Shown one piece after another: positions 1 to 64,000 of a DNA stretch of 64,000 nt. The notes below the pieces were generated by a model. That model was not told the DNA's origin, did not search any database, and saw only the letters and a list, made by a program, of their open reading frames with translations. Each line of letters starts with the position of its first letter. Within the stretch, counting starts at the first letter, position 1. The DNA comes from Vulcanimicrobiota bacterium (lineage in GTDB: Bacteria > Vulcanimicrobiota > Vulcanimicrobiia > Vulcanimicrobiales > Vulcanimicrobiaceae). The DNA lies in assembly GCA_003164495.1 (NCBI GenBank), contig PLTN01000162.1:1-64000 (forward strand). The letters run 5' to 3'. The position numbers and the translations under genes were made by a program.

Positions 1-85
1 GCCTATAACGTTATCAGGAAAATAACAGAAGCGTCCTTAATTCTATTGGACTGACTGAGGACGTACAAGAGCTACGGGATCGTAT

Positions 86-316
86 TTGATGACACTCGCT
101 AGAATTCCGAGAAAGCATGTTATGGGAGCCGGTCCGGCGTCGGCTGCTCCTAAGCTCATCCTTACGATCGATGAGGCGGCCGGAGTCTTGCGCATCTCGC
201 GACAGTCCGCATACGAGGCCGCCCGCCGGGGAGAGATTCCAACGATTCGGCTGGGCCGCAGAATACTGGTTCCTCGCCGGGCGCTGGAGAAACTCATCGG
301 GGCTGAGATCGGCTGA
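86..316 (+). CDS. Excisionase-type / MerR-like helix-turn-helix DNA-binding protein
   Basis: ORF contains 'LTIDEAAGVLRISRQSAYEAARRGEIPTIRLGRRILVPRRALEKLI', the classic HTH_17/excisionase pattern. Confidence 0.8.
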   Translation: MMTLARIPRKHVMGAGPASAAPKLILTIDEAAGVLRISRQSAYEAARRGEIPTIRLGRRILVPRRALEKLIGAEIG

Positions 317-467
317 TCGCCCCCGCGTCAAATTCGGCTTCTGGTGACAGTGTTGGCACGCCGGGCGCGCTGCGCCCGCAAAAGTGACCCCGGCGTCACG
401 TCGAAGGTGATGTAACGATCTGCTGTGCGATCGCGACTATACCGTTACGCAAAGCACTTTCATGCCC

Positions 468-1463
468 TCAGGCGGTCGATCCGACCTGGAGACCATCTGC
501 GTACGCCGCAGCGATGCCGACGGCATCATTGAAGTCAAGGACCGACACAGCGATTGGCTTCGTCGGTCGAATCTGTTTGATCGTCGCCGTGCTTGTCTGG
601 GCCAACTTCATGTCGAGTTCAAGAATACGTTGTTGCATCACGGACAGACTCGCGATTCCGATATCGGCGAGGCTTGCCGTAGCAGAAACGGCCTGCGCGG
701 ACGGTACCGGGTCTAGGAAAACGACGTGCACCTCAGTGGCCCCGGCTGCGATCGCCAGACTAATCGGGCTATTGTTCGTTACGCCGCCATCTACATAGTC
801 GTGGCGAACATTGCTCTGCCCGAGATTCATGCCAACGGGCTCGAAAGCTCCCGGAATCGACATGGACGCCCGAACGGCGCTGAGGTAATTGTCGTTCGAG
901 AGGCGATAACTGGGATCTGGGGAGCGAAACGTCGTGAAGCGTTGTTCGTCGTCATTCGTCGCGTTGACAAAGGAGTAGAAGGCGTCGGAAGTGCCGTTCG
1001 TTAGATTTGTCGTCGAGATGATGAGCGTCGCCTTCAAAGCGTTCAGTGATAAAATCGGTTTGAGCAGTGCCTCGATTGGGGCTGGATCGTACACACCGCG
1101 TAAGGCAAGGAGCGCCTTCTTCGATCCGATTTCGAACCAGGAGTTGAGGAGATGAAGGTTTCCGATGGCTTCGAGTGGCTTCCCTCGCAGGCCCTCGACA
1201 TTGTCAATGAAGGCGCTAACCTTCTTGACAACGTCCAGGTACCGCACGGCATTCTGGCTTGGAATTGTCTTCCAGAGCTCGGCGAGTTCATCTAACGCAC
1301 CTTGCGCAAAGAACGCCGCGTTAATCGCACCGATCGATGTGCCGCATACAATGTCGAACTTCGTTCGCATTGAAAGTGCGGCAAGTACGCCGGCCTCGAA
1401 AGCCCCTCGCGCACCACCACCGCTAAGAACAATGGCTCGTTTTGCCGGCGCACTTTCAGGCAT
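468..1463 (-). CDS. Patatin-like phospholipase
   Basis: GGGARG oxyanion motif, GTSIG nucleophile elbow (GxSxG) and DGG catalytic Asp motif in 331-aa ORF. Confidence 0.88.
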   Translation of the reverse strand: MPESAPAKRAIVLSGGGARGAFEAGVLAALSMRTKFDIVCGTSIGAINAAFFAQGALDELAELWKTIPSQNAVRYLDVVKKVSAFIDNVEGLRGKPLEAIGNLHLLNSWFEIGSKKALLALRGVYDPAPIEALLKPILSLNALKATLIISTTNLTNGTSDAFYSFVNATNDDEQRFTTFRSPDPSYRLSNDNYLSAVRASMSIPGAFEPVGMNLGQSNVRHDYVDGGVTNNSPISLAIAAGATEVHVVFLDPVPSAQAVSATASLADIGIASLSVMQQRILELDMKLAQTSTATIKQIRPTKPIAVSVLDFNDAVGIAAAYADGLQVGSTA

Positions 1464-1619
1464 TTTCAGTCCCCTCGATCAGCAATGGGTAGGGCATGGC
1501 CATATTGTGCGGGGACGCCGTGCCAGGGGTGTGGCACAGCTGTGCCATGCTCGCGCCCTATTATAACGCGAGCCACGCCACAGCAGGCCAAGCTTCCGAC
1601 CTGCGATAGCGCCGTGAAC

Positions 1620-1931
1620 GCTTGCTCTCCGCTCTCACCCTCGGCGCGCTGATCCTGGCCACGCCGATGTTGTTGAGGGTGTTCGCCTCACCGTCGCGGT
1701 CGCCTAATTCACGGAGGAGCGCGAGGGCTTGCTGGTAGGACTGCCGATATTCATGGTGGCGCGCGCCTCACTGTCGCGGTGGCCCAACTCGCGGAAGAGC
1801 GCGAGTGCCTGTTGATGGGACTGCAACGCGGCGGCGGACTGGCCTTGAGCCTCTTCGACGAGGCCGATGTTGCTTTGGGCGCCCGCCCCGCCGTCGCGGT
1901 CGGGCACCTGTGGGGGCTGCTCGCCGGACAT
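1620..1931 (-). pseudogene. Degraded tetratricopeptide-repeat (TPR) gene fragment
   Basis: 'QSNIGLVEEAQGQSAAALQSHQQALALFRELGHRDSEARATMNIG' followed, after a frame change, by 'SYQQALALLRELGDRDGEANTLNNIG'; TPR units in two frames with no intact ORF. Confidence 0.6.
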
Positions 1932-2544
1932 CCCGACCCCTAACGGTCCGGGCGAACGATCGTGAGCCTCGCACCCTCGACGATGTTATCGAGGCGGGGC
2001 GTCGGCGTCGGAATCGCGCTCGCTGGTCGCGAGGCGGGCGGTTGAGGAATCGGATTATCGGCCATCGGTCGCCAAAGTTTACCACGAAACTTTGCGGGGA
2101 CGATAAACTGAGCGCAGGCGATCTCAATTTCCCGGAGTTTGGCCTGGTCCTCGTAGCGCTCTCTACGGTCACAATTTTTTGTCTCCGTACGCCAGCGTGA
2201 GTCTCGAACAAATCGCGGCGGCCGACGTTCATTGCGAGTGACGTTGCCCGGGTAATCCGGGCCCTTCTGGAAGTCTGAACTCGCCGGCAAGCTGGCGTCT
2301 TTTGTGCGTGGCGGAATTGCAGAAACATTCGCGAAATATTATCGCCGGACCGGGTGCTTTACGAAGCCGCTGCTGTGCGATGGCGACTATACGGTTGCGC
2401 TAAGCACTTTCAGGCCGGCGAAGCGCAGGTCAGGCCGTGCCTAAGCTCTGGCGAAGCGTCAAATGGGCGCAATGCGATTAAGTGTCACAGGGCCTGGTGC
2501 CGACAAGACTTTCAATTCGCATAAGAGCGAACGACCGCGTCGGG

Positions 2545-3882
2545 CTAGGATTCCTGCGGCGGTGAGGATGAGATTATTAGGCGATTCGCCGACATGTTGG
2601 TCATCGAAGCGTTGACGCCAATGACCGCGACGTTGCTTGAATCAATAAAGGCCTTGCCAACCAGGTCTGCCGCCTTCTGGTGAAGTGAAATTGGTCGCAG
2701 CTGGCTCAAGTCCGTCCCCGAGACACCGGACGCGATGTAATCCGGGATCCGAATCACCTCATCGAGATAAGTGCCTTTGCGGCCATCGTTGCGCGGGCCG
2801 GGAATTCCTAGAGCAATCTTTGCCGCCGGGACCTTTCGTCGCTGCGAGAAGGCGTGCGCATTGTCGGCAAACGTCGGGTAAGCAATCGCTCCGTACGATG
2901 TCGTCATATCGTCACGATCGGGCATGAACGCGATAAGTTCGGCTCGGCCCTCAAGCTGCAGCAGCGTTGCGACGATACCGCCGAAAGCGGCAAGCAAAAT
3001 CATATCTTGAAACAAATTGCAGTTGAAGCTGTTCGCGTTCGCGAGCTGACGCAGTCGACGCGTCCGCTCAATTGTGCCTTGCTGGTCGGCCGCATCTTTC
3101 ATGTTTTCATACATGCTGATGGTCGTATCAATCGCCTGGCGCGCGGTCGCGACATCAGGGATGAACTGTCGATCGCGATTGACTACAAACGCAAAATGAA
3201 AGCGCCGTGGTGACCGCAAGAAAGCGATCATCTGGGGCGTAATGTTACGAACGCGTTTGGCATCCTTGGGAAAGACCGCTGCGATTTCGGTCTGCATCGT
3301 CACGAAGTCTCGATCGGAGGGAAATACCGTGAATGCGAACACATCGTTTGGGCGCGTCTCGTCATGAAGGCAGAAGTCCGCCGAAATCAACCACTTCGCT
3401 TCTGCGCCGCGTACTACGAACTCCGTAAAGTTCTGCCGCATCGTCGGAGTACCGGTGTTAAGCGCCGCTAAGACGTGCTCAACGAGATTGTCGACGAAGC
3501 CACCCGGTGGCGCGTCATCGGCCCAGCGCGGAACATAGATGTCCCGCAGTGGGCCGGCAAGCACCGTCGCGCGGAGATGCGCTTCTCGAACGTCACGCGG
3601 AAAAATGGCAAAAAATGGGAAGATTGCACGGAGCGGCCGTGCAACCGGATCGCCGCTGATGAGCACGGACTCAACATACTGCGGTGACGCCCGCAGGATC
3701 GAGTCCCAGATTGACCGTCGCTCCGCATCGCCCGCCGAAAGTCGATCGGCAGCTGCGCAGATGTCTGACCAATATGCGCCAAGTTGCCCCTGGACGGCAT
3801 ACGCAAGACGCATGAGATACGCATCGATTGCAGCTGCATTCCAAACGGCCTTCGGCACGGCACCTTCGACTGAGGCCGACAC
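2545..3882 (-). CDS. Hypothetical protein, 445 aa, no recognised domain
   Basis: Long ORF with coding-like composition, divergent from the SEFIR module. Confidence 0.75.
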   Translation of the reverse strand: MSASVEGAVPKAVWNAAAIDAYLMRLAYAVQGQLGAYWSDICAAADRLSAGDAERRSIWDSILRASPQYVESVLISGDPVARPLRAIFPFFAIFPRDVREAHLRATVLAGPLRDIYVPRWADDAPPGGFVDNLVEHVLAALNTGTPTMRQNFTEFVVRGAEAKWLISADFCLHDETRPNDVFAFTVFPSDRDFVTMQTEIAAVFPKDAKRVRNITPQMIAFLRSPRRFHFAFVVNRDRQFIPDVATARQAIDTTISMYENMKDAADQQGTIERTRRLRQLANANSFNCNLFQDMILLAAFGGIVATLLQLEGRAELIAFMPDRDDMTTSYGAIAYPTFADNAHAFSQRRKVPAAKIALGIPGPRNDGRKGTYLDEVIRIPDYIASGVSGTDLSQLRPISLHQKAADLVGKAFIDSSNVAVIGVNASMTNMSANRLIISSSPPQES

Positions 3883-4243
3883 ATTGCTCCTCTAGAATTG
3901 TTCTTGCTTCTTATTCTTCTGGGTGCTCGGATCGCGGAACCGTTAATTCGACCGGGAAGTACGCTAGCGAGAAGCATTCCCGAACAGTCGCTTCCGGAAG
4001 GAGCGAAGCGTGCACCCGGGATACCCGCGACCTTCTCCTTCGCGCGCAATTTTTCCGTCGTGCGACGCCGCCCAGCTGGCTTCGTTATATGATTTAATTC
4101 CCTAATCCGTGCCGCGTTGGCGGTCGAGCCTAAGGATAGGCCTATCCGAGTGGCCTAGCCCGAGAACGGGCCCTCGAAGCGGCGAAGGGCAGTCGCCGTC
4201 GAACATTATTGGCACGCTAAGGGGGCGTTCCATTTGTTTTTGG

Positions 4244-4810
4244 ATGGTTGTTAGATTGACCGATGTAGTTTCGGATTTCAATGATGCTGTGGCGCGTGGT
4301 GCGCCGGTAAGCCTTCACAACGCGAAAGGCGAGCATGAGGATGTCATCCCGTTTGTTCCCCAGAGTCTGCTCGGGAACATCAAGGGTCAATACTATGCTG
4401 TCTCCGATCCTGGCCAGCTCGTGGTTCTCGATGTTGCGCGCTGGACTCGTTTGAGCAAAATACCGCGCGTTGACAATGTTCGTCTTATAGACCCGACCGG
4501 CGTGTCACAGACCGTCGCGCCGCGTAACCTGCACGGATGGTCCCTTGAGTTTGATGTTCGAGGCATAGCAAAGGGCGACGTGTACCGGGTCGAGGTGTTT
4601 CCGGATCCGACGGGCCCGTCATTTACGATGGTGGAGCAGATACCAGCTGGGACTCATACATCCGTTGTTCAGCACTTCAAGGTTCCATTGACCCGAGAGG
4701 CGCGCGCGGAGGTGTCGATAGCGATCTACCGAGTCGACGCGGCTACCGCGAGGCGAGATGCGAACGAAAGCCGCCCGCAGGAATGGGGAGAGTACTTCGA
4801 GGTGCGTTGA
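4244..4810 (+). CDS. Hypothetical beta-rich protein upstream of SEFIR protein
   Basis: In-frame ATG at 4244 ('MVVRLTDVVSDFNDAV...') is more plausible than 4109; 69-bp gap to the next co-oriented gene. Confidence 0.65.
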   Translation: MVVRLTDVVSDFNDAVARGAPVSLHNAKGEHEDVIPFVPQSLLGNIKGQYYAVSDPGQLVVLDVARWTRLSKIPRVDNVRLIDPTGVSQTVAPRNLHGWSLEFDVRGIAKGDVYRVEVFPDPTGPSFTMVEQIPAGTHTSVVQHFKVPLTREARAEVSIAIYRVDAATARRDANESRPQEWGEYFEVR

Positions 4811-4879
4811 TTACGCGTATGCAGACCCGCACGTGCGCCCGAGGAATCCGAATCGTCTTCAGCGGAGCGACACGATAGC

Positions 4880-6157
4880 ATGGAAACTGGCGGGGTCGGA
4901 TTGCCCTCGGTCATCAGTTACGCTCGTGGTTCGCACGACGCGCAGGTTATCGGCCTGGCAGAGCGCTTGATTATGGAGGGAGTTCCCTGCGACGTAGACC
5001 TCTTCGATCCGCGCCCGCGCGGCGGTTGGTCTCGATGGATGACCGAGAAGATGAGCGGCACGGAGATCGTTCTCGTCGTCTGCTCGGAGGCATATTACCG
5101 AAGGTTTCATCTTGAGGAGCCCCTTGGCGTTGGCCAAGGCGCAACGTACGAAAGCGGAATGCTAAACCGGCGCGTGGTGGCAGCGCAAGGTTCTGAACAC
5201 GGGGTTATCCCGATTCTCTTCGATGCGGCTGACGTTCGGTGGATTCCCGAGTTCTTGCGCGACGAGACGCACTTCGTGCTGCCTGCCCAATACGACGATC
5301 TCTATCGCGTGCTGACGAACCAGCCCGCGTACGTGCGCCCTCCATTGGGTGCCGTCCGTCCACTGCCGCCGCTTGCAGGTTCTGGTAGCCGTCCTCCACC
5401 GATTGCGCCGGCAACGGAAGCAACAGCCTCAGTCGCCCCGAGCGCGCCGCAACTCCCGCTGGCTGTGTTCAAGCCACGTGAGGGCCAATTGATTTTCGCT
5501 CGCTATGCCGATTTGGTTCGTGAGCGCGGTTCGATCAACGTCACGCTTGTCGCTGGTGATGACGATGAGGTGGCGAGCGTTTCGCGGTTGAGGAATCATT
5601 CCCAGACGCTGCCGATGGGTTGGGGACTCGAGGCCGCCTTCGTGCGCGTCCGGAGTTACAGAGAAGTGACCCGAGAGGGCAGGCGCAGCGTCGAACTCGT
5701 CTTGGTGGAAGAAGATCGTCGGGGAAGCATGACGTCGGACATGAGCGTCAACGGCATCACCGCGGATCAGATCGCCACTCGTCGAGCGCGCCGAATTCTT
5801 CTTGATGAGCGCCCGGTCGAATCTGAACTGGGACAATTTTCAACCCAGCGGCTCAACGAGGAAACGCTTGAGGGGTTCGTCTCCGGTCGGAGCGGCGGAG
5901 GGGACGGGTCGTTTATCGTTACCAGGTCGCCGCTACCACCGCTCGCATCCTTCGATGACCCGGATCTCGTTGAAGTCGGCAGACTTCTTTGCGCCTTGAT
6001 GCTCATTACGACGAACTGCGTGGAGCAGATTTCTCGGCTCGTCTTGCGTCGGACAGCGGCCGGTATCGAGGTTGAATTTGTAGGTCACCGCGCGCGCGTA
6101 TACTCGAATCAGGAACCGTTTAGGATGACAATCTCGGGAGTCTGCCCGATATCGTAG
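4880..6157 (+). CDS. SEFIR (TIR-like) domain protein with uncharacterised C-terminal region
   Basis: N-terminus 'SVISYARGSHDAQVIGLAERLIMEGVPCDVDLFDPRPRGGWSRWMTEKMSGTEIVLVVCSEAYYRRF' matches the SEFIR pattern. Confidence 0.8.
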   Translation: METGGVGLPSVISYARGSHDAQVIGLAERLIMEGVPCDVDLFDPRPRGGWSRWMTEKMSGTEIVLVVCSEAYYRRFHLEEPLGVGQGATYESGMLNRRVVAAQGSEHGVIPILFDAADVRWIPEFLRDETHFVLPAQYDDLYRVLTNQPAYVRPPLGAVRPLPPLAGSGSRPPPIAPATEATASVAPSAPQLPLAVFKPREGQLIFARYADLVRERGSINVTLVAGDDDEVASVSRLRNHSQTLPMGWGLEAAFVRVRSYREVTREGRRSVELVLVEEDRRGSMTSDMSVNGITADQIATRRARRILLDERPVESELGQFSTQRLNEETLEGFVSGRSGGGDGSFIVTRSPLPPLASFDDPDLVEVGRLLCALMLITTNCVEQISRLVLRRTAAGIEVEFVGHRARVYSNQEPFRMTISGVCPIS

Positions 6158-6367
6158 GGCCTACGGCTTTGCTGTCGTCGGCGGGGGTAAGTTCTGGCCA
6201 TTTCGCTCCCATTGAAATAGACGGCGGGGCGAATCGTCTCGACAACAACCTCCACACTGTGGCCGTCGTGCCGCTCGTCGAGTATTTCGGCAAGTACCGC
6301 CTGAAACCGGTGCCTCCGAGCCGACGCCCCGTTCTAGAACGTCGTTCGCACGCATCGCGCGATCCGA

Positions 6368-9300
6368 CTACACCCCGCCTATGCTACCTGAGATCTGATC
6401 CATGTACACGCCATCGATGCCGTACGACTTCGCGATTGCTCGAAGTACCGCCGCAGTCCGCGGTGCGGTGATGGCATATCGCTTCGCCAAATCCTCAAAC
6501 CGACGCTTTTCTCCACGCTCCAGCTCACCGCCGTCGAGTGGACCGCGGGTCGTCACACCCCGTCCGTTCCGGACGCCGAGCTCAACGCCACGTTCGATCT
6601 CGCGGCTCTTGGCCCGCTCGATCGTGTCTCGAACGGCCTTCGGGGGCCACTCTCCATTCCCGTCCGGCTTCGCAGCCGCCAAAATCGTGCCGATCTGTTG
6701 ATCGACAATCGCTGACCTCTTTGCTACGGCGGCTCCAGCGCGTACGGCGTTCACCCAAGCCATGAGCGCGGCTCCGTCGATCTGACCGTCTTCGTCTGAT
6801 CCGGGCACGCGCTTCCAGCTGTCGAGCAGCATGTAGCTCTGCGTCGCTAACGCGGCTCGGCGTTCCGGATCTTCATCAGTAGCAGTAGCCGTACCGTCGT
6901 CGTCACCGCGATAGATTGACGAGACGACGGTCAGGAAGAAATCGGGGCTTTCTGCAAGACCGGTTTCGAGCAGCTTTGGTTCGCGCCCCGAATTCTGCAA
7001 GAAACCGTAGTACGTCCACTCAAGGCCAAAGAGCGCCACGCGATCGATACTAGGGTCGGCTTCAAGGCGATCGAGAATCAATCCGCAATAATGCCCGAGC
7101 ATCGATGAATCGTTGCCGCCACGCACGGAGCCGATCTGCGAGCTGGCTGCTTCCATTGCTCTCAGCTGCAACGAAGACGGAAAGTCTTTTGGCCCCGTCT
7201 GACCGATCAAAGCGACGGCTTCGACGGGCCGATCCACACGCAGCAACTCTTTGACTGCGACAACCCGATCCGCCGGGCTCGCGTGCATCATGAACATCCA
7301 GGGGACGCTCTTCCAGTAAGCGTCGTCCACGGTTTCGCCTGCCTCGCTCGCAACCCGGATCGTGACCGTATCGAACGGCATCCCGCGAAGTATGACCGCA
7401 ATCGCCTCTGCTGACCAACCTGCAGTCACCGCATCTCGAACAAGACCGGCGGCCCACTCGCTTCCGAGTACCTCGACCGCGCCAAGAACCAGCCCGCGGC
7501 CAAACTCGCGCAGCTTGTAATCTTCCGAGCGGCAAGCGCGATCGACAATTGCAGGGCGAACGGGATCGTCCAAACCGGTCTTCATCAATGCGGTTCCGAG
7601 CGCAACTGGATTCTCGACAGCCGAAGCCATCTCGAAAATCAGCTCAATGTCGGCAGCTTCGATCAGCTCGCGCGCGACGCGAAGTCGATTCTCATCGTTG
7701 AGCGCGAGCATTTTGTACAGATCATGACCTGCGTTGGTAACCGGCGGCTTCGGATAATTCGCGAAGACCCACCCGTCACGTTCGACGAGACTTGTCGGTG
7801 CGAGCAGGTCAAAGGCTTCCTGTAAGAGCCCAAGCACCGGTTCCGGCATCGCCCACCAAGTCGACGACGATTCGCGATGACGGTTGAGCACACCACGGAC
7901 GAATTCACGCGCGTCGACGCGTGTACGTTCATCGACGATCTCTCGCGCGACATCGAGAAACGCCCGAGCCATCCGCTCTTGCTGGCCATGCGTGAGTCCT
8001 ACCACGTTCTTGAAAAAATCGCTCCAACGCTCGACGTCGGACCCGACATCTGCGAGAAGCCGCTCGAACACCTCGTTGGCGCTCCTCTGCAGAAGCTTTT
8101 GCGTCGGAAATTCTTGCGCGTCTTCTTCTACGCGGCGCCAAATCAGCTGAGAGGAGTAAGACGAGTGATCGCCGCCGCCTTTAGGCAGGATTGAGAGCAT
8201 GAGATCCCAAGCGGCACGATTCGCATCACTCCGCATCATGTCAAGACAAGTGAGCCGATCTTCGAGCGATACATATGTCTGCGGTGTCCACGGCAAGAAA
8301 ATCTGGCGCAGGGTCGCTGTCGGGCGATTACCCTGGCGATTGTCTCGAGTGTCGCGTTCGGCCAGACGCGCGAGCACGGCGACCGCTCGAGCGAAGTACG
8401 CCGGCGCCCACGCTAGACGCTCGAGCGCCGAAGTCAAGTCGGAGATGTAGTCTCGCGAGAACACACCCCCGTCGCTCTTGAGCAAGACCGAAACCGGCGC
8501 GTCATGCGCGTCAAGTGATGCGTCAAGGGCGTCGAGGAATTGATCCGGAGCGGCTTCTGCAAGCGCGGGAAATTCGGCGCGCAGTGACCACCAGAGCGCC
8601 GCGTCGGCGTGGTCAAGGAGCCCGCGGACAAATCCCTCGACGCGAGAATCGATGTGAAGGTTCGGCGGCGCTTCTTCCGGATGAACCGCCATGACATCAA
8701 GCGCTTCGGCGAGGCCGGCACGCACTTCATGCGAGTGACCCGGTTTTCGTTCGCCGTATGCGATCATCCGCGAGCGGTCGACATCGTCGAATCGCGGATC
8801 GAATTCGCGCAGCGCGACTTCGGCCCCGTCGAAGAACGCGTCAAGGTCGGACTTTGTCAGAGCCGGCGCGAGGAAGAACCACGCGTCAAGTCGAGACACC
8901 CAGCGTAGCTTCGTTCCGGACCGGATGACCGGCGCATCGATGCCCGCCGTAAGCGGTTCGAGCTCGCGGGCCACATGGTCGTACGGCTGGGTCGCGAGGC
9001 GCTCGATGAGAGCGCGATCACCCTCGTACGATTCGTCCCAAGCACCAGCTAGCAGCAATGCGCTCAGTACGCCCTTCGATGTCGTTCCGACCCAACTTGG
9101 TGGAGGCATCGTCTGCGTTGCGAGAATGCGACGAAGTACCGAAACACTTCCCCCGGCGCGTTTCGCGAGAGAACGCGCCTCACCGCGACTTCGGCTGATT
9201 CGCAGGAGGTCGACGCCGACGCCGCTCTCACGTACACCGGCCATGAGCGCTTCTTCGAGTTCGTAGCGATGCACCGGACCGAGCGTTACGTCGACGCCGG

Positions 9301-10441
9301 ATCGATCACGGTTCCGTGCAATCGCGTAGACGTAATGCCCCTTGGCCGCGATACTCCTCGCGAAGCCGGGATCGTCGCTGTTCATGACGATGATCATCGG
9401 ACGCATAGCGCGACTGAGTTCGCGAGCGGCATCGTCCGTCCGCGCAACGATTGTTCGCAGCCGATGCGATTCACGGACTTCCGCCGGCAGCATAGAGAGC
9501 GCGCTCCAAAGGAACGCGCTGGCCTCTTCGTTCGTCGACGAGTGAACGGTCAGCACCGATGCTGGGGCCTTCAACCACGCGTGCACGCATGTCGCCTCGT
9601 CGTCGCGCCCGGCAAGCAGCACCGCCTCGGGGAGCGGTGGTACCGTCGCGAGCGAGAAACGCTCCCACGCTTCCTTTAGCGACTCGATGCCGGTGCGTGG
9701 AACTTTCCCGATCCGTTCCGCAAGCCAGAGCTGCACGCCCGGATGCTCGTCGAGCCAGTGAACTAAATCGTCGACATCGAGCGCCATCACGTCCGCGAAG
9801 ACCCGCCGCGCGCGCTGCCGCGCGATCCAGACGTCCTTCCCCGGCCAATTCCGCATTACAACGAAGACGAACGACATCGCTTGACGCGTCTCGGGATCGA
9901 GCGCTTCTTCTCGCTTCTTGAAGTCACCGTCGGCCTTCTTGTCGATGCCGCTGTTGACCGTCAGCTCCCAGCCGGACTTCCCGATCGGCACGCGATTCGC
10001 TACGGCGCGCGGGGAATCGCACGTCCCGTCCCATCCGCCGGCCTGCGTGCTCTCTCCAGCTGGGAAATGTCTCATGACGTCCGGACCGGCCCCAGCAAGG
10101 ACGAGCCGGTCGATAAGCTCCGGAAGACCGCTGCGCCCGTCAAGGCGGTTGGCCCATTCGAGGAGATCGCCGCTGTTGATCAGCCGAAACGGCTGTCCGT
10201 CAGCCAGCGCCGGCTCCTGAGCATTCGCAGCAGCCAGACTCGCTTGCTCGCCGGTGAAGCGAACGCCACCGTTTTCGAGCGCCTTCGTGAGGGCGTCGAC
10301 GCTGTTTGCGATCGGCGTGCGAGCTCCGCGCTCGAAGTCGGCCACGGTCGAAATCGCCGTTTGGGCTTCTTCAGCGAGTCGTCGCTGCGACCACGCCAGG
10401 AGTGCGCGGCCTGCGCGGCAGGTTTCAGGAGCGAGGCTCAT
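6368..10441 (-). CDS. 1357-aa protein: N-terminal XRE-type HTH, putative PD-(D/E)XK-like domain, large C-terminal (STAND/repeat-like) region
   Basis: HTH 'RAGRALLAWSQRRLAEEAQTAISTVADFERGARTPIANSVDALTKALENGGVRF'; then 'LPELIDRLVLAGAGPDVMRHFPAGESTQAGGWDG...WELTVNSGIDKKADGDFKKR...FVFVVMRNWPGKDVWI' resembling a nuclease-like domain found at the start of large bacterial proteins. Confidence 0.75.
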   Translation of the reverse strand: MSLAPETCRAGRALLAWSQRRLAEEAQTAISTVADFERGARTPIANSVDALTKALENGGVRFTGEQASLAAANAQEPALADGQPFRLINSGDLLEWANRLDGRSGLPELIDRLVLAGAGPDVMRHFPAGESTQAGGWDGTCDSPRAVANRVPIGKSGWELTVNSGIDKKADGDFKKREEALDPETRQAMSFVFVVMRNWPGKDVWIARQRARRVFADVMALDVDDLVHWLDEHPGVQLWLAERIGKVPRTGIESLKEAWERFSLATVPPLPEAVLLAGRDDEATCVHAWLKAPASVLTVHSSTNEEASAFLWSALSMLPAEVRESHRLRTIVARTDDAARELSRAMRPMIIVMNSDDPGFARSIAAKGHYVYAIARNRDRSGVDVTLGPVHRYELEEALMAGVRESGVGVDLLRISRSRGEARSLAKRAGGSVSVLRRILATQTMPPPSWVGTTSKGVLSALLLAGAWDESYEGDRALIERLATQPYDHVARELEPLTAGIDAPVIRSGTKLRWVSRLDAWFFLAPALTKSDLDAFFDGAEVALREFDPRFDDVDRSRMIAYGERKPGHSHEVRAGLAEALDVMAVHPEEAPPNLHIDSRVEGFVRGLLDHADAALWWSLRAEFPALAEAAPDQFLDALDASLDAHDAPVSVLLKSDGGVFSRDYISDLTSALERLAWAPAYFARAVAVLARLAERDTRDNRQGNRPTATLRQIFLPWTPQTYVSLEDRLTCLDMMRSDANRAAWDLMLSILPKGGGDHSSYSSQLIWRRVEEDAQEFPTQKLLQRSANEVFERLLADVGSDVERWSDFFKNVVGLTHGQQERMARAFLDVAREIVDERTRVDAREFVRGVLNRHRESSSTWWAMPEPVLGLLQEAFDLLAPTSLVERDGWVFANYPKPPVTNAGHDLYKMLALNDENRLRVARELIEAADIELIFEMASAVENPVALGTALMKTGLDDPVRPAIVDRACRSEDYKLREFGRGLVLGAVEVLGSEWAAGLVRDAVTAGWSAEAIAVILRGMPFDTVTIRVASEAGETVDDAYWKSVPWMFMMHASPADRVVAVKELLRVDRPVEAVALIGQTGPKDFPSSLQLRAMEAASSQIGSVRGGNDSSMLGHYCGLILDRLEADPSIDRVALFGLEWTYYGFLQNSGREPKLLETGLAESPDFFLTVVSSIYRGDDDGTATATDEDPERRAALATQSYMLLDSWKRVPGSDEDGQIDGAALMAWVNAVRAGAAVAKRSAIVDQQIGTILAAAKPDGNGEWPPKAVRDTIERAKSREIERGVELGVRNGRGVTTRGPLDGGELERGEKRRFEDLAKRYAITAPRTAAVLRAIAKSYGIDGVYMDQISGSIGGV

Positions 10442-10449
10442 CTCAGGTC

Positions 10450-10484
10450 ATATTAAACAACTGACATACGCTTTGTCAACTGAC
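10450..10484 (-). promoter_or_regulatory. Sigma70-like promoter with overlapping CAACTGAC direct repeats (putative operator)
   Basis: Minus strand TTGACA (10479-10474), 18 nt, TAATAT (10455-10450), then ATG at 10441; CAACTGAC at 10458-10465 and 10477-10484. Confidence 0.55.
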
Positions 10485-10657
10485 TGTCTGGGGCCCCGGG
10501 GGCCTTTTCGGAGAAAGGCCGTCTTCTAGTCCATAACAAGTAAGCACTTTTCATGCCGGTCCGAACTTCGACTAATAACGACTGTATCACGCACGCCACG
10601 CGCGAAGAACGCAATGCGAGAAGCAGTACAGCTGTCCGCGGAGAGGCGAATTGAATA

Positions 10658-11602
10658 GTGGCTGACGTTCATCTGCATCACGAAGGCTATCCGTCGAAAA
10701 CGAATGCTGTCGTTCGAATCGACGAATCACGTATTCACGTGTCGGCCATTGCGACGGCGCCCGCAGTCATTATCCCGTTCGAAGTGCTCGAGCATATCGG
10801 TGATGCAGCGTTACGGCCGGCGTCGCAAATGCTACTGAGCGTTGGCGGCAGAATCTCGCATCGTAGTGATCCAACGGGCATCGCGCACGGCGTGATGATC
10901 CCGCAGCAACTCGTCACGACGTCTGAGCGGAACCTCGTCGTTCCCATGTCGACTGCTCAACTAGAGCTGATCGATGCCGAGCGCGATCCAGCGTCGTTTA
11001 CACTATATCTATGGCTCAACGCATTGGCGGATATGAAGCAATCCTTCATTCCGCGCGAGAACATCGACGATCGACACCTCGTGACCGTTTCGTCCGGTCA
11101 AAATCCGACATACGTGAAGATCGACGCTGAGCACTGGCTGCGCCTTTTAGCCGAACTCGGAAGCGATCATCGGAGGCTTCTGGAGCTGCCCTCAGTCGCG
11201 CTCCGAAACGATACGTCGAACTGGGCTGAATGCACAGTCGAGCTGCAAGCGGCATCACTCGCTTGGCGCCGACGTGAATACCGCGAGGTTGCATCGAAGT
11301 GCCGGCTCGTGATCGAAGGCCTCACAACGATCTTGGGCTCGCAATTTGCGGTCGCGCGCGGCGAGAAAGGCATGGAAGAGTGGGGCAAAGCAATCGGAAA
11401 TGTTTTGAACAATCGATGGAAAGACGCGACCGGCGGTGACCGCTCAGCGGACGGCGAGTTGCTCGTGTCTTTGATGTATGCGGCTTTTCGATGGTCTTCG
11501 GCCTCTCATCACTTCGGCGGATTCGCATTTGACAAACGAACTGCGAGTTTGTCGCTCGCGCTCGCTACCGATCTGTACATTTTCGTAGCGGGGCTCGTTT
11601 GA
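10658..11602 (+). CDS. Hypothetical protein with helical C-terminal domain
   Basis: 314-aa ORF, C-terminus 'YREVASKCRLVIEGLTTILG...' helical. Confidence 0.65.
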   Translation: MADVHLHHEGYPSKTNAVVRIDESRIHVSAIATAPAVIIPFEVLEHIGDAALRPASQMLLSVGGRISHRSDPTGIAHGVMIPQQLVTTSERNLVVPMSTAQLELIDAERDPASFTLYLWLNALADMKQSFIPRENIDDRHLVTVSSGQNPTYVKIDAEHWLRLLAELGSDHRRLLELPSVALRNDTSNWAECTVELQAASLAWRRREYREVASKCRLVIEGLTTILGSQFAVARGEKGMEEWGKAIGNVLNNRWKDATGGDRSADGELLVSLMYAAFRWSSASHHFGGFAFDKRTASLSLALATDLYIFVAGLV

Positions 11603-11665
11603 CATCGACTCGATCGACTTCAGATTGCGCGACGTCGCGGCGAGTAAATCGAGAAATATGGAGGG

Positions 11666-12568
11666 TTGACGTTGACGGGAGCACCGAAGCCGGTCGAAGG
11701 CCAACGCCGTCTGTTTCGTAAGGGCGAAAGCTTAAGCACGCAGGCACAACTCGGGATGTTCGGCTACGACGACTATTTGATCGCAAGCGGTTTTCAAAGC
11801 GCCGCCCAGATCTTGGCTGCGTCGTTAAAAGAAGGCGGCCCGCATCCCCACTTGCTCGTTTATCCGCTCGTCTTCGCTTACCGGCAATTCGTTGAGTTGA
11901 TGTTGAAGCACATCGTTCGAAGCATGCAGAGTTTCGCGACATTCCCAAATAATATCAAAGTCGACGCAGCAATGAGCGCTCATGCGATTGAGCCACTCAT
12001 CGAATTGATCGCGGGGGGAATGGAAGCGGTGGATCCGCAGCTGGCCCAATCTGAGGAGATGAGAGTTTTAAAAGGTCGAATCAGCGAGTTCCATGAGATG
12101 GATCCCGGTTCTTACGCTTTCCGGTACACGCGCGATAAAAGAGGCAAGCGATACAACGAGCCAAACACGACCTTTGACCTCGCGTCCTTCGCGGCTGAGA
12201 TGGAAGAAGTGGCGGCGCTCCTCTACGATCTCTCGGAATGGTCTGTCGAGTCGAACGCCACCGTCCTTGAGGCGTGGGCCGGCGCTGTGGACCGAGCGCT
12301 ACGTAAGAAGCGTGAGGTCGACGTTTTGTCCGGCGGTAGGAAGTTGTACTCGATGGTGCATGGACCGACTGCGGAATGGTCGCTCAATGGAGATTCTCGC
12401 TGGGCGACAGCGCATCTGCTCGGCGACAAGCTCGTGCACGTCGAACTCTGGGATAAAGCTGATGTTGAGAGTTTCCACGTTGAGCGGTTCACGCCGGCTG
12501 CCGACGACGCCGGAGTAATCGCGCTCGCTACTGAAACGATCTGGACGTACTTGAAGCGCGCCGATTAA
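11666..12568 (+). CDS. Hypothetical all-alpha protein (HEPN-like?)
   Basis: 300-aa ORF with 'YPLVFAYRQFVELMLKHIVRSM' helix; co-oriented with the preceding gene. Confidence 0.65.
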   Translation: MTLTGAPKPVEGQRRLFRKGESLSTQAQLGMFGYDDYLIASGFQSAAQILAASLKEGGPHPHLLVYPLVFAYRQFVELMLKHIVRSMQSFATFPNNIKVDAAMSAHAIEPLIELIAGGMEAVDPQLAQSEEMRVLKGRISEFHEMDPGSYAFRYTRDKRGKRYNEPNTTFDLASFAAEMEEVAALLYDLSEWSVESNATVLEAWAGAVDRALRKKREVDVLSGGRKLYSMVHGPTAEWSLNGDSRWATAHLLGDKLVHVELWDKADVESFHVERFTPAADDAGVIALATETIWTYLKRAD

Positions 12569-12696
12569 TTGCGGCCGCTTTCGTGTTTGGATATAGGCAG
12601 CAATGCTAAAGTATGCTTCATTTTGATGGATTATTAGCGCTGACGAAAAGAACCGAGCATACTGACGTCGCGTTTGCTTCGCGCGGCTCGCAGTGC

Positions 12697-13293
12697 TCAC
12701 GCAGATATCGTTGTCGGCTGCGCGTGGCAGTCGCAGCTACAGTCGCCGGAACAGTCAGCGTGACGGCCGGCTGAGCAGGCTGCTCGCATGACTTTCATGG
12801 CGAGGTTCTCGGAAAATGGCGGTAGCGTCTCTGCCAGGCCAACGTAAGCGCGCCCTTTTAGCTGCATGACGAACGATGTCAGGGTCGCGTCGGCATTAAG
12901 ACGAACGTTGATGATGTCCTCGGCCTCTGCAATTCGCTCGGCGCCGCTCTGTAGCTCCATCGGTGAGACGACGATGCCCCCGAGGGCACCCGTATCGTGT
13001 ATGCGATAGGCGATCGCAGCGAGCGCTTCTTGTTTGAGCTTCGAGGTCGTGTAGCGGCGGCATTCGACGACGTAGAACATGCCCTCGTTGTTAGCAAGAA
13101 ACGCTACTCCGTCGAGCTCCCATGAGGTAACCGTACCGTCGACCTGTTGCTTGCCCTCAACGCGATCGAGGCCAAAGTCCGTAGCGAAGCGGTCGAGCAG
13201 CTTTTGGGCAATCTCTTCATATCGCTCGGCATTCGCCTGGCGGGTTGGTACGGGTGTCGACCGCTCGTCGGGCCCCTGCGGAAGTTGCGTCAT
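12697..13293 (-). CDS. Mrr-like restriction-endonuclease-fold protein with Cys/His-rich tail
   Basis: 'WELDGVAFLANNEGMFYVVECRRYTTSKLKQEALAAIAYRI' resembles PD-(D/E)XK core; C-terminus 'CSAGRHADCSGDCSCDCHA'. Confidence 0.6.
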   Translation of the reverse strand: MTQLPQGPDERSTPVPTRQANAERYEEIAQKLLDRFATDFGLDRVEGKQQVDGTVTSWELDGVAFLANNEGMFYVVECRRYTTSKLKQEALAAIAYRIHDTGALGGIVVSPMELQSGAERIAEAEDIINVRLNADATLTSFVMQLKGRAYVGLAETLPPFSENLAMKVMRAACSAGRHADCSGDCSCDCHAQPTTISA

Positions 13294-13592
13294 GGATGGC
13301 TGCTTCGACGCGGAGGTCGGTTTTGTTCACCTGGTGCGCGCGTCGGTCCGCGGTTACACGTTCGGATGCCCATTGGCTCGAAACCACCTAACCCACAAAG
13401 GCACTTCCGCTCCGGGAGTGCCTGTATCAGGAAAGACCGCGCTCGTCTGACCAAGCTATTTAGCAGGCTTAGCTGCCCATCGTTCTGCCCACCAACAGGA
13501 CGGTACTACCTGAGCCTACCCGTGCTGGACAGGCTCGGCCAAATATGGAACGATACTCCCCAGCACTAGGCGGACTATCTGATACGGACGTA

Positions 13593-13620
13593 AGCGAGTT
13601 CGATTCTCGTTGGCGCACCA
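13593..13620 (+). other. tRNA 3'-end-like fragment (T-arm + acceptor strand + CCA), one nt short of canonical
   Basis: 'gcgagTTCGATTctcgttggcgcaCCA': 5-bp T-stem around TTCGATT loop but 15 rather than 16 nt to the end of CCA; no D/anticodon arms recognisable upstream. Confidence 0.45.
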
Positions 13621-13900
13621 CTCAGACCCGCTACAGCGGCGTTTTTCATTGATACGGTGACGGGCGTCCGGAATCCGCGCTCCTGCCGTCCGCGCTGCCC
13701 GCAACCCGTTCGAGCACTGAGCGCTCTGACGGAGTCCGCGTCTGCCAGCGTTGAGTCGATCACGCTGAGCGAGTTCAGGACCCGTGAAATCGACCGACGC
13801 GGCTACCGAATGGCTACCGCGGTGGAGGGCACCCCAAAAACTACGCCAGCGGGACCACAATTTCGAGCCGCCTAAACGGCCCGAACGAAAGGAGGTCCCC

Positions 13901-14167
13901 ATGGCCCGCAAACGCCAGTCCCCCGAGTCGATCGCGAAGGTCCTACGGCAAGCCGAATCCGGCATTCCGATCGCCGAACTCGCCCGCAAAACCGGCGTCC
14001 ACGAGAACACGATCCATCTCTGGAAAAAGAAATACGGCGCGCTCGGTACGCCTGAGATTCGCGAGATCAACGAATTGCGTGACGAGAATACGCGACTCAA
14101 GCGGCTCGTCGCTGATCTGACGCTCGACAAAGTCATGCTCCAAGACGTGCTCTCAAAAAAGCTCTGA
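13901..14167 (+). CDS. IS3-family transposase OrfA
   Basis: RBS aaggagg then ATG at 13901; 'MARKRQSPESIAKVLRQAESGIPIAELARKTGVHENTIHLWKKKYGAL...ENTRLKRLVADLTLDKVMLQDVLSKKL'. Confidence 0.85.
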   Translation: MARKRQSPESIAKVLRQAESGIPIAELARKTGVHENTIHLWKKKYGALGTPEIREINELRDENTRLKRLVADLTLDKVMLQDVLSKKL

Positions 14168-14445
14168 AGCCGGCCAAGCAGCGCGTGTTGGCCGGCGAGC
14201 TTCAGGAAGATTACGGCGCAAGCCAAAGGCGCATTTGCGAGACGATGCGATTCAATCGCAAGTCGATGTAATATAAGCCCAAGATCGGCGTTATCTCGTC
14301 TGTATCGCCTAGAAGGTCTAAGTTTTATGCGCAAAAGGCCCGAAGCGCCGGCGCAAATCCGCGGTGATGCGCGTTCGCATCGCGCCAACGCAGGCAAATC
14401 ATGTCTGGTGCATGGACTTCATGCATGATCGTCTAGTGAACCAAG
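14164..14445 (+). pseudogene. Truncated/degraded IS3-family OrfB
   Basis: Translated fragments 'LKPAKQRVLAGELQEDYGASQRRICETMRFNRKSM*' and 'NHVWCMDFMHDRL' (DDE region) separated by stops/frameshifts. Confidence 0.7.
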
Positions 14446-14498
14446 TTCCTGGAAGCAACCGGCGATGTAGATGATGACGCGGAACGCTCTCCATCGAG

Positions 14499-15287
14499 CT
14501 AAGCTGATGGGCACTTTGCCCCGCCCTCGTCGACCGACCATTGACGCAATTGCCGTTCAAGATCTTCGCGACGCTCTGCAAACTGCGCCTTACGGTGACC
14601 ATTGTTGCCGGAAGGATGAGGAAAGCCGATGAGCACTCGACCCCTATCGATCAGTCCTTGATCAATAAGATGACATACGCCCGTTGACGCTGACATCCCG
14701 AGCGGCACTATCAACGCATTCGGTGCTGCGATCAATCGAGGTGCGAGTAGCACATCAATCATTTCACGGAAAAGCCTGGTTTTCGGGAGGTCGACCGTGC
14801 CGCCGAAGTTGCGATTTTCGGGACCCTTAAACACCGGATATACGAGCGCGGAGGTTGCGGCAATTCCTGCTTCGTCATTCTTGTTGAATAGTAAGAGCGA
14901 ACTATCAACATCGAAGATTCGATGTAAACCGATCTCGTCAAGCATCTTGCAAAGATTCGCACGCATCTGACCTCCGAACGCCACCTCGGACCTCAGCATC
15001 CGGCCAAATACTACTGCATCATCGCGTTCAGCAGCCTCGGTTTCACGATAAAGTTTTGCCGAGAGCTGTAGCTGAGCGAGTCCGGGAGTTAGACCCACGA
15101 AAACGATGCAGCTGCCGGACTCCGGAAATCCACCGAGCGGAGCGAAGAAAACGCGGTATTGGCCCTGGGAGGCAAGCAGAAATCGTTCTGCGAGGAGATC
15201 GCACTTTTGAAAGGATAGCGGGTCGTAAGACTTCCAAAGCCCGCTAAGGCGCTGCTCTGCAAAGGGCCCGTTCTGTGCGCGCATCAC
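14499..15287 (-). CDS. Uracil-DNA glycosylase superfamily-like protein
   Basis: Motif 'VFVGLTPG' near N-terminus and 'IGFPHPSGNNGHR' near C-terminus, as in UDG-like folds. Confidence 0.55.
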   Translation of the reverse strand: MMRAQNGPFAEQRLSGLWKSYDPLSFQKCDLLAERFLLASQGQYRVFFAPLGGFPESGSCIVFVGLTPGLAQLQLSAKLYRETEAAERDDAVVFGRMLRSEVAFGGQMRANLCKMLDEIGLHRIFDVDSSLLLFNKNDEAGIAATSALVYPVFKGPENRNFGGTVDLPKTRLFREMIDVLLAPRLIAAPNALIVPLGMSASTGVCHLIDQGLIDRGRVLIGFPHPSGNNGHRKAQFAERREDLERQLRQWSVDEGGAKCPSA

Positions 15288-15343
15288 GCAAACCGATGCT
15301 TATACCAAGACGTTAGCGACTATCGGCGATGAGCGAGCCCGCG

Positions 15344-16030
15344 TTATCTTGGCGTGCTTTCCGGGCTGGGACCGGCGTAAGGCTGCGCGGGTAGGTACAC
15401 GTCGTGATCAACAAACACCACGAAGTTCTGCTTCGGCGTGATCGTGACGTCTTTTCCGTGCACGAAGTTGTGCGCGAAAAGGCCGAGTGGGCCAAGAAGC
15501 AAGTACGTTGCGATGGTCGCAGTACTCGAAGCCCCCTTTGTATCACCGGTTTCGCTCGCGTGATTCGTTTGAGAGAGTTTGATCTTCCCGCCATCTACCG
15601 CGTAGACCCAATCGATCGTAAACGCCAGCTTACCGCCGGATCCATTACCGGCGGAATGCTCTGCCGAGGTCACGGTGGCGTGCCCGTTCGCACCTGCGGC
15701 GATAAACAAGTAGCCTTTAACTACCACTGGCTTCCGAACCACAATGGCGATTTGGTCATCAACCTCTGCTGTCGCCGACGAAATCGGTTCAGCGAGTGAG
15801 ACCATGACCGTCGTGCCCCCAAGCAAATCTTCGCCGATCGGACTCGGCGCCGGCGAGGCCGGCAGAGACATAGACGAGGCGGCGCCCGTCGGCGGCGCTG
15901 GCACAGGGGCAACTGGATTCGGAGTATCTGTTGCCGTTTGAGCGTTTGCTACATTCAGGGATAGCAGAACGAGAACCATCGCTATCCGTGCCACCACGCA
16001 AGCACGTTCGAGTCGCAAGATTAGCTCCAT
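15344..16030 (-). CDS. Secreted hypothetical protein
   Basis: Internal ATG gives 'MELILRLERACVVARIAMVLVLLSLNVANAQ' signal peptide; upstream part of the ORF is a DUF1272 fragment. Confidence 0.6.
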   Translation of the reverse strand: MELILRLERACVVARIAMVLVLLSLNVANAQTATDTPNPVAPVPAPPTGAASSMSLPASPAPSPIGEDLLGGTTVMVSLAEPISSATAEVDDQIAIVVRKPVVVKGYLFIAAGANGHATVTSAEHSAGNGSGGKLAFTIDWVYAVDGGKIKLSQTNHASETGDTKGASSTATIATYLLLGPLGLFAHNFVHGKDVTITPKQNFVVFVDHDVYLPAQPYAGPSPESTPR

Positions 16031-16258
16031 TTCCAAGGCTCCAGGCCATAATGGCTCCGGCGCCTCTTCCGTGTTTAGCAAGAGAACCGAGGGTCCCCCT
16101 GCTCTAGCCTGCCCCCCCGGCCGCCGCTCCGACCCTCGGGCGGCAATTTGCACGCACGTTCGGCAAAACGTGCACTCGAAGGTGCAGATCATCGCCTCCG
16201 GCGAGTCTGGTGGGAGATTACGATCGCAGCATTCGCAGTTGGCGCGCAGTTCAAGCAT
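16031..16258 (-). pseudogene. DUF1272-like zinc-ribbon N-terminus, C-terminal Cys pair lost
   Basis: 'MLELRANCECCDRNLPPDSPEAMICTFECTFCRTCV' is a strong DUF1272 signature; expected CPNCGGE segment absent in frame. Confidence 0.6.
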
Positions 16259-16270
16259 GACGCAACCCTC

Positions 16271-16299
16271 CGGCCCGTCTCTTCCACAAAGACGGGCCG
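16271..16299. terminator. Inverted repeat (10-bp perfect stem), candidate terminator or processing hairpin
   Basis: cggcccgtct-cttccacaa-agacgggccg. Confidence 0.5.
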
Positions 16300-16300
16300 T

Positions 16301-16882
16301 CTAAGCTAGTGTGTAGTCCGCGATGAAGAATAGGGTGCGACGGGTGGCCGTGGATGTCGGTGCGAAATCGGGCATCTCCAGATCCGTGGTTGACGGTTGT
16401 CCGAGGTGCCAGAGGCCGCCCGATGCCGTGATACCGTCGCTAGCCGTCGTCGTGTCCTCGGCATACGTGTAGAGCGGATGACCGTTATAGGTGAGTTGGA
16501 GCGTGCCCTCGGGACGCGTAATTTCACCAAACGGCGCGACCAGCGTGGCGCCCGCGGGCGGAACCACCGGCGGCCAGAACGTGGTGCACCCAACGGTCGC
16601 CGGCGGCACCGGTGCCGCGCACGCCGACAATCCAGGGGTCGTGAGGTCGAGATCGAAATTATATACGGCGAAGCCGTTGATTGCCGCGAGGCCGGTCTGC
16701 GAGCCGCGCGTTGCGGTCGAGAAGGCTGCCTGCGGGAGTGCGGGCGGCGCAGTAGGGGCTACCGTAGCGGGCGCCGCGAGAGGCGACATGGAGGTGCTAT
16801 TCGAGCCGCCGCTGCACGCCGAGAAGACGGCGAGCGCGACAACCGACAAGGCGGCGGGCAATGTGATAGCGCGATAATTCAT
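16301..16882 (-). CDS. Lipoprotein with secreted-repeat motif
   Basis: Lipobox 'FSACSGG'; 'TYNGHPLYTYAEDT' motif. Confidence 0.75.
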   Translation of the reverse strand: MNYRAITLPAALSVVALAVFSACSGGSNSTSMSPLAAPATVAPTAPPALPQAAFSTATRGSQTGLAAINGFAVYNFDLDLTTPGLSACAAPVPPATVGCTTFWPPVVPPAGATLVAPFGEITRPEGTLQLTYNGHPLYTYAEDTTTASDGITASGGLWHLGQPSTTDLEMPDFAPTSTATRRTLFFIADYTLA

Positions 16883-16938
16883 GCGCGCATTATCGCTCGA
16901 TAGCCTAAGCCGCTTTTGAAGACGCGATCGTCGCGGTC

Positions 16939-18420
16939 TTAGCCTTTTTTCAAGTCGTAACGCAGCACCGTTTCGTGGACCAGGCGCCGCTCGAGCGCGA
17001 GCCGGTAGCCGGAAGGCAACGCACGCGTTAGGATGCGAAGGCCCTGCCCGGTTCGCGGATCGTCCGTCCAGCCGACCAAGAACCAGATCCGCGATGGACG
17101 ATCGGCAGTCGCAACGAGTGCACCCCGGTCGATTGCGAACTTGTTGCTGTCATTGTTCGTCATCGTGAGCGGAAAGGGCGGCAAACGGGGAAACCGGAGC
17201 GCCGGCGTTCCGCTCACACGTAGCCGCTCGCGGTAATACTCATAGGGCAGCATCCCGAACGCCGGAAAGACGACGAGCTGATCGCCCGGCAGCTCGCCCG
17301 CGAAGATGACGCTGCTTGCCGTGCGCCAATTTTGGGCTACGATCATGTGCGTTCGGACAATGGCGCCAGTCTGCAGCGCCAAAACAAGCGCAGCGACCGG
17401 CACGAGGTAGAGCGGCCGCAACCGGGTGAGAATGATAGCGAGCGCAACGATGTACGACGGCCATGCCTCCACGAGGTATCGCTGCATATATGAGGGTTTC
17501 AGAATCAACGACTCCGCAAACACCAGGAGCGGCGGAACGGCGATCGTCGCGATGAGGAACAGTACCTTCGAAGTAAGGATGCGTTGCCGCCGGTGTAGCC
17601 GTACCGTGATCCAAGCAGCGACGAGCACGAGGGTGAGCACGACCAGCACGCGCGAACCCGCAAACCAATCCCAGGTCTCTACGAGAGCGCGCCACGTCGG
17701 GCGAGCGATGTAACCGTTAACGCTTGGATAGTGATGGAGGACGACGAGCAGCGGAGTTGTCGAGAACGCGATGGCGACAAGCGCCCAGGTCAGCCCGGAG
17801 CGGTACAGATCGCGCCGGCAGATCACGGCCCAGAGAGCATGTGCCGCACCCAAACACAAGAGAAACAGGTGAACGTAGCAACCCGCCGCGCTGATGAGGA
17901 CGTACCACGTCCAGCGCGGCCACGACGGACGTTCAGAGGCCCGTAAGAACGCCAATGACGACAGCGCCGCGACGAGAACGAGTAACGAATACGGCCGCGC
18001 TTGCCGCGCGAGGTCAAAAAGCAGCGGGCTCGTAGCCGCGAGAATAGCGGCCGCTACACCGGCCTTCGTATCGGAGAGACGTCGGGCAAGAAACGCTAGG
18101 GCGATAACCGCGCCGGCGGCGCAGAGAATGGAGAACCAGCGCAGCACCGCTTCGCTTTCACCCAAACGCATCCAGACGTGCATCCAGCCATAATACGCAC
18201 CGAAGAAGACGTCGCTGGATTGCAAGGCCGCGAAGAGGCTCCGAACATCAAGTCGCGCGTATGCGATCGTCGCCGCTTCGTCAAACGTCAGGCCGCTTTT
18301 CGCAAGCCGAAATGAATCCAACGCAAGCGAGAGCACCACCGCACCGGTGACGGCCAGTGTGAAGCCCCCTCGCCCGCGAAAGGGCATGACTCGTTTGGGA
18401 CCCAGTTGTGCCGTGAACAC
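16939..18420 (-). CDS. Glycosyltransferase family 39-like membrane protein
   Basis: 'SGLTFDEAATIAYARLDVRSLFAALQSSD...' plus multiple TM segments. Confidence 0.75.
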   Translation of the reverse strand: MFTAQLGPKRVMPFRGRGGFTLAVTGAVVLSLALDSFRLAKSGLTFDEAATIAYARLDVRSLFAALQSSDVFFGAYYGWMHVWMRLGESEAVLRWFSILCAAGAVIALAFLARRLSDTKAGVAAAILAATSPLLFDLARQARPYSLLVLVAALSSLAFLRASERPSWPRWTWYVLISAAGCYVHLFLLCLGAAHALWAVICRRDLYRSGLTWALVAIAFSTTPLLVVLHHYPSVNGYIARPTWRALVETWDWFAGSRVLVVLTLVLVAAWITVRLHRRQRILTSKVLFLIATIAVPPLLVFAESLILKPSYMQRYLVEAWPSYIVALAIILTRLRPLYLVPVAALVLALQTGAIVRTHMIVAQNWRTASSVIFAGELPGDQLVVFPAFGMLPYEYYRERLRVSGTPALRFPRLPPFPLTMTNNDSNKFAIDRGALVATADRPSRIWFLVGWTDDPRTGQGLRILTRALPSGYRLALERRLVHETVLRYDLKKG

Positions 18421-18509
18421 TCCGGATGAGTATAATCAACCGTTTTCGATCCAACCCAGGCCCGCCGGCATCCGCACCAGTGACTTTTGTCCTGGAAAAC
18501 GTTGTACCG

Positions 18510-19253
18510 TTATCTGCCGTAGAGCTTTCGCGTGTGGTCGGTGATGAGTTTCTCGAACGCGTCGTAGGCCTTGGCTTTCAGGTCTCGCACGATCTCCAGC
18601 AACGTCTCGAGCTCGACCGCCTCGTGGAGCTGAATGCGCGAGGTCATCACGTCGATATTGGCCTCCACAGCGAGGCTTACGTCGTGCTGCGGGGGCGACG
18701 CTGAGAACGAGACCGATAGCACGCTGTGCGGATCGTGATCGTAGGCGGCGCGAAAGCCGGTCGCAAACGAGATGAAGCGCTTCGGCAGGCCGTGCGGGAT
18801 CGTCGTACCCAGCGTGAAGTAATCGGACATTAGGAGCGACTGCGCGGGGACCATAATGCGGTTGCGATAGGTCAGGTTGATCTGGGCGATCGCCTTCGGC
18901 TTGGCCACTTGCAGGTAGTTGCGCAGCGCATGCGCGATGCGATCGTACACGTCGGCCCAGCCCGGATAGGGACGGAGCGCATGCAGGGTCATCGCCATGT
19001 CCCCGCAGCGAGCCTGGTATTTGCCATCCGCCGTCGTCAGGAGGATCTTCGGGCCGTGCGAGCGTTCGGAGAGCGTCGAATTTTCGGCCGTTACCTGTTG
19101 TGGCGGAGTGGGATAGACCGACCGCATTTCATCGTAGAGGCGAGTGGGCAAGTGTGGGTCCCACGCACCCACCTGCGAAAATTCGAATTCGCAGATGACT
19201 TCTTCGATGGGCGATGTCGCGTGGCGCTTTTGCGGAAAGGTTTGCATCGTCAT
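18510..19253 (-). CDS. TIGR04255-like family protein
   Basis: 'SPIEEVICEFEFSQVGAWDPHLPTRLYDEMRSVYP' N-terminus. Confidence 0.65.
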   Translation of the reverse strand: MTMQTFPQKRHATSPIEEVICEFEFSQVGAWDPHLPTRLYDEMRSVYPTPPQQVTAENSTLSERSHGPKILLTTADGKYQARCGDMAMTLHALRPYPGWADVYDRIAHALRNYLQVAKPKAIAQINLTYRNRIMVPAQSLLMSDYFTLGTTIPHGLPKRFISFATGFRAAYDHDPHSVLSVSFSASPPQHDVSLAVEANIDVMTSRIQLHEAVELETLLEIVRDLKAKAYDAFEKLITDHTRKLYGR

Positions 19254-19516
19254 TTGGAGTTGGTGTCCGGTTGGTCGGAGTAGCCGTGCAGCTCGCGCCG
19301 GTAGTTGACCATGCCCTTACGCACGATCTTTGGCGCCGCGGGCGGCGCAGCCGCCTTTTTGCGATCGGGCTTCGTGACGCGCAGCGCCGGCCGTGTCATG
19401 TTATAGAGCACCTGAATCAGCGGGCTATCCTCGACGTGGCTAAAGGCCTTGAGCACGCGTTTGCGGTGGAGGGTGATTCCGTTTGAATTCGCGATGAAAT
19501 CTTCTAAGTCCGACAT
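19250..19516 (-). CDS. Small hypothetical protein, coupled to the TIGR04255-like gene
   Basis: Overlaps the downstream start by 4 nt. Confidence 0.6.
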   Translation of the reverse strand: MSDLEDFIANSNGITLHRKRVLKAFSHVEDSPLIQVLYNMTRPALRVTKPDRKKAAAPPAAPKIVRKGMVNYRRELHGYSDQPDTNSK

Positions 19517-19517
19517 G

Positions 19518-20468
19518 CTACGCACTCACCGTCGCCAAGCCGCGCACCGACTCCTTGACGGGCACCCGCGCCTTTTGCAAACCGCGCACGACGAGCACCG
19601 GTATGGGTGACGACTCAACGACGCTTTCCGCAACGCTGCCGATGAAGAGGCGCCGTAATCCGCGCCGCCCGTGACTGCCGAGCACGATGAGGTCGACCTT
19701 GTCATGTTCCGCCGTCACCACCAAAGCGTTCGCCGGCCGGCCGTCGACAACGCGACCCTCGAATGCACAGCCGCGTTTACGCGCCGTCGCAAGAGCCGCG
19801 TCCACGACGCGCTCGGCATCTTCGTGGAGTTCATCCAGCGCGGCCTGATGATAGTCGCTCCCGCCGACGACGAAGGCCGTGCCGGACACCGCGACCAACT
19901 CGACGCTGCCACGATCCTCGAGCGGAAAATTCATGACGGCTTCGAGCGCCGCATCCGAAGGTTCGGAATCGTCGATGCCGACCATGATGCGCTCGAAGCA
20001 GCGCCCCGATCGCACGAGTTGGTCGCCGGAACGGACGGTGAGCACCGGAATCATGCTTCCGCGCAGCACGGCTTCCGTGGTGCTGCCGATAAAGAAGTGC
20101 TCGAAGCCCGAACGGTTGTGCGTCGCAACGACGATCAGCGTACATGCTTCATCCCTGGCAAGCTCGAGAATGCCGAATGCGGGTTCGCCGTCAACCAGCC
20201 GGCCTTGCGCCGTCACGCCCGCGGTCTTCGCCCGGCTCTTGGCCCGTTCGATGAACTGGTCGCCCGCCGCTCGCAGCTCGTCGATGATCCCCGGGTCGGT
20301 GATTGCTCCGGAAGCCGCCGCTTCGGTTACCACCGGCACCCAGTTGACGAAGTGCGACACGATGAGTTCGGACCCGTGCTCGTTCGCGAGCTTGGCCGCA
20401 AAATCGACGGCCTGCTCGGCGGCGTCCGAACCGTCCGTACCCACCAAAATGCGTGAAAAGATGCTCAT
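19518..20468 (-). CDS. Tandem universal stress protein (two UspA domains)
   Basis: Two repeats of 'ILVGTDGSDAAEQAV...' / 'IMVGIDDSEPSDAAL...', each ending with 'HGRRGLRRLFIGSVAESV'-type motif. Confidence 0.92.
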   Translation of the reverse strand: MSIFSRILVGTDGSDAAEQAVDFAAKLANEHGSELIVSHFVNWVPVVTEAAASGAITDPGIIDELRAAGDQFIERAKSRAKTAGVTAQGRLVDGEPAFGILELARDEACTLIVVATHNRSGFEHFFIGSTTEAVLRGSMIPVLTVRSGDQLVRSGRCFERIMVGIDDSEPSDAALEAVMNFPLEDRGSVELVAVSGTAFVVGGSDYHQAALDELHEDAERVVDAALATARKRGCAFEGRVVDGRPANALVVTAEHDKVDLIVLGSHGRRGLRRLFIGSVAESVVESSPIPVLVVRGLQKARVPVKESVRGLATVSA

Positions 20469-20577
20469 ACCGCCCTCCCAATACCGATTGGTACGAGCGT
20501 ACGCTGGGGGTGTGAAGAGTCGGTGAGGGGGCCGGGAAGTGCGCCTTCACAGAACGTTCATGGGTTTACGGCGAAAA

Positions 20578-21069
20578 CTATTGCCAGGCGCCGCCGAAGA
20601 GCAACCCGGGATAGAGCGGCAACTGCAATACTTTGTAAAACATGCCGTAGACGAAGAGCGTCACGGCAACCGCGAGGACCGCGCTCGTCAAGAAACCCCG
20701 CTGCGCGTGCCAGCGCAGCGATGCGAAGACGAAGACCGGCACCGACGGCAAGGCGCCGATGAGCGTGAAGCCGGCGATCAGCGCGAGGATCGGCGCGAGG
20801 CCTACCCGGAAGGCGCGCGCCGAGCCGGTCGCTTGTGCATCGGCCGGAGTCAGTGCCGCCGGATTGAGCGCGCTCGTCAGCGCTCGGCCCACCGGCGTAC
20901 CGGTGCGCGCGACGATGTCGAGCGTGACGAGCAGCAAGGTCAACCACCCGACGAGCAGCGGCATCGCACGCGCGACCGGTCCCAGCCGGGAGGCGGATAT
21001 GATGAACGCCGCAGTGACGAGCCATATCGCGGCCGGTACGACGAAGGTGCGAGCCGCTGCCGGCATCAA
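20578..21069 (-). CDS. tctB: Tripartite tricarboxylate transporter TctB-like subunit
   Basis: Small 4-TM protein downstream of and overlapping tctA. Confidence 0.75.
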   Translation of the reverse strand: MMPAAARTFVVPAAIWLVTAAFIISASRLGPVARAMPLLVGWLTLLLVTLDIVARTGTPVGRALTSALNPAALTPADAQATGSARAFRVGLAPILALIAGFTLIGALPSVPVFVFASLRWHAQRGFLTSAVLAVAVTLFVYGMFYKVLQLPLYPGLLFGGAWQ

Positions 21070-22562
21070 GCCCCCATCGCCTTACGCACCGCGAGTCGAG
21101 CGGGCGGTACGACCAGCGCCGCAACGATAAGCGCGGCCAAGGTCATCGCAATCGGACTCGCGACGAAGATCCCCCAACTGCCGTCCGACATCATCAGTGA
21201 TTGGTGATAGCTGCGCTCGATGATGCCGCCGAGCACCATGCCGATGACGATCGTAAGGCGCGGGTAGTCCTGGCGGATCAACACGTAGCCAAGCACGCCG
21301 AAGACGCCGCTCACAATGACGTTGCCGATGCTCTGATCGACCGAGTACGAACCGACGAGCGCGAGGCAAACGACGATCGGCACCAAAACCCGCGTCGGCA
21401 CCGTCGTGATCGCCGCCAGCGGCCGGACGCAGACCAAGCCGATGAAGGATGCCAGTACGCACGCGAACGTGAGCGCCCAGACGATGCCGTAAATTTCCGC
21501 TTGATGGTCGATCAACATCGCAGGGCCGGGTTGGAGGCCGTGCAGCATCAGGATCCCGAGGAACACCGCCATCTCGGCGCCGGCGGGCACGCCGAAACCT
21601 AGCGTGGGTATGAGATGGCTCCCGTCACTCGCGTTGATCGCCGATTCGGCCGCGATCACGCCCTCGATGTTGCCCTTGCCGAACGTCTCCGGCTGTTTCG
21701 ACACTTGCGAGGTGATCGAGTACGAAAGAAACGCCGCGACAGTACCGCCGACGCCGGGTACAGCGCCGACGACCGTACCGATGAGCGAACCGCGGAGCAC
21801 GGTCGGCCAATGACGGAGCGTTTCTATCAGACCGGCGCTCATGCGTTCGACCTTCACGCGGGCATCGGCGTTCGAAACGACGGCACCGCCCTTGATGGAC
21901 AAGTTGATCATCTCAGCGATCGCAAAAAGTCCGATCAGCGCCGGCACGATGCGCACCCCGCTCCAGAGATACTGGCTCCCGAGCGTGAAGCGCAGCTCGC
22001 CGGTCACCAAGTCCTGGCCGATGCAAGCGATCATCAGACCGAGGCCGGCGGTTACGAGCCCGCGCAACATCTTGCCGCGCGAGGACAACGCGACAACGAC
22101 GAGCCCCAACATGCCGAGCAAGAAAAACTCGGGCGGCCGAAACAGCAACACGATCCGGCGCGCCAGCGGCATGACCACCAACACCGACATCGTTCCGATC
22201 AAGCCGCCGATCGCGTTCGAACTCGCCGCCGCGCCGATCGCCAGCCCGGCCTTTCCTTGGCGTGCGAGCGGATAACCGTCGATCAACGTTGCAGCGCTCG
22301 GCGCCGCGCCCGGTGTGTTGAGCAGGATGGCGGTGATCGAACTGCCCATCGGGACGGCTCCCATCACGCCGCACGCGAAGGCGATCGCTCCGAATGAGTC
22401 CATGCCGTACGTCAGCGGCACGGCGAGCGCAATTGCCGTAGCGCCGCCGATCCCGGGTAAGGCACCCACGAAGAGACCGTAGGCCATGCCGAGCGCGAGC
22501 AACAGGAGTTGCGCCGGATGAACGAGGCTCGCGAACCCCGTCCACCAGGCCTGCCAGATCAC
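21066..22562 (-). CDS. tctA: Tripartite tricarboxylate transporter TctA subunit
   Basis: 'GALPGIGGATAIALAVPLTYGMDSFGAIAFACGVMGAVPMGSSITAILLNTPG' TctA signature. Confidence 0.95.
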   Translation of the reverse strand: MIWQAWWTGFASLVHPAQLLLLALGMAYGLFVGALPGIGGATAIALAVPLTYGMDSFGAIAFACGVMGAVPMGSSITAILLNTPGAAPSAATLIDGYPLARQGKAGLAIGAAASSNAIGGLIGTMSVLVVMPLARRIVLLFRPPEFFLLGMLGLVVVALSSRGKMLRGLVTAGLGLMIACIGQDLVTGELRFTLGSQYLWSGVRIVPALIGLFAIAEMINLSIKGGAVVSNADARVKVERMSAGLIETLRHWPTVLRGSLIGTVVGAVPGVGGTVAAFLSYSITSQVSKQPETFGKGNIEGVIAAESAINASDGSHLIPTLGFGVPAGAEMAVFLGILMLHGLQPGPAMLIDHQAEIYGIVWALTFACVLASFIGLVCVRPLAAITTVPTRVLVPIVVCLALVGSYSVDQSIGNVIVSGVFGVLGYVLIRQDYPRLTIVIGMVLGGIIERSYHQSLMMSDGSWGIFVASPIAMTLAALIVAALVVPPARLAVRKAMGA

Positions 22563-23518
22563 GGCTTCCCGATAAGGTCCGCATTCTTGGTGAAGAACGC
22601 GTGCTGCGCGGCTACGACTGCCGCGGCTTGGGCTGCATTGCCGGGCGCGAGGTCGGCGCTGGCGGTCTTGGCGCGCGCCTGCGTGTCCGGATCGCGAATT
22701 GCCGCCGCGATCGCGTCGCTGAGGCGCTTACGAATCTCCGGCGGCAGCCCCGGCGGTGCGCCGACGAGCGTATCGAGCGAGATCTTCGCCAGGTCCGGTG
22801 CGTGCGCGGCGCGAGCGTTGGGCACGCCTGGGACCGCGTTGCCGTCATCGAAGGAAAGCAGCAGTTTCACCTGATGCGACGTGACGAAGGGCGTGAGCGC
22901 GGTAAGGTTCGTGATCACGGCGTCGCCATCACCGCGGATCACGCCGAGGATGTATTCCGGTGCGCTCGGGTACCCCGTGATGATCTTCGCGTTCAAGCCG
23001 AGCCGGCGCATCGCCAACTGGGTGGCGGCGAACGCCGTCGAACCGGGGCCGGCGCTGGTGAAGGATACCGGGCGTCCCAGGGCTTTCATCGCTGCGATGG
23101 AGTTGATCGGGGAATTCGCTGCGACGGCCAACGCGTACGTTTCGTGCGCCACGCGACCGAGCCAGGTGTATTTGTCAACGTCGTAGTCGGTGCTTCCCAT
23201 CAACTGTAAAAGCAGCGTCCCCGGCATGCTCACGATGCCGATCGTGTAGCCGTCCGGTCGTGCTTTATATAGCTGTGTCGGCGCGACCGGTCCCGCGCTG
23301 AAGTTCTGTGGGAGGATGGTCACGCCCAACGCCTTCTGCAGTGCCGGAATCAGGAGTCGCGCGCTGATGTCGTACGCACCGCCGGGAGCGGCGGGAATGA
23401 TGAACGTGATCGGCTTGGTCGGGTAATCGGCGGCGCGAACGCCCGTGATGCCGGTCAGAATGCCGGCGATGACGATCGCCGGGAGCACCAACCGCTTGAC
23501 GGCCGCTGGAAGCTTCAT
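22559..23518 (-). CDS. tctC: Tripartite tricarboxylate transporter substrate-binding protein (Bug/TctC)
   Basis: 'YPTKPITFIIPAAPGGAYDISARLL' Bug signature, signal peptide, overlap with tctA. Confidence 0.92.
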   Translation of the reverse strand: MKLPAAVKRLVLPAIVIAGILTGITGVRAADYPTKPITFIIPAAPGGAYDISARLLIPALQKALGVTILPQNFSAGPVAPTQLYKARPDGYTIGIVSMPGTLLLQLMGSTDYDVDKYTWLGRVAHETYALAVAANSPINSIAAMKALGRPVSFTSAGPGSTAFAATQLAMRRLGLNAKIITGYPSAPEYILGVIRGDGDAVITNLTALTPFVTSHQVKLLLSFDDGNAVPGVPNARAAHAPDLAKISLDTLVGAPPGLPPEIRKRLSDAIAAAIRDPDTQARAKTASADLAPGNAAQAAAVVAAQHAFFTKNADLIGKP

Positions 23519-24156
23519 GCTAACTCCTCGCCGTTGTACATCCACGGCCGAACGGCACTCGCTTGCCGGTAGAATCGCTCGATCTCGCCGAGCGACTGCA
23601 GCGTCGTGTCGATCTCGTCGAGACCGTCACGCAATTGACGGCGGCGGAATTCAGGCAGTGCGAAGGTCAGCTTGCGTCCGCGCGGCGAGATAAGGAGCAA
23701 GTTCTCGAGATCGAGCGTCAGCAAGGCGCTCGGAGCGCCGGGCGCGCACTCTTCCGCCAACCGCACCGTCTCGCTCTCGTCGAGCTCGACCGGGACGATG
23801 CCGTTTTTGAAGCAGCCCGATTGAAACAATGGCCCGAAGCTCGGCGCGATGACCGCGCGAATGCCGTACGCGAGCAACGCCCAAACGGCGTGTTCGCGGG
23901 CGCTGCCGCAGCCGAAGTTCGGCCCGGCGATGAGAAACCGCGCCTCACGAAACGGCGGCCGGTTCAGGACGAAATCGGCAACTTCCGTGCCGTCATCGTT
24001 GAAGCGCCAGAACCGAAAGAGATCGGTCGACTTTACCGATTCGGCCGCACCCTGCGTCGCGGCGCCGCCCTTTTCAGCCGGCGTGCGCGGAGCAATGATC
24101 ATCGGGTCGATGTTGGGACGAAGGACAGCCGCAGCCGCTCCGATCACCTCGCTCAT
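23515..24156 (-). CDS. Aconitase-family hydro-lyase small subunit (LeuD-like)
   Basis: 'FLIAGPNFGCGSAREHAVWALLAYGIRAVIAPSFGPLF' LeuD swivel motif. Confidence 0.9.
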   Translation of the reverse strand: MSEVIGAAAAVLRPNIDPMIIAPRTPAEKGGAATQGAAESVKSTDLFRFWRFNDDGTEVADFVLNRPPFREARFLIAGPNFGCGSAREHAVWALLAYGIRAVIAPSFGPLFQSGCFKNGIVPVELDESETVRLAEECAPGAPSALLTLDLENLLLISPRGRKLTFALPEFRRRQLRDGLDEIDTTLQSLGEIERFYRQASAVRPWMYNGEELA

Positions 24157-25562
24157 GACGCGAACTCCCGGACATCGACGATGTGTCCCGCCACCGCGAC
24201 GGCCGCGGCGGTCGCCGGGCTCGCGAGGTGGGTGATGCTTTGCGGACCCTGACGATTCGGGAAGTTCCGCGCGATCGTCGAAACGGCGCGACGGCGCGGC
24301 CCGAGCAACTCCGTGAAGCCGTTGCCCTGACCACCGCACATCGAGCAGCCCGGCTCACCCCAATGGAAACCGGCAGCTTGAAAGATGACGTCGAGTCCCT
24401 CCGCTTCGGCTTGACGTTTCACCGCTTGCGATCCCGGAATCACCCACGCATCGAGCGATTTCGCGACGGTCCGTCCCTTGGCGACCGCTGCGGCGCTGCG
24501 CAGATCCGAGATGCGGTTGTTCGCGCACGAGCCGATAAAGACAAAATCTACCGGCGTTCCGGCGATCGGTGCGCCCGGCGTGAGGTTCGTATAGGCCAGC
24601 GCCGCTTCGAGCACGGCCCGGCGTTCGCGATCCGGTTCGTCGACCGGATTGGGAACGTTCTCGCTGATCCCGATGACGAAGTCCGGGCTCGGACCCCACG
24701 TGATGAGCGGTTCAACCCGGCTTACGTCGATCGTTACGTCGCGATCAAACACCGCGTCGTCGTCCGACGCGAGCTGTAGCCAATCGCGTACGGCAACATC
24801 CCAGTCGGCGCCCGACGGCGCGTACCGGCGCCCGTTGAGGTAGTCGACGGTCGTGCTATCCGGTGCGATCATCACCACCCGGGCGCCGAGTTCGACCCCC
24901 ACGTTGCAACACGTTAAGCGGCCTTCCATCGGCATCGCGCGGATCACCGGCCCGGCAAGTTCAACCGCGTAACCGGCGGCGCCGGCGATGCTCAGCTCGC
25001 GCAGCACGTGCAGCATCATGTCTTTCGCGGTGATGCCGGTGCCGGGCGTTCCCACCAGCGAGATGCGCATGACCGGCGGCTTCTTGAGGATGCTGGTTTG
25101 CGTTGCGAGCGTATGCAATACGTCGCTCGCGGTCGACGCCCACGCCATCGCACCGAGCGCGCCCGACGTGCACGCGTGACTGTCGAGCACGGTGAACGTG
25201 CTTCCGGGCCACGCGATGGCGAGCTCCGGCGCGACGATACTGGTGATGCCTTGGTCCGGATCGTCCGCATCGAGGTGCGTGACTCCGAATTGCGTCGCTT
25301 TGTCGTGCATCATGTCGGTCCACGAATTGCGCCGCGACACACTTTTCGCAGCGCCTTCAACCAGCGTCGGAACCGTATGGTCGGACACGGCAAACGTGCG
25401 TTTGGGAAACCGCAACGGGAGGCTGCGTTCTTTGAGCTGCACGAATTGCGGGGACGAGAGGTCGGTGAGCATCTGTGCGTCGACGAAGATGAGGGCGAAG
25501 CCATCTCCAAGGTCCTTTACCACATGGCGGTCCCATATTTTCTCGAACAGCGTTTTGCCCAT
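24153..25562 (-). CDS. Aconitase-family hydro-lyase large subunit (LeuC-like)
   Basis: 'MGKTLFEKIWDRHVV' start, 'FIGSCANNRISDLRSAA' and 'GCSMCGGQGNGF' cluster Cys motifs. Confidence 0.9.
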   Translation of the reverse strand: MGKTLFEKIWDRHVVKDLGDGFALIFVDAQMLTDLSSPQFVQLKERSLPLRFPKRTFAVSDHTVPTLVEGAAKSVSRRNSWTDMMHDKATQFGVTHLDADDPDQGITSIVAPELAIAWPGSTFTVLDSHACTSGALGAMAWASTASDVLHTLATQTSILKKPPVMRISLVGTPGTGITAKDMMLHVLRELSIAGAAGYAVELAGPVIRAMPMEGRLTCCNVGVELGARVVMIAPDSTTVDYLNGRRYAPSGADWDVAVRDWLQLASDDDAVFDRDVTIDVSRVEPLITWGPSPDFVIGISENVPNPVDEPDRERRAVLEAALAYTNLTPGAPIAGTPVDFVFIGSCANNRISDLRSAAAVAKGRTVAKSLDAWVIPGSQAVKRQAEAEGLDVIFQAAGFHWGEPGCSMCGGQGNGFTELLGPRRRAVSTIARNFPNRQGPQSITHLASPATAAAVAVAGHIVDVREFAS

Positions 25563-25653
25563 CACTTTGGGCGCTTCGCGCCGTCGCCCCGGTCGTCCGC
25601 CCTGCGATGCCGGTCGTAGAGGCCGCCGGTCATTTCTTGGGTATGAATCTGCT

Positions 25654-25821
25654 ATGGATACAAAAAACGTGCCGGCCGACGATGACTTCGAGGACGAGAT
25701 CGAACGGGCGGTCGACGACATGCGCGAGGGCGTCCTGGCAGCCGATGTTACCGGCATGGTCCAGAGCGAAGGGTCACGCGTCGTCGAGCTGCTCGATGAA
25801 GAAGAAACCCCACCCAAGTAG
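25654..25821 (+). CDS. Small acidic hypothetical protein
   Basis: ATG at 25654; 55 aa; abuts downstream gene. Confidence 0.4.
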   Translation: MDTKNVPADDDFEDEIERAVDDMREGVLAADVTGMVQSEGSRVVELLDEEETPPK

Positions 25822-25824
25822 GTC

Positions 25825-26811
25825 GTGCGTTTTGCGGTAGGCGTCAACCACACGCCGCGGTGGCACGATTTCAATGCGGGCACGATTCAAGCGGATCTTG
25901 CCGGCATCGTTGGTGCCGGCATCACCGATGTCCGGTTTTTGGTGCCGTGGGATGGGCCACCGTCCGTGCTCGAACAGCTCGAGGCATTCGTTGGGCTCAT
26001 TGCGGACGCCGGTCTGCGCTGTCTCCCGTCGCTAACGTGTACAGCCGGAATCGGCAATATCTACAGCGGTACGCTTCTGGAGCGCCAGGTGGCGTTTGCC
26101 CGCGACGCCGGTTCGCGGTTGCGTGCGCATCCCGCGATCGTCGCCTGGGATATCGGGCATGCCTTCACGACCGTGAGCCCGCCGCCCGGTGGGAAAGTCA
26201 CCTCCGGAGAGCACGCGAGCGAACCCGCGGCGGAACGGACGCTGGCGGGGTGGTCGAAGAGCCTCGCCGATGCGTTTCGGACGGCGTCCGGCCTCCCGGC
26301 CACGGTTGGAACGACCAGCGATGATCTAACCCACGACAACAACGTACGCCTCGCGACGCTGTGCGTGCCGCTGAGCTTTGCATCGATTCAAGGCTCGAAC
26401 GTTTCGCTGGACTTCGCTCGCGACCGCCTCGATGTCGAAGGGCTGCCGTTTCTCGCTATGCTGACGGCGGCGTTTTCGTTCAAGCCCACGTTTGTCACGG
26501 GGTTTGGGAACCCGTCATATCCGTATTACACGGATGACGAGAATGCCGCGTACTGTACGCAGGTGCTCGAACGTCTTCACCAAGATGGGCGGCTCGGGGC
26601 GTATTGGTTCACTTGGCCGGGCAGCGAGAGCTCCGTCACGGCGGCCCTCGGGGCGTTTGCCCAGGAAAGGCCGGAGACGGTGAAGCCTCGGGACATGCCG
26701 ATGATCTCGAGCACGTACTACTATCGCACGCTCCCGGCGAGCACGCAGACGCTCTACGACGCGTTCCTCAGTTTTATCGCAGACCGCCGCCGTCCCCTAA
26801 TGTCATCCTGA
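25825..26811 (+). CDS. Glycoside-hydrolase-like TIM-barrel protein (GH5/cellulase superfamily-like)
   Basis: Beta/alpha pattern with 'IVAWDIGHAF' and 'GAYWFTWPG'. Confidence 0.55.
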   Translation: MRFAVGVNHTPRWHDFNAGTIQADLAGIVGAGITDVRFLVPWDGPPSVLEQLEAFVGLIADAGLRCLPSLTCTAGIGNIYSGTLLERQVAFARDAGSRLRAHPAIVAWDIGHAFTTVSPPPGGKVTSGEHASEPAAERTLAGWSKSLADAFRTASGLPATVGTTSDDLTHDNNVRLATLCVPLSFASIQGSNVSLDFARDRLDVEGLPFLAMLTAAFSFKPTFVTGFGNPSYPYYTDDENAAYCTQVLERLHQDGRLGAYWFTWPGSESSVTAALGAFAQERPETVKPRDMPMISSTYYYRTLPASTQTLYDAFLSFIADRRRPLMSS

Positions 26812-26825
26812 GCTTGTCGAAGGAT
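26801..26825. repeat. Widespread bacterial intergenic repeat half-site (tgtcatcctgagcttgtcgaaggat)
   Basis: Sequence recognised; generates the well-known spurious 'VILSLSKD' peptide (seen in ORF 26604-26855). Confidence 0.75.
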
Positions 26826-26831
26826 CGCCAC

Positions 26832-27887
26832 TTACTTGTCTTTGGCCCAGGCTAGTTGGGCTTGGGCGCATTCGATGTGGAGATTCATGAAGCGGTCGAC
26901 GTCGTCTTTGTTGACGAAAGGGTTTGGATCGCCCGGCTTTCGCGCCCGTACGGCGTCGAGTTTTTGCAGCGTGTTGTCGTACTCGGCGTGGATGTGGATG
27001 ATCGTGTCCACGCCGGCTTGGTCTTCGAGATCTTTGAAGCGCTGCGATGAGGCAATATAGGTGGTGCTCATCGCCGCCATGTCGGGGAACATCTGGACCC
27101 CTTCCTGGACGAGACGCATGAAATCCCCACCGAGCATCCCGGCCATGTGCCGCTGGTTGCCGTCCTTGAGCGGAAAGATGATGGAGAGATTTCCGGGCGT
27201 GGACGTCGGCGTTGAGTACAGCGTTACCGTCGTGTCGCCGAGGGTGAGCTTCTCACCGTCGTAGGCGACCATGTCTTTCGTTGGCTTGACGCTCGCCGGG
27301 GAGTTGTCTTTCGCCAGCAGATCCCAATCGATCGCCGACATGATCACGTGCGCCGACGGCACCATCTTCTTCAGCGCGTTGATGCCCCACGATTGATCCG
27401 AATGCGACCGCACTACGATCGCATATTTGATGTTGGCCGGATCCAAACCGAAGGTTTTCAGCTCGTTCAAGAGCTCCGGAGTCACCCACGGGAAGTTCGT
27501 GTTGAGCAGAATGATCCCGGCTGACGTGGTGAGCGCCCACGTCGATTCCGTTTGCGTTCCAATATAATAAAGGTTGTCGAACACCCGAACCGGCGGCACG
27601 TACCACTGGTCGCGCGGGGTCGGCACCAGCTTCTCTTTTTCTTCCGGCTCGCCGGCACCGACGAACGGCGGCTTCGCGCCGGCCTTCGGTTGCGTGCAGA
27701 CCAGCTTGAACAGCGAGCCGTAGCTCTGCCACGGCTTCGCGTTCGGCGTCGACGGCGATACGTCGGCCATCGCCGCGGCCACGTGCGCCTGCGCCGCCGA
27801 CATCGCCTGACCGTTCGCGTCAGAGGTGATGCCGCCGGCGAGCAATGCCGTGCACAGCGCTGCCCCGCAGAAACGTTGCAAGCTCAC
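26832..27887 (-). CDS. Secreted metallo-beta-lactamase-fold protein with degenerate metal motif
   Basis: GTG start at 27887 (GTGA overlap); B3-like fold order but 'VVRSHSDQS' in place of HxHxDH. Confidence 0.65.
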   Translation of the reverse strand: MSLQRFCGAALCTALLAGGITSDANGQAMSAAQAHVAAAMADVSPSTPNAKPWQSYGSLFKLVCTQPKAGAKPPFVGAGEPEEKEKLVPTPRDQWYVPPVRVFDNLYYIGTQTESTWALTTSAGIILLNTNFPWVTPELLNELKTFGLDPANIKYAIVVRSHSDQSWGINALKKMVPSAHVIMSAIDWDLLAKDNSPASVKPTKDMVAYDGEKLTLGDTTVTLYSTPTSTPGNLSIIFPLKDGNQRHMAGMLGGDFMRLVQEGVQMFPDMAAMSTTYIASSQRFKDLEDQAGVDTIIHIHAEYDNTLQKLDAVRARKPGDPNPFVNKDDVDRFMNLHIECAQAQLAWAKDK

Positions 27888-28837
27888 GAAACCACCGTTT
27901 GCAGCAGCTCGCGCGCGTCGAACCGTTGCGGGATGTTCTTGTATTTCGCCATCAGGTCGATCACGGGCTGAATCGCCGACGGCTCGACCGTGGCGGGCGT
28001 GAAGCCGTGCCGCATCTCGACGGCCACCTTCGGGTCCATGCCCGAATACGAGGCGAAGATCTGGCTCGTCTCCGCGACGTGCGCGTTGCTGTAGGCCGCC
28101 GCGCGCTGGAGCACCTTGGCAAAACGCGCAACGGTGTCTTGATTCTTCGCTGCATAATCGCGGCTCGAGAAATAGACGACCTCGAGGATCGGGCGCTCGT
28201 AGCCGGTCAGCTCGTCGATGAAAAAGCGCAGTTTTCCGGCGCGCACGTCCTGCATCATCACGGGCTCGGCAACCAATCCGGCGTCGATCCGGCCTTGCTC
28301 GATCGCGGCCGACGCGGCGGCGTTGGGCGGCAGCTCGATGAATTTCACGGTTGATGAATCGCCGCCGCGCGCATCGATGATCGCGCGCAAGCCGAGGTAG
28401 GCGATGTCGCCGATCGCCGAGCACGAGACCACCTTTCCCTGGAGATCGAGCGGCGTGCGCAGCGGTGAATTCGCAGCCACCACGATGCCTGCGGTCGCAA
28501 CGTCTTTCCGGTAGATGATCGACGGCGCCAGAATGGCAAACGGAAGATTCCGCGCATACGCCGCGATGATCGACGTGATGCTCGCCATCCCGATGTCCTT
28601 CGCGCCGCCCACGATCGATTGCGCGACCACCGCGCCGGTCGTCGCCTGCTGCCAATCGACGTCGAGACCGGCCTGGCGAAACAGCCCGGCATTCAGCGCA
28701 TAGAGAAACGGCCGGACGGCGTCGGCGACGGAGGCGATGAACCGCACCGGCGTCAGCGTCGCGTTCTGTGCCAGCGCCGCCGGCGTTGCTGCGGCAAGCA
28801 GCGCTCCTTGGATCAACGCCGCGCGTGTAATCGCCAT
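27884..28837 (-). CDS. NMT1/THI5-like ABC substrate-binding protein
   Basis: 'NAGLFRQAGLDVDWQQATTGAVVAQSIVGGAKDIGMASI'; signal peptide; ATGA overlap with upstream gene. Confidence 0.85.
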   Translation of the reverse strand: MAITRAALIQGALLAAATPAALAQNATLTPVRFIASVADAVRPFLYALNAGLFRQAGLDVDWQQATTGAVVAQSIVGGAKDIGMASITSIIAAYARNLPFAILAPSIIYRKDVATAGIVVAANSPLRTPLDLQGKVVSCSAIGDIAYLGLRAIIDARGGDSSTVKFIELPPNAAASAAIEQGRIDAGLVAEPVMMQDVRAGKLRFFIDELTGYERPILEVVYFSSRDYAAKNQDTVARFAKVLQRAAAYSNAHVAETSQIFASYSGMDPKVAVEMRHGFTPATVEPSAIQPVIDLMAKYKNIPQRFDARELLQTVVS

Positions 28838-30099
28838 CAGAAGCGGACCAGCAGTTCCGCCTGCAGCGCTTCGTGCCAATCGGCACCCGGCTCGACGGTG
28901 TGGTTCCCGCCGCGCAACGCGCGGAACGTGGCCGGATCGGTGCCGCGCGGCGAGCCGCCGGCCTCGACCGTGTCGACCGCTTCGAGCAACAGCCGGCGCA
29001 ACACGATCACGGCGCGATCGGTCGTGCCGAGATGTTCGCGCGAACGGTCGACGATCGGTCCCATCCCCACTTGCAGCGCGATGTCTTGCGTGTTGATTCC
29101 GGGGATGCCAGTAAACGTGCGCTTCTGCAAGTCGCGGTCGATGAAGAAGTCGTTCGAGAGCCGTGCCTTGAGTCGAAACGGACGCTCGGGATCGAGGTCC
29201 TCCGGACCGCGCCCGATCTCGTGTTCCGATTCGTCGATGAACTTCTGCGTCAGCGGCACGGCCGGGTTGTCCGAGTACATGAAGTTGTAGATCACCGTGT
29301 GCTCGTCGTCCATCGGCACCCAGTAGTGGCCGTTGATCGTCAGGATCTCCGGATCGAAGGCATGGTTCTGCCCCCGGATCTGCATCACCGGCATCACGTA
29401 GTGATAGACGCGCACGTGCTGCAAATCGCCGCGTGACCGGATCCCGGTATACAGATAACCGTAATCGGTCGGTTCGACTTCGATGCGCGGAACCGTGGCG
29501 TCGTAATTGCTCAAGAACGAGCGGTCGCCGATCTTCTGGTTGTGCAAGATCAGCACGTGCGCAGAATCGAAGCCGCCTTCGACGGCCTGCAGGTAGTTGC
29601 AGTCCTCGTATGTCTTCGAGACGTGGCGATGCGTCGCCGGAGCGCGCAGCAGTTCGCCGTCGGGCGGCGCGGGTTGAAACTCGGGCGGTCCCATATAGGT
29701 CCACAACATCCCGCCCGCTTCGTAGGTCGGGTACGCGTTGATCGTCACCTTCGATTTGAAGAGCGAGTCCGGCGGTTCCGACGGCATGTCGACGCAGGCG
29801 CCGTCGCGGTCGAACTTCCAGCCGTGGTAGACGCAGCGCAAGCCGCACTCTTCGTTGCGGCCGAAAAACATCGGCGCGCGGCGGTGCGGACAGAACGCAT
29901 CGACGAGTCCAACCTTCCCGTCGCTATCGCGAAACGCAACCAAATCCTCGCCGAGGATGCGCACGCGTATGGGCGCGCCGTCACGATCGGGAAGTTCGCT
30001 CGACAGCGCCGCCGGCAGCCAATAGCGCCGCAGCGTCTCGCCCATCGGTGTTCCGCGGCCGACTCGCGTCAAACGTTCGTTCTCTTGCGGCGTCAACAT
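28837..30099 (-). CDS. Rieske 2Fe-2S ring-hydroxylating oxygenase alpha subunit (phthalate 4,5-dioxygenase-like)
   Basis: 'CPHRRAPMFFGRNEECGLRCVYHGWKFD' Rieske CxH...CxxH motif. Confidence 0.92.
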   Translation of the reverse strand: MLTPQENERLTRVGRGTPMGETLRRYWLPAALSSELPDRDGAPIRVRILGEDLVAFRDSDGKVGLVDAFCPHRRAPMFFGRNEECGLRCVYHGWKFDRDGACVDMPSEPPDSLFKSKVTINAYPTYEAGGMLWTYMGPPEFQPAPPDGELLRAPATHRHVSKTYEDCNYLQAVEGGFDSAHVLILHNQKIGDRSFLSNYDATVPRIEVEPTDYGYLYTGIRSRGDLQHVRVYHYVMPVMQIRGQNHAFDPEILTINGHYWVPMDDEHTVIYNFMYSDNPAVPLTQKFIDESEHEIGRGPEDLDPERPFRLKARLSNDFFIDRDLQKRTFTGIPGINTQDIALQVGMGPIVDRSREHLGTTDRAVIVLRRLLLEAVDTVEAGGSPRGTDPATFRALRGGNHTVEPGADWHEALQAELLVRF

Positions 30100-30200
30100 A
30101 CGCGGAGATCTCCTAAGATGCGAAGCGGAGGGGAGCGCGACTTGCGTCGGCAAAGCGTTTTCTGCGTGCTTTCGCCGCCGCCTTCGGAGGGTTCATCGTC

Positions 30201-31163
30201 ATGGCCGTTTCCCGTGCTCACGCGCTCACCATTATGGCGGGTGCTGCGCTCGTCTTTCCGGCCGCGGGCAGCGCGCAAGCCCCGGCGGTTCTGCGCATCG
30301 GGACGCCCGGCAACGACGGCAACGCCCTCGCCTACTACGCTTTTGAGAACGGCGTCTTTCGCAAGTACGGCATCACGGCCCAAATCCAGACCATCCGCAC
30401 GGGCAGCGGCTCGGGGATCGCGGGCGCCGTCATCGGCGGCGCGCTCGATGTCGGTGAAGGCGATATCATTGCTGTCGCAGCCGCACGGGAGCACGGGCTG
30501 CCGCTGCTGTTGATCGCACCGTCGTTTCTTCATCGCGGGCCAGCGCCGGTCAGCGCATTGATCGTGGCTAAGAACTCCACGATCCATACCGGCGCCGACC
30601 TCAACGGCGCAACGATCGCGGTTCCGTCGCTCACGGGTCCGGCGAAGCTCGTGACCGTTGCATGGTTGCAAAAGAACGGTACCGATCTTGCATCGGTCAA
30701 ATACGTCGAACTCCCGCAAACCGCGATGGCTGCGGCGATCGCCCGCGGCACCGTCGCCGCCGCGACGACGACCGAGCCGAACCTGGCCGGCGCGCTCGAC
30801 GACGTGCGCGTCCTCGGCTACGTCTACGATGCGATCGGGAACCCGCTGCAAGTCTCAGGCTGGTTTGCAACGGAGGACTGGATCCGCGCCAACACCGATG
30901 TCGCCCGGCGCTTCGTTGCGGCCTTGCGCGAATCGGCCGCGTGGGCGAACAACCCGAAGAATCACGCCGCGTCGGCCGCCATTCTTCAGAAATACACGCC
31001 GTTCAGCTCGGACTTACTGCCGAAGATGCATCGCGCGCAATACGGCGAGTTCTTCGACCCGGCGACGATGCAGCCGCTGCTCGATGCGGCCTACGACCAG
31101 AAGTCGCTGCAAAAGCGCATCGTAGCGAAGGACCTGCTCAGCAGCGTCGCCGCTACGCACTAG
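30201..31163 (+). CDS. NMT1-like ABC substrate-binding protein
   Basis: Signal peptide; 'YYAFENGVFRKYGITAQIQTIRTGSGSGIAGAVIGGALDVGEGD'; clear paralog of 38514-39488. Confidence 0.88.
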   Translation: MAVSRAHALTIMAGAALVFPAAGSAQAPAVLRIGTPGNDGNALAYYAFENGVFRKYGITAQIQTIRTGSGSGIAGAVIGGALDVGEGDIIAVAAAREHGLPLLLIAPSFLHRGPAPVSALIVAKNSTIHTGADLNGATIAVPSLTGPAKLVTVAWLQKNGTDLASVKYVELPQTAMAAAIARGTVAAATTTEPNLAGALDDVRVLGYVYDAIGNPLQVSGWFATEDWIRANTDVARRFVAALRESAAWANNPKNHAASAAILQKYTPFSSDLLPKMHRAQYGEFFDPATMQPLLDAAYDQKSLQKRIVAKDLLSSVAATH

Positions 31164-31884
31164 CCCGCGCGAGGATTGCGGGCAACGCGGTCTCGGTCCC
31201 GGCCCGCAGCGCGAGCACGTTCGGTCCGCCGGTTGCGTCGGGGTTGATTTCGATGACCGCCACGCTCTCATCGCCGACGCGACCCAACGACGCGGCGGGA
31301 TAGACCACCAGCGACGTTCCGGCAATGATGATGAGGTCGGCGGACTGCGATTCGCCCGCCGCGCTTTCCCACGCGCCTTCCGGTAACGATTCCCCGAACC
31401 ACACGACGTTCGGCCGCAGCTTGCCGCCGCAAGCGTGCGCGATCCGCGCGAGATCGAACGGGGCATCCAGCACCTCGCGATACGCGCAACCGGTACAACG
31501 GACGGTTTGGAGGTCGCCGTGAAGTTCGACCAGCGCCCGCGACCCCGCCCGCTTCTGCAGCCCGTCGACGTTCTGCGTTGCGTGAAACACATGGGGCACA
31601 ACGCGCTCGAGTTCGGCCAGCGCACGATGCCCGGCGTTCGGTTCGGCCGCGGCATAGGCCGCGAAGCGCTCGTTGTACCACGTCCACACGAGTACCGGAT
31701 CGTGCTCGAACCCGGCCCGGCTCGCCAGCTCCGCGAACGACTTCTCGCGCCAATAGCCGCCATCGCCGCGAAACGTTTTCAGACCCGAGCCGACGCCCAT
31801 CCCCGCACCGGTGAGGACGAACACGCGTTGCGCTGCCCGCAACAACGCGGCCGCTCGCCCAATGCCGTCCGCGTCTAGCGACAT
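31153..31884 (-). CDS. SIR2-family NAD-dependent protein deacetylase
   Basis: 'LTGAGMGVGSGLKTFRGDGG', 'TQNVDGLQKRAGS', 'ELHGDLQTVRCTGC'. Confidence 0.92.
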   Translation of the reverse strand: MSLDADGIGRAAALLRAAQRVFVLTGAGMGVGSGLKTFRGDGGYWREKSFAELASRAGFEHDPVLVWTWYNERFAAYAAAEPNAGHRALAELERVVPHVFHATQNVDGLQKRAGSRALVELHGDLQTVRCTGCAYREVLDAPFDLARIAHACGGKLRPNVVWFGESLPEGAWESAAGESQSADLIIIAGTSLVVYPAASLGRVGDESVAVIEINPDATGGPNVLALRAGTETALPAILARASA

Positions 31885-33329
31885 TCCGGCAAGATGCGGC
31901 CCAATCGTGCGATCGCCTCTTCCATCGTTGCCTCGTCGTGTTCGGCAAAGCCGAAGATGAATTCACCCGGTACCGGATCGCGCAGATGGTGCGGCCCGGT
32001 ACTCATCAGGGCGACGCCGGCGCGGCGCGCGCGCTCGATGAAGCGGTCAGTTTCGAGCAGGGGCAACCGCACGACTAGGTGCATGCCGGCGCTTTCACCG
32101 CTCACCTCCAGCCCATCGCCGATGTGGCGCCGCAAGGCTGCGAGCAGCGCCTCACGCCGCGCGCGGTAGAGCACCCGCATGCGCCGCAAGTGACGCTCGA
32201 AGCCGCCCTCGACGATGAACGATGCGAGCGCCCGCTGCTCGAGAATCGGCGACTGCCGGTCGGCGAATCCCTTGGCGGCCTGAATGACTTCGCGCAGGGC
32301 CGGCGGCGCAACGACGAATCCGATGCGCAGTGCCGGAAACATCGTTTTCGAAAATGTGCCGACGTAGACGACGCGCCCGGACGTATCGATGCCGTAGAGC
32401 GCGGGAATCGGGCGGCCCTCGTAACGATAGGCGCTATCGTAGTCGTCTTCGACCACGATTGCACTATTGCGCTCGGCCCACGCCAGCAGCGCGCGCCGCC
32501 GCGTTGCCGCCAGCAGCGAGCCGAGCGGAAACTGGTGCGAGGGGGTAACGTAGACCAGTCGTGCGCCGGCCGCGTAGCGCTCCAAGAGGTCGACTCGGAT
32601 GCCGTCGTGGTCGACCGCGATCGCGCGCATGTCGGCGCCGTGCGCGCTGAACGTGCGTTGGGCACCCAGGTAGCCCGGCTCCTCGAGCGCCACGACATCG
32701 CCGGGCTCGATCAGGACGCGGGCGACCAGGTCGATCGCTTGCTGCGAGCCGTTCACGATCGTGACGTCGCGCGCGGTGCACGCGATCCCGCGACCGCGCC
32801 CCAAGTAGGCCGCGATCGCTTCACGCAACGGCAAGTAGCCGGCGGGATCGGGGCTGTAGTCGAGCAGCGACCCGTCACGCGCCGCCGCGGAAATCGCCCG
32901 TCGCCATTCGGCGTGCGGAAACGCGTTGAAGGCCGGACGGCCGTCGCGAAAGTCGATCAGTCCCGCGCGGCGCGGCGGTTCGAGCGGCCCGCCCTCCGTG
33001 AGCGAAGCCCCATACGTGGACAGCCGAATCGAGGCCTTACCGCGTTCGGCACCATCGCCGGCGCGCGGTAACGGGCCTTCCGGCAACTCGGAGCTGACAA
33101 ACGTGCCGGAACCGGTGGTCGCTTGCAGGTAGCCTTCGCTGTGCAGCTGCGCAAAGCTCGAGATGATCGTCGAACGCGAAACACCCAACGCTTCCGCCAG
33201 CGCGCGCGTCGAGGGCAAGCGCGTACCGGGGGCGACTTGGGCGTTGAGAATCGCACCACGCAGCCCTTCGTAGAGTTGCCGATGCAACGGAACGTTACTC
33301 GACGCGTCGAGTTCGATCGGCAGCTCCAT
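31875..33329 (-). CDS. MocR/PdxR-type GntR regulator with aminotransferase-like domain
   Basis: N-terminal GntR wHTH 'LPSTRALAEALGVSRSTIISSFAQLHSEGYL'; PLP-fold 'VVEDDYDSAYRYEG'. Confidence 0.93.
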   Translation of the reverse strand: MELPIELDASSNVPLHRQLYEGLRGAILNAQVAPGTRLPSTRALAEALGVSRSTIISSFAQLHSEGYLQATTGSGTFVSSELPEGPLPRAGDGAERGKASIRLSTYGASLTEGGPLEPPRRAGLIDFRDGRPAFNAFPHAEWRRAISAAARDGSLLDYSPDPAGYLPLREAIAAYLGRGRGIACTARDVTIVNGSQQAIDLVARVLIEPGDVVALEEPGYLGAQRTFSAHGADMRAIAVDHDGIRVDLLERYAAGARLVYVTPSHQFPLGSLLAATRRRALLAWAERNSAIVVEDDYDSAYRYEGRPIPALYGIDTSGRVVYVGTFSKTMFPALRIGFVVAPPALREVIQAAKGFADRQSPILEQRALASFIVEGGFERHLRRMRVLYRARREALLAALRRHIGDGLEVSGESAGMHLVVRLPLLETDRFIERARRAGVALMSTGPHHLRDPVPGEFIFGFAEHDEATMEEAIARLGRILPECR

Positions 33330-33633
33330 GCCTTACAGTGGTCTGGTCTCCTTCCACCAAAATGGTACTTGAGTGCGACCACTCGCGCCATTACGCTATG
33401 TGACACCGAATCAGTTCCGTTTTATCCATCTTGCGTACGCTAAAGCGTGCAAGACGGCGAAGCACGCATGGAACTGATTTTCGTCGCGCTGCAACGGCGA
33501 TAGCAATTTTATACAAACAACCACTTTGCGCCGTTATCAGCGTCGCAAATTGACATTCGTGTTGCGCGTGCTTACGTCTATAGTTCTCCTAACGTCAACG
33601 CCCCTCAATGTCGTTCAGGAGAAGCAATCAACC

Positions 33634-35022
33634 ATGTTACCGCAAGCAACAAGCCTGCGCACCCAATGTCTAAGCTTCTGGACCGTACTGGCCCAGAGCA
33701 TTGCGCTGATCTCGCCGACGATGACTGCGGTGCTGATCGTACCACTGATGTTCGGCACAACCGGCAACGCGAGTTGGCTCGCCTACGCGTTCGGCACGGT
33801 GATGCTGTTATTCGTCGCATTCAATCTCAACCAATTCGCGCGCCGCTCCTCGCACACCGGATCGATGTTCTTGTATTCGGTGGCCGGGCTCGGGCCGACG
33901 GCCGGCGGCATGGCCGGCTGGTGCCTGATCTGGGCCTACATGTTCATCGGAACGGCCGGAGTCGCCGGCTTCACCATCTTCGCGCAGCAGCTGCTCGTGA
34001 TGATGCACCTCAACGTACCTGCCGTAGCGCTCTTCGCGGTCTGCGCGGCGATCTGCTGGTACTGCGCCTACAAAGACGTCCGCCTCTCGGCGGTGCTGAT
34101 GCTCGTGCTCGAGGCGGTCTCGGTCGCGCTCATCACCGTCCTCGCGTTCGTCGTCCTCGGACACCACAACTTTGCTCTCGATGCCGACCAGCTATCGCTC
34201 AAGGGCAATACCCTCAATACCCTCGGCCTCGGCGTCGTCGTCGCGATCTTCAGCCTCGTCGGCTTCGAAGCTGCGACGGCGTTTGGTGAAGAAGCGAAAA
34301 ACCCGCTGAAGAATATCCCGCGCGCGGTCATCGTGAGCCTGATCCTCACCGGCGTGTTCTTCGTCTTCATCACATATACGGAAGTCTTAGGCCTGCGCGG
34401 CGTGAAGCCGTCGCTGGATGCACAAACTGCCCCTCTCTCGACCCTCGCGACGATGATGCACCTCGACGTGCTGCAGATCCCGATCGATCTCGGCGCCATG
34501 TTGAGCTTCTTCTCGCTCGCCCTCTCGTGCATGAACGCCGGCGCGCGCGTCGTCTTCCAAATGGGCCGCCACGGTTTCTTCCACGAAGCCACCGGCGTCG
34601 CGCACTCCACCAACGAAACCCCGCACGTCGCGATCACGATCTACGCGCTGCTCGAGTTCGCTATCCCCTGCATCATCCTGTCGTTCAAGGGCCTGGCCGT
34701 TACCGACGTCTTCAACGATGCCGGAACGTTCGGGGCCTTTGGTTTCCTCGGAGCGTACATCTTCGTCTCCGTGGCGGCACCGATGCACCTCAGGAAGATC
34801 GGCGAGTTGCGCCCACGCGACATCGCCTACTCCGTCGCGGCGCTCGTGTGCCTGCTCGTACCCGCCATCGGAAGCGTGTATCCCGTCCCTGCTCCGCCGG
34901 TCAACACGTTCGTCTACGTCTTCCTGCTGTACTTCCTGGTCGGCCTCGCGGTCTTCGTGGCGCGCCGAACCCGGACGCAGACGGAGACGTCCGAACTCGC
35001 ATCCGAAGCGGCAGCCGCATGA
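33634..35022 (+). CDS. APC-family amino acid permease
   Basis: RBS aggagaag and ATG at 33634; 12-TM APC pattern, 'FSLVGFEAATAFGEEAKNPLKNIPRAV'. Confidence 0.92.
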   Translation: MLPQATSLRTQCLSFWTVLAQSIALISPTMTAVLIVPLMFGTTGNASWLAYAFGTVMLLFVAFNLNQFARRSSHTGSMFLYSVAGLGPTAGGMAGWCLIWAYMFIGTAGVAGFTIFAQQLLVMMHLNVPAVALFAVCAAICWYCAYKDVRLSAVLMLVLEAVSVALITVLAFVVLGHHNFALDADQLSLKGNTLNTLGLGVVVAIFSLVGFEAATAFGEEAKNPLKNIPRAVIVSLILTGVFFVFITYTEVLGLRGVKPSLDAQTAPLSTLATMMHLDVLQIPIDLGAMLSFFSLALSCMNAGARVVFQMGRHGFFHEATGVAHSTNETPHVAITIYALLEFAIPCIILSFKGLAVTDVFNDAGTFGAFGFLGAYIFVSVAAPMHLRKIGELRPRDIAYSVAALVCLLVPAIGSVYPVPAPPVNTFVYVFLLYFLVGLAVFVARRTRTQTETSELASEAAAA

Positions 35023-35029
35023 AGGGGCA

Positions 35030-35830
35030 ATCATAGAACCGTTCGTCGCGCGGTTACGCGTCTACCCATTCAAGTCGCTGGACGGCGCTGACGTGACAAC
35101 GTCGGCGCTCGTCGCGCGCGGCGGATTACGATCCGACCGCGCGTTCGCGTTGTTCGATGAGAACGGCGGCTTCGTGAATGCGAAACGCGAACCGCGCGTG
35201 CACGAACTGCGGGTTAGCTACGATGCGGACGTTACCCGCGCCACGTTCGTCAGCCCGCGCATCGCGACGCCGCACGTCTTCGCGCTCGACGACGATCCGC
35301 AGGGTCTGGCAAGCTGGCTGAGCGCGCACTTCGAGCGGCCGGTCGCGGTGCGGCGCGACCCCGACGGCGGCTTCCCCGACGATATGAAAGCGCCCGGTCC
35401 GACGCTGGTCTCAACGGCAACGCTGGCGGCAGTCGCCGCATGGTTTCCGGGACTCTCCGCCGACGACGTGCGCCTGCGCCTGCGCGCCAACATCGAGATC
35501 GGCGACGTTCCCGCGTTCTGGGAAGACGGGCTGTTCACGACGGCCGGCGACGTCGTGCCGTTTCGTATCGGCAGCGCCGTGCTCGAAGGCACCAACCCGT
35601 GTGCGCGCTGCATCGTCCCGAGCCGCGACACGATCACCGGCGTCGCGCTCCCCATGTTTGCCAAGGTCGTGTCACAGCAGCGCGCGGCAACCCTGCCGCG
35701 ATGGGCCGACCGCAGCCGGTTCGATCACTTTTATCGCCTGACCGTCAACACGCGTCCCGGAGCCGGCCAATGCGGCCGCACGATCGCCGTCGGCGACGTG
35801 CTCGAGCGTCTCGTGGCAGCCACGCCTTAA
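35030..35830 (+). CDS. MOSC-domain protein (start codon uncertain)
   Basis: 'RLRVYPFKSLDGADVTTSALVARGGLRSDRAFALFD', '...EGTNPCARCIVPSRD' MOSC motif; no ATG/GTG/TTG near the expected N-terminus. Confidence 0.8.
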   Translation: MIEPFVARLRVYPFKSLDGADVTTSALVARGGLRSDRAFALFDENGGFVNAKREPRVHELRVSYDADVTRATFVSPRIATPHVFALDDDPQGLASWLSAHFERPVAVRRDPDGGFPDDMKAPGPTLVSTATLAAVAAWFPGLSADDVRLRLRANIEIGDVPAFWEDGLFTTAGDVVPFRIGSAVLEGTNPCARCIVPSRDTITGVALPMFAKVVSQQRAATLPRWADRSRFDHFYRLTVNTRPGAGQCGRTIAVGDVLERLVAATP

Positions 35831-35846
35831 TCCACTGTGCGCAGAA

Positions 35847-36107
35847 TCAGCCGAGGCCGAGCAATCTCCCGACGATCTCGGCGGCCGCACCGGCGACGTT
35901 GTCCGCGAGCAGATACGCATGGCCGCGGCCCTTGTCGAACACCACGGCAACGGTTTTCCCGTCACCGTCGGGGCGCGCGATGCCGCGATTCGCTTTGGAC
36001 GTCCAAATAGCGTGGTCTTCGTAGAGCTCGCAGCTGACGTTCTTCATGCCGAGCTTCTCCTCGACCACGTCCGTCACCGCGGAAGCCCACGACTCAAAGC
36101 TTGCCAT
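35847..36107 (-). CDS. Small hypothetical protein
   Basis: Start at internal ATG 'MASFESWASAVTDVVEEKLG'. Confidence 0.55.
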   Translation of the reverse strand: MASFESWASAVTDVVEEKLGMKNVSCELYEDHAIWTSKANRGIARPDGDGKTVAVVFDKGRGHAYLLADNVAGAAAEIVGRLLGLG

Positions 36108-36157
36108 GCAGCGTTCCTTCGCCGCAGGCAAGCTCCGAACCACTAAGATTCACCGCC

Positions 36158-36721
36158 CTAAGCGGGCAAACTCCTTGCGCGGAACGCCAGCGCGATCATC
36201 GTTGCGCCGACGACGAAGCCGTAGATGGCGATCATCAACACGATGTAGACGAGCCCGGTTGCCGGTGCCAGCAGCACGAAAAATCCAAAGACGACCGACA
36301 CCACGCCGAAGAGCACGTAGAGCCATTCGCCGGGGACGTGCGTACGCACGCGAAACGCGGTGACGAGCGCGAGCACGCCGGTGATGATGGCCCAGTAGCC
36401 GACGAGGTAGGCCAAGCTGATGATGCTGATTCCGGGCCACACGAAGATGACCAGTCCCACCGCGACGCCCAAGATACCCTCGAGCAGCAGTACCCACCAA
36501 TGCGCGTCGGAGCGCATCACGCTGAACGCTTTCCAGATTGCAACGACCCCGTCGACGATGAGGTAGGCGCCGATGAGAATGACCGCGATGGCCAGCGTAG
36601 CGCCCGGATAGAGCAGCGCGAAGACCCCCAACGCAATTCCGAGCAGTCCGCGAATGAGAAAGAGCCACCAATATCGGCGAAGTTCGCCGGCGATACGCGG
36701 CCCCGGTACCCGGTCGATCAT
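36158..36721 (-). CDS. HdeD/DUF308-like membrane protein
   Basis: 'WWLFLIRGLLGIALGVFALLYPGATLAIAVILIGAYLIVDGV'. Confidence 0.85.
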   Translation of the reverse strand: MIDRVPGPRIAGELRRYWWLFLIRGLLGIALGVFALLYPGATLAIAVILIGAYLIVDGVVAIWKAFSVMRSDAHWWVLLLEGILGVAVGLVIFVWPGISIISLAYLVGYWAIITGVLALVTAFRVRTHVPGEWLYVLFGVVSVVFGFFVLLAPATGLVYIVLMIAIYGFVVGATMIALAFRARSLPA

Positions 36722-36761
36722 GTCCAAGCCCTCCAAGCTCGAGCAGATGGCCGAGCCTTTG

Positions 36762-38219
36762 CTACATACCCGGCAACACCCGCCGTGAAGCGGGCAGGGC
36801 ATCGTCGAGTTGCGTCACGTAAAACGTCCCTTCGGGCTCGCCGGCGTACCGGTAGTCGAGCCGGCGCGCGGTACCCACGTGGGCGTACGCCGCGTACAAA
36901 TACGGCGGAATGTCGAACGCCGCACCGGTGTTCGTCGCGGGCAGCACGAGCTCGGCGTGTTGGGGAACGGCGGCCGGGCGATACCAGCGCATCCACTGCG
37001 CGAGTTGCCCCCGCTGAACCACGATGTACGAGGGGATGCCGTACCAGAGCAACTCCGACGAGGTCTCGTACCGGTCGGTATAGATCGTCACGCCGCGCGC
37101 GGCGTCGGCGCGCAGATCATCGGCGAGCGGACGATACGCGTACATGCCCGACGCGAACTGACGCCGCAACGACGGCGCGGCGTGAAAGGCCGCGGCCTGC
37201 GCGCTCTCGGGCAACGCCAGAAAGATCGCCGGCGCGGTCGCCGCCGCGGTCGCGATACCGAGAATCGTCAGTGCCACGCTCCGGCACCACGCCGTCGTCC
37301 GCCCGAGGACCGCGCCGCAGCCGATGGCCAGCGACGCTGCCGGACCGAGGATCCAGTACGTTTCCGTTTGCGTTGCGAACGACAACGCGAAGAGGATGAC
37401 CGGCAGCGGCAGCGCGGTCCACGCGACGAGCGGCAGCGCCGGGGTCCGGCGCAACGCGACGAACCACGTCAGCGCGACGATGAGCAGACCGAAAAGCAGC
37501 GTGCGTAAGGTGACGACGTTGAGCAGCATTCCGAGACCGAACGCCATCGATTGGCGGTGCACGAATTCAAACGCAAACGTCTCCCACCCGACCGACGCGT
37601 TCCACATCAGAAACGGGATGTACGCAACCACGGCAATCGCGCACGCAGCGGCGACGGGCCGCAGCAGATCGCGCCGCGTCACGATCGCCCACGCCGCAAT
37701 GCCGAAGACGAGCGCCCAGCCGAACGTGCGCGAATAGACGCACGCCGCGAGCGCGGCTCCGAGTGCGATCGTGGCTTGCGGCGACGTCCGCCGGCCGAGT
37801 GCGGCCGCAGCCCAGAGCGCGAGCGCCCAGGACGTGATGTAGGCGCCGTCGGGAATACACTCGGCGAATTCGAGCTTGGTTTGCGGGATCAGCGCGAAGA
37901 CGATCGCCGCGTACGCACCGGCACGCGAACTGCCCACGAGGATCTTCGCCGCCATCCCGGCGGCCAGCGCGGCAAACGCTTCCGCAATGATGAACGGCAG
38001 GCGCACGGCGCCGTAACTGTGTCCGAAGAGCGCGCCGAGGGTGATGAGCCACGCAACCATCGGCGGATGGTCGGTATACCCGAACGACGGATGCAAACTC
38101 CAGGTCCAATAATAGGCTTCGTCCAGGGTCAAGGGAAAGTTGAACGCGGCATAGGCGCGAAGGAGGGACAAGATGCCTACCAGCACCACCGCTCCCCAAA
38201 CCGGTCGGGACATCAGCAA
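36762..38219 (-). CDS. Glycosyltransferase family 39-like membrane protein
   Basis: 'LTLDEAYYWTWSLHPSFGYTDHPPMVAWLI' PMT/ArnT motif. Confidence 0.88.
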   Translation of the reverse strand: MLMSRPVWGAVVLVGILSLLRAYAAFNFPLTLDEAYYWTWSLHPSFGYTDHPPMVAWLITLGALFGHSYGAVRLPFIIAEAFAALAAGMAAKILVGSSRAGAYAAIVFALIPQTKLEFAECIPDGAYITSWALALWAAAALGRRTSPQATIALGAALAACVYSRTFGWALVFGIAAWAIVTRRDLLRPVAAACAIAVVAYIPFLMWNASVGWETFAFEFVHRQSMAFGLGMLLNVVTLRTLLFGLLIVALTWFVALRRTPALPLVAWTALPLPVILFALSFATQTETYWILGPAASLAIGCGAVLGRTTAWCRSVALTILGIATAAATAPAIFLALPESAQAAAFHAAPSLRRQFASGMYAYRPLADDLRADAARGVTIYTDRYETSSELLWYGIPSYIVVQRGQLAQWMRWYRPAAVPQHAELVLPATNTGAAFDIPPYLYAAYAHVGTARRLDYRYAGEPEGTFYVTQLDDALPASRRVLPGM

Positions 38220-38472
38220 GCGCGTTCTGCTCGCGCTCTTGGTGGCCTTCGCTACCGTGCCGGCCGCCGCGCCCGCGCTTGCGCAGCAGACGCCGATCCC
38301 GATTCCGGCGCAGCCCGCAACCGGCGCGATGGGGTACTACATGATGCAGGGCAGCCGTATCGTCGGCGGCCCCTATACGAGCGGGTCGGCGTGTATGAAA
38401 GCCTTGGCGGTCTTGATGAAATCGCTGCCCCCGAACGTCGCCCCCATCGTCTGCGCTCACCGCAAGCCCTAG
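38173..38472 (+). CDS. Small secreted hypothetical protein
   Basis: Signal-like N-terminus; overlaps the divergent GT39 5' end. Confidence 0.45.
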   Translation: MPTSTTAPQTGRDISKRVLLALLVAFATVPAAAPALAQQTPIPIPAQPATGAMGYYMMQGSRIVGGPYTSGSACMKALAVLMKSLPPNVAPIVCAHRKP

Positions 38473-38513
38473 CAGACCAGGGAAGCGGGGCCCGACGACG
38501 ATAGTCCTCACGC

Positions 38514-39488
38514 ATGCGTGAACTATTGTTCCTGGCGCGGCCGCTGATCGTAGCCGCCGCGATCGTTTTCAGCGGGGTGTCCGTTCAGGGCGCGGACGTG
38601 CCGGGACTGACGACCATCCACATCGTCGATGCCGGACAAGACGTGGATGCGGAAGCGTTTTACGCGCAAGACCTCGGCATCTTCAAGAAGTACGGCATCA
38701 ACGCCGACATTACGCTCTTGCGTAAGGGCGGCGGCGCGGCAGCGGTCGCTGCGGTAGCCGGCGGCGCCGCCGACATCGGCGAAGGCGATCTCGTCTCGGT
38801 TGCCAACGCGCATCAACGCGGCATCCCGATGGTGCTGCTCGGACCGTCGGGCATTTTTCGCGCATCGGCGCCCACCACCGAAGTGATCGTCGCCAAAGAC
38901 TCGCCGATCAAGTCGGGCAAAGATCTCGAGGGCAAGTCGATCGCGCTGATCTCACCCGAAGGGCCGTCGCGCATCGCCACCAACCTGTGGCTCGAAAATT
39001 CCGGCGCGGCGCTCGATAAGGTGTCGTTCATCGAACTGCCGGCCATCGACATGGCGGCTGCGGTCGACCGCGGGACGGTTGCCGCGGCCGTGATCAACGA
39101 GCCGAGCCTCGTCGCATCGCAGAGCTGCTGTCGCGTGCTCGCCAACAATTTTCAGAGCGTGGGCAACACGTGGCAGCTCAACGTGTGGTATTCGTCAGCC
39201 GATTGGCTGGCGAAGAATCCGGCCCTGGCGCGGAAGTTCGCTCAGGCCATCCGCGAAGCGGCCGTGTGGGCGAACAATCCGGCAAATCACGCGAAGTCGG
39301 GCGAGATCCTCAACAAGTACACGCCGTTCCCGGCCGATCTTTTGCCGAAGATGAACCGCGCCACGTACGGCGAGACGCTCGATCCAAAAACGATGCAACC
39401 GATCCTGGATGCCGCGCTGCGGTACAAGGCGCTACAGGTTGCGATCCCGCCGCAGTCGCTGATCAGTTCGGCCGCGCTCACGCCTTAG
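38514..39488 (+). CDS. NMT1-like ABC substrate-binding protein
   Basis: Signal peptide; 'YAQDLGIFKKYGINADITLLRKGGGAAAVAAVAGGAADIGEGD'. Confidence 0.88.
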   Translation: MRELLFLARPLIVAAAIVFSGVSVQGADVPGLTTIHIVDAGQDVDAEAFYAQDLGIFKKYGINADITLLRKGGGAAAVAAVAGGAADIGEGDLVSVANAHQRGIPMVLLGPSGIFRASAPTTEVIVAKDSPIKSGKDLEGKSIALISPEGPSRIATNLWLENSGAALDKVSFIELPAIDMAAAVDRGTVAAAVINEPSLVASQSCCRVLANNFQSVGNTWQLNVWYSSADWLAKNPALARKFAQAIREAAVWANNPANHAKSGEILNKYTPFPADLLPKMNRATYGETLDPKTMQPILDAALRYKALQVAIPPQSLISSAALTP

Positions 39489-39653
39489 CGGTTAGCGCGG
39501 CTTCCAGCTCAGGATCGAGTCCGTCGTGGCGATGAAGCCTTGACCCAACGGCGGGCTGCCGATCGCCGTGCACCAGATATTGCCGGCTCCTTCGGCTAGG
39601 CGGCGTATCTGGGGTCACAGTAGCCGGCCGGCAAGGGCGAGAACCGAACCTCA

Positions 39654-40676
39654 ATGACGTTGCGCCCACCGCACACTCGCCGGCAGTTTCTCGCGGGCTC
39701 GGCCGCCGCTCTCGGCACGATCACCGCCATCCGGGCACCGGCGCGGGCTGCGACCTGGAACTACCGGTACGCGAGCAATCTCTCGGTGGATCACCCGCTG
39801 AACGTCTACATGCGGCAGTGCTGGGACGCCGTGCGGCACGAGACCGGGGGCCGGCTCGACGTCGCGATCTTCCCCAATAGCGAACTCGGCGGCGACACGG
39901 CGGTGCTCTCGCAACTGCGCTCGGGCGCGGTCCAGTTCTTCTCCCTCGACGGCGGCATTCTGCAAGGGGTCGTCCCGGTTGCGGCGATCCAAGGGATCGG
40001 CTTCGCGTTCAAGGATTCGGCCGACGCATTTCGCGCGCTCGACGGTCCGCTCGGCGACTACGTCCGCAAAGAGATCGCGGCGAAGGGCCTCTACGTGCAC
40101 CCCAAGATGTGGGAAAACGGGATGCGCCAGATCACGTCGAGTTCGAAGCCGATCCATACCGCCGCCGACTTGAACAACTTCACGATCCGCACGCCGGCCG
40201 GCGCACTGTGGGTCGATCTGTTCAAGTCGTTCGGCGCATCACCCACGCCGATCAACTTCAACGAAACCTACACCGCGCTGCAAACGAAGGTCGTCGACGG
40301 CGAAGAGAACCCGTACGCAATCATCGACAGCGCGCACCTCTACGAAGTGCAGCACTACCTCAGCGTGACCAACCACATGTGGTCGGCCTACCATCTGCTG
40401 GGCAACAACGATGCCTGGCAGGCTTTGCCCGCCGACGTCCGGGCGATCGTCGACCGCAATCTCACCAAATACGCACTGCAGCAACGGCGTGCTACCGCCG
40501 AACGCAACGCCTCGCTCGCCGACCAACTCGCACGTCGCGGCATGGCGGTCTCGGTGGCCGAGACGCGCAGCTTCCGCACGCGCCTCGAAACGAGCGGATT
40601 CTACAGCCGCTGGAAGACGGCATTCGGTCCGACGGCGTGGGAATTACTCGAAAACCACACCGGAAAGCTGGCCTAA
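39654..40676 (+). CDS. TRAP transporter DctP-like substrate-binding protein
   Basis: Tat-like 'TRRQFLAGSAAALG'; 'ASNLSVDHPLNVYMRQCWDAVRHETGGRLDVAIFPNSELGGD'. Confidence 0.9.
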   Translation: MTLRPPHTRRQFLAGSAAALGTITAIRAPARAATWNYRYASNLSVDHPLNVYMRQCWDAVRHETGGRLDVAIFPNSELGGDTAVLSQLRSGAVQFFSLDGGILQGVVPVAAIQGIGFAFKDSADAFRALDGPLGDYVRKEIAAKGLYVHPKMWENGMRQITSSSKPIHTAADLNNFTIRTPAGALWVDLFKSFGASPTPINFNETYTALQTKVVDGEENPYAIIDSAHLYEVQHYLSVTNHMWSAYHLLGNNDAWQALPADVRAIVDRNLTKYALQQRRATAERNASLADQLARRGMAVSVAETRSFRTRLETSGFYSRWKTAFGPTAWELLENHTGKLA

Positions 40677-40718
40677 CGAACTCAAGGAGACCGGCTAGCG
40701 AGCCGATAGTAGGGGGTA

Positions 40719-43109
40719 ATGCGTATCCGCCGCTCGCTTTCGTATTTCTTAGCGTCCCTAACGACGGCGAGCATCGTGCTGGCGTCCTGCGGCGGCGGCG
40801 GAGGAAGCGGCGGGAGTTCGGTTCCGGCCGCGCCAACCGTGACCGCGACCGCGGTTACCTCGGAATCGCAACAAGTGTCCCTCTCCACGGTGAGTTCACA
40901 GGCTGCGACGTACTCGGTGAGCGGGTACTCCAGCATTGCGACGATACCGGCGGGCAACGTTGCGACGACGCTGTCGACGACCTTCTCGTCGGCGCAACCG
41001 AGCGGCACCCCGACGATTCAGAATCTGCAACGCCGGCCACAAAAGATCGGCGCGAGCCCCATCGGCGCAATTGCGTACTTGTGCATCACGCCGGCCGCGA
41101 CCGTTCTGCTCGCAGCGTATCCCTCGTTTTCGCTTACGCTTCCGTCCGCGATCAACGGCAGTTACGCATACGTCGCGCTGTACGATCCGACCAACAGCAG
41201 CGCGGGCTGGAACACGATCGAAGGACCCGCGAGCGGCTCCGGCCTGACGCTCGGCTTTAGCGGCAGCTCGCCGGGCCCGACGCTGCAGGGTGGACAAACC
41301 TACTGCTTCCTCTTCTTCACGCTGGCCTCGGCCCTCCCGACGCCGACGCCGGTACCGACGACAACCGCAACCGCAACCGCAACCGCGTCACCGGCGGCAC
41401 CCCCCACGGCGGACGTTGCGTTCACGTGCCCGACGAACGATTCGTCGCCCAACCTGATTGCACGGTCGAATGCGGTCGCGGCAAGCGATGCTGCCCGCAG
41501 CACGGCCGGACTGCGCGCGCAACACCCGGCTTCCGGCGACACCGGCTTCCTTGCGGTCACGTATAGCAGGGCCGCATCGAACGTCAACAACGCATCGACA
41601 CTCGCTCTGCGCGAGCATGCTGCGGGGGGAACGCTGGTCCGTCAGCTCACGTTTGCACGCACCGGCACGATGATACGCGTGCTCTCCGTTCCCGCATCCC
41701 AGTCGTCTACCGTCGCGGCGGCAATGCGCTTACAGCCCGGCGTCGAGAGCGTCGCGCCGACCGGGCTGCGCCGCTACGTCACCAAAGTTACAACGCCGTA
41801 TTTTCCGAACGACCCGTACTTCAACGGCTTCACGGCTGCGCAAAATGCAAGCGACAACAACAGTCAACCGAGTACGTTTCAAGTTCCGCCGTATGACGAA
41901 AGCGAGAGCGTTCCCGGGCAATGGGATATGCATGCGATCAAGTTGGAGTATGCGCTCGGATATAGCCAAACCGGCAACGGAAGCGGGATCGTCAACGCCG
42001 GCGCGCTCGGTTCAGCGGCGGTGAAGATCGCGATCATCGACACCGGCGAAGATCCCAACCACCCGGAAATCGCCTCGAAGCTGGCATATCAGCGCTGCTT
42101 CATCAGCAACACCAGCGGTGTGCAATCGACGAGCAATTTCGAAACCGACCCGCTAGGGCATGGCACGGATGTATCCGGAATCGCGGCCGCGGATACGAAC
42201 AACGCCTTCGGCTTCACTGGAACCGGGGGAAACGTCATGATCGCCGGATACCGGGTGTTTCCGACACCCGATGACAGCTGCGCGTCTGACAACTCCAACG
42301 ACCGGCAGTGCGGAGCGAGTACGCTCGACATCGCCGATGCCATTAACGATGCGGTTGCACAACACGTCAATGTCATCTCGATGAGCCTCGGCGGCGAGGC
42401 ATGTTCCTCTCCCGGGGTCGACTCCGACCCGACGGAGGGGGCTGCCGTCGCCAACGCGATCGCAGCGGGAATTATCGTCGTAGCGGCCTCCGGTAACAGC
42501 GGCGGCAGCGGACTCGGAACACCTGCGTGCGACTCGGGTGTCATCGCGGTTGGGGCAACATCGCTTGCGGACGGAGCCGCCAATCCCAATGGAAGCGGCA
42601 ATGCACTGGGTTCGCCGTCGTCGCCGGTTGAATACGTAACAAATTACACGCAGTACGGCCACCCCAATACGGTTCGCAGCGCCGCCTCCTGGGGAATTGT
42701 TGCGCCCGGCGGTGATCCGTCTAGTGGCGGAGACACGGACGACCTCCATTGGATCGAGAATATTTGGACGTCGGCACCGTTCAAATCGTCGCTTTCCGAT
42801 CTCACGTTTGCCGGTACGTGCGTCGGTGACTACCCCAATGGAAACAACCCAACTGCGCCGGCCGACTGTCGCGTACAAATTGCCGGAACGTCAATGGCAA
42901 CGCCGCACGTCGCCGGCGCCGCAGCCTTGATTCTTTCCGCGACCGGCGGCTCGTCGTCGCAGTACCAGTCCGCAGAGGCGATGCGAACGCTGCTGTGCAG
43001 CTCGGCCGATGATATCGGCAGCCCGCATCAAGGCTGCGGCCGCCTCAACGTCTACACCGCTATGGCGACGGCGCTGCGCGATCCCATTCCGCCCACGCCT
43101 ATTCCCTGA
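40719..43109 (+). CDS. Secreted S8 subtilisin-like serine protease
   Basis: Catalytic triad motifs 'IAIIDTGEDPNHPEI', 'GHGTDVSGIAA', 'GTSMATPHVAGAAALI'. Confidence 0.93.
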   Translation: MRIRRSLSYFLASLTTASIVLASCGGGGGSGGSSVPAAPTVTATAVTSESQQVSLSTVSSQAATYSVSGYSSIATIPAGNVATTLSTTFSSAQPSGTPTIQNLQRRPQKIGASPIGAIAYLCITPAATVLLAAYPSFSLTLPSAINGSYAYVALYDPTNSSAGWNTIEGPASGSGLTLGFSGSSPGPTLQGGQTYCFLFFTLASALPTPTPVPTTTATATATASPAAPPTADVAFTCPTNDSSPNLIARSNAVAASDAARSTAGLRAQHPASGDTGFLAVTYSRAASNVNNASTLALREHAAGGTLVRQLTFARTGTMIRVLSVPASQSSTVAAAMRLQPGVESVAPTGLRRYVTKVTTPYFPNDPYFNGFTAAQNASDNNSQPSTFQVPPYDESESVPGQWDMHAIKLEYALGYSQTGNGSGIVNAGALGSAAVKIAIIDTGEDPNHPEIASKLAYQRCFISNTSGVQSTSNFETDPLGHGTDVSGIAAADTNNAFGFTGTGGNVMIAGYRVFPTPDDSCASDNSNDRQCGASTLDIADAINDAVAQHVNVISMSLGGEACSSPGVDSDPTEGAAVANAIAAGIIVVAASGNSGGSGLGTPACDSGVIAVGATSLADGAANPNGSGNALGSPSSPVEYVTNYTQYGHPNTVRSAASWGIVAPGGDPSSGGDTDDLHWIENIWTSAPFKSSLSDLTFAGTCVGDYPNGNNPTAPADCRVQIAGTSMATPHVAGAAALILSATGGSSSQYQSAEAMRTLLCSSADDIGSPHQGCGRLNVYTAMATALRDPIPPTPIP

Positions 43110-43185
43110 CAGCGTTTTCCCAGGAAGTAATCGCCTGTTAGACTGCTCCGTTCCATGGGAAGGGGTTTCCTATAAGGGAGTTATC

Positions 43186-43506
43186 ATGAAAATTTCGTCA
43201 CTGGTTTTGCCCGCGCTCGGTGGGCTGCTCGTCCTTGGCTCGGTCGCCGGAACTCCGGCACCCGCGAAGGCCGACACGGCAAGCACCGCAGCGATCATTG
43301 CCGGAGCGGCAGGGATCGTCGGCGCTCTACTCTACGACGCAAACAATCATCCGTACTACGTTCGCAATAATCATCGCTACTACGTCACCCAGCAAGAAGC
43401 CACATACTATCGCGGCCACCATCAAGGCGTTACGCGCCGAGCCTACGTCCCCGAGCAAGAGTATCCGGTCGCGCGCGACCCCTACCACAACCGCATGGGC
43501 CACTAG
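43186..43506 (+). CDS. Small secreted hypothetical protein, His/Tyr-rich C-terminus
   Basis: ATG at 43186, signal peptide, 'NNHPYYVRNNHRYYVTQQEATYYRGHHQG'. Confidence 0.65.
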   Translation: MKISSLVLPALGGLLVLGSVAGTPAPAKADTASTAAIIAGAAGIVGALLYDANNHPYYVRNNHRYYVTQQEATYYRGHHQGVTRRAYVPEQEYPVARDPYHNRMGH

Positions 43507-43512
43507 CGCTCG

Positions 43513-43923
43513 TCAGTGAGCCGTAATCGTGTCCGCGTCGAGTGAGTGATCGCTCTGCGCGGACCCGCTTACGTCTACGGTCATACCGGGCGCCAGCGTC
43601 GTGCCGCGTGGATTGATGACCGTTCCCTGGTGCAGATGAACGTCACGGTAGACGTTCGGCGCCGTCTCGAGTTGCAGATCGAAGTGGCGGAAGTACGTCA
43701 CTTTGCCATGCGCGGTATTCCCGTTAGTCGTTTGCAAGAGCACGTTGCCGAGCGCGTTGAGGACGCTTTGCACGATCGGGTTGTTTTGCACATCGGGCGG
43801 AATCGATGGAAGCGGCAACGGGTCGGCGAGGGCTTCGCTGGCAGCCGCAACCAGCAGGGCGATCGCTAGGGCGAGAACGCGCAATTTACTTCTCCGGACT
43901 GACCACCATAGGATACGTCGCAA
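43513..43923 (-). CDS. Secreted hypothetical protein (DUF5666-like)
   Basis: Signal peptide, beta-rich C-terminal region. Confidence 0.55.
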   Translation of the reverse strand: MRRILWWSVRRSKLRVLALAIALLVAAASEALADPLPLPSIPPDVQNNPIVQSVLNALGNVLLQTTNGNTAHGKVTYFRHFDLQLETAPNVYRDVHLHQGTVINPRGTTLAPGMTVDVSGSAQSDHSLDADTITAH

Positions 43924-45115
43924 ACTCGGCGTTGACCAGTACGCCGTTTTGTTTTTCGACGCGCCGCAAGTAAATGTTCTCGACGATGTCGCGCGTTGCC
44001 GGATCGATCATGATGGGGCCGCGGGGGCTTTCCGCCTTGTAGCCCTTGAGAAATGCCAGCGTCTTGTCGGGATCCCAGTTGCCGCCTTGAGCAGCAAGCG
44101 CTTTATAGGTCGCGGTGAGGATATCCCAAATCGCGCAGCCGGCAAAGCTTGCGTTCGGATTGCCGTGCGTGATCGCGTTGGTCTCTTGCTGATACTGCCG
44201 GTTGAGCGCCGACTTGTGCACCGACGAGTAATGATACGCCGACACGATGCCCAACGCCGGGTCGCCCATCTGCGGCAGGTTGTTCTCGCTCACGAGATCG
44301 CCGGTCGCGAGGATCTTGATTCCGGCCTTTTGCATCCCGGCGGCTTCATACTGTTTGAGAAACTGCGCGCTGCCGCCGCCGGCGAGTAAGAAGATAAAGC
44401 ACGCATCGGGCTTGGTGTCTTTCGCCCGTTGGATATATGCGGAAAAGTCGGTTGCTTCGAGCGGCATTGGGCTCACGCCGACCTCCGTGCCGCCGGCGCC
44501 TTCGAACGCGCGCTTGAAGCCGACATGCGCGTCGACGCCGGACTGATTGTCGGCGTACATCGTGTAGATTTTCTTGTAGCCGTTCTTCGCGGCCCACTTG
44601 CCGAGCACGTCGGTCAGTTCGAGCGTGGTGAACGACCAGCGCGTCATGTAGGGGAATTTCGGCAGCAGCCCCGTCGCCACCGAATTGACGAGCATCACCG
44701 GCGTCTTCGATTGATTCGAGATGTCGCCGACGGTCATCGCGTTCGCGGTGAAGATCAAGCCGGCGATCATGTCGACCTTCTCTTGAACCACGAGTTCTTG
44801 GGCCGCGCGCCGCGCCGTCTCGGGTGCAACACCGGTATCGTCGCGCCGCACGATGACGACTTTACGCCCCGCTACGGTATCGCCATGCACTTTTTGGAAC
44901 GCCGCCATCGCCCCGTCGAGCTCGGGACCGGAGGCCGGCCCGCCGCCCGTGTACGACCAGACGATACCGACCTTGAACGGATCGCCCGGCGCAGCCAGCG
45001 CAGCCGCGGGCGCTAAACCGGCCGAAACCAGCGCGGCAGAGGACGTTTGGAGCATCCCGAGTCTCTTCATAAGCCGCCCGTACGATGAGCAACGCCCGTC
45101 CACCTCGAAACCCAA
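43886..45115 (-). CDS. ABC substrate-binding protein, branched-chain amino acid type
   Basis: 'FKVGIVWSYTGGGPASGPELDGAMAAFQKVHGDTVAGRKVVIVRRDDTG'. Confidence 0.88.
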   Translation of the reverse strand: MGFEVDGRCSSYGRLMKRLGMLQTSSAALVSAGLAPAAALAAPGDPFKVGIVWSYTGGGPASGPELDGAMAAFQKVHGDTVAGRKVVIVRRDDTGVAPETARRAAQELVVQEKVDMIAGLIFTANAMTVGDISNQSKTPVMLVNSVATGLLPKFPYMTRWSFTTLELTDVLGKWAAKNGYKKIYTMYADNQSGVDAHVGFKRAFEGAGGTEVGVSPMPLEATDFSAYIQRAKDTKPDACFIFLLAGGGSAQFLKQYEAAGMQKAGIKILATGDLVSENNLPQMGDPALGIVSAYHYSSVHKSALNRQYQQETNAITHGNPNASFAGCAIWDILTATYKALAAQGGNWDPDKTLAFLKGYKAESPRGPIMIDPATRDIVENIYLRRVEKQNGVLVNAEFATYPMVVSPEK

Positions 45116-45133
45116 ATGCGTTCGGAGGTGACT

Positions 45134-46558
45134 ATGTCCGGGTTTGCGGATTTCCCCGGTTCAGAGGTGCGTGCACGGCTCGATCATCCGGTGATCGACT
45201 GCGATGCGCACGTCGTCGAAGCACGCTTCGCGATCGAAGACTTCCTTAAAGACTTGGCCGGTCCAAGCGTGGTCGAGCGCTATCTCAAATGCCAGAATTA
45301 TCGCCAGTACAATCAGCCGAGCCGCGGCTTCTGGTGGGGCGTTCCGTCGGGGCCGCACACGAGCGACCGCGCGATGTCGATGCTGCCGAAACTCTTTCGC
45401 GCGCGCATGGACGACATCGGCTTCGATTTCGCGCACCTTTACAGTACCGCCGGCATCCCGGGCTTGTACTATCAAGACGATGAAGTGCGACAGGCGTTCT
45501 GCCGCGCTACGAACATGCTCTACGCCGACATGTTCCGTGAGGTTTCCGACCGCGTGCGCCCCGTGGCGCTCATCCCGACGTTCACACCCGAAGAGGCGAT
45601 CGCCGAACTCGAGTTCGCGGTAAAGGAACTCGGGCACAAAGCCATCATGATCGGCACCGAACACATCCGGCCCGTTCCGGGCGCGCACGGCGATGCACCC
45701 TACCTCACCAAATCGATCGCCATCGATCCGCCGCACGACTACGATCCTTTCTGGGCCAAGTGCGTCGAGCTGAAGGTCACGCCGGTGTGTCACACGGCGG
45801 CGATCTTCAACGCGTATCGCAACTCACCGAGCAACTACGTCTTCAACCATCTCGGCGGCTTTGCCACCGGCGCCGACTACTTCTGTCGTGCGGTATTCAT
45901 GGGCGGCGTAACGCGCCGCTTTCCGACGCTGAGCTTCGGCTTTCTCGAGGGCGGAGCGGCCTGGGCCCTGACGCTCTTGAACAACATCGTCGAACACTTC
46001 GAGAAGCGCAACGTCGAGCACATGGAGACCAACCTCGATCCGGCCAAGCTCGACATCGAGCTGTTGAGCCGGCTCTTCGGCGAATACGGTAACGAATATC
46101 TCACCGCCGAACGCATCAAGACCGCGACGTTCGAGAACTGGGAAACGAACCTCATTCGTCCGGTCCCGTTCGACGAATTCGCGCCGTGCGGGATGACGGA
46201 AGTCAACGATCTCAAGGCGCTCTTCATCGATCGCTTCTACTTCGGCTGCGAGGCCGACGATCGCATGACCTCGGTTGCGTTCAACCGCCGTCTCAACCCC
46301 GTGGGCGGGAAACTCAAGCCGGTGTTCGGTTCCGACATCGGGCACTGGGACGTGATGGACGCCACGACCATCCTCTCCGAAGCGTGGAGCCTCGTCGACG
46401 GCGGCCTCATGGACGAAGACAACTTCCGCGAATTCGTGTACGAGAATCCGGCCATGATGCACCTCTCGATGAATCCCGACTACTTCGTGGGCACGGTGCT
46501 CGAAGACGACGCTGCGAAGCTGCTGGGACGGAAGCCGCAGGCGGTCGGGCCGGCGTGA
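45134..46558 (+). CDS. Amidohydrolase-family protein (amidohydrolase_2-like)
   Basis: 'HPVIDCDAHVVE', 'FGSDIGHWDV' near C-terminus. Confidence 0.85.
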   Translation: MSGFADFPGSEVRARLDHPVIDCDAHVVEARFAIEDFLKDLAGPSVVERYLKCQNYRQYNQPSRGFWWGVPSGPHTSDRAMSMLPKLFRARMDDIGFDFAHLYSTAGIPGLYYQDDEVRQAFCRATNMLYADMFREVSDRVRPVALIPTFTPEEAIAELEFAVKELGHKAIMIGTEHIRPVPGAHGDAPYLTKSIAIDPPHDYDPFWAKCVELKVTPVCHTAAIFNAYRNSPSNYVFNHLGGFATGADYFCRAVFMGGVTRRFPTLSFGFLEGGAAWALTLLNNIVEHFEKRNVEHMETNLDPAKLDIELLSRLFGEYGNEYLTAERIKTATFENWETNLIRPVPFDEFAPCGMTEVNDLKALFIDRFYFGCEADDRMTSVAFNRRLNPVGGKLKPVFGSDIGHWDVMDATTILSEAWSLVDGGLMDEDNFREFVYENPAMMHLSMNPDYFVGTVLEDDAAKLLGRKPQAVGPA

Positions 46559-46881
46559 TCTACTCCGTCGCCGACGCCGCGGATCTCCCGCCGGGCACGA
46601 TGATGCATGTTGAGCTCGATGGACGCATGATCGCGCTGTATAACTACGACGGCGATTTCTACGCGACCGACGACATCTGCACGCACCGGCGCGCGCGTCT
46701 CTCCGACGGCTATCTGGACGGACGGACCGTGCAATGCCCGCTCCACTTCGGCAAGTTCGACATCATCACCGGAGAACCGCAGAACCCGCCGTGCAAGGTT
46801 CCCGTGGCAACATATCCCGTCATCCTCGACATCGAACGGCTCCTCATCGACGTACCAGAATCCGGCCAAACTGAAAATTGA
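46555..46881 (+). CDS. Rieske-type ferredoxin
   Basis: GTG start overlapping upstream TGA; 'CTHRRARLSDGYLDGRTVQCPLHFGKFD'. Confidence 0.9.
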   Translation: MIYSVADAADLPPGTMMHVELDGRMIALYNYDGDFYATDDICTHRRARLSDGYLDGRTVQCPLHFGKFDIITGEPQNPPCKVPVATYPVILDIERLLIDVPESGQTEN

Positions 46882-46927
46882 CTTGAAACACAGAGCCAAC
46901 CGCTCCGGGGGTGCCGAAGAGAAGCGC

Positions 46928-47524
46928 ATGACCTCCCCGGCTCCCAGCACGCACGGCACGCTCTTCTGCACGCTGGTGGATCGCCGCTCGAGCGTCCCGC
47001 TGGCGGACGCGCGGGTCACGTGCGTCATCGGCGGCGGAATCGTTCAAGTCGACGTGGACTCACGCGGCGAGTTCCGCGCCGATTTTCCCCAAGGCGTGTT
47101 CGACCTCGTCATCTCCGCCCGCGGCGAACTCTCGCTCACCTTACGCGGCATCGGCGTGCTGGCCGGACACACGCAACGCATCTTGCGCGCCTTCGTTCCG
47201 GGCGAAGACGACGCCAACGACGGCGTCCCGGCCTCGGCGATCGGCGGCTACCTGACCGATCGGCTGGGTCACCCGCTCGTCGACGCCGCCGTGACCGCCA
47301 CGCTCGTGTCCCCGCCGGGTACGCCGCTCTACGGTGGACCCGGCAAGCAGACCTACGCCGCGCAGACCGATAAGTTCGGCGCCTTCATCCTCCACGCGAT
47401 CAAGCCGGGGACTTACGACGTGGTCGTGCGCACCAAACAAAACACGCTCTCAAACGAGCGTGTCACCGTTCCCGACCACCGCATCTTCCAGCGCCACGAT
47501 CTCAAACTGATGGTGACGGTTTAG
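46928..47524 (+). CDS. Carboxypeptidase-regulatory-like domain protein
   Basis: 'GGYLTDRLGHPLVDAAVTATLV...TDKFGAFILHAIKPGTYDVVV'. Confidence 0.65.
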   Translation: MTSPAPSTHGTLFCTLVDRRSSVPLADARVTCVIGGGIVQVDVDSRGEFRADFPQGVFDLVISARGELSLTLRGIGVLAGHTQRILRAFVPGEDDANDGVPASAIGGYLTDRLGHPLVDAAVTATLVSPPGTPLYGGPGKQTYAAQTDKFGAFILHAIKPGTYDVVVRTKQNTLSNERVTVPDHRIFQRHDLKLMVTV

Positions 47525-47634
47525 GGGATTCGCGTGTCGGGCAAGCCCGTATCTAGCCCGTTAAACCGTGCCGTGCAAGAATGCGTGCCGTTCGGTGGAC
47601 GTCATTCGCGCTGCTGCAACAGGGCTATCTTTGA

Positions 47635-48423
47635 CTACCCGAAGCGACCCGTGACGTAATCCTCGGTGCGCTTTTCTCGCGGCTTAGTAAAGATCTGCTG
47701 GGTGGTTCCAACCTCGACGATCTCACCGAGGTGAAAGAATGCGGTAATTTCCGAAATGCGCGCCGCCTGCTGCATCGAATGCGTGACAATCACAACGGTA
47801 AAGTCGTTTTTAAGTTGTTCAATCAAGTCTTCGATTTTCGATGTCGCAATCGGATCGAGCGCTGAGGCCGGCTCGTCCATCAAAATGACTTCGGGGTTGA
47901 CAGCGAGGCAACGCGCGATGCAAAGACGCTGCTGCTGCCCACCGGAAAGGGACAAAGCAGAATCGTTCAGCCGATCCTTAACTTCATCCCAGAGAGCAGC
48001 TCGCCGCAAAGATGTTTCGCAGATTTCGTCAAGTTTGGCCTTATTGCGTTCGCCGAAAACCATCGGCCCATAAAGCACATTATCGTAGATCTTTTTGGCA
48101 AACGGATTCGGCCGTTGAAAGACCATGCCAATTCGATGCCGTATGTCAATCGGGTCGGTGTGGGGAGCGTACACGTCCACATTATCGAGTCGTATGCTGC
48201 CTGTAACGCGGGCGCCGATCGTCATGTCGTGCATGCGGTTGATGGCGCGCAGAAAAGTCGACTTTCCGCAGCCGGAAGGCCCAATGAGCGCTGTTACCGC
48301 GTGCTCCTTCATCTGAAGAGTCGCGTTCTTAATCGCGTGAAAAGTCCCGTAATAGACGTCCACATCTTCCGCGACGACTTTGTAATTCTCGCCAGTCACG
48401 GGATTGGGCTGTTCACTGATCAC
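47635..48423 (-). CDS. pstB: Phosphate ABC transporter ATP-binding protein
   Basis: Walker [18 protein letters not shown], PstB-specific context. Confidence 0.95.
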
Positions 48424-48457
48424 GTTAAATTCCTCAAGTTATGACGTCCTCAAGAAA

Positions 48458-49276
48458 TCAGCCGAAGCGGCCCGTGATGTAATCTTCTGTTCGTTTGTCA
48501 TGCGGCTTGGTGAAGATGGTGTTCGTCCGATCGACTTCGATCAAACGTCCAACGCCATGGTCGTCACCCATCAAGAAGGCCGTGAAGTCCGACACGCGCG
48601 CCGCCTGCTGCATGTTGTGGGTGACCGCAATCAATGTATAGTCCTTCACCAACTCTTGCATGAGTTCTTCAATTTGCAGCGTCGATATCGGATCGAGTGC
48701 CGAGGTCGCTTCGTCGAGCAACAAGATTGCCGGCTCGACCGCGAGCGCACGCGCAATGCAAAGCCGTTGCTGTTGACCACCCGATAGCGAAATGCCGGGA
48801 CGGTTCAAAATGTCCTTGACTTCATTCCAGAGTACTGCTTGACGGAGGGCCTTTTCAGCAATATCCAGCGGCTTCCGGCCATTAAGTATGCCCCGGAGGC
48901 GTAATCCAGCCGTAACGTTGTCGATGATCGACATTGTCGGAAAGGGTGCCGCCTGCTGGAACACCATCCCGATTCGCTGCCGTACGGCCACTGCATCCAC
49001 ACCACGCTCGTATATGTTATGGCCGCCAAAAAACACCGCGCCCTCAACGCTTGCATCAACGGCAAGTTCGTGGATCCGATTGAGCGCGCGCAGAAGAGTG
49101 GACTTACCGGCTCCCGAGGGTCCGATCAACGCCGTAATGGCATTACGGGGAAACGACATCGACACATCTGCAACCGCGAGTTTCTTTCCCTTGTAGAAAA
49201 CGGATAAATCACGTGTTTCAAGGGCAACGACGTCGGCGGAGACATCGCGCTCTTCAAGGGCGTATTGCGGGTTCAT
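48458..49276 (-). CDS. pstB: Phosphate ABC transporter ATP-binding protein, second copy
   Basis: Walker [22 protein letters not shown] overlap with pstA. Confidence 0.95.
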
Positions 49277-50160
49277 CGCCGCCCCAATCGTAGTGCAGCA
49301 CGTGCTAGGAGATTGAGTGCAAAAACGGCCAGAGTAAGCAGCAATGCTCCGGCCCACGCTTGCCGATGCCAGTCGTCGTATGGGGAGATTGCGTAGGTGA
49401 AGACTTGTAACGAGAGTTCCGCCATCGGGTGCGTCGGATTCAATTCCCAAAATTGACTACCGAAAGCCGTAAAGAGCAGCGGCGCAGTTTCGCCAGTGAC
49501 CCGAGCGACGCCGAGAAGAACAGCCGTCAGGATCGCGCCCTGCGCAGCGGGTAGCACGATCTTTACCGTTGTTGAAAACTGCGAAAGCCCAAGCGCAAAA
49601 CCGGCTTCCCGGATGGCCCGCGGAACGGTGCGCACAGCGTCTTCAGTGGTCCGGATGATGAGCGGCAACATAATGATGGCGAAGGCGACCGAAGCGGAAA
49701 CTGCCGAGAAATGCTTGAAGGGTGCGACGAACAACGTGTACGCGAAGAGCCCAATCGCGATGCTCGGAATTCCCGCAAGTACGTCTGCAAGCAACCGCAG
49801 GGCTTCCGCGAAAGCGTTTCGGCCAAAGAGCGCCAGGTAGACACCGGTCAACACACCGATCGGGACGGCCATCATGGTTGCTATACCGACGATGATGAGG
49901 CTGCCGACGATGCCATTTGCGACGCCGCCACCGGTTACGCCGACTGGGCGGGGAAGAGCGGTTATGAAGGCCCAGTTGACGCTTGAGGCGCCTTGCAGCG
50001 CAACGTAGCCGAGGATCGCAATGAGGGCGCCGGCCGCGATAAGGATGCACAGTATCGTAAAACCGATCCATGCGTTGCTGGCGATGTAACGCGCGGTAAC
50101 GCCCGGATCTCTCTTGCCTACCACCCCAGCCATATGCGCAGGTTCCGCCGTGACCATCAT
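49273..50160 (-). CDS. pstA: Phosphate ABC transporter permease
   Basis: PstA motifs; overlaps pstC. Confidence 0.94.
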
Positions 50161-51116
50161 CGCCCCTCGTTTCGGCTAAAGACGCTGTTTACAAGCAGCC
50201 GTGCAGCACCGTTTACGATGAAACTTATAATGAAAAGTATCAGGCCGAGTTCAATGAGCGAACTGATGTAGATGTCGCTGGTCGCCTCGGTGAATTCGTT
50301 GGCGATTACACTCGAAAGCGTATACGACGGCGCAAAGAGCGAAGCAGCAATAACCGATTTGTTACCGATGACCATCGTGGCGGCGATCGTTTCTCCAAGC
50401 GCGCGGCCGAGTGCCAGGACGCATGCACCGAAAATTCCTGTTCTGGCTGCGGGAAGAACAATGCGCCACGTAGTTTCCCACCGCGTGGAACCGAGGGCGA
50501 TGCCTCCTTCGCGCTGTTCGCGGCCAACGGCACGTATGACGTCGCGCGATATTGCGCTAACCGTGGGCAAAATCATAATCGCGAGAATGATGCCGGCGGT
50601 CAGTAAGCCGACGCCGTAGATCGGACCAGTGAAGATCGGGAGAAAGCCAAAGTGGGCTTGTAGAAATGGGTCTACGAATGCACGAAGGATCGGTACGAGC
50701 ACGAAGAGGCCCCATAGCCCGTAGACGACGCTCGGGACAGCGGCGAGAAGCTCGACGAGAGTAGCCAGCGGGTCCGCGATCTGCCTCGGAGCGAATTCGG
50801 CGAGGTACGTCGCCGCCCCAATACCGATCACGGCCGCGAAGGCGATCGCGATGAAGCTACTGACAACCGTTCCGTAAATCATCGGTAACGCACCGAAATG
50901 TCCGGTAACCGGATTCCATTGGCTGTCGACGATGAAGCCGAAGCCGAATGTCGTCAGCGATTGCCACGATCCATTGACCAACTGGATGAACAATCCGACG
51001 GCAGTCGCAGTAAAAATCGTCACCGCTGCCCACAGCGTTATGAAGAACGCACGGTCAGCTCGACCGGCCGAGGCTGCCGGTGTTATCGGTGGATTCGTCG
51101 GGGTTGTCGGGGTCAT
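50157..51116 (-). CDS. pstC: Phosphate ABC transporter permease
   Basis: 'LAEFAPRQIADPLATLVELLAAVPSVVYGLWGLFVLVP'. Confidence 0.95.
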   Translation of the reverse strand: MTPTTPTNPPITPAASAGRADRAFFITLWAAVTIFTATAVGLFIQLVNGSWQSLTTFGFGFIVDSQWNPVTGHFGALPMIYGTVVSSFIAIAFAAVIGIGAATYLAEFAPRQIADPLATLVELLAAVPSVVYGLWGLFVLVPILRAFVDPFLQAHFGFLPIFTGPIYGVGLLTAGIILAIMILPTVSAISRDVIRAVGREQREGGIALGSTRWETTWRIVLPAARTGIFGACVLALGRALGETIAATMVIGNKSVIAASLFAPSYTLSSVIANEFTEATSDIYISSLIELGLILFIISFIVNGAARLLVNSVFSRNEGR

Positions 51117-51164
51117 GGGAGCCTGCTAACGCATCCTCTCTCGGATGATGCTGAGAAATAGGAG

Positions 51165-51196
51165 GAGCCGCGGAACCCATGGGTTCACAGCGGCTC
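51165..51196 (-). terminator. pstS-pstC intergenic hairpin (attenuator or processing stem)
   Basis: gagccgc-g-gaaccc-at-gggttc-aca-gcggctc, no obvious U-tract. Confidence 0.55.
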
Positions 51197-51215
51197 AAGT
51201 CCTGCGATATTGCGC

Positions 51216-52250
51216 CTAGAGGTTGATCTGGTTGAGAGTTTTCATCGCCGTCGCCTGAACGTTTTCAGGGAGGGGGACGTAATCCAAGGTTCCGGCGATC
51301 GCCTGGCCTTTCGTCACGGTCCATGCTAGGACGTCCTTCGTCATCTTGGCACGCGCCTTGTCCTGGGGGCTTTGATAGACGACGACCCAGCTGTAGCCGG
51401 AAATCGGCCACGAATCGGCTCCGGCTGCATCGACGATCGAAAAGTTGGTCGCATTCACGTCCGGGCGGGTCGCAGCTGCGGCCTTAACGCCGACGGTGGT
51501 GCAGATCGCAAACTTGCCTGCCTTGTTTTGAACAAGCGCCTGCTCCATCTTATTCTCGAGCGCGTACGCCAACTCAACGTACCCGATCGCGCCTGGCGTT
51601 TGTTTGACAGAGCCTGCAACCCCTTCGTTGCCTTTGCCACCCACCGAACCCGCTGCCGGCCACTGGACGCTTTTGCCGGCGCCGACTTTCGTCTTAAATT
51701 CCGGCGAGACCGTGCTCAGAAAATCGGTGAAAATGTACGTCGTGCCTGAACCATCCGAGCGATTCACGGGGATGACAGCCAGGTCCGGGAGGGCGACCCC
51801 TGGATTGGTTTTCTTCAGCGCTGCGTCGTTCCACTTGGTGATCTTGCCAAGGTAGATGTCGACAACATTTTCCCGGGTCAAGCGGAGTGCTTTCACACTC
51901 GGAAGATTGTACGTCAGTGCTACACCGCCGAGCGCGATCGGGACTTGGAGCACGCCGCCGCCGGCCCGCTGCACCTCTTGCGACGTCATTGGGACGTCGG
52001 TGGCCCCAAAGTCGACGGTCTTGGCCGTGAACTGTTCTATGCCGCCGCCGCTGCCGATTGATTGGTAATTGACGGTGACATCCGAGTTGTTCTGGCTGTA
52101 CTGGTAGAACGCTTTAGAAAAAAATGGGTAGTCAAACGTCGAACCGGCTCCTGTGAGCTGCGTGGCTGCAAGAGCGGGAAATGCGGCAGTGGCTACCGCT
52201 AGCGTACCGGCCAGGGCGGCAAACAATCGGCCTCGCGTCATCCGAAACAT
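51216..52250 (-). CDS. pstS: Phosphate-binding periplasmic protein
   Basis: 'LTGAGSTFDYPFFSKAFYQY' and 'VNRSDGSGTTYIFTDFLS'. Confidence 0.96.
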   Translation of the reverse strand: MFRMTRGRLFAALAGTLAVATAAFPALAATQLTGAGSTFDYPFFSKAFYQYSQNNSDVTVNYQSIGSGGGIEQFTAKTVDFGATDVPMTSQEVQRAGGGVLQVPIALGGVALTYNLPSVKALRLTRENVVDIYLGKITKWNDAALKKTNPGVALPDLAVIPVNRSDGSGTTYIFTDFLSTVSPEFKTKVGAGKSVQWPAAGSVGGKGNEGVAGSVKQTPGAIGYVELAYALENKMEQALVQNKAGKFAICTTVGVKAAAATRPDVNATNFSIVDAAGADSWPISGYSWVVVYQSPQDKARAKMTKDVLAWTVTKGQAIAGTLDYVPLPENVQATAMKTLNQINL

Positions 52251-52352
52251 AAAAAACGGGTCCCTTTCTACAAATAATTACGGCGGAGATGAAAACGCCG
52301 ACAACATAGCAAGATTTCTTAAAGACTAGATTAAGGCCACCGTGCCGGACAA

Positions 52353-52985
52353 CTACGGCTCATAGACTTCCTTGACTTTCCAAGCGATGTTCTGAGCCCG
52401 ATCCCCCACGCGCTCAAGATTCCCCAACGTAAATAGCAGCTTCGTTGCGGCAGGGATGACGGTGGTGTCCGCGGCCATCGCTCGTTCCAAGGCTTGTATG
52501 CCTGATCGGTAGAGCACGTCGATCTCGTCCGCCCGCGCCAATACCTGGTCTGCCACCTTGGGCGTCTCTTCGCGGTAGGCGCGCACGGCGTCATCGAGCA
52601 TCCCAAGCGACGCCTCTGCAAGCTGCCCGAGTTCCAGCGAAGCGGGCCGGCTTGGGAGATCGTCAAGCGTGATTGCAACCTTTGCAATATCAACTGCATA
52701 GTAATTGGCGCGGTCGATATCGGTGGCGATTTGCAGCATGCCGGCCACGGCTCGCAATTCGCCTGCGACCGGCTGTTGCTTCCACAGCAATTCGATGCAC
52801 GCGGCTTCGATGTTACGCCGCATGCTGTCGATTTCGTCGTAACCGGCAACCACGCGCGCCGCTAGGGAGGCATCACGCCGCTCGAGCGCGCGATAGGACG
52901 ACCGGACGGCGTCAACGGTAAGGGCCCCGAGGCGCAAAACCGCCATTCTCGTGTCGTTTAAGGCGGCATGGTACGCTGTACGCAT
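52353..52985 (-). CDS. phoU: Phosphate transport system regulatory protein PhoU
   Basis: Two-repeat helical PhoU pattern in pst context. Confidence 0.88.
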   Translation of the reverse strand: MRTAYHAALNDTRMAVLRLGALTVDAVRSSYRALERRDASLAARVVAGYDEIDSMRRNIEAACIELLWKQQPVAGELRAVAGMLQIATDIDRANYYAVDIAKVAITLDDLPSRPASLELGQLAEASLGMLDDAVRAYREETPKVADQVLARADEIDVLYRSGIQALERAMAADTTVIPAATKLLFTLGNLERVGDRAQNIAWKVKEVYEP

Positions 52986-53126
52986 CAGGGAAAACGTAGC
53001 ATATGGTCGTCCTGCAGGACTGTTCTTAATGTAAATTTAGGATTGGCAAGCATCCAGTTACTTACGTGCCTACCACGGCACGTGAGAGCGACACTCCGGA
53101 CGCACCTACCGCCGCCGGCGCTTGCC

Positions 53127-54299
53127 TTAATCTTCGGCAAAATTCCTCGCTTCGGATGCGTCAGCGACACGCGGCAGCCGGCAAACGAACGTCGCGCCGC
53201 GGCCATATATCGAGTGCGCGGCTAGGCTTCCGCCGTGCGCTTCCACCAGATGCCGCGCGATTGAAAGACCGAGGCCGGTGCCCGTGTGCTCGCGTGAGCG
53301 GGACCGGTCGACGACATAAAAGCGCTCGAAAATATGTGGTAAGTCGTGATAGGGAATCCCGCGTCCGGTATCACGCACGCGCAACAAGGCGTTCCGCCCT
53401 TCACTGGACACCTCAACAGTAACCGTCCCGCCGCTGGGCGTATGCCGGATCGCATTGTCGAGCAAGTTGAGGGCGACTTGGGTGAGGCGGTTTCGGTCGG
53501 CGTCGACAAAAACTTCTTCGGGCGCCTCGAGGTCCAGCTCGATGCCGGCCGCGCTCGAACGCTGCGCGAACGTATTGACGACCGACGTCGCGACCTCGGT
53601 GAGGTCGAAGATCTCGCGCCGGAGCAGCAGATTGCCCGACTCCGAGCGGGCCAGTTCCAGCAGGTCCTCGACCAGACGAATCATGCGGTCGACTTCGCGC
53701 GCGACTTGCGGCAAGAACAGCGTCCGCGCTTCGGCGTCGTCGTCGGAGATCAGCACGGTTTCCAGCATCAGCTTGATCGCCGAGAGCGGCGTGCGCAGCT
53801 CGTGCGAGACGTTGGCTACGAATTCGCGGCGCACGTGTTCGATCGCGAGCAGCGCGGTGCGATCGGCGGCTACGGCCACCGCGCCGCCTTCGAACGGGTG
53901 CGCGGTGATCCCGAGGGTGCGCTCGCGTGCGAAATCGCCGATCGTGATATCGTTCATCGACGTCTCGCCGCCGATCGCGGCCAGGACCTGGCGCTCCATC
54001 GCAACCGAGGGCACGACCGCGATCAGCGCTTGGCCGACGGCGCGTTCGGCATGAATTTCGAACAGCTCTTCAGCCGCCGCATTGACGTACCGGACGATGC
54101 CGCCCGAGTCGAGCAGAAACGCGGCGAATGGGAACGCCGCGAGCACCCGTTGGGTGCGGCCGTCTTCGTACGGATCCAGGGCCGCCGGCCGGACCGGTGC
54201 GGCATAGGGCGCCCGCGCCGCCCGGATTCGCCCGACGGCGAGCGTTACGACAATGCCGGCGATGAGGCCGGCTGCGGCCGCAACGAGCGCGTCGAGCAT
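53127..54299 (-). CDS. phoR: PhoR-like sensor histidine kinase
   Basis: PAS region, HisKA 'FVANVSHELRTPLSAIKLMLE', HATPase 'DTGRGIP...GTGLGLSI'. Confidence 0.92.
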   Translation of the reverse strand: MLDALVAAAAGLIAGIVVTLAVGRIRAARAPYAAPVRPAALDPYEDGRTQRVLAAFPFAAFLLDSGGIVRYVNAAAEELFEIHAERAVGQALIAVVPSVAMERQVLAAIGGETSMNDITIGDFARERTLGITAHPFEGGAVAVAADRTALLAIEHVRREFVANVSHELRTPLSAIKLMLETVLISDDDAEARTLFLPQVAREVDRMIRLVEDLLELARSESGNLLLRREIFDLTEVATSVVNTFAQRSSAAGIELDLEAPEEVFVDADRNRLTQVALNLLDNAIRHTPSGGTVTVEVSSEGRNALLRVRDTGRGIPYHDLPHIFERFYVVDRSRSREHTGTGLGLSIARHLVEAHGGSLAAHSIYGRGATFVCRLPRVADASEARNFAED

Positions 54300-54305
54300 C
54301 CGGCG

Positions 54306-55004
54306 TTATTCGCGGAACATGTAACCGCGGCTGCGCACGGTGATGATGTGCCGCGGGTTGTTCGGGTCGGACTCGATCTTTTCGCGCAACCACCGGATGT
54401 GGACGCTGATCGTTTGGTGCTCGCCCTCGAAATCGTAGCCCCAGACCTTTTCGAGCAGCATCTGGCGGGTGACGATCCGCCCGCGATTTTCCATGAGCAC
54501 GTGCAGTAGGCGGAATTCCTTCGGCGCCAGTGCGACGACCTCGCCGCGCACGGTCAGGCGCTGACGCGAACGGTCGATGGTGATCTCGCCGATCGTGATC
54601 GATTCGTCACGCTGCTCGAGATCGACCTCGGAGCGGCGCAGGCGCGCCTTGACCCGGGCGATGATCTCGCCGAGCGAAAACGGCTTCGTCACGTAATCGT
54701 CGGCACCCAGCTCGAGCGCGAGGACTTTATCGAACTCCTGATCTTTTGCGGTCAGCATGATGATCGGCACGCTCGAGGTCTTGCGGATTTCCTTGCACGC
54801 CTCGATCCCGTCGAGCAGCGGCAGCATGATGTCGAGGATGACCAGATCGGGCTGCTCGCTCGCAGCCAAGGCAACCGCGCTGCGGCCGTCGCCCGCGGCC
54901 GTCACGCTGTAGCCGCTGCGCTCGAGGTTATAGCGCAGCGACTGTACGATCGCCGCCTCGTCGTCGACGAGCAAAATTTTCTTCCGCGGCGGCGCTACGA
55001 TCAC
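54306..55004 (-). CDS. phoB: PhoB-like OmpR-family response regulator
   Basis: Receiver 'ILLVDDEAAIVQSLRYNLERSGY' and winged-helix C-terminus. Confidence 0.93.
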   Translation of the reverse strand: MIVAPPRKKILLVDDEAAIVQSLRYNLERSGYSVTAAGDGRSAVALAASEQPDLVILDIMLPLLDGIEACKEIRKTSSVPIIMLTAKDQEFDKVLALELGADDYVTKPFSLGEIIARVKARLRRSEVDLEQRDESITIGEITIDRSRQRLTVRGEVVALAPKEFRLLHVLMENRGRIVTRQMLLEKVWGYDFEGEHQTISVHIRWLREKIESDPNNPRHIITVRSRGYMFRE

Positions 55005-56614
55005 GGTCGTGGTTCCGGCATCGCCGATTCGAACGTCGCCCGGACGCCGAAGGTTCGCTCGAACAGGTCAGCCTTGAACATCGCAGCGCCCAGTTCGCCC
55101 GACACATCACCCTCGGCCTGCGCGACGATCGCAATTCGTCCGTCCTCGCGCCGAACCGTGACATCGCCCACCACGCCCAGCTCCCGTTGGTCGAGCCCGT
55201 CGGCGATGCGTAAGATGGATGCCAGCACCTCGACGCGGTGCTTGTCGACGGGCGGGAGTGCCGTGAATTCGAGATGGCTCGGCTTGGGCATCGCTTTCCG
55301 GTAGTAGCGCGCCACCAGCGCCACTAGCTCGCGTTCGTCGTCACGCCAGCCCGGCAGGGGCGAATTGCGTATCAAATATGCGGAATGTTTGTGATGCCCG
55401 CTCTCGGCGACGAAGCGTCCGATCGAGTGCAGAATCGCAGCGGCATAGAGGATGTCACGATCCGACGGCGCCAGCTGATGCACGCCGGCCAGGCGCTCGA
55501 AGAGGACCAAGGCGAGGCGTCCGACGTGACGCTGGTGTCCGCCGAGGTGCTCGTAATGGTGCGCCAGCGCTTCGATCGCCTCGATGCGCCGGACCCGCTC
55601 GTCGCCCAAACGGTCGGCCAGCGCGCGATCCTGCGCCACCATGTCGACGATGATCCCGTCACGCAGCGCGCGCTCGCATACGATGATCTCATCGCGACCG
55701 AGCTGCGCGAGCGCGGAAATCAAGATCGCGTTGCCGGCCACGATGATGTCGGCGCGGCGCGGGTTCATCCCCGGCATCCGGCGGCGCTCGCCCTCGGTCA
55801 TCGTGAGCATCTGACGCTGCAGTGCCTCGAGGCGCTCGCGCGTGACGCTGTAACCGTGTACTCGACCGGGCGTGAGGCCGCGCGCGGCCGCGTCGAGCGC
55901 GGCCAATCCCATGATCGTCCCGGACGTGCCGATCGTGATGTCGAGACGATAGCGCCGGACGCGATCGATCAACGGCCCGAGCGTGGCGAGGATGTGCTTG
56001 TTGAGTTCACGCGCGCCGCGCTGCGGCGACTTGCCGCGCAGATAGCGGTCGTAGAGCCGCAGGCTGCCGAGCTTGACGCTGTCGAGCAAGTACGGCCGCT
56101 CGCCGTCGGCAACGATGAACTCCGTCGATCCGCCGCCGATGTCGATGATGCACGCGAGCTGATCGTAGATCGGGAAGCCGCTCGCAACGCCGAGATGGAT
56201 CAGGCGGGCTTCTTCTTGCGCACTGAGCACCTCGAGCGTGATGCCGGCTTGCGCCTCGACCTGAATGCGAAACTCATCGCCGTTGTCGGCCTCGCGCACC
56301 GCGCTCGTGGCCACTGCGCGCACGCGTTCAGCGCCGCGCGCGCGTGCCGCCGCAACGAAACGCGAGATCGCATCGATGCCCTTGACCATCGCCTTCGACG
56401 AAAGGCGCCCGCGCTCGAGCGCATCGTCGCTGCCGAGGCGCACCATCTCGCGATCTTTGTAGATGACGCGCGTCGTATCAAAGGTGGAGTCGAATTCCAC
56501 CAGGATGAGATGAATCGAGTTGGTCCCAACGTCGATGGCACCGAAGAGCACGCCGCTCCGGCTACCGCCCGGCGAGCAAAGGCTCCTCTCCCGACCTTTG
56601 TCGCTCCGAAGCAC
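55001..56614 (-). CDS. ppx: Ppx/GppA-family exopolyphosphatase
   Basis: 'IDVGTNSIHLILVE', 'IDIGGGSTEFIV', C-terminal HD-like region. Confidence 0.92.
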   Translation of the reverse strand: MLRSDKGRERSLCSPGGSRSGVLFGAIDVGTNSIHLILVEFDSTFDTTRVIYKDREMVRLGSDDALERGRLSSKAMVKGIDAISRFVAAARARGAERVRAVATSAVREADNGDEFRIQVEAQAGITLEVLSAQEEARLIHLGVASGFPIYDQLACIIDIGGGSTEFIVADGERPYLLDSVKLGSLRLYDRYLRGKSPQRGARELNKHILATLGPLIDRVRRYRLDITIGTSGTIMGLAALDAAARGLTPGRVHGYSVTRERLEALQRQMLTMTEGERRRMPGMNPRRADIIVAGNAILISALAQLGRDEIIVCERALRDGIIVDMVAQDRALADRLGDERVRRIEAIEALAHHYEHLGGHQRHVGRLALVLFERLAGVHQLAPSDRDILYAAAILHSIGRFVAESGHHKHSAYLIRNSPLPGWRDDERELVALVARYYRKAMPKPSHLEFTALPPVDKHRVEVLASILRIADGLDQRELGVVGDVTVRREDGRIAIVAQAEGDVSGELGAAMFKADLFERTFGVRATFESAMPEPRP

Positions 56615-56658
56615 AACGTCCGAAAATGTCCCCGCCTTTACGCGGTTAAAGAGAGCGT

Positions 56659-56901
56659 ATGGCCAGTAGCACGGCGACGCCGATCGAGGAGCGAATCAAC
56701 ACGGCGCTCGATCGCATCCGCCCCGCAATCGCCGCCGACGGCGGCGACGTGTGGCTCATCCGCGTCGAGAACCACACCGCCTACGTGCAGATGCTGGGCG
56801 CGTGCGGCGGCTGCGCCGCGGCCCACCTCACGCTCAAGAACGGGATCGAAGCCGTGATTCGTGAGGACGTTCCCGAAATCACCGCGGTCGAGTCGATCTA
56901 A
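56659..56901 (+). CDS. NifU-like C-terminal Fe-S scaffold domain protein
   Basis: 'RPAIAADGGDVWLIRVENHTAYVQMLGACGGCAAAHLTLKNGIE'. Confidence 0.88.
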   Translation: MASSTATPIEERINTALDRIRPAIAADGGDVWLIRVENHTAYVQMLGACGGCAAAHLTLKNGIEAVIREDVPEITAVESI

Positions 56902-56906
56902 TCCCG

Positions 56907-58331
56907 CTATGCGCGCCCGCGGCGCGGACGCGTGCCCGGCTCCTGGGTGGGCATGTGCTGCACGACCGGTGCTTCGGGCCGCGGCAGCGTCGGAACTCGA
57001 TCGATGATGTCCGCCAACCGTTGCGCCGTCTCGGGCATCGCCGGAACGTCGTAGCGCGGCGCTTCGCCGAAGCCGAACGCACTCGTCAAATCGCCGCACG
57101 TCTTGCGCCGCCATGCCGTGAGGTTGGGCACCTCAACCCCGAAGCGTTTTTCCAGCAGCTGCAAGATCGAGGTATGATCGAACGTGTCGCCGCAGACGTA
57201 GCCGCCGCGCGTAAACGGCGAAACGATGAACGCCGGTACGCGAAACCCGAGCCCAATCGGCTTGCCGCCGACGAACTCACCGGGCGTCCCCGGGTCCGGT
57301 AACGGCGGAATCACGTGATCGAAGAGCCCGTCGTTCTCGTCGTACACCTGAATGAACGCCGTTTTCGCCCAAACCTTCGGGCTCGACCAGAGCGCGTCGA
57401 GAATCGTGCGTACGTAGTGCTCGCCCTGGACCGCAAAGAAGTCCGGATGTTCGGTTTGCTCCGCGTGCGCCAGCACGAACGTGACCTGCGGCAAATTCCC
57501 GGTCCGGATGTTCTGCAAGAATTGCTCGAACGGCCGCCCGCGGCGCGCGCGCTCGAACAGCCGCGTGTTGGTATTCGCCGCTTGAAACGGCGGAAAAAAG
57601 CGCAGCACGTTCATGAGATAGTCGTCGTACATGTCGTAATAAATCTGCCACGAAACGCCGGCCTTCTCGAGCCGCTCGGGATAGGTTTCCCAGGTATAGG
57701 TCGTGCGCCCCAAGATCGCATCGTTGTTGAGCGCCGGCCCGCCTTGCGCTCCGCTCGGATCGATGGTCGCGCTCATCCAATACAGCCGGTTCGGATACGT
57801 CGACGAGAGCATCGAGCAATGGTACCCATCGCAAATGGTAAACGCATCCGCGAGCGCATAGTAAAACGGAATGTCGCCGCGCGTATAATACCCCATCGTC
57901 AACGGCCCCGATACTCCGTCGGCTACGCGGTGCGCCGCCACCCAGCCATCCATCTTCCCGCCGTTGAGGCATTCGTGCTGCGGATCCCAATTATGGTTGA
58001 GATCGTGCAGCTGCATCGCGCTCGTCTTCGCCGTATCGAGATGGAACGGCAGTAAGTATCCATCGGCGTGCACCGGATCGGGCTGCTGAAAAACACTGGC
58101 CCCACTGAGCAATTTCGCCGCCTGCACGTCGTCGAAGCCACGCACCCCGCGCAGCGATCCGAAGTAATGATCGAACGAACGATTCTCTTGCATCAAGATG
58201 ATGAAGTGATCGATATCGTTGAGCCGCGAGGCCCCGGCGGCCTCGGCAACACCAAGCGAACCGGCGCCCATCGCAAGCGCTGCTGCGCCCGCTCCGGCCT
58301 GCAGAAAGACCTCGCGCGAAATGCGATCCAT
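56907..58331 (-). CDS. Phosphoesterase-family protein (phospholipase C / acid phosphatase-like)
   Basis: 'HFIILMQENRSFDHYFGSLRGVRGFDD' signature. Confidence 0.93.
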   Translation of the reverse strand: MDRISREVFLQAGAGAAALAMGAGSLGVAEAAGASRLNDIDHFIILMQENRSFDHYFGSLRGVRGFDDVQAAKLLSGASVFQQPDPVHADGYLLPFHLDTAKTSAMQLHDLNHNWDPQHECLNGGKMDGWVAAHRVADGVSGPLTMGYYTRGDIPFYYALADAFTICDGYHCSMLSSTYPNRLYWMSATIDPSGAQGGPALNNDAILGRTTYTWETYPERLEKAGVSWQIYYDMYDDYLMNVLRFFPPFQAANTNTRLFERARRGRPFEQFLQNIRTGNLPQVTFVLAHAEQTEHPDFFAVQGEHYVRTILDALWSSPKVWAKTAFIQVYDENDGLFDHVIPPLPDPGTPGEFVGGKPIGLGFRVPAFIVSPFTRGGYVCGDTFDHTSILQLLEKRFGVEVPNLTAWRRKTCGDLTSAFGFGEAPRYDVPAMPETAQRLADIIDRVPTLPRPEAPVVQHMPTQEPGTRPRRGRA

Positions 58332-58351
58332 ACGCGCGACTTCGAGCCACC

Positions 58352-59581
58352 CTACAGCGAAACCGCTCCCGCATACCCGGTAAGCTCGACATACCCAACG
58401 CCAACCGCACGCCCGCTCACCGAATCGCGCGCATCAACCGCGCCTTCCCAATAAGAAACCCCGCCAACGGTATTAGCCAGCTCCTGATCCACCAACACCG
58501 GCGTCAAAACAACATTAACATGAGCTAAAGGCACGCTCACCCGCCACCCGCTCGGATACACCCCACCCGTATGCGGCGAAGTCCAAGCCCCGCTCGCCAC
58601 CGCAGAAAACGCCGCCAACGGCAAATACGTCACACGCCCCCGAGCATCAATCAAACTCCCACTCGACTCCGCCACAACCGCCCCGTCCCGCCGCCGCAAC
58701 ACATACAACATGAGCTCACGCCGATCATCAAGCTGAATCGAGTACCAATCCCACCCGACAACGCCATCCTGCAATTCATCCGACCCGAACTCATGATCCA
58801 TCCAAGAAAGCCCATCCACAGAAAACCGCGCCCCGCCATACACCATCACCCCCGAAGTCCGCAACCGCGTCATCGAGTAATAGTGCGAAGCACACGTAGC
58901 ACAAGCCCCCTTCTGAGAAATCCCATCATGCCCATGAACCGCCGGCACTTTTTCCGACACTAACGTAAAGTCAATCGCCTTCCCATCCACGCTCGCATGC
59001 AACCGAAACGGCGAAGGCCCCGTCAACGTCCACCCATCGTCCCGAACATCAAGCCGCCCCTGCGAAGCAAACCCCGCCCCCAAAGCCTCCCGCGAAAACC
59101 GCTCGTAATAAACGAACGTCTTCCCCGCCTCATCGGTTATTGCAAAATGCGCCGGATACAACTCATTCCCGCGCCAAGCACTCTCCCCACGCGAAGCCCC
59201 TACGTCGCCCGGCCGCAACCCCACCCGAAAAAACGTTAACTCATACCCAAACCGCCGCCCATCTTGCGCCCGAACGTGCCCCGTAAAATACCACCACTCA
59301 GAAGCAAACTGATCATGAGCCGCATGATCCCGCGGAAACCGAAAATGCCAAGGTGAGTTAGCACTGAGAAAGTGGTAACTTGCGGCCCGAGCAGCACTAT
59401 GCCTGATGGGTGGCGGGGCGGCACTCGTCGCGCGGGGTGCTCTAAGGGCTTGCGAAGCCAGGATGGCGAGAGCAAGCCCGCAGGCAGCGAGGGCGCGCAC
59501 AGGAAGTGCGCGCCGAGCGTGCCCCGCGCGACGAGTGCCGCCCCGCCACCCATCCACCACCCACCCAAGCCAAGGTTTCAC
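58352..59581 (-). CDS. Lipocalin-like / carotenoid 1,2-hydratase-like (AttH/CrtC) secreted protein
   Basis: 'FPRDHAAHDQFASEWWYFTGHVRAQDGRRFGYELTFFRVGL'; GTG start coupled to upstream TGA (GTGA). Confidence 0.82.
   Translation of the reverse strand: MKPWLGWVVDGWRGGTRRAGHARRALPVRALAACGLALAILASQALRAPRATSAAPPPIRHSAARAASYHFLSANSPWHFRFPRDHAAHDQFASEWWYFTGHVRAQDGRRFGYELTFFRVGLRPGDVGASRGESAWRGNELYPAHFAITDEAGKTFVYYERFSREALGAGFASQGRLDVRDDGWTLTGPSPFRLHASVDGKAIDFTLVSEKVPAVHGHDGISQKGACATCASHYYSMTRLRTSGVMVYGGARFSVDGLSWMDHEFGSDELQDGVVGWDWYSIQLDDRRELMLYVLRRRDGAVVAESSGSLIDARGRVTYLPLAAFSAVASGAWTSPHTGGVYPSGWRVSVPLAHVNVVLTPVLVDQELANTVGGVSYWEGAVDARDSVSGRAVGVGYVELTGYAGAVSL
59405..59554. repeat. Nested palindromic element: 33-bp perfect terminal inverted repeats enclosing two internal hairpins
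   Basis: 59405-59437 gatgggtggcggggcggcactcgtcgcgcgggg is the perfect reverse complement of 59522-59554; internal gggcttgc/gcaagccc (59446-59479) and ggcgcgcac/gtgcgcgcc stems. Confidence 0.92.
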
Positions 59582-62154
59582 TCCGCCCGCACAGCCTCAC
59601 TGGTCCGTATCCGAGCCGCAACCCCCGCCGGATAAATCCCAGCCACCAGCGCAGCGATCACCACCAGCACGATCGCCTCACCCAAGAAGTCATACGGCAT
59701 GTGCAGCTCGATGAGCCACCCAAACGCCTGCCGATTGATCACGAAGATCAGCAACAGCGCCAGCAACACGCCGACGATGACCCCGCTAACGCCCCCAAGC
59801 AGCCCGATAAACGCCGCCTCAAAGTACACCATGCGTCGCACATCGCGCGTACGCAGCCCGAGGTACCGCAGCAACCCAATCTCCCGCCGCCGCTCCAGCA
59901 CCAAAGCGAACAACGTAGAAACCACCCCCAGCACCGCAATCGTAATCGAGATCACGTACAGCGCATACGTAATGGCGAACGTCCGATCGAAGATGGTGAT
60001 GACGAGCGACCGCAACTCCCGCGTCGTCTGCGTATCAACCCGCAACGGCAAAACGCTCCGTTCGATGGTATTCCGAAGCGCCACCAGATTCGTACCCGGC
60101 CGTGCGTAAACAGCCAGCGACGTAAGGGATGAATCCCGATACAGCCGCCGGAACGTTGCCAAGTCCATCAGCACCACGCCCGCATCGGAAGAGTAGTCGT
60201 TGTAGACCGCGGCAACGGAGAACGTGACCGTGCCCGAAGGCGTATCGAGTGTAAACCGGTCCCCCGTGTCGAGCGAGAACTTCGTCGCAAACGGTTCGCT
60301 GATGAGCACGTTGGTCGACCCCGGCAACCCGCGCTGCAATGCATCCTGATCGACGCGCCCGATGAAGCGCACCGTTCGCCGCGAAGCGAAATCCCCGAGA
60401 TTCGTCGCCCCGAGGCTCGTGATCCGCCCGCGGAACGGAATGCTGATCTCGCGAATCACGTCAATCGAAGCCACCCCCGGTAAACGGCCGATCGTGCTCG
60501 CGACGGTCGGCGAGAACGTCGCGTCGGAGGAGGCGTCGCCCAAGCCCATCGGCCGCACGAACAAATCCGCCTTGAGCGTATCGTTCGCCCAGGCGACCAC
60601 GGTGGTGCGAAACGAGCCGATCAGAATCGCCACAGCAACGGTCATCGCAATCGCGATCATCAGCGAGGCAACGGCGACGCTGTTGCGCACCGGCGACGAG
60701 CCCAGATTCGCCGCCGCGATCTCACCCGGCGCCGAACGCGAAACGAGCACCGCGCGCGCCAGCCGGGCCAATCCCGCGATGGCCAGCGGCGCAAACAGCG
60801 ACCCCGCGAAGATGATCAGCAAACCGGCGGCGTAGCCGAACAGCGGCACGTCGCCGACCGCCGGCATGAACGTAGCGGCCCAGGCGACGAGCAAGAGTCC
60901 AAGCCCGAAGATCGCTGCGCGCGGTGCAAGCCCGGTGAGGCGCCGCTCGTAGCCTTGCGCGCGCATCGTGATCGCCGGCCGCGTCCCCGCAGCTTCGAGT
61001 GCCGGCACGAGCGCCGCCACGACCGCCGCCACCACGCCGATCAGGAACGCCTTGAGCAAGACGAGCGGATCGTACACGACATGATCCGCATGTGAGGCAA
61101 CGTAGAGCGTATCGACGGTGCGTGAAACGGCAGCGACCGAAAACGTGGCGAGCACGCTCCCGATCACGACACCCAACAGCGAGCCGACTGCGCCGAACAA
61201 CGCGCCTTCGGCCAAAAACGTCCGCAGGATCTGACCGCGCTTCACCCCGAGCGCACGCAACGTGCCGATCTCCGGCCGCCGCTGCACGACCGAAATGGCA
61301 ACCGTGTTGTAGATCAGGTACATCCCGACCAGCAGCGCGATGTACGACAGCGCGGCAAGATTGAGCTCGAACGAGCGCAGCATGCGCCCAATCTCGCCGG
61401 TGCGGACCTTCGGTTCGATGGCGCGCACGCCGGGCGGAAGCACGCGCCGCACCGCGGCGATCGTCGTTGCGAGCCGCGCCGGATCGACGATGCAATCGAT
61501 CCGGTCGAGCCGGCCGACTTTACCGAAGATTTCCTGCGCCGTCGCGATGTCGACGAACACGACGCTCGAGTCGACACCGGCGACGCTGGGCGGCAAGATC
61601 GCCGCAACGCGCAAATCGACGCTGCGGTCGCCCGCGAGCGCCGAGATGATCGAGCCCGGCTGCCAGTGGTATTTCGCCGCCACGCGCGCGCTGATGAACG
61701 CCCCGTGCCCGTTCACCAGCACCCACGGATCCGGTGCGGCCGTGCCGGTCGCAACGCCGCCCGGCGTTGAAAGTATCCCGCTCGAACCCGGCACCGGTCG
61801 CAGCAGATCGACGCCCAGCACGCGCAGGATCTCGCCCGAGAACGCGTCGCCGGCACGCGCACCGACCGTCAGCGAATCTTCGATCGCCGGATTCGCGTAG
61901 AGCACGCCCGGTACGTTCTGCACGCGCAAGATCGTGCGTTCGTCGAATCCGCGCCCCACGCCGAGCACCTGGAGATTGATGTGGTTGGAGATGACGTTCA
62001 CGCTGGAGGCAAACGACGCGACGGCGGTGGTATTCGCCAGATCGACGGACAGCGCAATCGCGACGCCGAGTGCAACGGCCAACACGGTGACGCCGCTGCG
62101 CAGTTTGTTCGCGCCGATATGCCCCCACACGAGGGCCGCGAAGACGGGACTCAC
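59578..62154 (-). CDS. FtsX/LolC-like ABC transporter permease
   Basis: Two FtsX-like halves, GTG start at 62154 overlapping the ATPase stop (GTGA). Confidence 0.9.
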   Translation of the reverse strand: MSPVFAALVWGHIGANKLRSGVTVLAVALGVAIALSVDLANTTAVASFASSVNVISNHINLQVLGVGRGFDERTILRVQNVPGVLYANPAIEDSLTVGARAGDAFSGEILRVLGVDLLRPVPGSSGILSTPGGVATGTAAPDPWVLVNGHGAFISARVAAKYHWQPGSIISALAGDRSVDLRVAAILPPSVAGVDSSVVFVDIATAQEIFGKVGRLDRIDCIVDPARLATTIAAVRRVLPPGVRAIEPKVRTGEIGRMLRSFELNLAALSYIALLVGMYLIYNTVAISVVQRRPEIGTLRALGVKRGQILRTFLAEGALFGAVGSLLGVVIGSVLATFSVAAVSRTVDTLYVASHADHVVYDPLVLLKAFLIGVVAAVVAALVPALEAAGTRPAITMRAQGYERRLTGLAPRAAIFGLGLLLVAWAATFMPAVGDVPLFGYAAGLLIIFAGSLFAPLAIAGLARLARAVLVSRSAPGEIAAANLGSSPVRNSVAVASLMIAIAMTVAVAILIGSFRTTVVAWANDTLKADLFVRPMGLGDASSDATFSPTVASTIGRLPGVASIDVIREISIPFRGRITSLGATNLGDFASRRTVRFIGRVDQDALQRGLPGSTNVLISEPFATKFSLDTGDRFTLDTPSGTVTFSVAAVYNDYSSDAGVVLMDLATFRRLYRDSSLTSLAVYARPGTNLVALRNTIERSVLPLRVDTQTTRELRSLVITIFDRTFAITYALYVISITIAVLGVVSTLFALVLERRREIGLLRYLGLRTRDVRRMVYFEAAFIGLLGGVSGVIVGVLLALLLIFVINRQAFGWLIELHMPYDFLGEAIVLVVIAALVAGIYPAGVAARIRTSEAVRAE

Positions 62155-62828
62155 GGAACGATGCGGCCGTCGTGCATGCGGATCGTGCGATCGCACACCG
62201 CTGCCGCGTCGGCGCTATGGGTTGCCATGAGAATCGCCTGTCCGCTGTCGGCCAGCGAACGCAGCAAACGTAAGACGTTCTCGCCGTTGTGCGAATCGAG
62301 ATTGCCCGTCGGCTCGTCCGCAAGCAGCACCGCGGGTTGGTGGATCATCGCGCGGGCAATCGCCGCACGCTGCAATTGACCGCCCGAGACTTGGGCCGGG
62401 AACGCACGTGCTTTCTCGCCGAGGCCGACGGCGGCCAACGCCGGCGCCACGCGTCGCGCGATCTCCGCAGCAGAGACGCCCTGCAGCACGAGCGGCAGGG
62501 CCACGTTCGCTTCGATCGTGAGCGCGGGCAACAAGTTGAAGAACTGAAAGATCGTGCCGACGCGATCGCGCCGCAAGAGCGTCAGCGCGTCGTCGTCGAG
62601 CTGGGCGGTATCGCGACCGTCAACGAAAACATGGCCGGATGTTGGTAAATCCACACATCCGACCAAGTTGAGGAGGGTGCTTTTACCGCACCCGCTCGGA
62701 CCGACCAAGGCGACCATTTCGCCGCGGCTGACCTCGAGCGAGACACCGTCGAGCGCACGTACGGGTGCGTCAGCGGCGGGATACGTTTTCCGCGCGTCGG
62801 AAACGACGACCGGAAGAGTGGCGATCAG
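62151..62828 (-). CDS. LolD/MacB-like ABC ATPase (probable CTG start)
   Basis: Walker [10 protein letters not shown], 'VSGGQLQRAAIARAM', Walker B 'LLADEPTGNLD'; upstream residues 'VVVSDARKTYPAADAPVRALDGVSLEVSRGE' needed for the fold precede the first ATG. Confidence 0.88.
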   Translation of the reverse strand: MIATLPVVVSDARKTYPAADAPVRALDGVSLEVSRGEMVALVGPSGCGKSTLLNLVGCVDLPTSGHVFVDGRDTAQLDDDALTLLRRDRVGTIFQFFNLLPALTIEANVALPLVLQGVSAAEIARRVAPALAAVGLGEKARAFPAQVSGGQLQRAAIARAMIHQPAVLLADEPTGNLDSHNGENVLRLLRSLADSGQAILMATHSADAAAVCDRTIRMHDGRIVP

Positions 62829-63067
62829 CTCTTGTAGTAGGTCGCGTTAACGTCGATGAACGACTTCCACTTATCGGGGACGTCGGAATCGGCGTAGATC
62901 GCCTCAACCGGACAAGCCGACACACAGGCGCCGCAATCGATGCAAACTTCCGGATCGATGAAGAGCTGCTTGTCTTCGTCTTCGCCGTGAATGCAATCGA
63001 CCGGACACACGTCTACGCAAGACTTGTCCTTGGTTCCGATGCAGGGTTCGGTGATCACATATGCCAT
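62825..63067 (-). CDS. 4Fe-4S / 7Fe ferredoxin (FdxA-like)
   Basis: 'CIGTKDKSCVDVCPVDCI' and 'CIDCGACVSACPVEAI'. Confidence 0.94.
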   Translation of the reverse strand: MAYVITEPCIGTKDKSCVDVCPVDCIHGEDEDKQLFIDPEVCIDCGACVSACPVEAIYADSDVPDKWKSFIDVNATYYKS

Positions 63068-63213
63068 CGTCGGGCGATGTAGCCTCGCTAGGAGAGGGGG
63101 AACCCACGGGACTACGGGTGAGAACGTGCCTGGTCCTGTGCGATAAAAGACGGACGCCGCCCGGGCCCCGCAGGGCCCGGACGCGCACCGCACGCTGGGT
63201 TCAGAATACCGAG

Positions 63214-63477
63214 TTAGACCATCGAGCGCCGGCCCGAGAAGGCCCGCATGATATAGAGCAAGATCACGGCGCCGATGAAGGCGACGATCATGCTTCCGAG
63301 GTTCACGCCCGTGACGCCCACGTGACCGAAGAAATTGAAGACCCAGCCGCCGATGAATGCGCCGACGATACCGACGACGATGTCACCGAGAACACCCCCG
63401 GGCCCCTCGCCCGGCACGACCCATTTCGCCAGAATTCCGGCGATGAGACCCACGATCAACCAACCTAGCAAACCCAT
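63214..63477 (-). CDS. GlsB/YeaQ/YmgE-family membrane protein
   Basis: 'GLLGWLIVGLIAGILAKWVVPGEGPGGVLGDIVVGIVGAFIGGW'. Confidence 0.93.
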   Translation of the reverse strand: MGLLGWLIVGLIAGILAKWVVPGEGPGGVLGDIVVGIVGAFIGGWVFNFFGHVGVTGVNLGSMIVAFIGAVILLYIMRAFSGRRSMV

Positions 63478-63597
63478 GATGATGCCTTCATCTCAAGCGA
63501 ATCCGCGGCGCGACGCCGCATCCTGCAGGAAATCGTTCCCGCGAAAACTTGGCCCGAAACCATCGCACGATTCGTGCCGGGCTTGCGTTGCAGAACC

Positions 63598-64000
63598 ATG
63601 AAGCATCGCATCCTCGCAACGCTGGCCGCGTTCGCGCTTGCAGCCGGCAGCGGCGCGGCAGCCAGCGCGCAGTCGTCAGGCCGGCATCTTACCCCAACGC
63701 TGACCGTCACGGGTGAGTCCACCGTCACCCGGGCGCCGGATCGTGCGACGGTCTCGTTCCGCATCGAAACGACGAACGATGTAGCGGCTGCCGCGACCTC
63801 GGCCAACGCGGCCATCGCCAATACCCTCACGGCCAAGCTCGCGCCGCTCGGTATCCCGGCGAGCGCGATCTCGAACACCGGCTACGGGCTGAGCTACAAC
63901 CCGCGCCCGGCCAAGCCCGATCCGGCCTCGACGCAGCGCTACGGCTACACCGTCGAACGCACGATCAACGTGATCGCGAACTCGGTCGATAGCGCCGGCG
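63598..64000 (+). CDS. SIMPL-domain (DUF541) secreted protein, truncated by window end
   Basis: Signal peptide, 'LTVTGESTVTRAPDRATVSFRIETTNDVAAAATSANA'. Confidence 0.88.
   Translation, partial: MKHRILATLAAFALAAGSGAAASAQSSGRHLTPTLTVTGESTVTRAPDRATVSFRIETTNDVAAAATSANAAIANTLTAKLAPLGIPASAISNTGYGLSYNPRPAKPDPASTQRYGYTVERTINVIANSVDSAG

Follow-up and report, generated by a model that had tools for sequence, protein, structure and literature searches.

A portable C-terminal domain shared by SEFIR, TIR, DUF4062 and caspase proteins: a candidate phage-sensing module

Our analysis centers on a 425-residue protein encoded at 4880..6157 on the forward strand of a 64-kb stretch of DNA (hereafter the window; it opens a 73.6-kb contig from an incomplete genome), in which an N-terminal SEFIR domain is followed by a C-terminal domain lying outside the known families. 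Sequence comparisons point to this C-terminal domain being an interchangeable phage-sensing or assembly module that has been attached to at least four kinds of effectors, and it is this domain, rather than the gene pair put forward in the initial annotation, that constitutes the unit of interest. The deployment of SEFIR and TIR domains in defense is already known, as is the depletion of NAD by SEFIR proteins. We found no description of the C-terminal domain family, or of its use with four kinds of effectors, in the family libraries or the open-access literature; an earlier description in the subscription literature is possible. Only a handful of sensing domains are known through which bacterial TIR-type NADases recognize phages. 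A domain found on SEFIR, TIR, DUF4062 and caspase effectors is a concrete and testable sensor candidate, and also a handle for finding further defense proteins whose effector half has gone unrecognized.

Architecture of the SEFIR protein

The protein is a single ORF, and its relatives in Eremiobacterota span all or nearly all of its length at 43-50% identity. Its N-terminal half (residues ~11-161; 4910..5362, forward strand) was read as a SEFIR/TIR-like domain in the initial annotation, and profile searches bear this out: the Pfam SEFIR (3.1e-7, residues 12-144) and TIR_2 (1.5e-7, residues 12-117) models both exceed their curated cut-offs, and the PADLOC bSEFIR profile (PDLC03957) matches at 3.7e-26. 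SEFIR systems have been characterized as NAD+-depleting abortive defenses (PMC12774641, PMC12322248), and the domain is accordingly predicted to be a NADase effector. Glu91 (codon at 5150..5152, forward strand) is a glutamate in 9/9 aligned SEFIR sequences, four of which have unrelated C-termini; by analogy with the TIR NADases it is likely to be the catalytic residue. A Pro/Ala-rich linker (residues ~162-194; 5363..5461, forward strand) follows, and the pLDDT falls below 50 over residues 145-189 in an AF2 model built on a 14-row alignment, in which the SEFIR part as a whole is poorly modeled.

The C-terminal domain occupies residues ~195-425 (5462..6154, forward strand) and is supported by alignments A5 and A6. 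The initial annotation could match it to no known sensor, and it lies outside the known families in the collections searched: Pfam, NCBIfam and PADLOC gave zero family matches, PDB sequences none (best E 2), and PHROGs no convincing one (best 0.016). In the above-mentioned AF2 model the domain mostly has a pLDDT of 70-90, with weaker stretches at 281-290 and 311-340, and displays a strand-rich alpha/beta fold with the element order b-b-b-a-b-b-b-a-a-a-b-b-b. Foldseek searches with the model of the whole SEFIR protein gave no confident match (best 4.4e-3 in the PDB and 5.6e-5 among viral structures, with low TM-scores). The weak matches include many phage tail-tube, baseplate and distal tail proteins, as well as split-barrel enzymes and PilZ. 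Because the whole model served as the query and the output does not give the aligned part, the tail-tube or baseplate likeness of this model may be no more than that of barrels in general, whether by coincidence of barrel folds or by mimicry; we treat it as a lead only. Naming the C-terminal fold as tail-tube, baseplate or split-barrel was rejected in view of the low TM-scores and the lack of sequence support from PHROGs.

Phyletic spread and homology of the C-terminal domain

We recovered the C-terminal domain in 23 distinct proteins from nine phyla, namely the window protein, 14 genome-derived relatives and eight plasmid relatives. The Eremiobacterota account for four of these, including the window protein, and the other three likewise carry the domain behind a SEFIR domain; in one of them an apparent frameshift, which might reflect either an assembly error or decay, interrupts the SEFIR domain (L012:7235-8574, from the record that also holds L015). 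The domain is present in 4/149 genomes of the phylum, a patchy presence that is an accessory distribution. Among 84,980 species genomes scanned, 13 loci had the domain: two are the Eremiobacterota ones, and the others come from Poribacteria, Latescibacterota, Gemmatimonadota and a proteobacterial MAG. The plasmid members belong to Hymenobacter, Spirosoma, Deinococcus, Nostoc, Calothrix and Exiguobacterium (i.e., Bacteroidota, Cyanobacteriota, Deinococcota and Bacillota). Scans of viral contigs with both the C-terminal domain and the full SEFIR protein gave no matches, and phages scanned for the domain contained no members.

Identity of the domain to the window protein across loci is 20-40% (alignment A6), and the conserved positions are mostly hydrophobic or structural. 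The domain bears the motif RARRILLDE (residues 302-310; 5783..5809, forward strand), which is invariant in the 15 genome-derived members and relaxed in those from plasmids; it was one of the two patterns used in the 84,980-genome scan, and its invariance there is partly a product of selection, whereas the plasmid searches were independent of it. Run on 6198 reading frames, an HMM built from the eight plasmid members alone retrieved the window protein at 2.2e-20, with the best non-member at 1e-3, and one built without the caspase-bearing member recovered that member at 1.1e-25. These reciprocal results argue that the homology of the domain is not an artifact of a permissive profile.

Effector variety and exchange

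The domains preceding the C-terminal domain fall into several kinds: SEFIR in the window protein and at loci L010, L014, L015 and L018; TIR in the proteins from Poribacteria, Latescibacterota, L019, Hymenobacter, Spirosoma and Deinococcus and in Calothrix 4101; DUF4062, reported in 2026 to be a TIR-like NADase domain (PMC13174449), in two Nostoc proteins and Calothrix 4105 (L035, L036 and L039, with matches slightly below the Pfam cut-off in the former two and slightly above it in the last); and a caspase (Peptidase_C14) in Exiguobacterium. The N-terminus of L014 passes the Pfam cut-off for TIR_2 only, but of the PADLOC profiles it matches bSEFIR best, at 1.8e-34; those of L019 and L034 match ThsB profiles. 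The clearest case of exchange involves two plasmid proteins, the DUF4062 protein of Nostoc edaphicum and the TIR protein Calothrix 4101. Their C-terminal domains are 74% identical, their N-terminal domains do not align, and the BLAST match begins at residues 131/135, past the effector. In the tree of the C-terminal domain the Calothrix TIR protein falls among the DUF4062 proteins with moderate support. Judged by these comparisons, the pair is a recent, direct effector swap on one C-terminal domain. On other plasmids SEFIR domains are joined to unrelated C-termini, which the HMM of the C-terminal domain does not pick up.

Genomic neighborhoods

The neighborhoods of many relatives are rich in defense genes. 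They include Cas8b and Cas7 of a CRISPR-Cas I-B system (L016), type IIG restriction-modification and ThsB-like TIR genes (L023 and L026, the latter also with AbiTii), HNH nucleases (L018 and L020), type I restriction genes beside the Spirosoma member and ThsA-macro proteins beside those of Nostoc and Calothrix. On the cyanobacterial plasmids, the DUF4062 genes bearing the C-terminal domain (L035:3974-4846, L036:6674-7531, L039:6601-7458) lie beside genes whose products combine a hydrophobic N-terminus with a ThsA macro domain, which suggests that these are Thoeris-like systems with a DUF4062 enzyme. We also observed a recurrent small predicted membrane protein with a motif like RNSFLxKSW (L022:6195-6680, L023:9576-10007, L026:9647-10060, L037:6609-7109). 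At two loci from Poribacteria it immediately follows a ThsB-like TIR gene; by eye, it also adjoins the Deinococcus member. It may be the effector of a Thoeris-like pair of its own.

In the window, the SEFIR gene belongs to an accessory stretch that also holds large genes of unknown function, and PADLOC detected no complete curated defense system adjoining it. The flanking accessory genes include one for a patatin-like phospholipase, which is like CBASS effectors (468-1463), and those for a 445-residue orphan (2545-3882), a 1357-residue protein that begins with an HTH and weakly matches PD-Lambda-4_A (6368-10441), and an Mrr-type nuclease (12697-13293). Near the edge of this stretch a short ORF (13784-14167) looks, by eye, like OrfA of an IS3-type transposase.

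The upstream ORF

The ORF listing confirms the two co-oriented forward-strand ORFs of the initial annotation (4244-4810 and 4880-6157, separated by 69 bp). The first encodes an orphan protein of 188 residues, with no family match in Pfam or PADLOC. Its GC by codon position (0.67/0.43/0.61) looks coding and its codon score (0.055) is on par with that of the SEFIR gene (0.036); since one antisense frame scores alike (0.061), we regard it as a probable rather than a proven gene. The label of beta-rich previously given to its product matches a single-sequence AF2 model with a mean pLDDT of 50, too low to carry weight. Searches of plasmids, phages, viral contigs and the phylum's 149 genomes recovered no convincing relatives of this ORF: weak genome matches (E 0.02-0.7) and a single viral-contig match of 13 residues (L005) were taken as chance. 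A promoter and terminator scan of the locus gave no signal clearly exceeding shuffled expectation.

The partner is absent beside all relatives of the SEFIR protein, both the 14 genome-derived and the eight plasmid ones. The genes upstream of them are unrelated to it and mostly vary by locus, with the exception of two Poribacteria loci (L017 and L025) that have a common upstream gene (70% identical). On account of this lack of relatives, the absence near all family members and the variation upstream, we treat the pairing as incidental or lineage-specific. Of the original reading, the SEFIR-type immune effector stands, with a C-terminus outside known families and with relatives in defense contexts; the two-gene module was rejected, as the two genes do not co-occur at any of the other loci.

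Proposed mechanism and alternative readings

The best explanation, to which we assign a probability of about 60%, is that the window gene encodes a stand-alone abortive-infection protein. The C-terminal domain of ~230 residues would be its control part, binding a component produced by the phage (an oligomeric structural one being the likeliest) or assembling upon it; this would cluster the SEFIR domains, the killing part, which would then cleave and deplete NAD+. There are precedents for this in SpbK (PMC12847820) and Swarozyc (PMC13174449), TIR-type NADases in which an auxiliary domain binds a dodecameric phage portal and the NADase domains thereby cluster. The layout of effector, linker and constant domain, together with the swappable effector, suggests by analogy that the same logic might operate here. 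We infer the phage-sensor role of the C-terminal domain, the nature of its ligand and the dispensability of the upstream ORF; the domain could equally well serve in assembly or autoinhibition. A wider and more tentative proposal, with slightly less than an even chance of being right, is that the domain represents a new phage-sensing class spread over nine phyla, which licenses SEFIR, TIR and DUF4062 NADases and a caspase protease, thereby coupling one type of trigger to several death programs.

Among the competing readings, the one we consider the least improbable, at about one chance in five in our estimation, is that the C-terminal domain is a mere scaffold for oligomerization or autoinhibition, with the trigger being sensed elsewhere, for instance in the linker or via metabolites of NAD+. 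The mainly hydrophobic or structural nature of the conserved positions and the weak resemblance in fold to phage proteins that form rings and tubes would suit such a scaffold; against it stands the strong divergence between loci, which is expected of a sensor under pressure, though age alone would fit it too. It is rather improbable that the protein is the signaling half of a Thoeris-like system, its N-terminal TIR-type domain making an ADP-ribose signal while another protein executes the response. The three DUF4062 genes adjoining ThsA macro-domain genes in Nostoc and Calothrix, the ThsB profile matches of L019 and L034 and the small membrane protein next to the Deinococcus member all speak for this, but a ThsA-macro relative is absent near the window gene and near its Eremiobacterota relatives, the caspase fusion is ill-suited to a signal-maker, and published accounts have SEFIR systems depleting NAD+ (PMC12774641, PMC12322248). 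The ThsA-macro neighbors leave room for a signaling version in those cyanobacteria.

A requirement for the 188-residue protein, be it as a co-sensor, an inhibitor or a second effector, appears marginally less probable still. The co-orientation and close spacing of the two genes, their similar and weakly adapted codon usage, and the occurrence of a co-oriented upstream gene at some other loci are what one would expect of such a module; yet relatives of the partner are missing beside the other family members and from every collection searched, and the upstream genes elsewhere are unrelated, with some relatives, such as that at L011, lacking one altogether. The least probable account is that of a regulatory or metabolic protein without a link to phage defense: TIR-family domains do exist outside defense, but the defense-gene neighbors of many relatives, the patchy accessory distribution and the carriage on plasmids make it improbable.

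Comparison with known systems

The single-gene bSEFIR system (PDLC03957) resembles the window protein in its N-terminal SEFIR domain, conserved glutamate, single-protein organization and similar length. It differs in that the PADLOC profile covers residues 12-161 only, the match ending at profile position 195 of 412, and that the C-terminal domain taken alone is matchless in 15 members; a plain bSEFIR member was rejected as a full description, the C-terminal part having no match. On the L014 relative the stretch matched by the bSEFIR profile extends to residue 267, so the C-terminal domain may be distantly akin to the bSEFIR reference C-terminus. Thoeris, comprising a ThsB TIR and a ThsA macro protein, is approached by those relatives that match ThsB profiles or adjoin ThsA, whereas at the window SEFIR replaces the ThsB-type TIR, no PADLOC match to Thoeris was found among the genes tested and a ThsA-macro relative is absent from the whole stretch. 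SpbK (PMC12847820) works in a like manner, with a NADase domain and a dedicated sensing domain in a single protein, but its sensor is N-terminal, and its C-terminal effector is a TIR rather than a SEFIR domain. Swarozyc (PMC13174449) likewise couples a TIR-superfamily effector to a C-terminal auxiliary domain, and its DUF4062 is shared by some members of the present family. Unlike it, the window protein has a SEFIR/TIR_2 N-terminus, DUF4062 being confined to the above three cyanobacterial loci, and whereas the auxiliary domain of KpSwz is of the HTH/winged type, the present C-terminal domain is modeled as a strand-rich alpha/beta fold that is also found with SEFIR, TIR and caspase domains.
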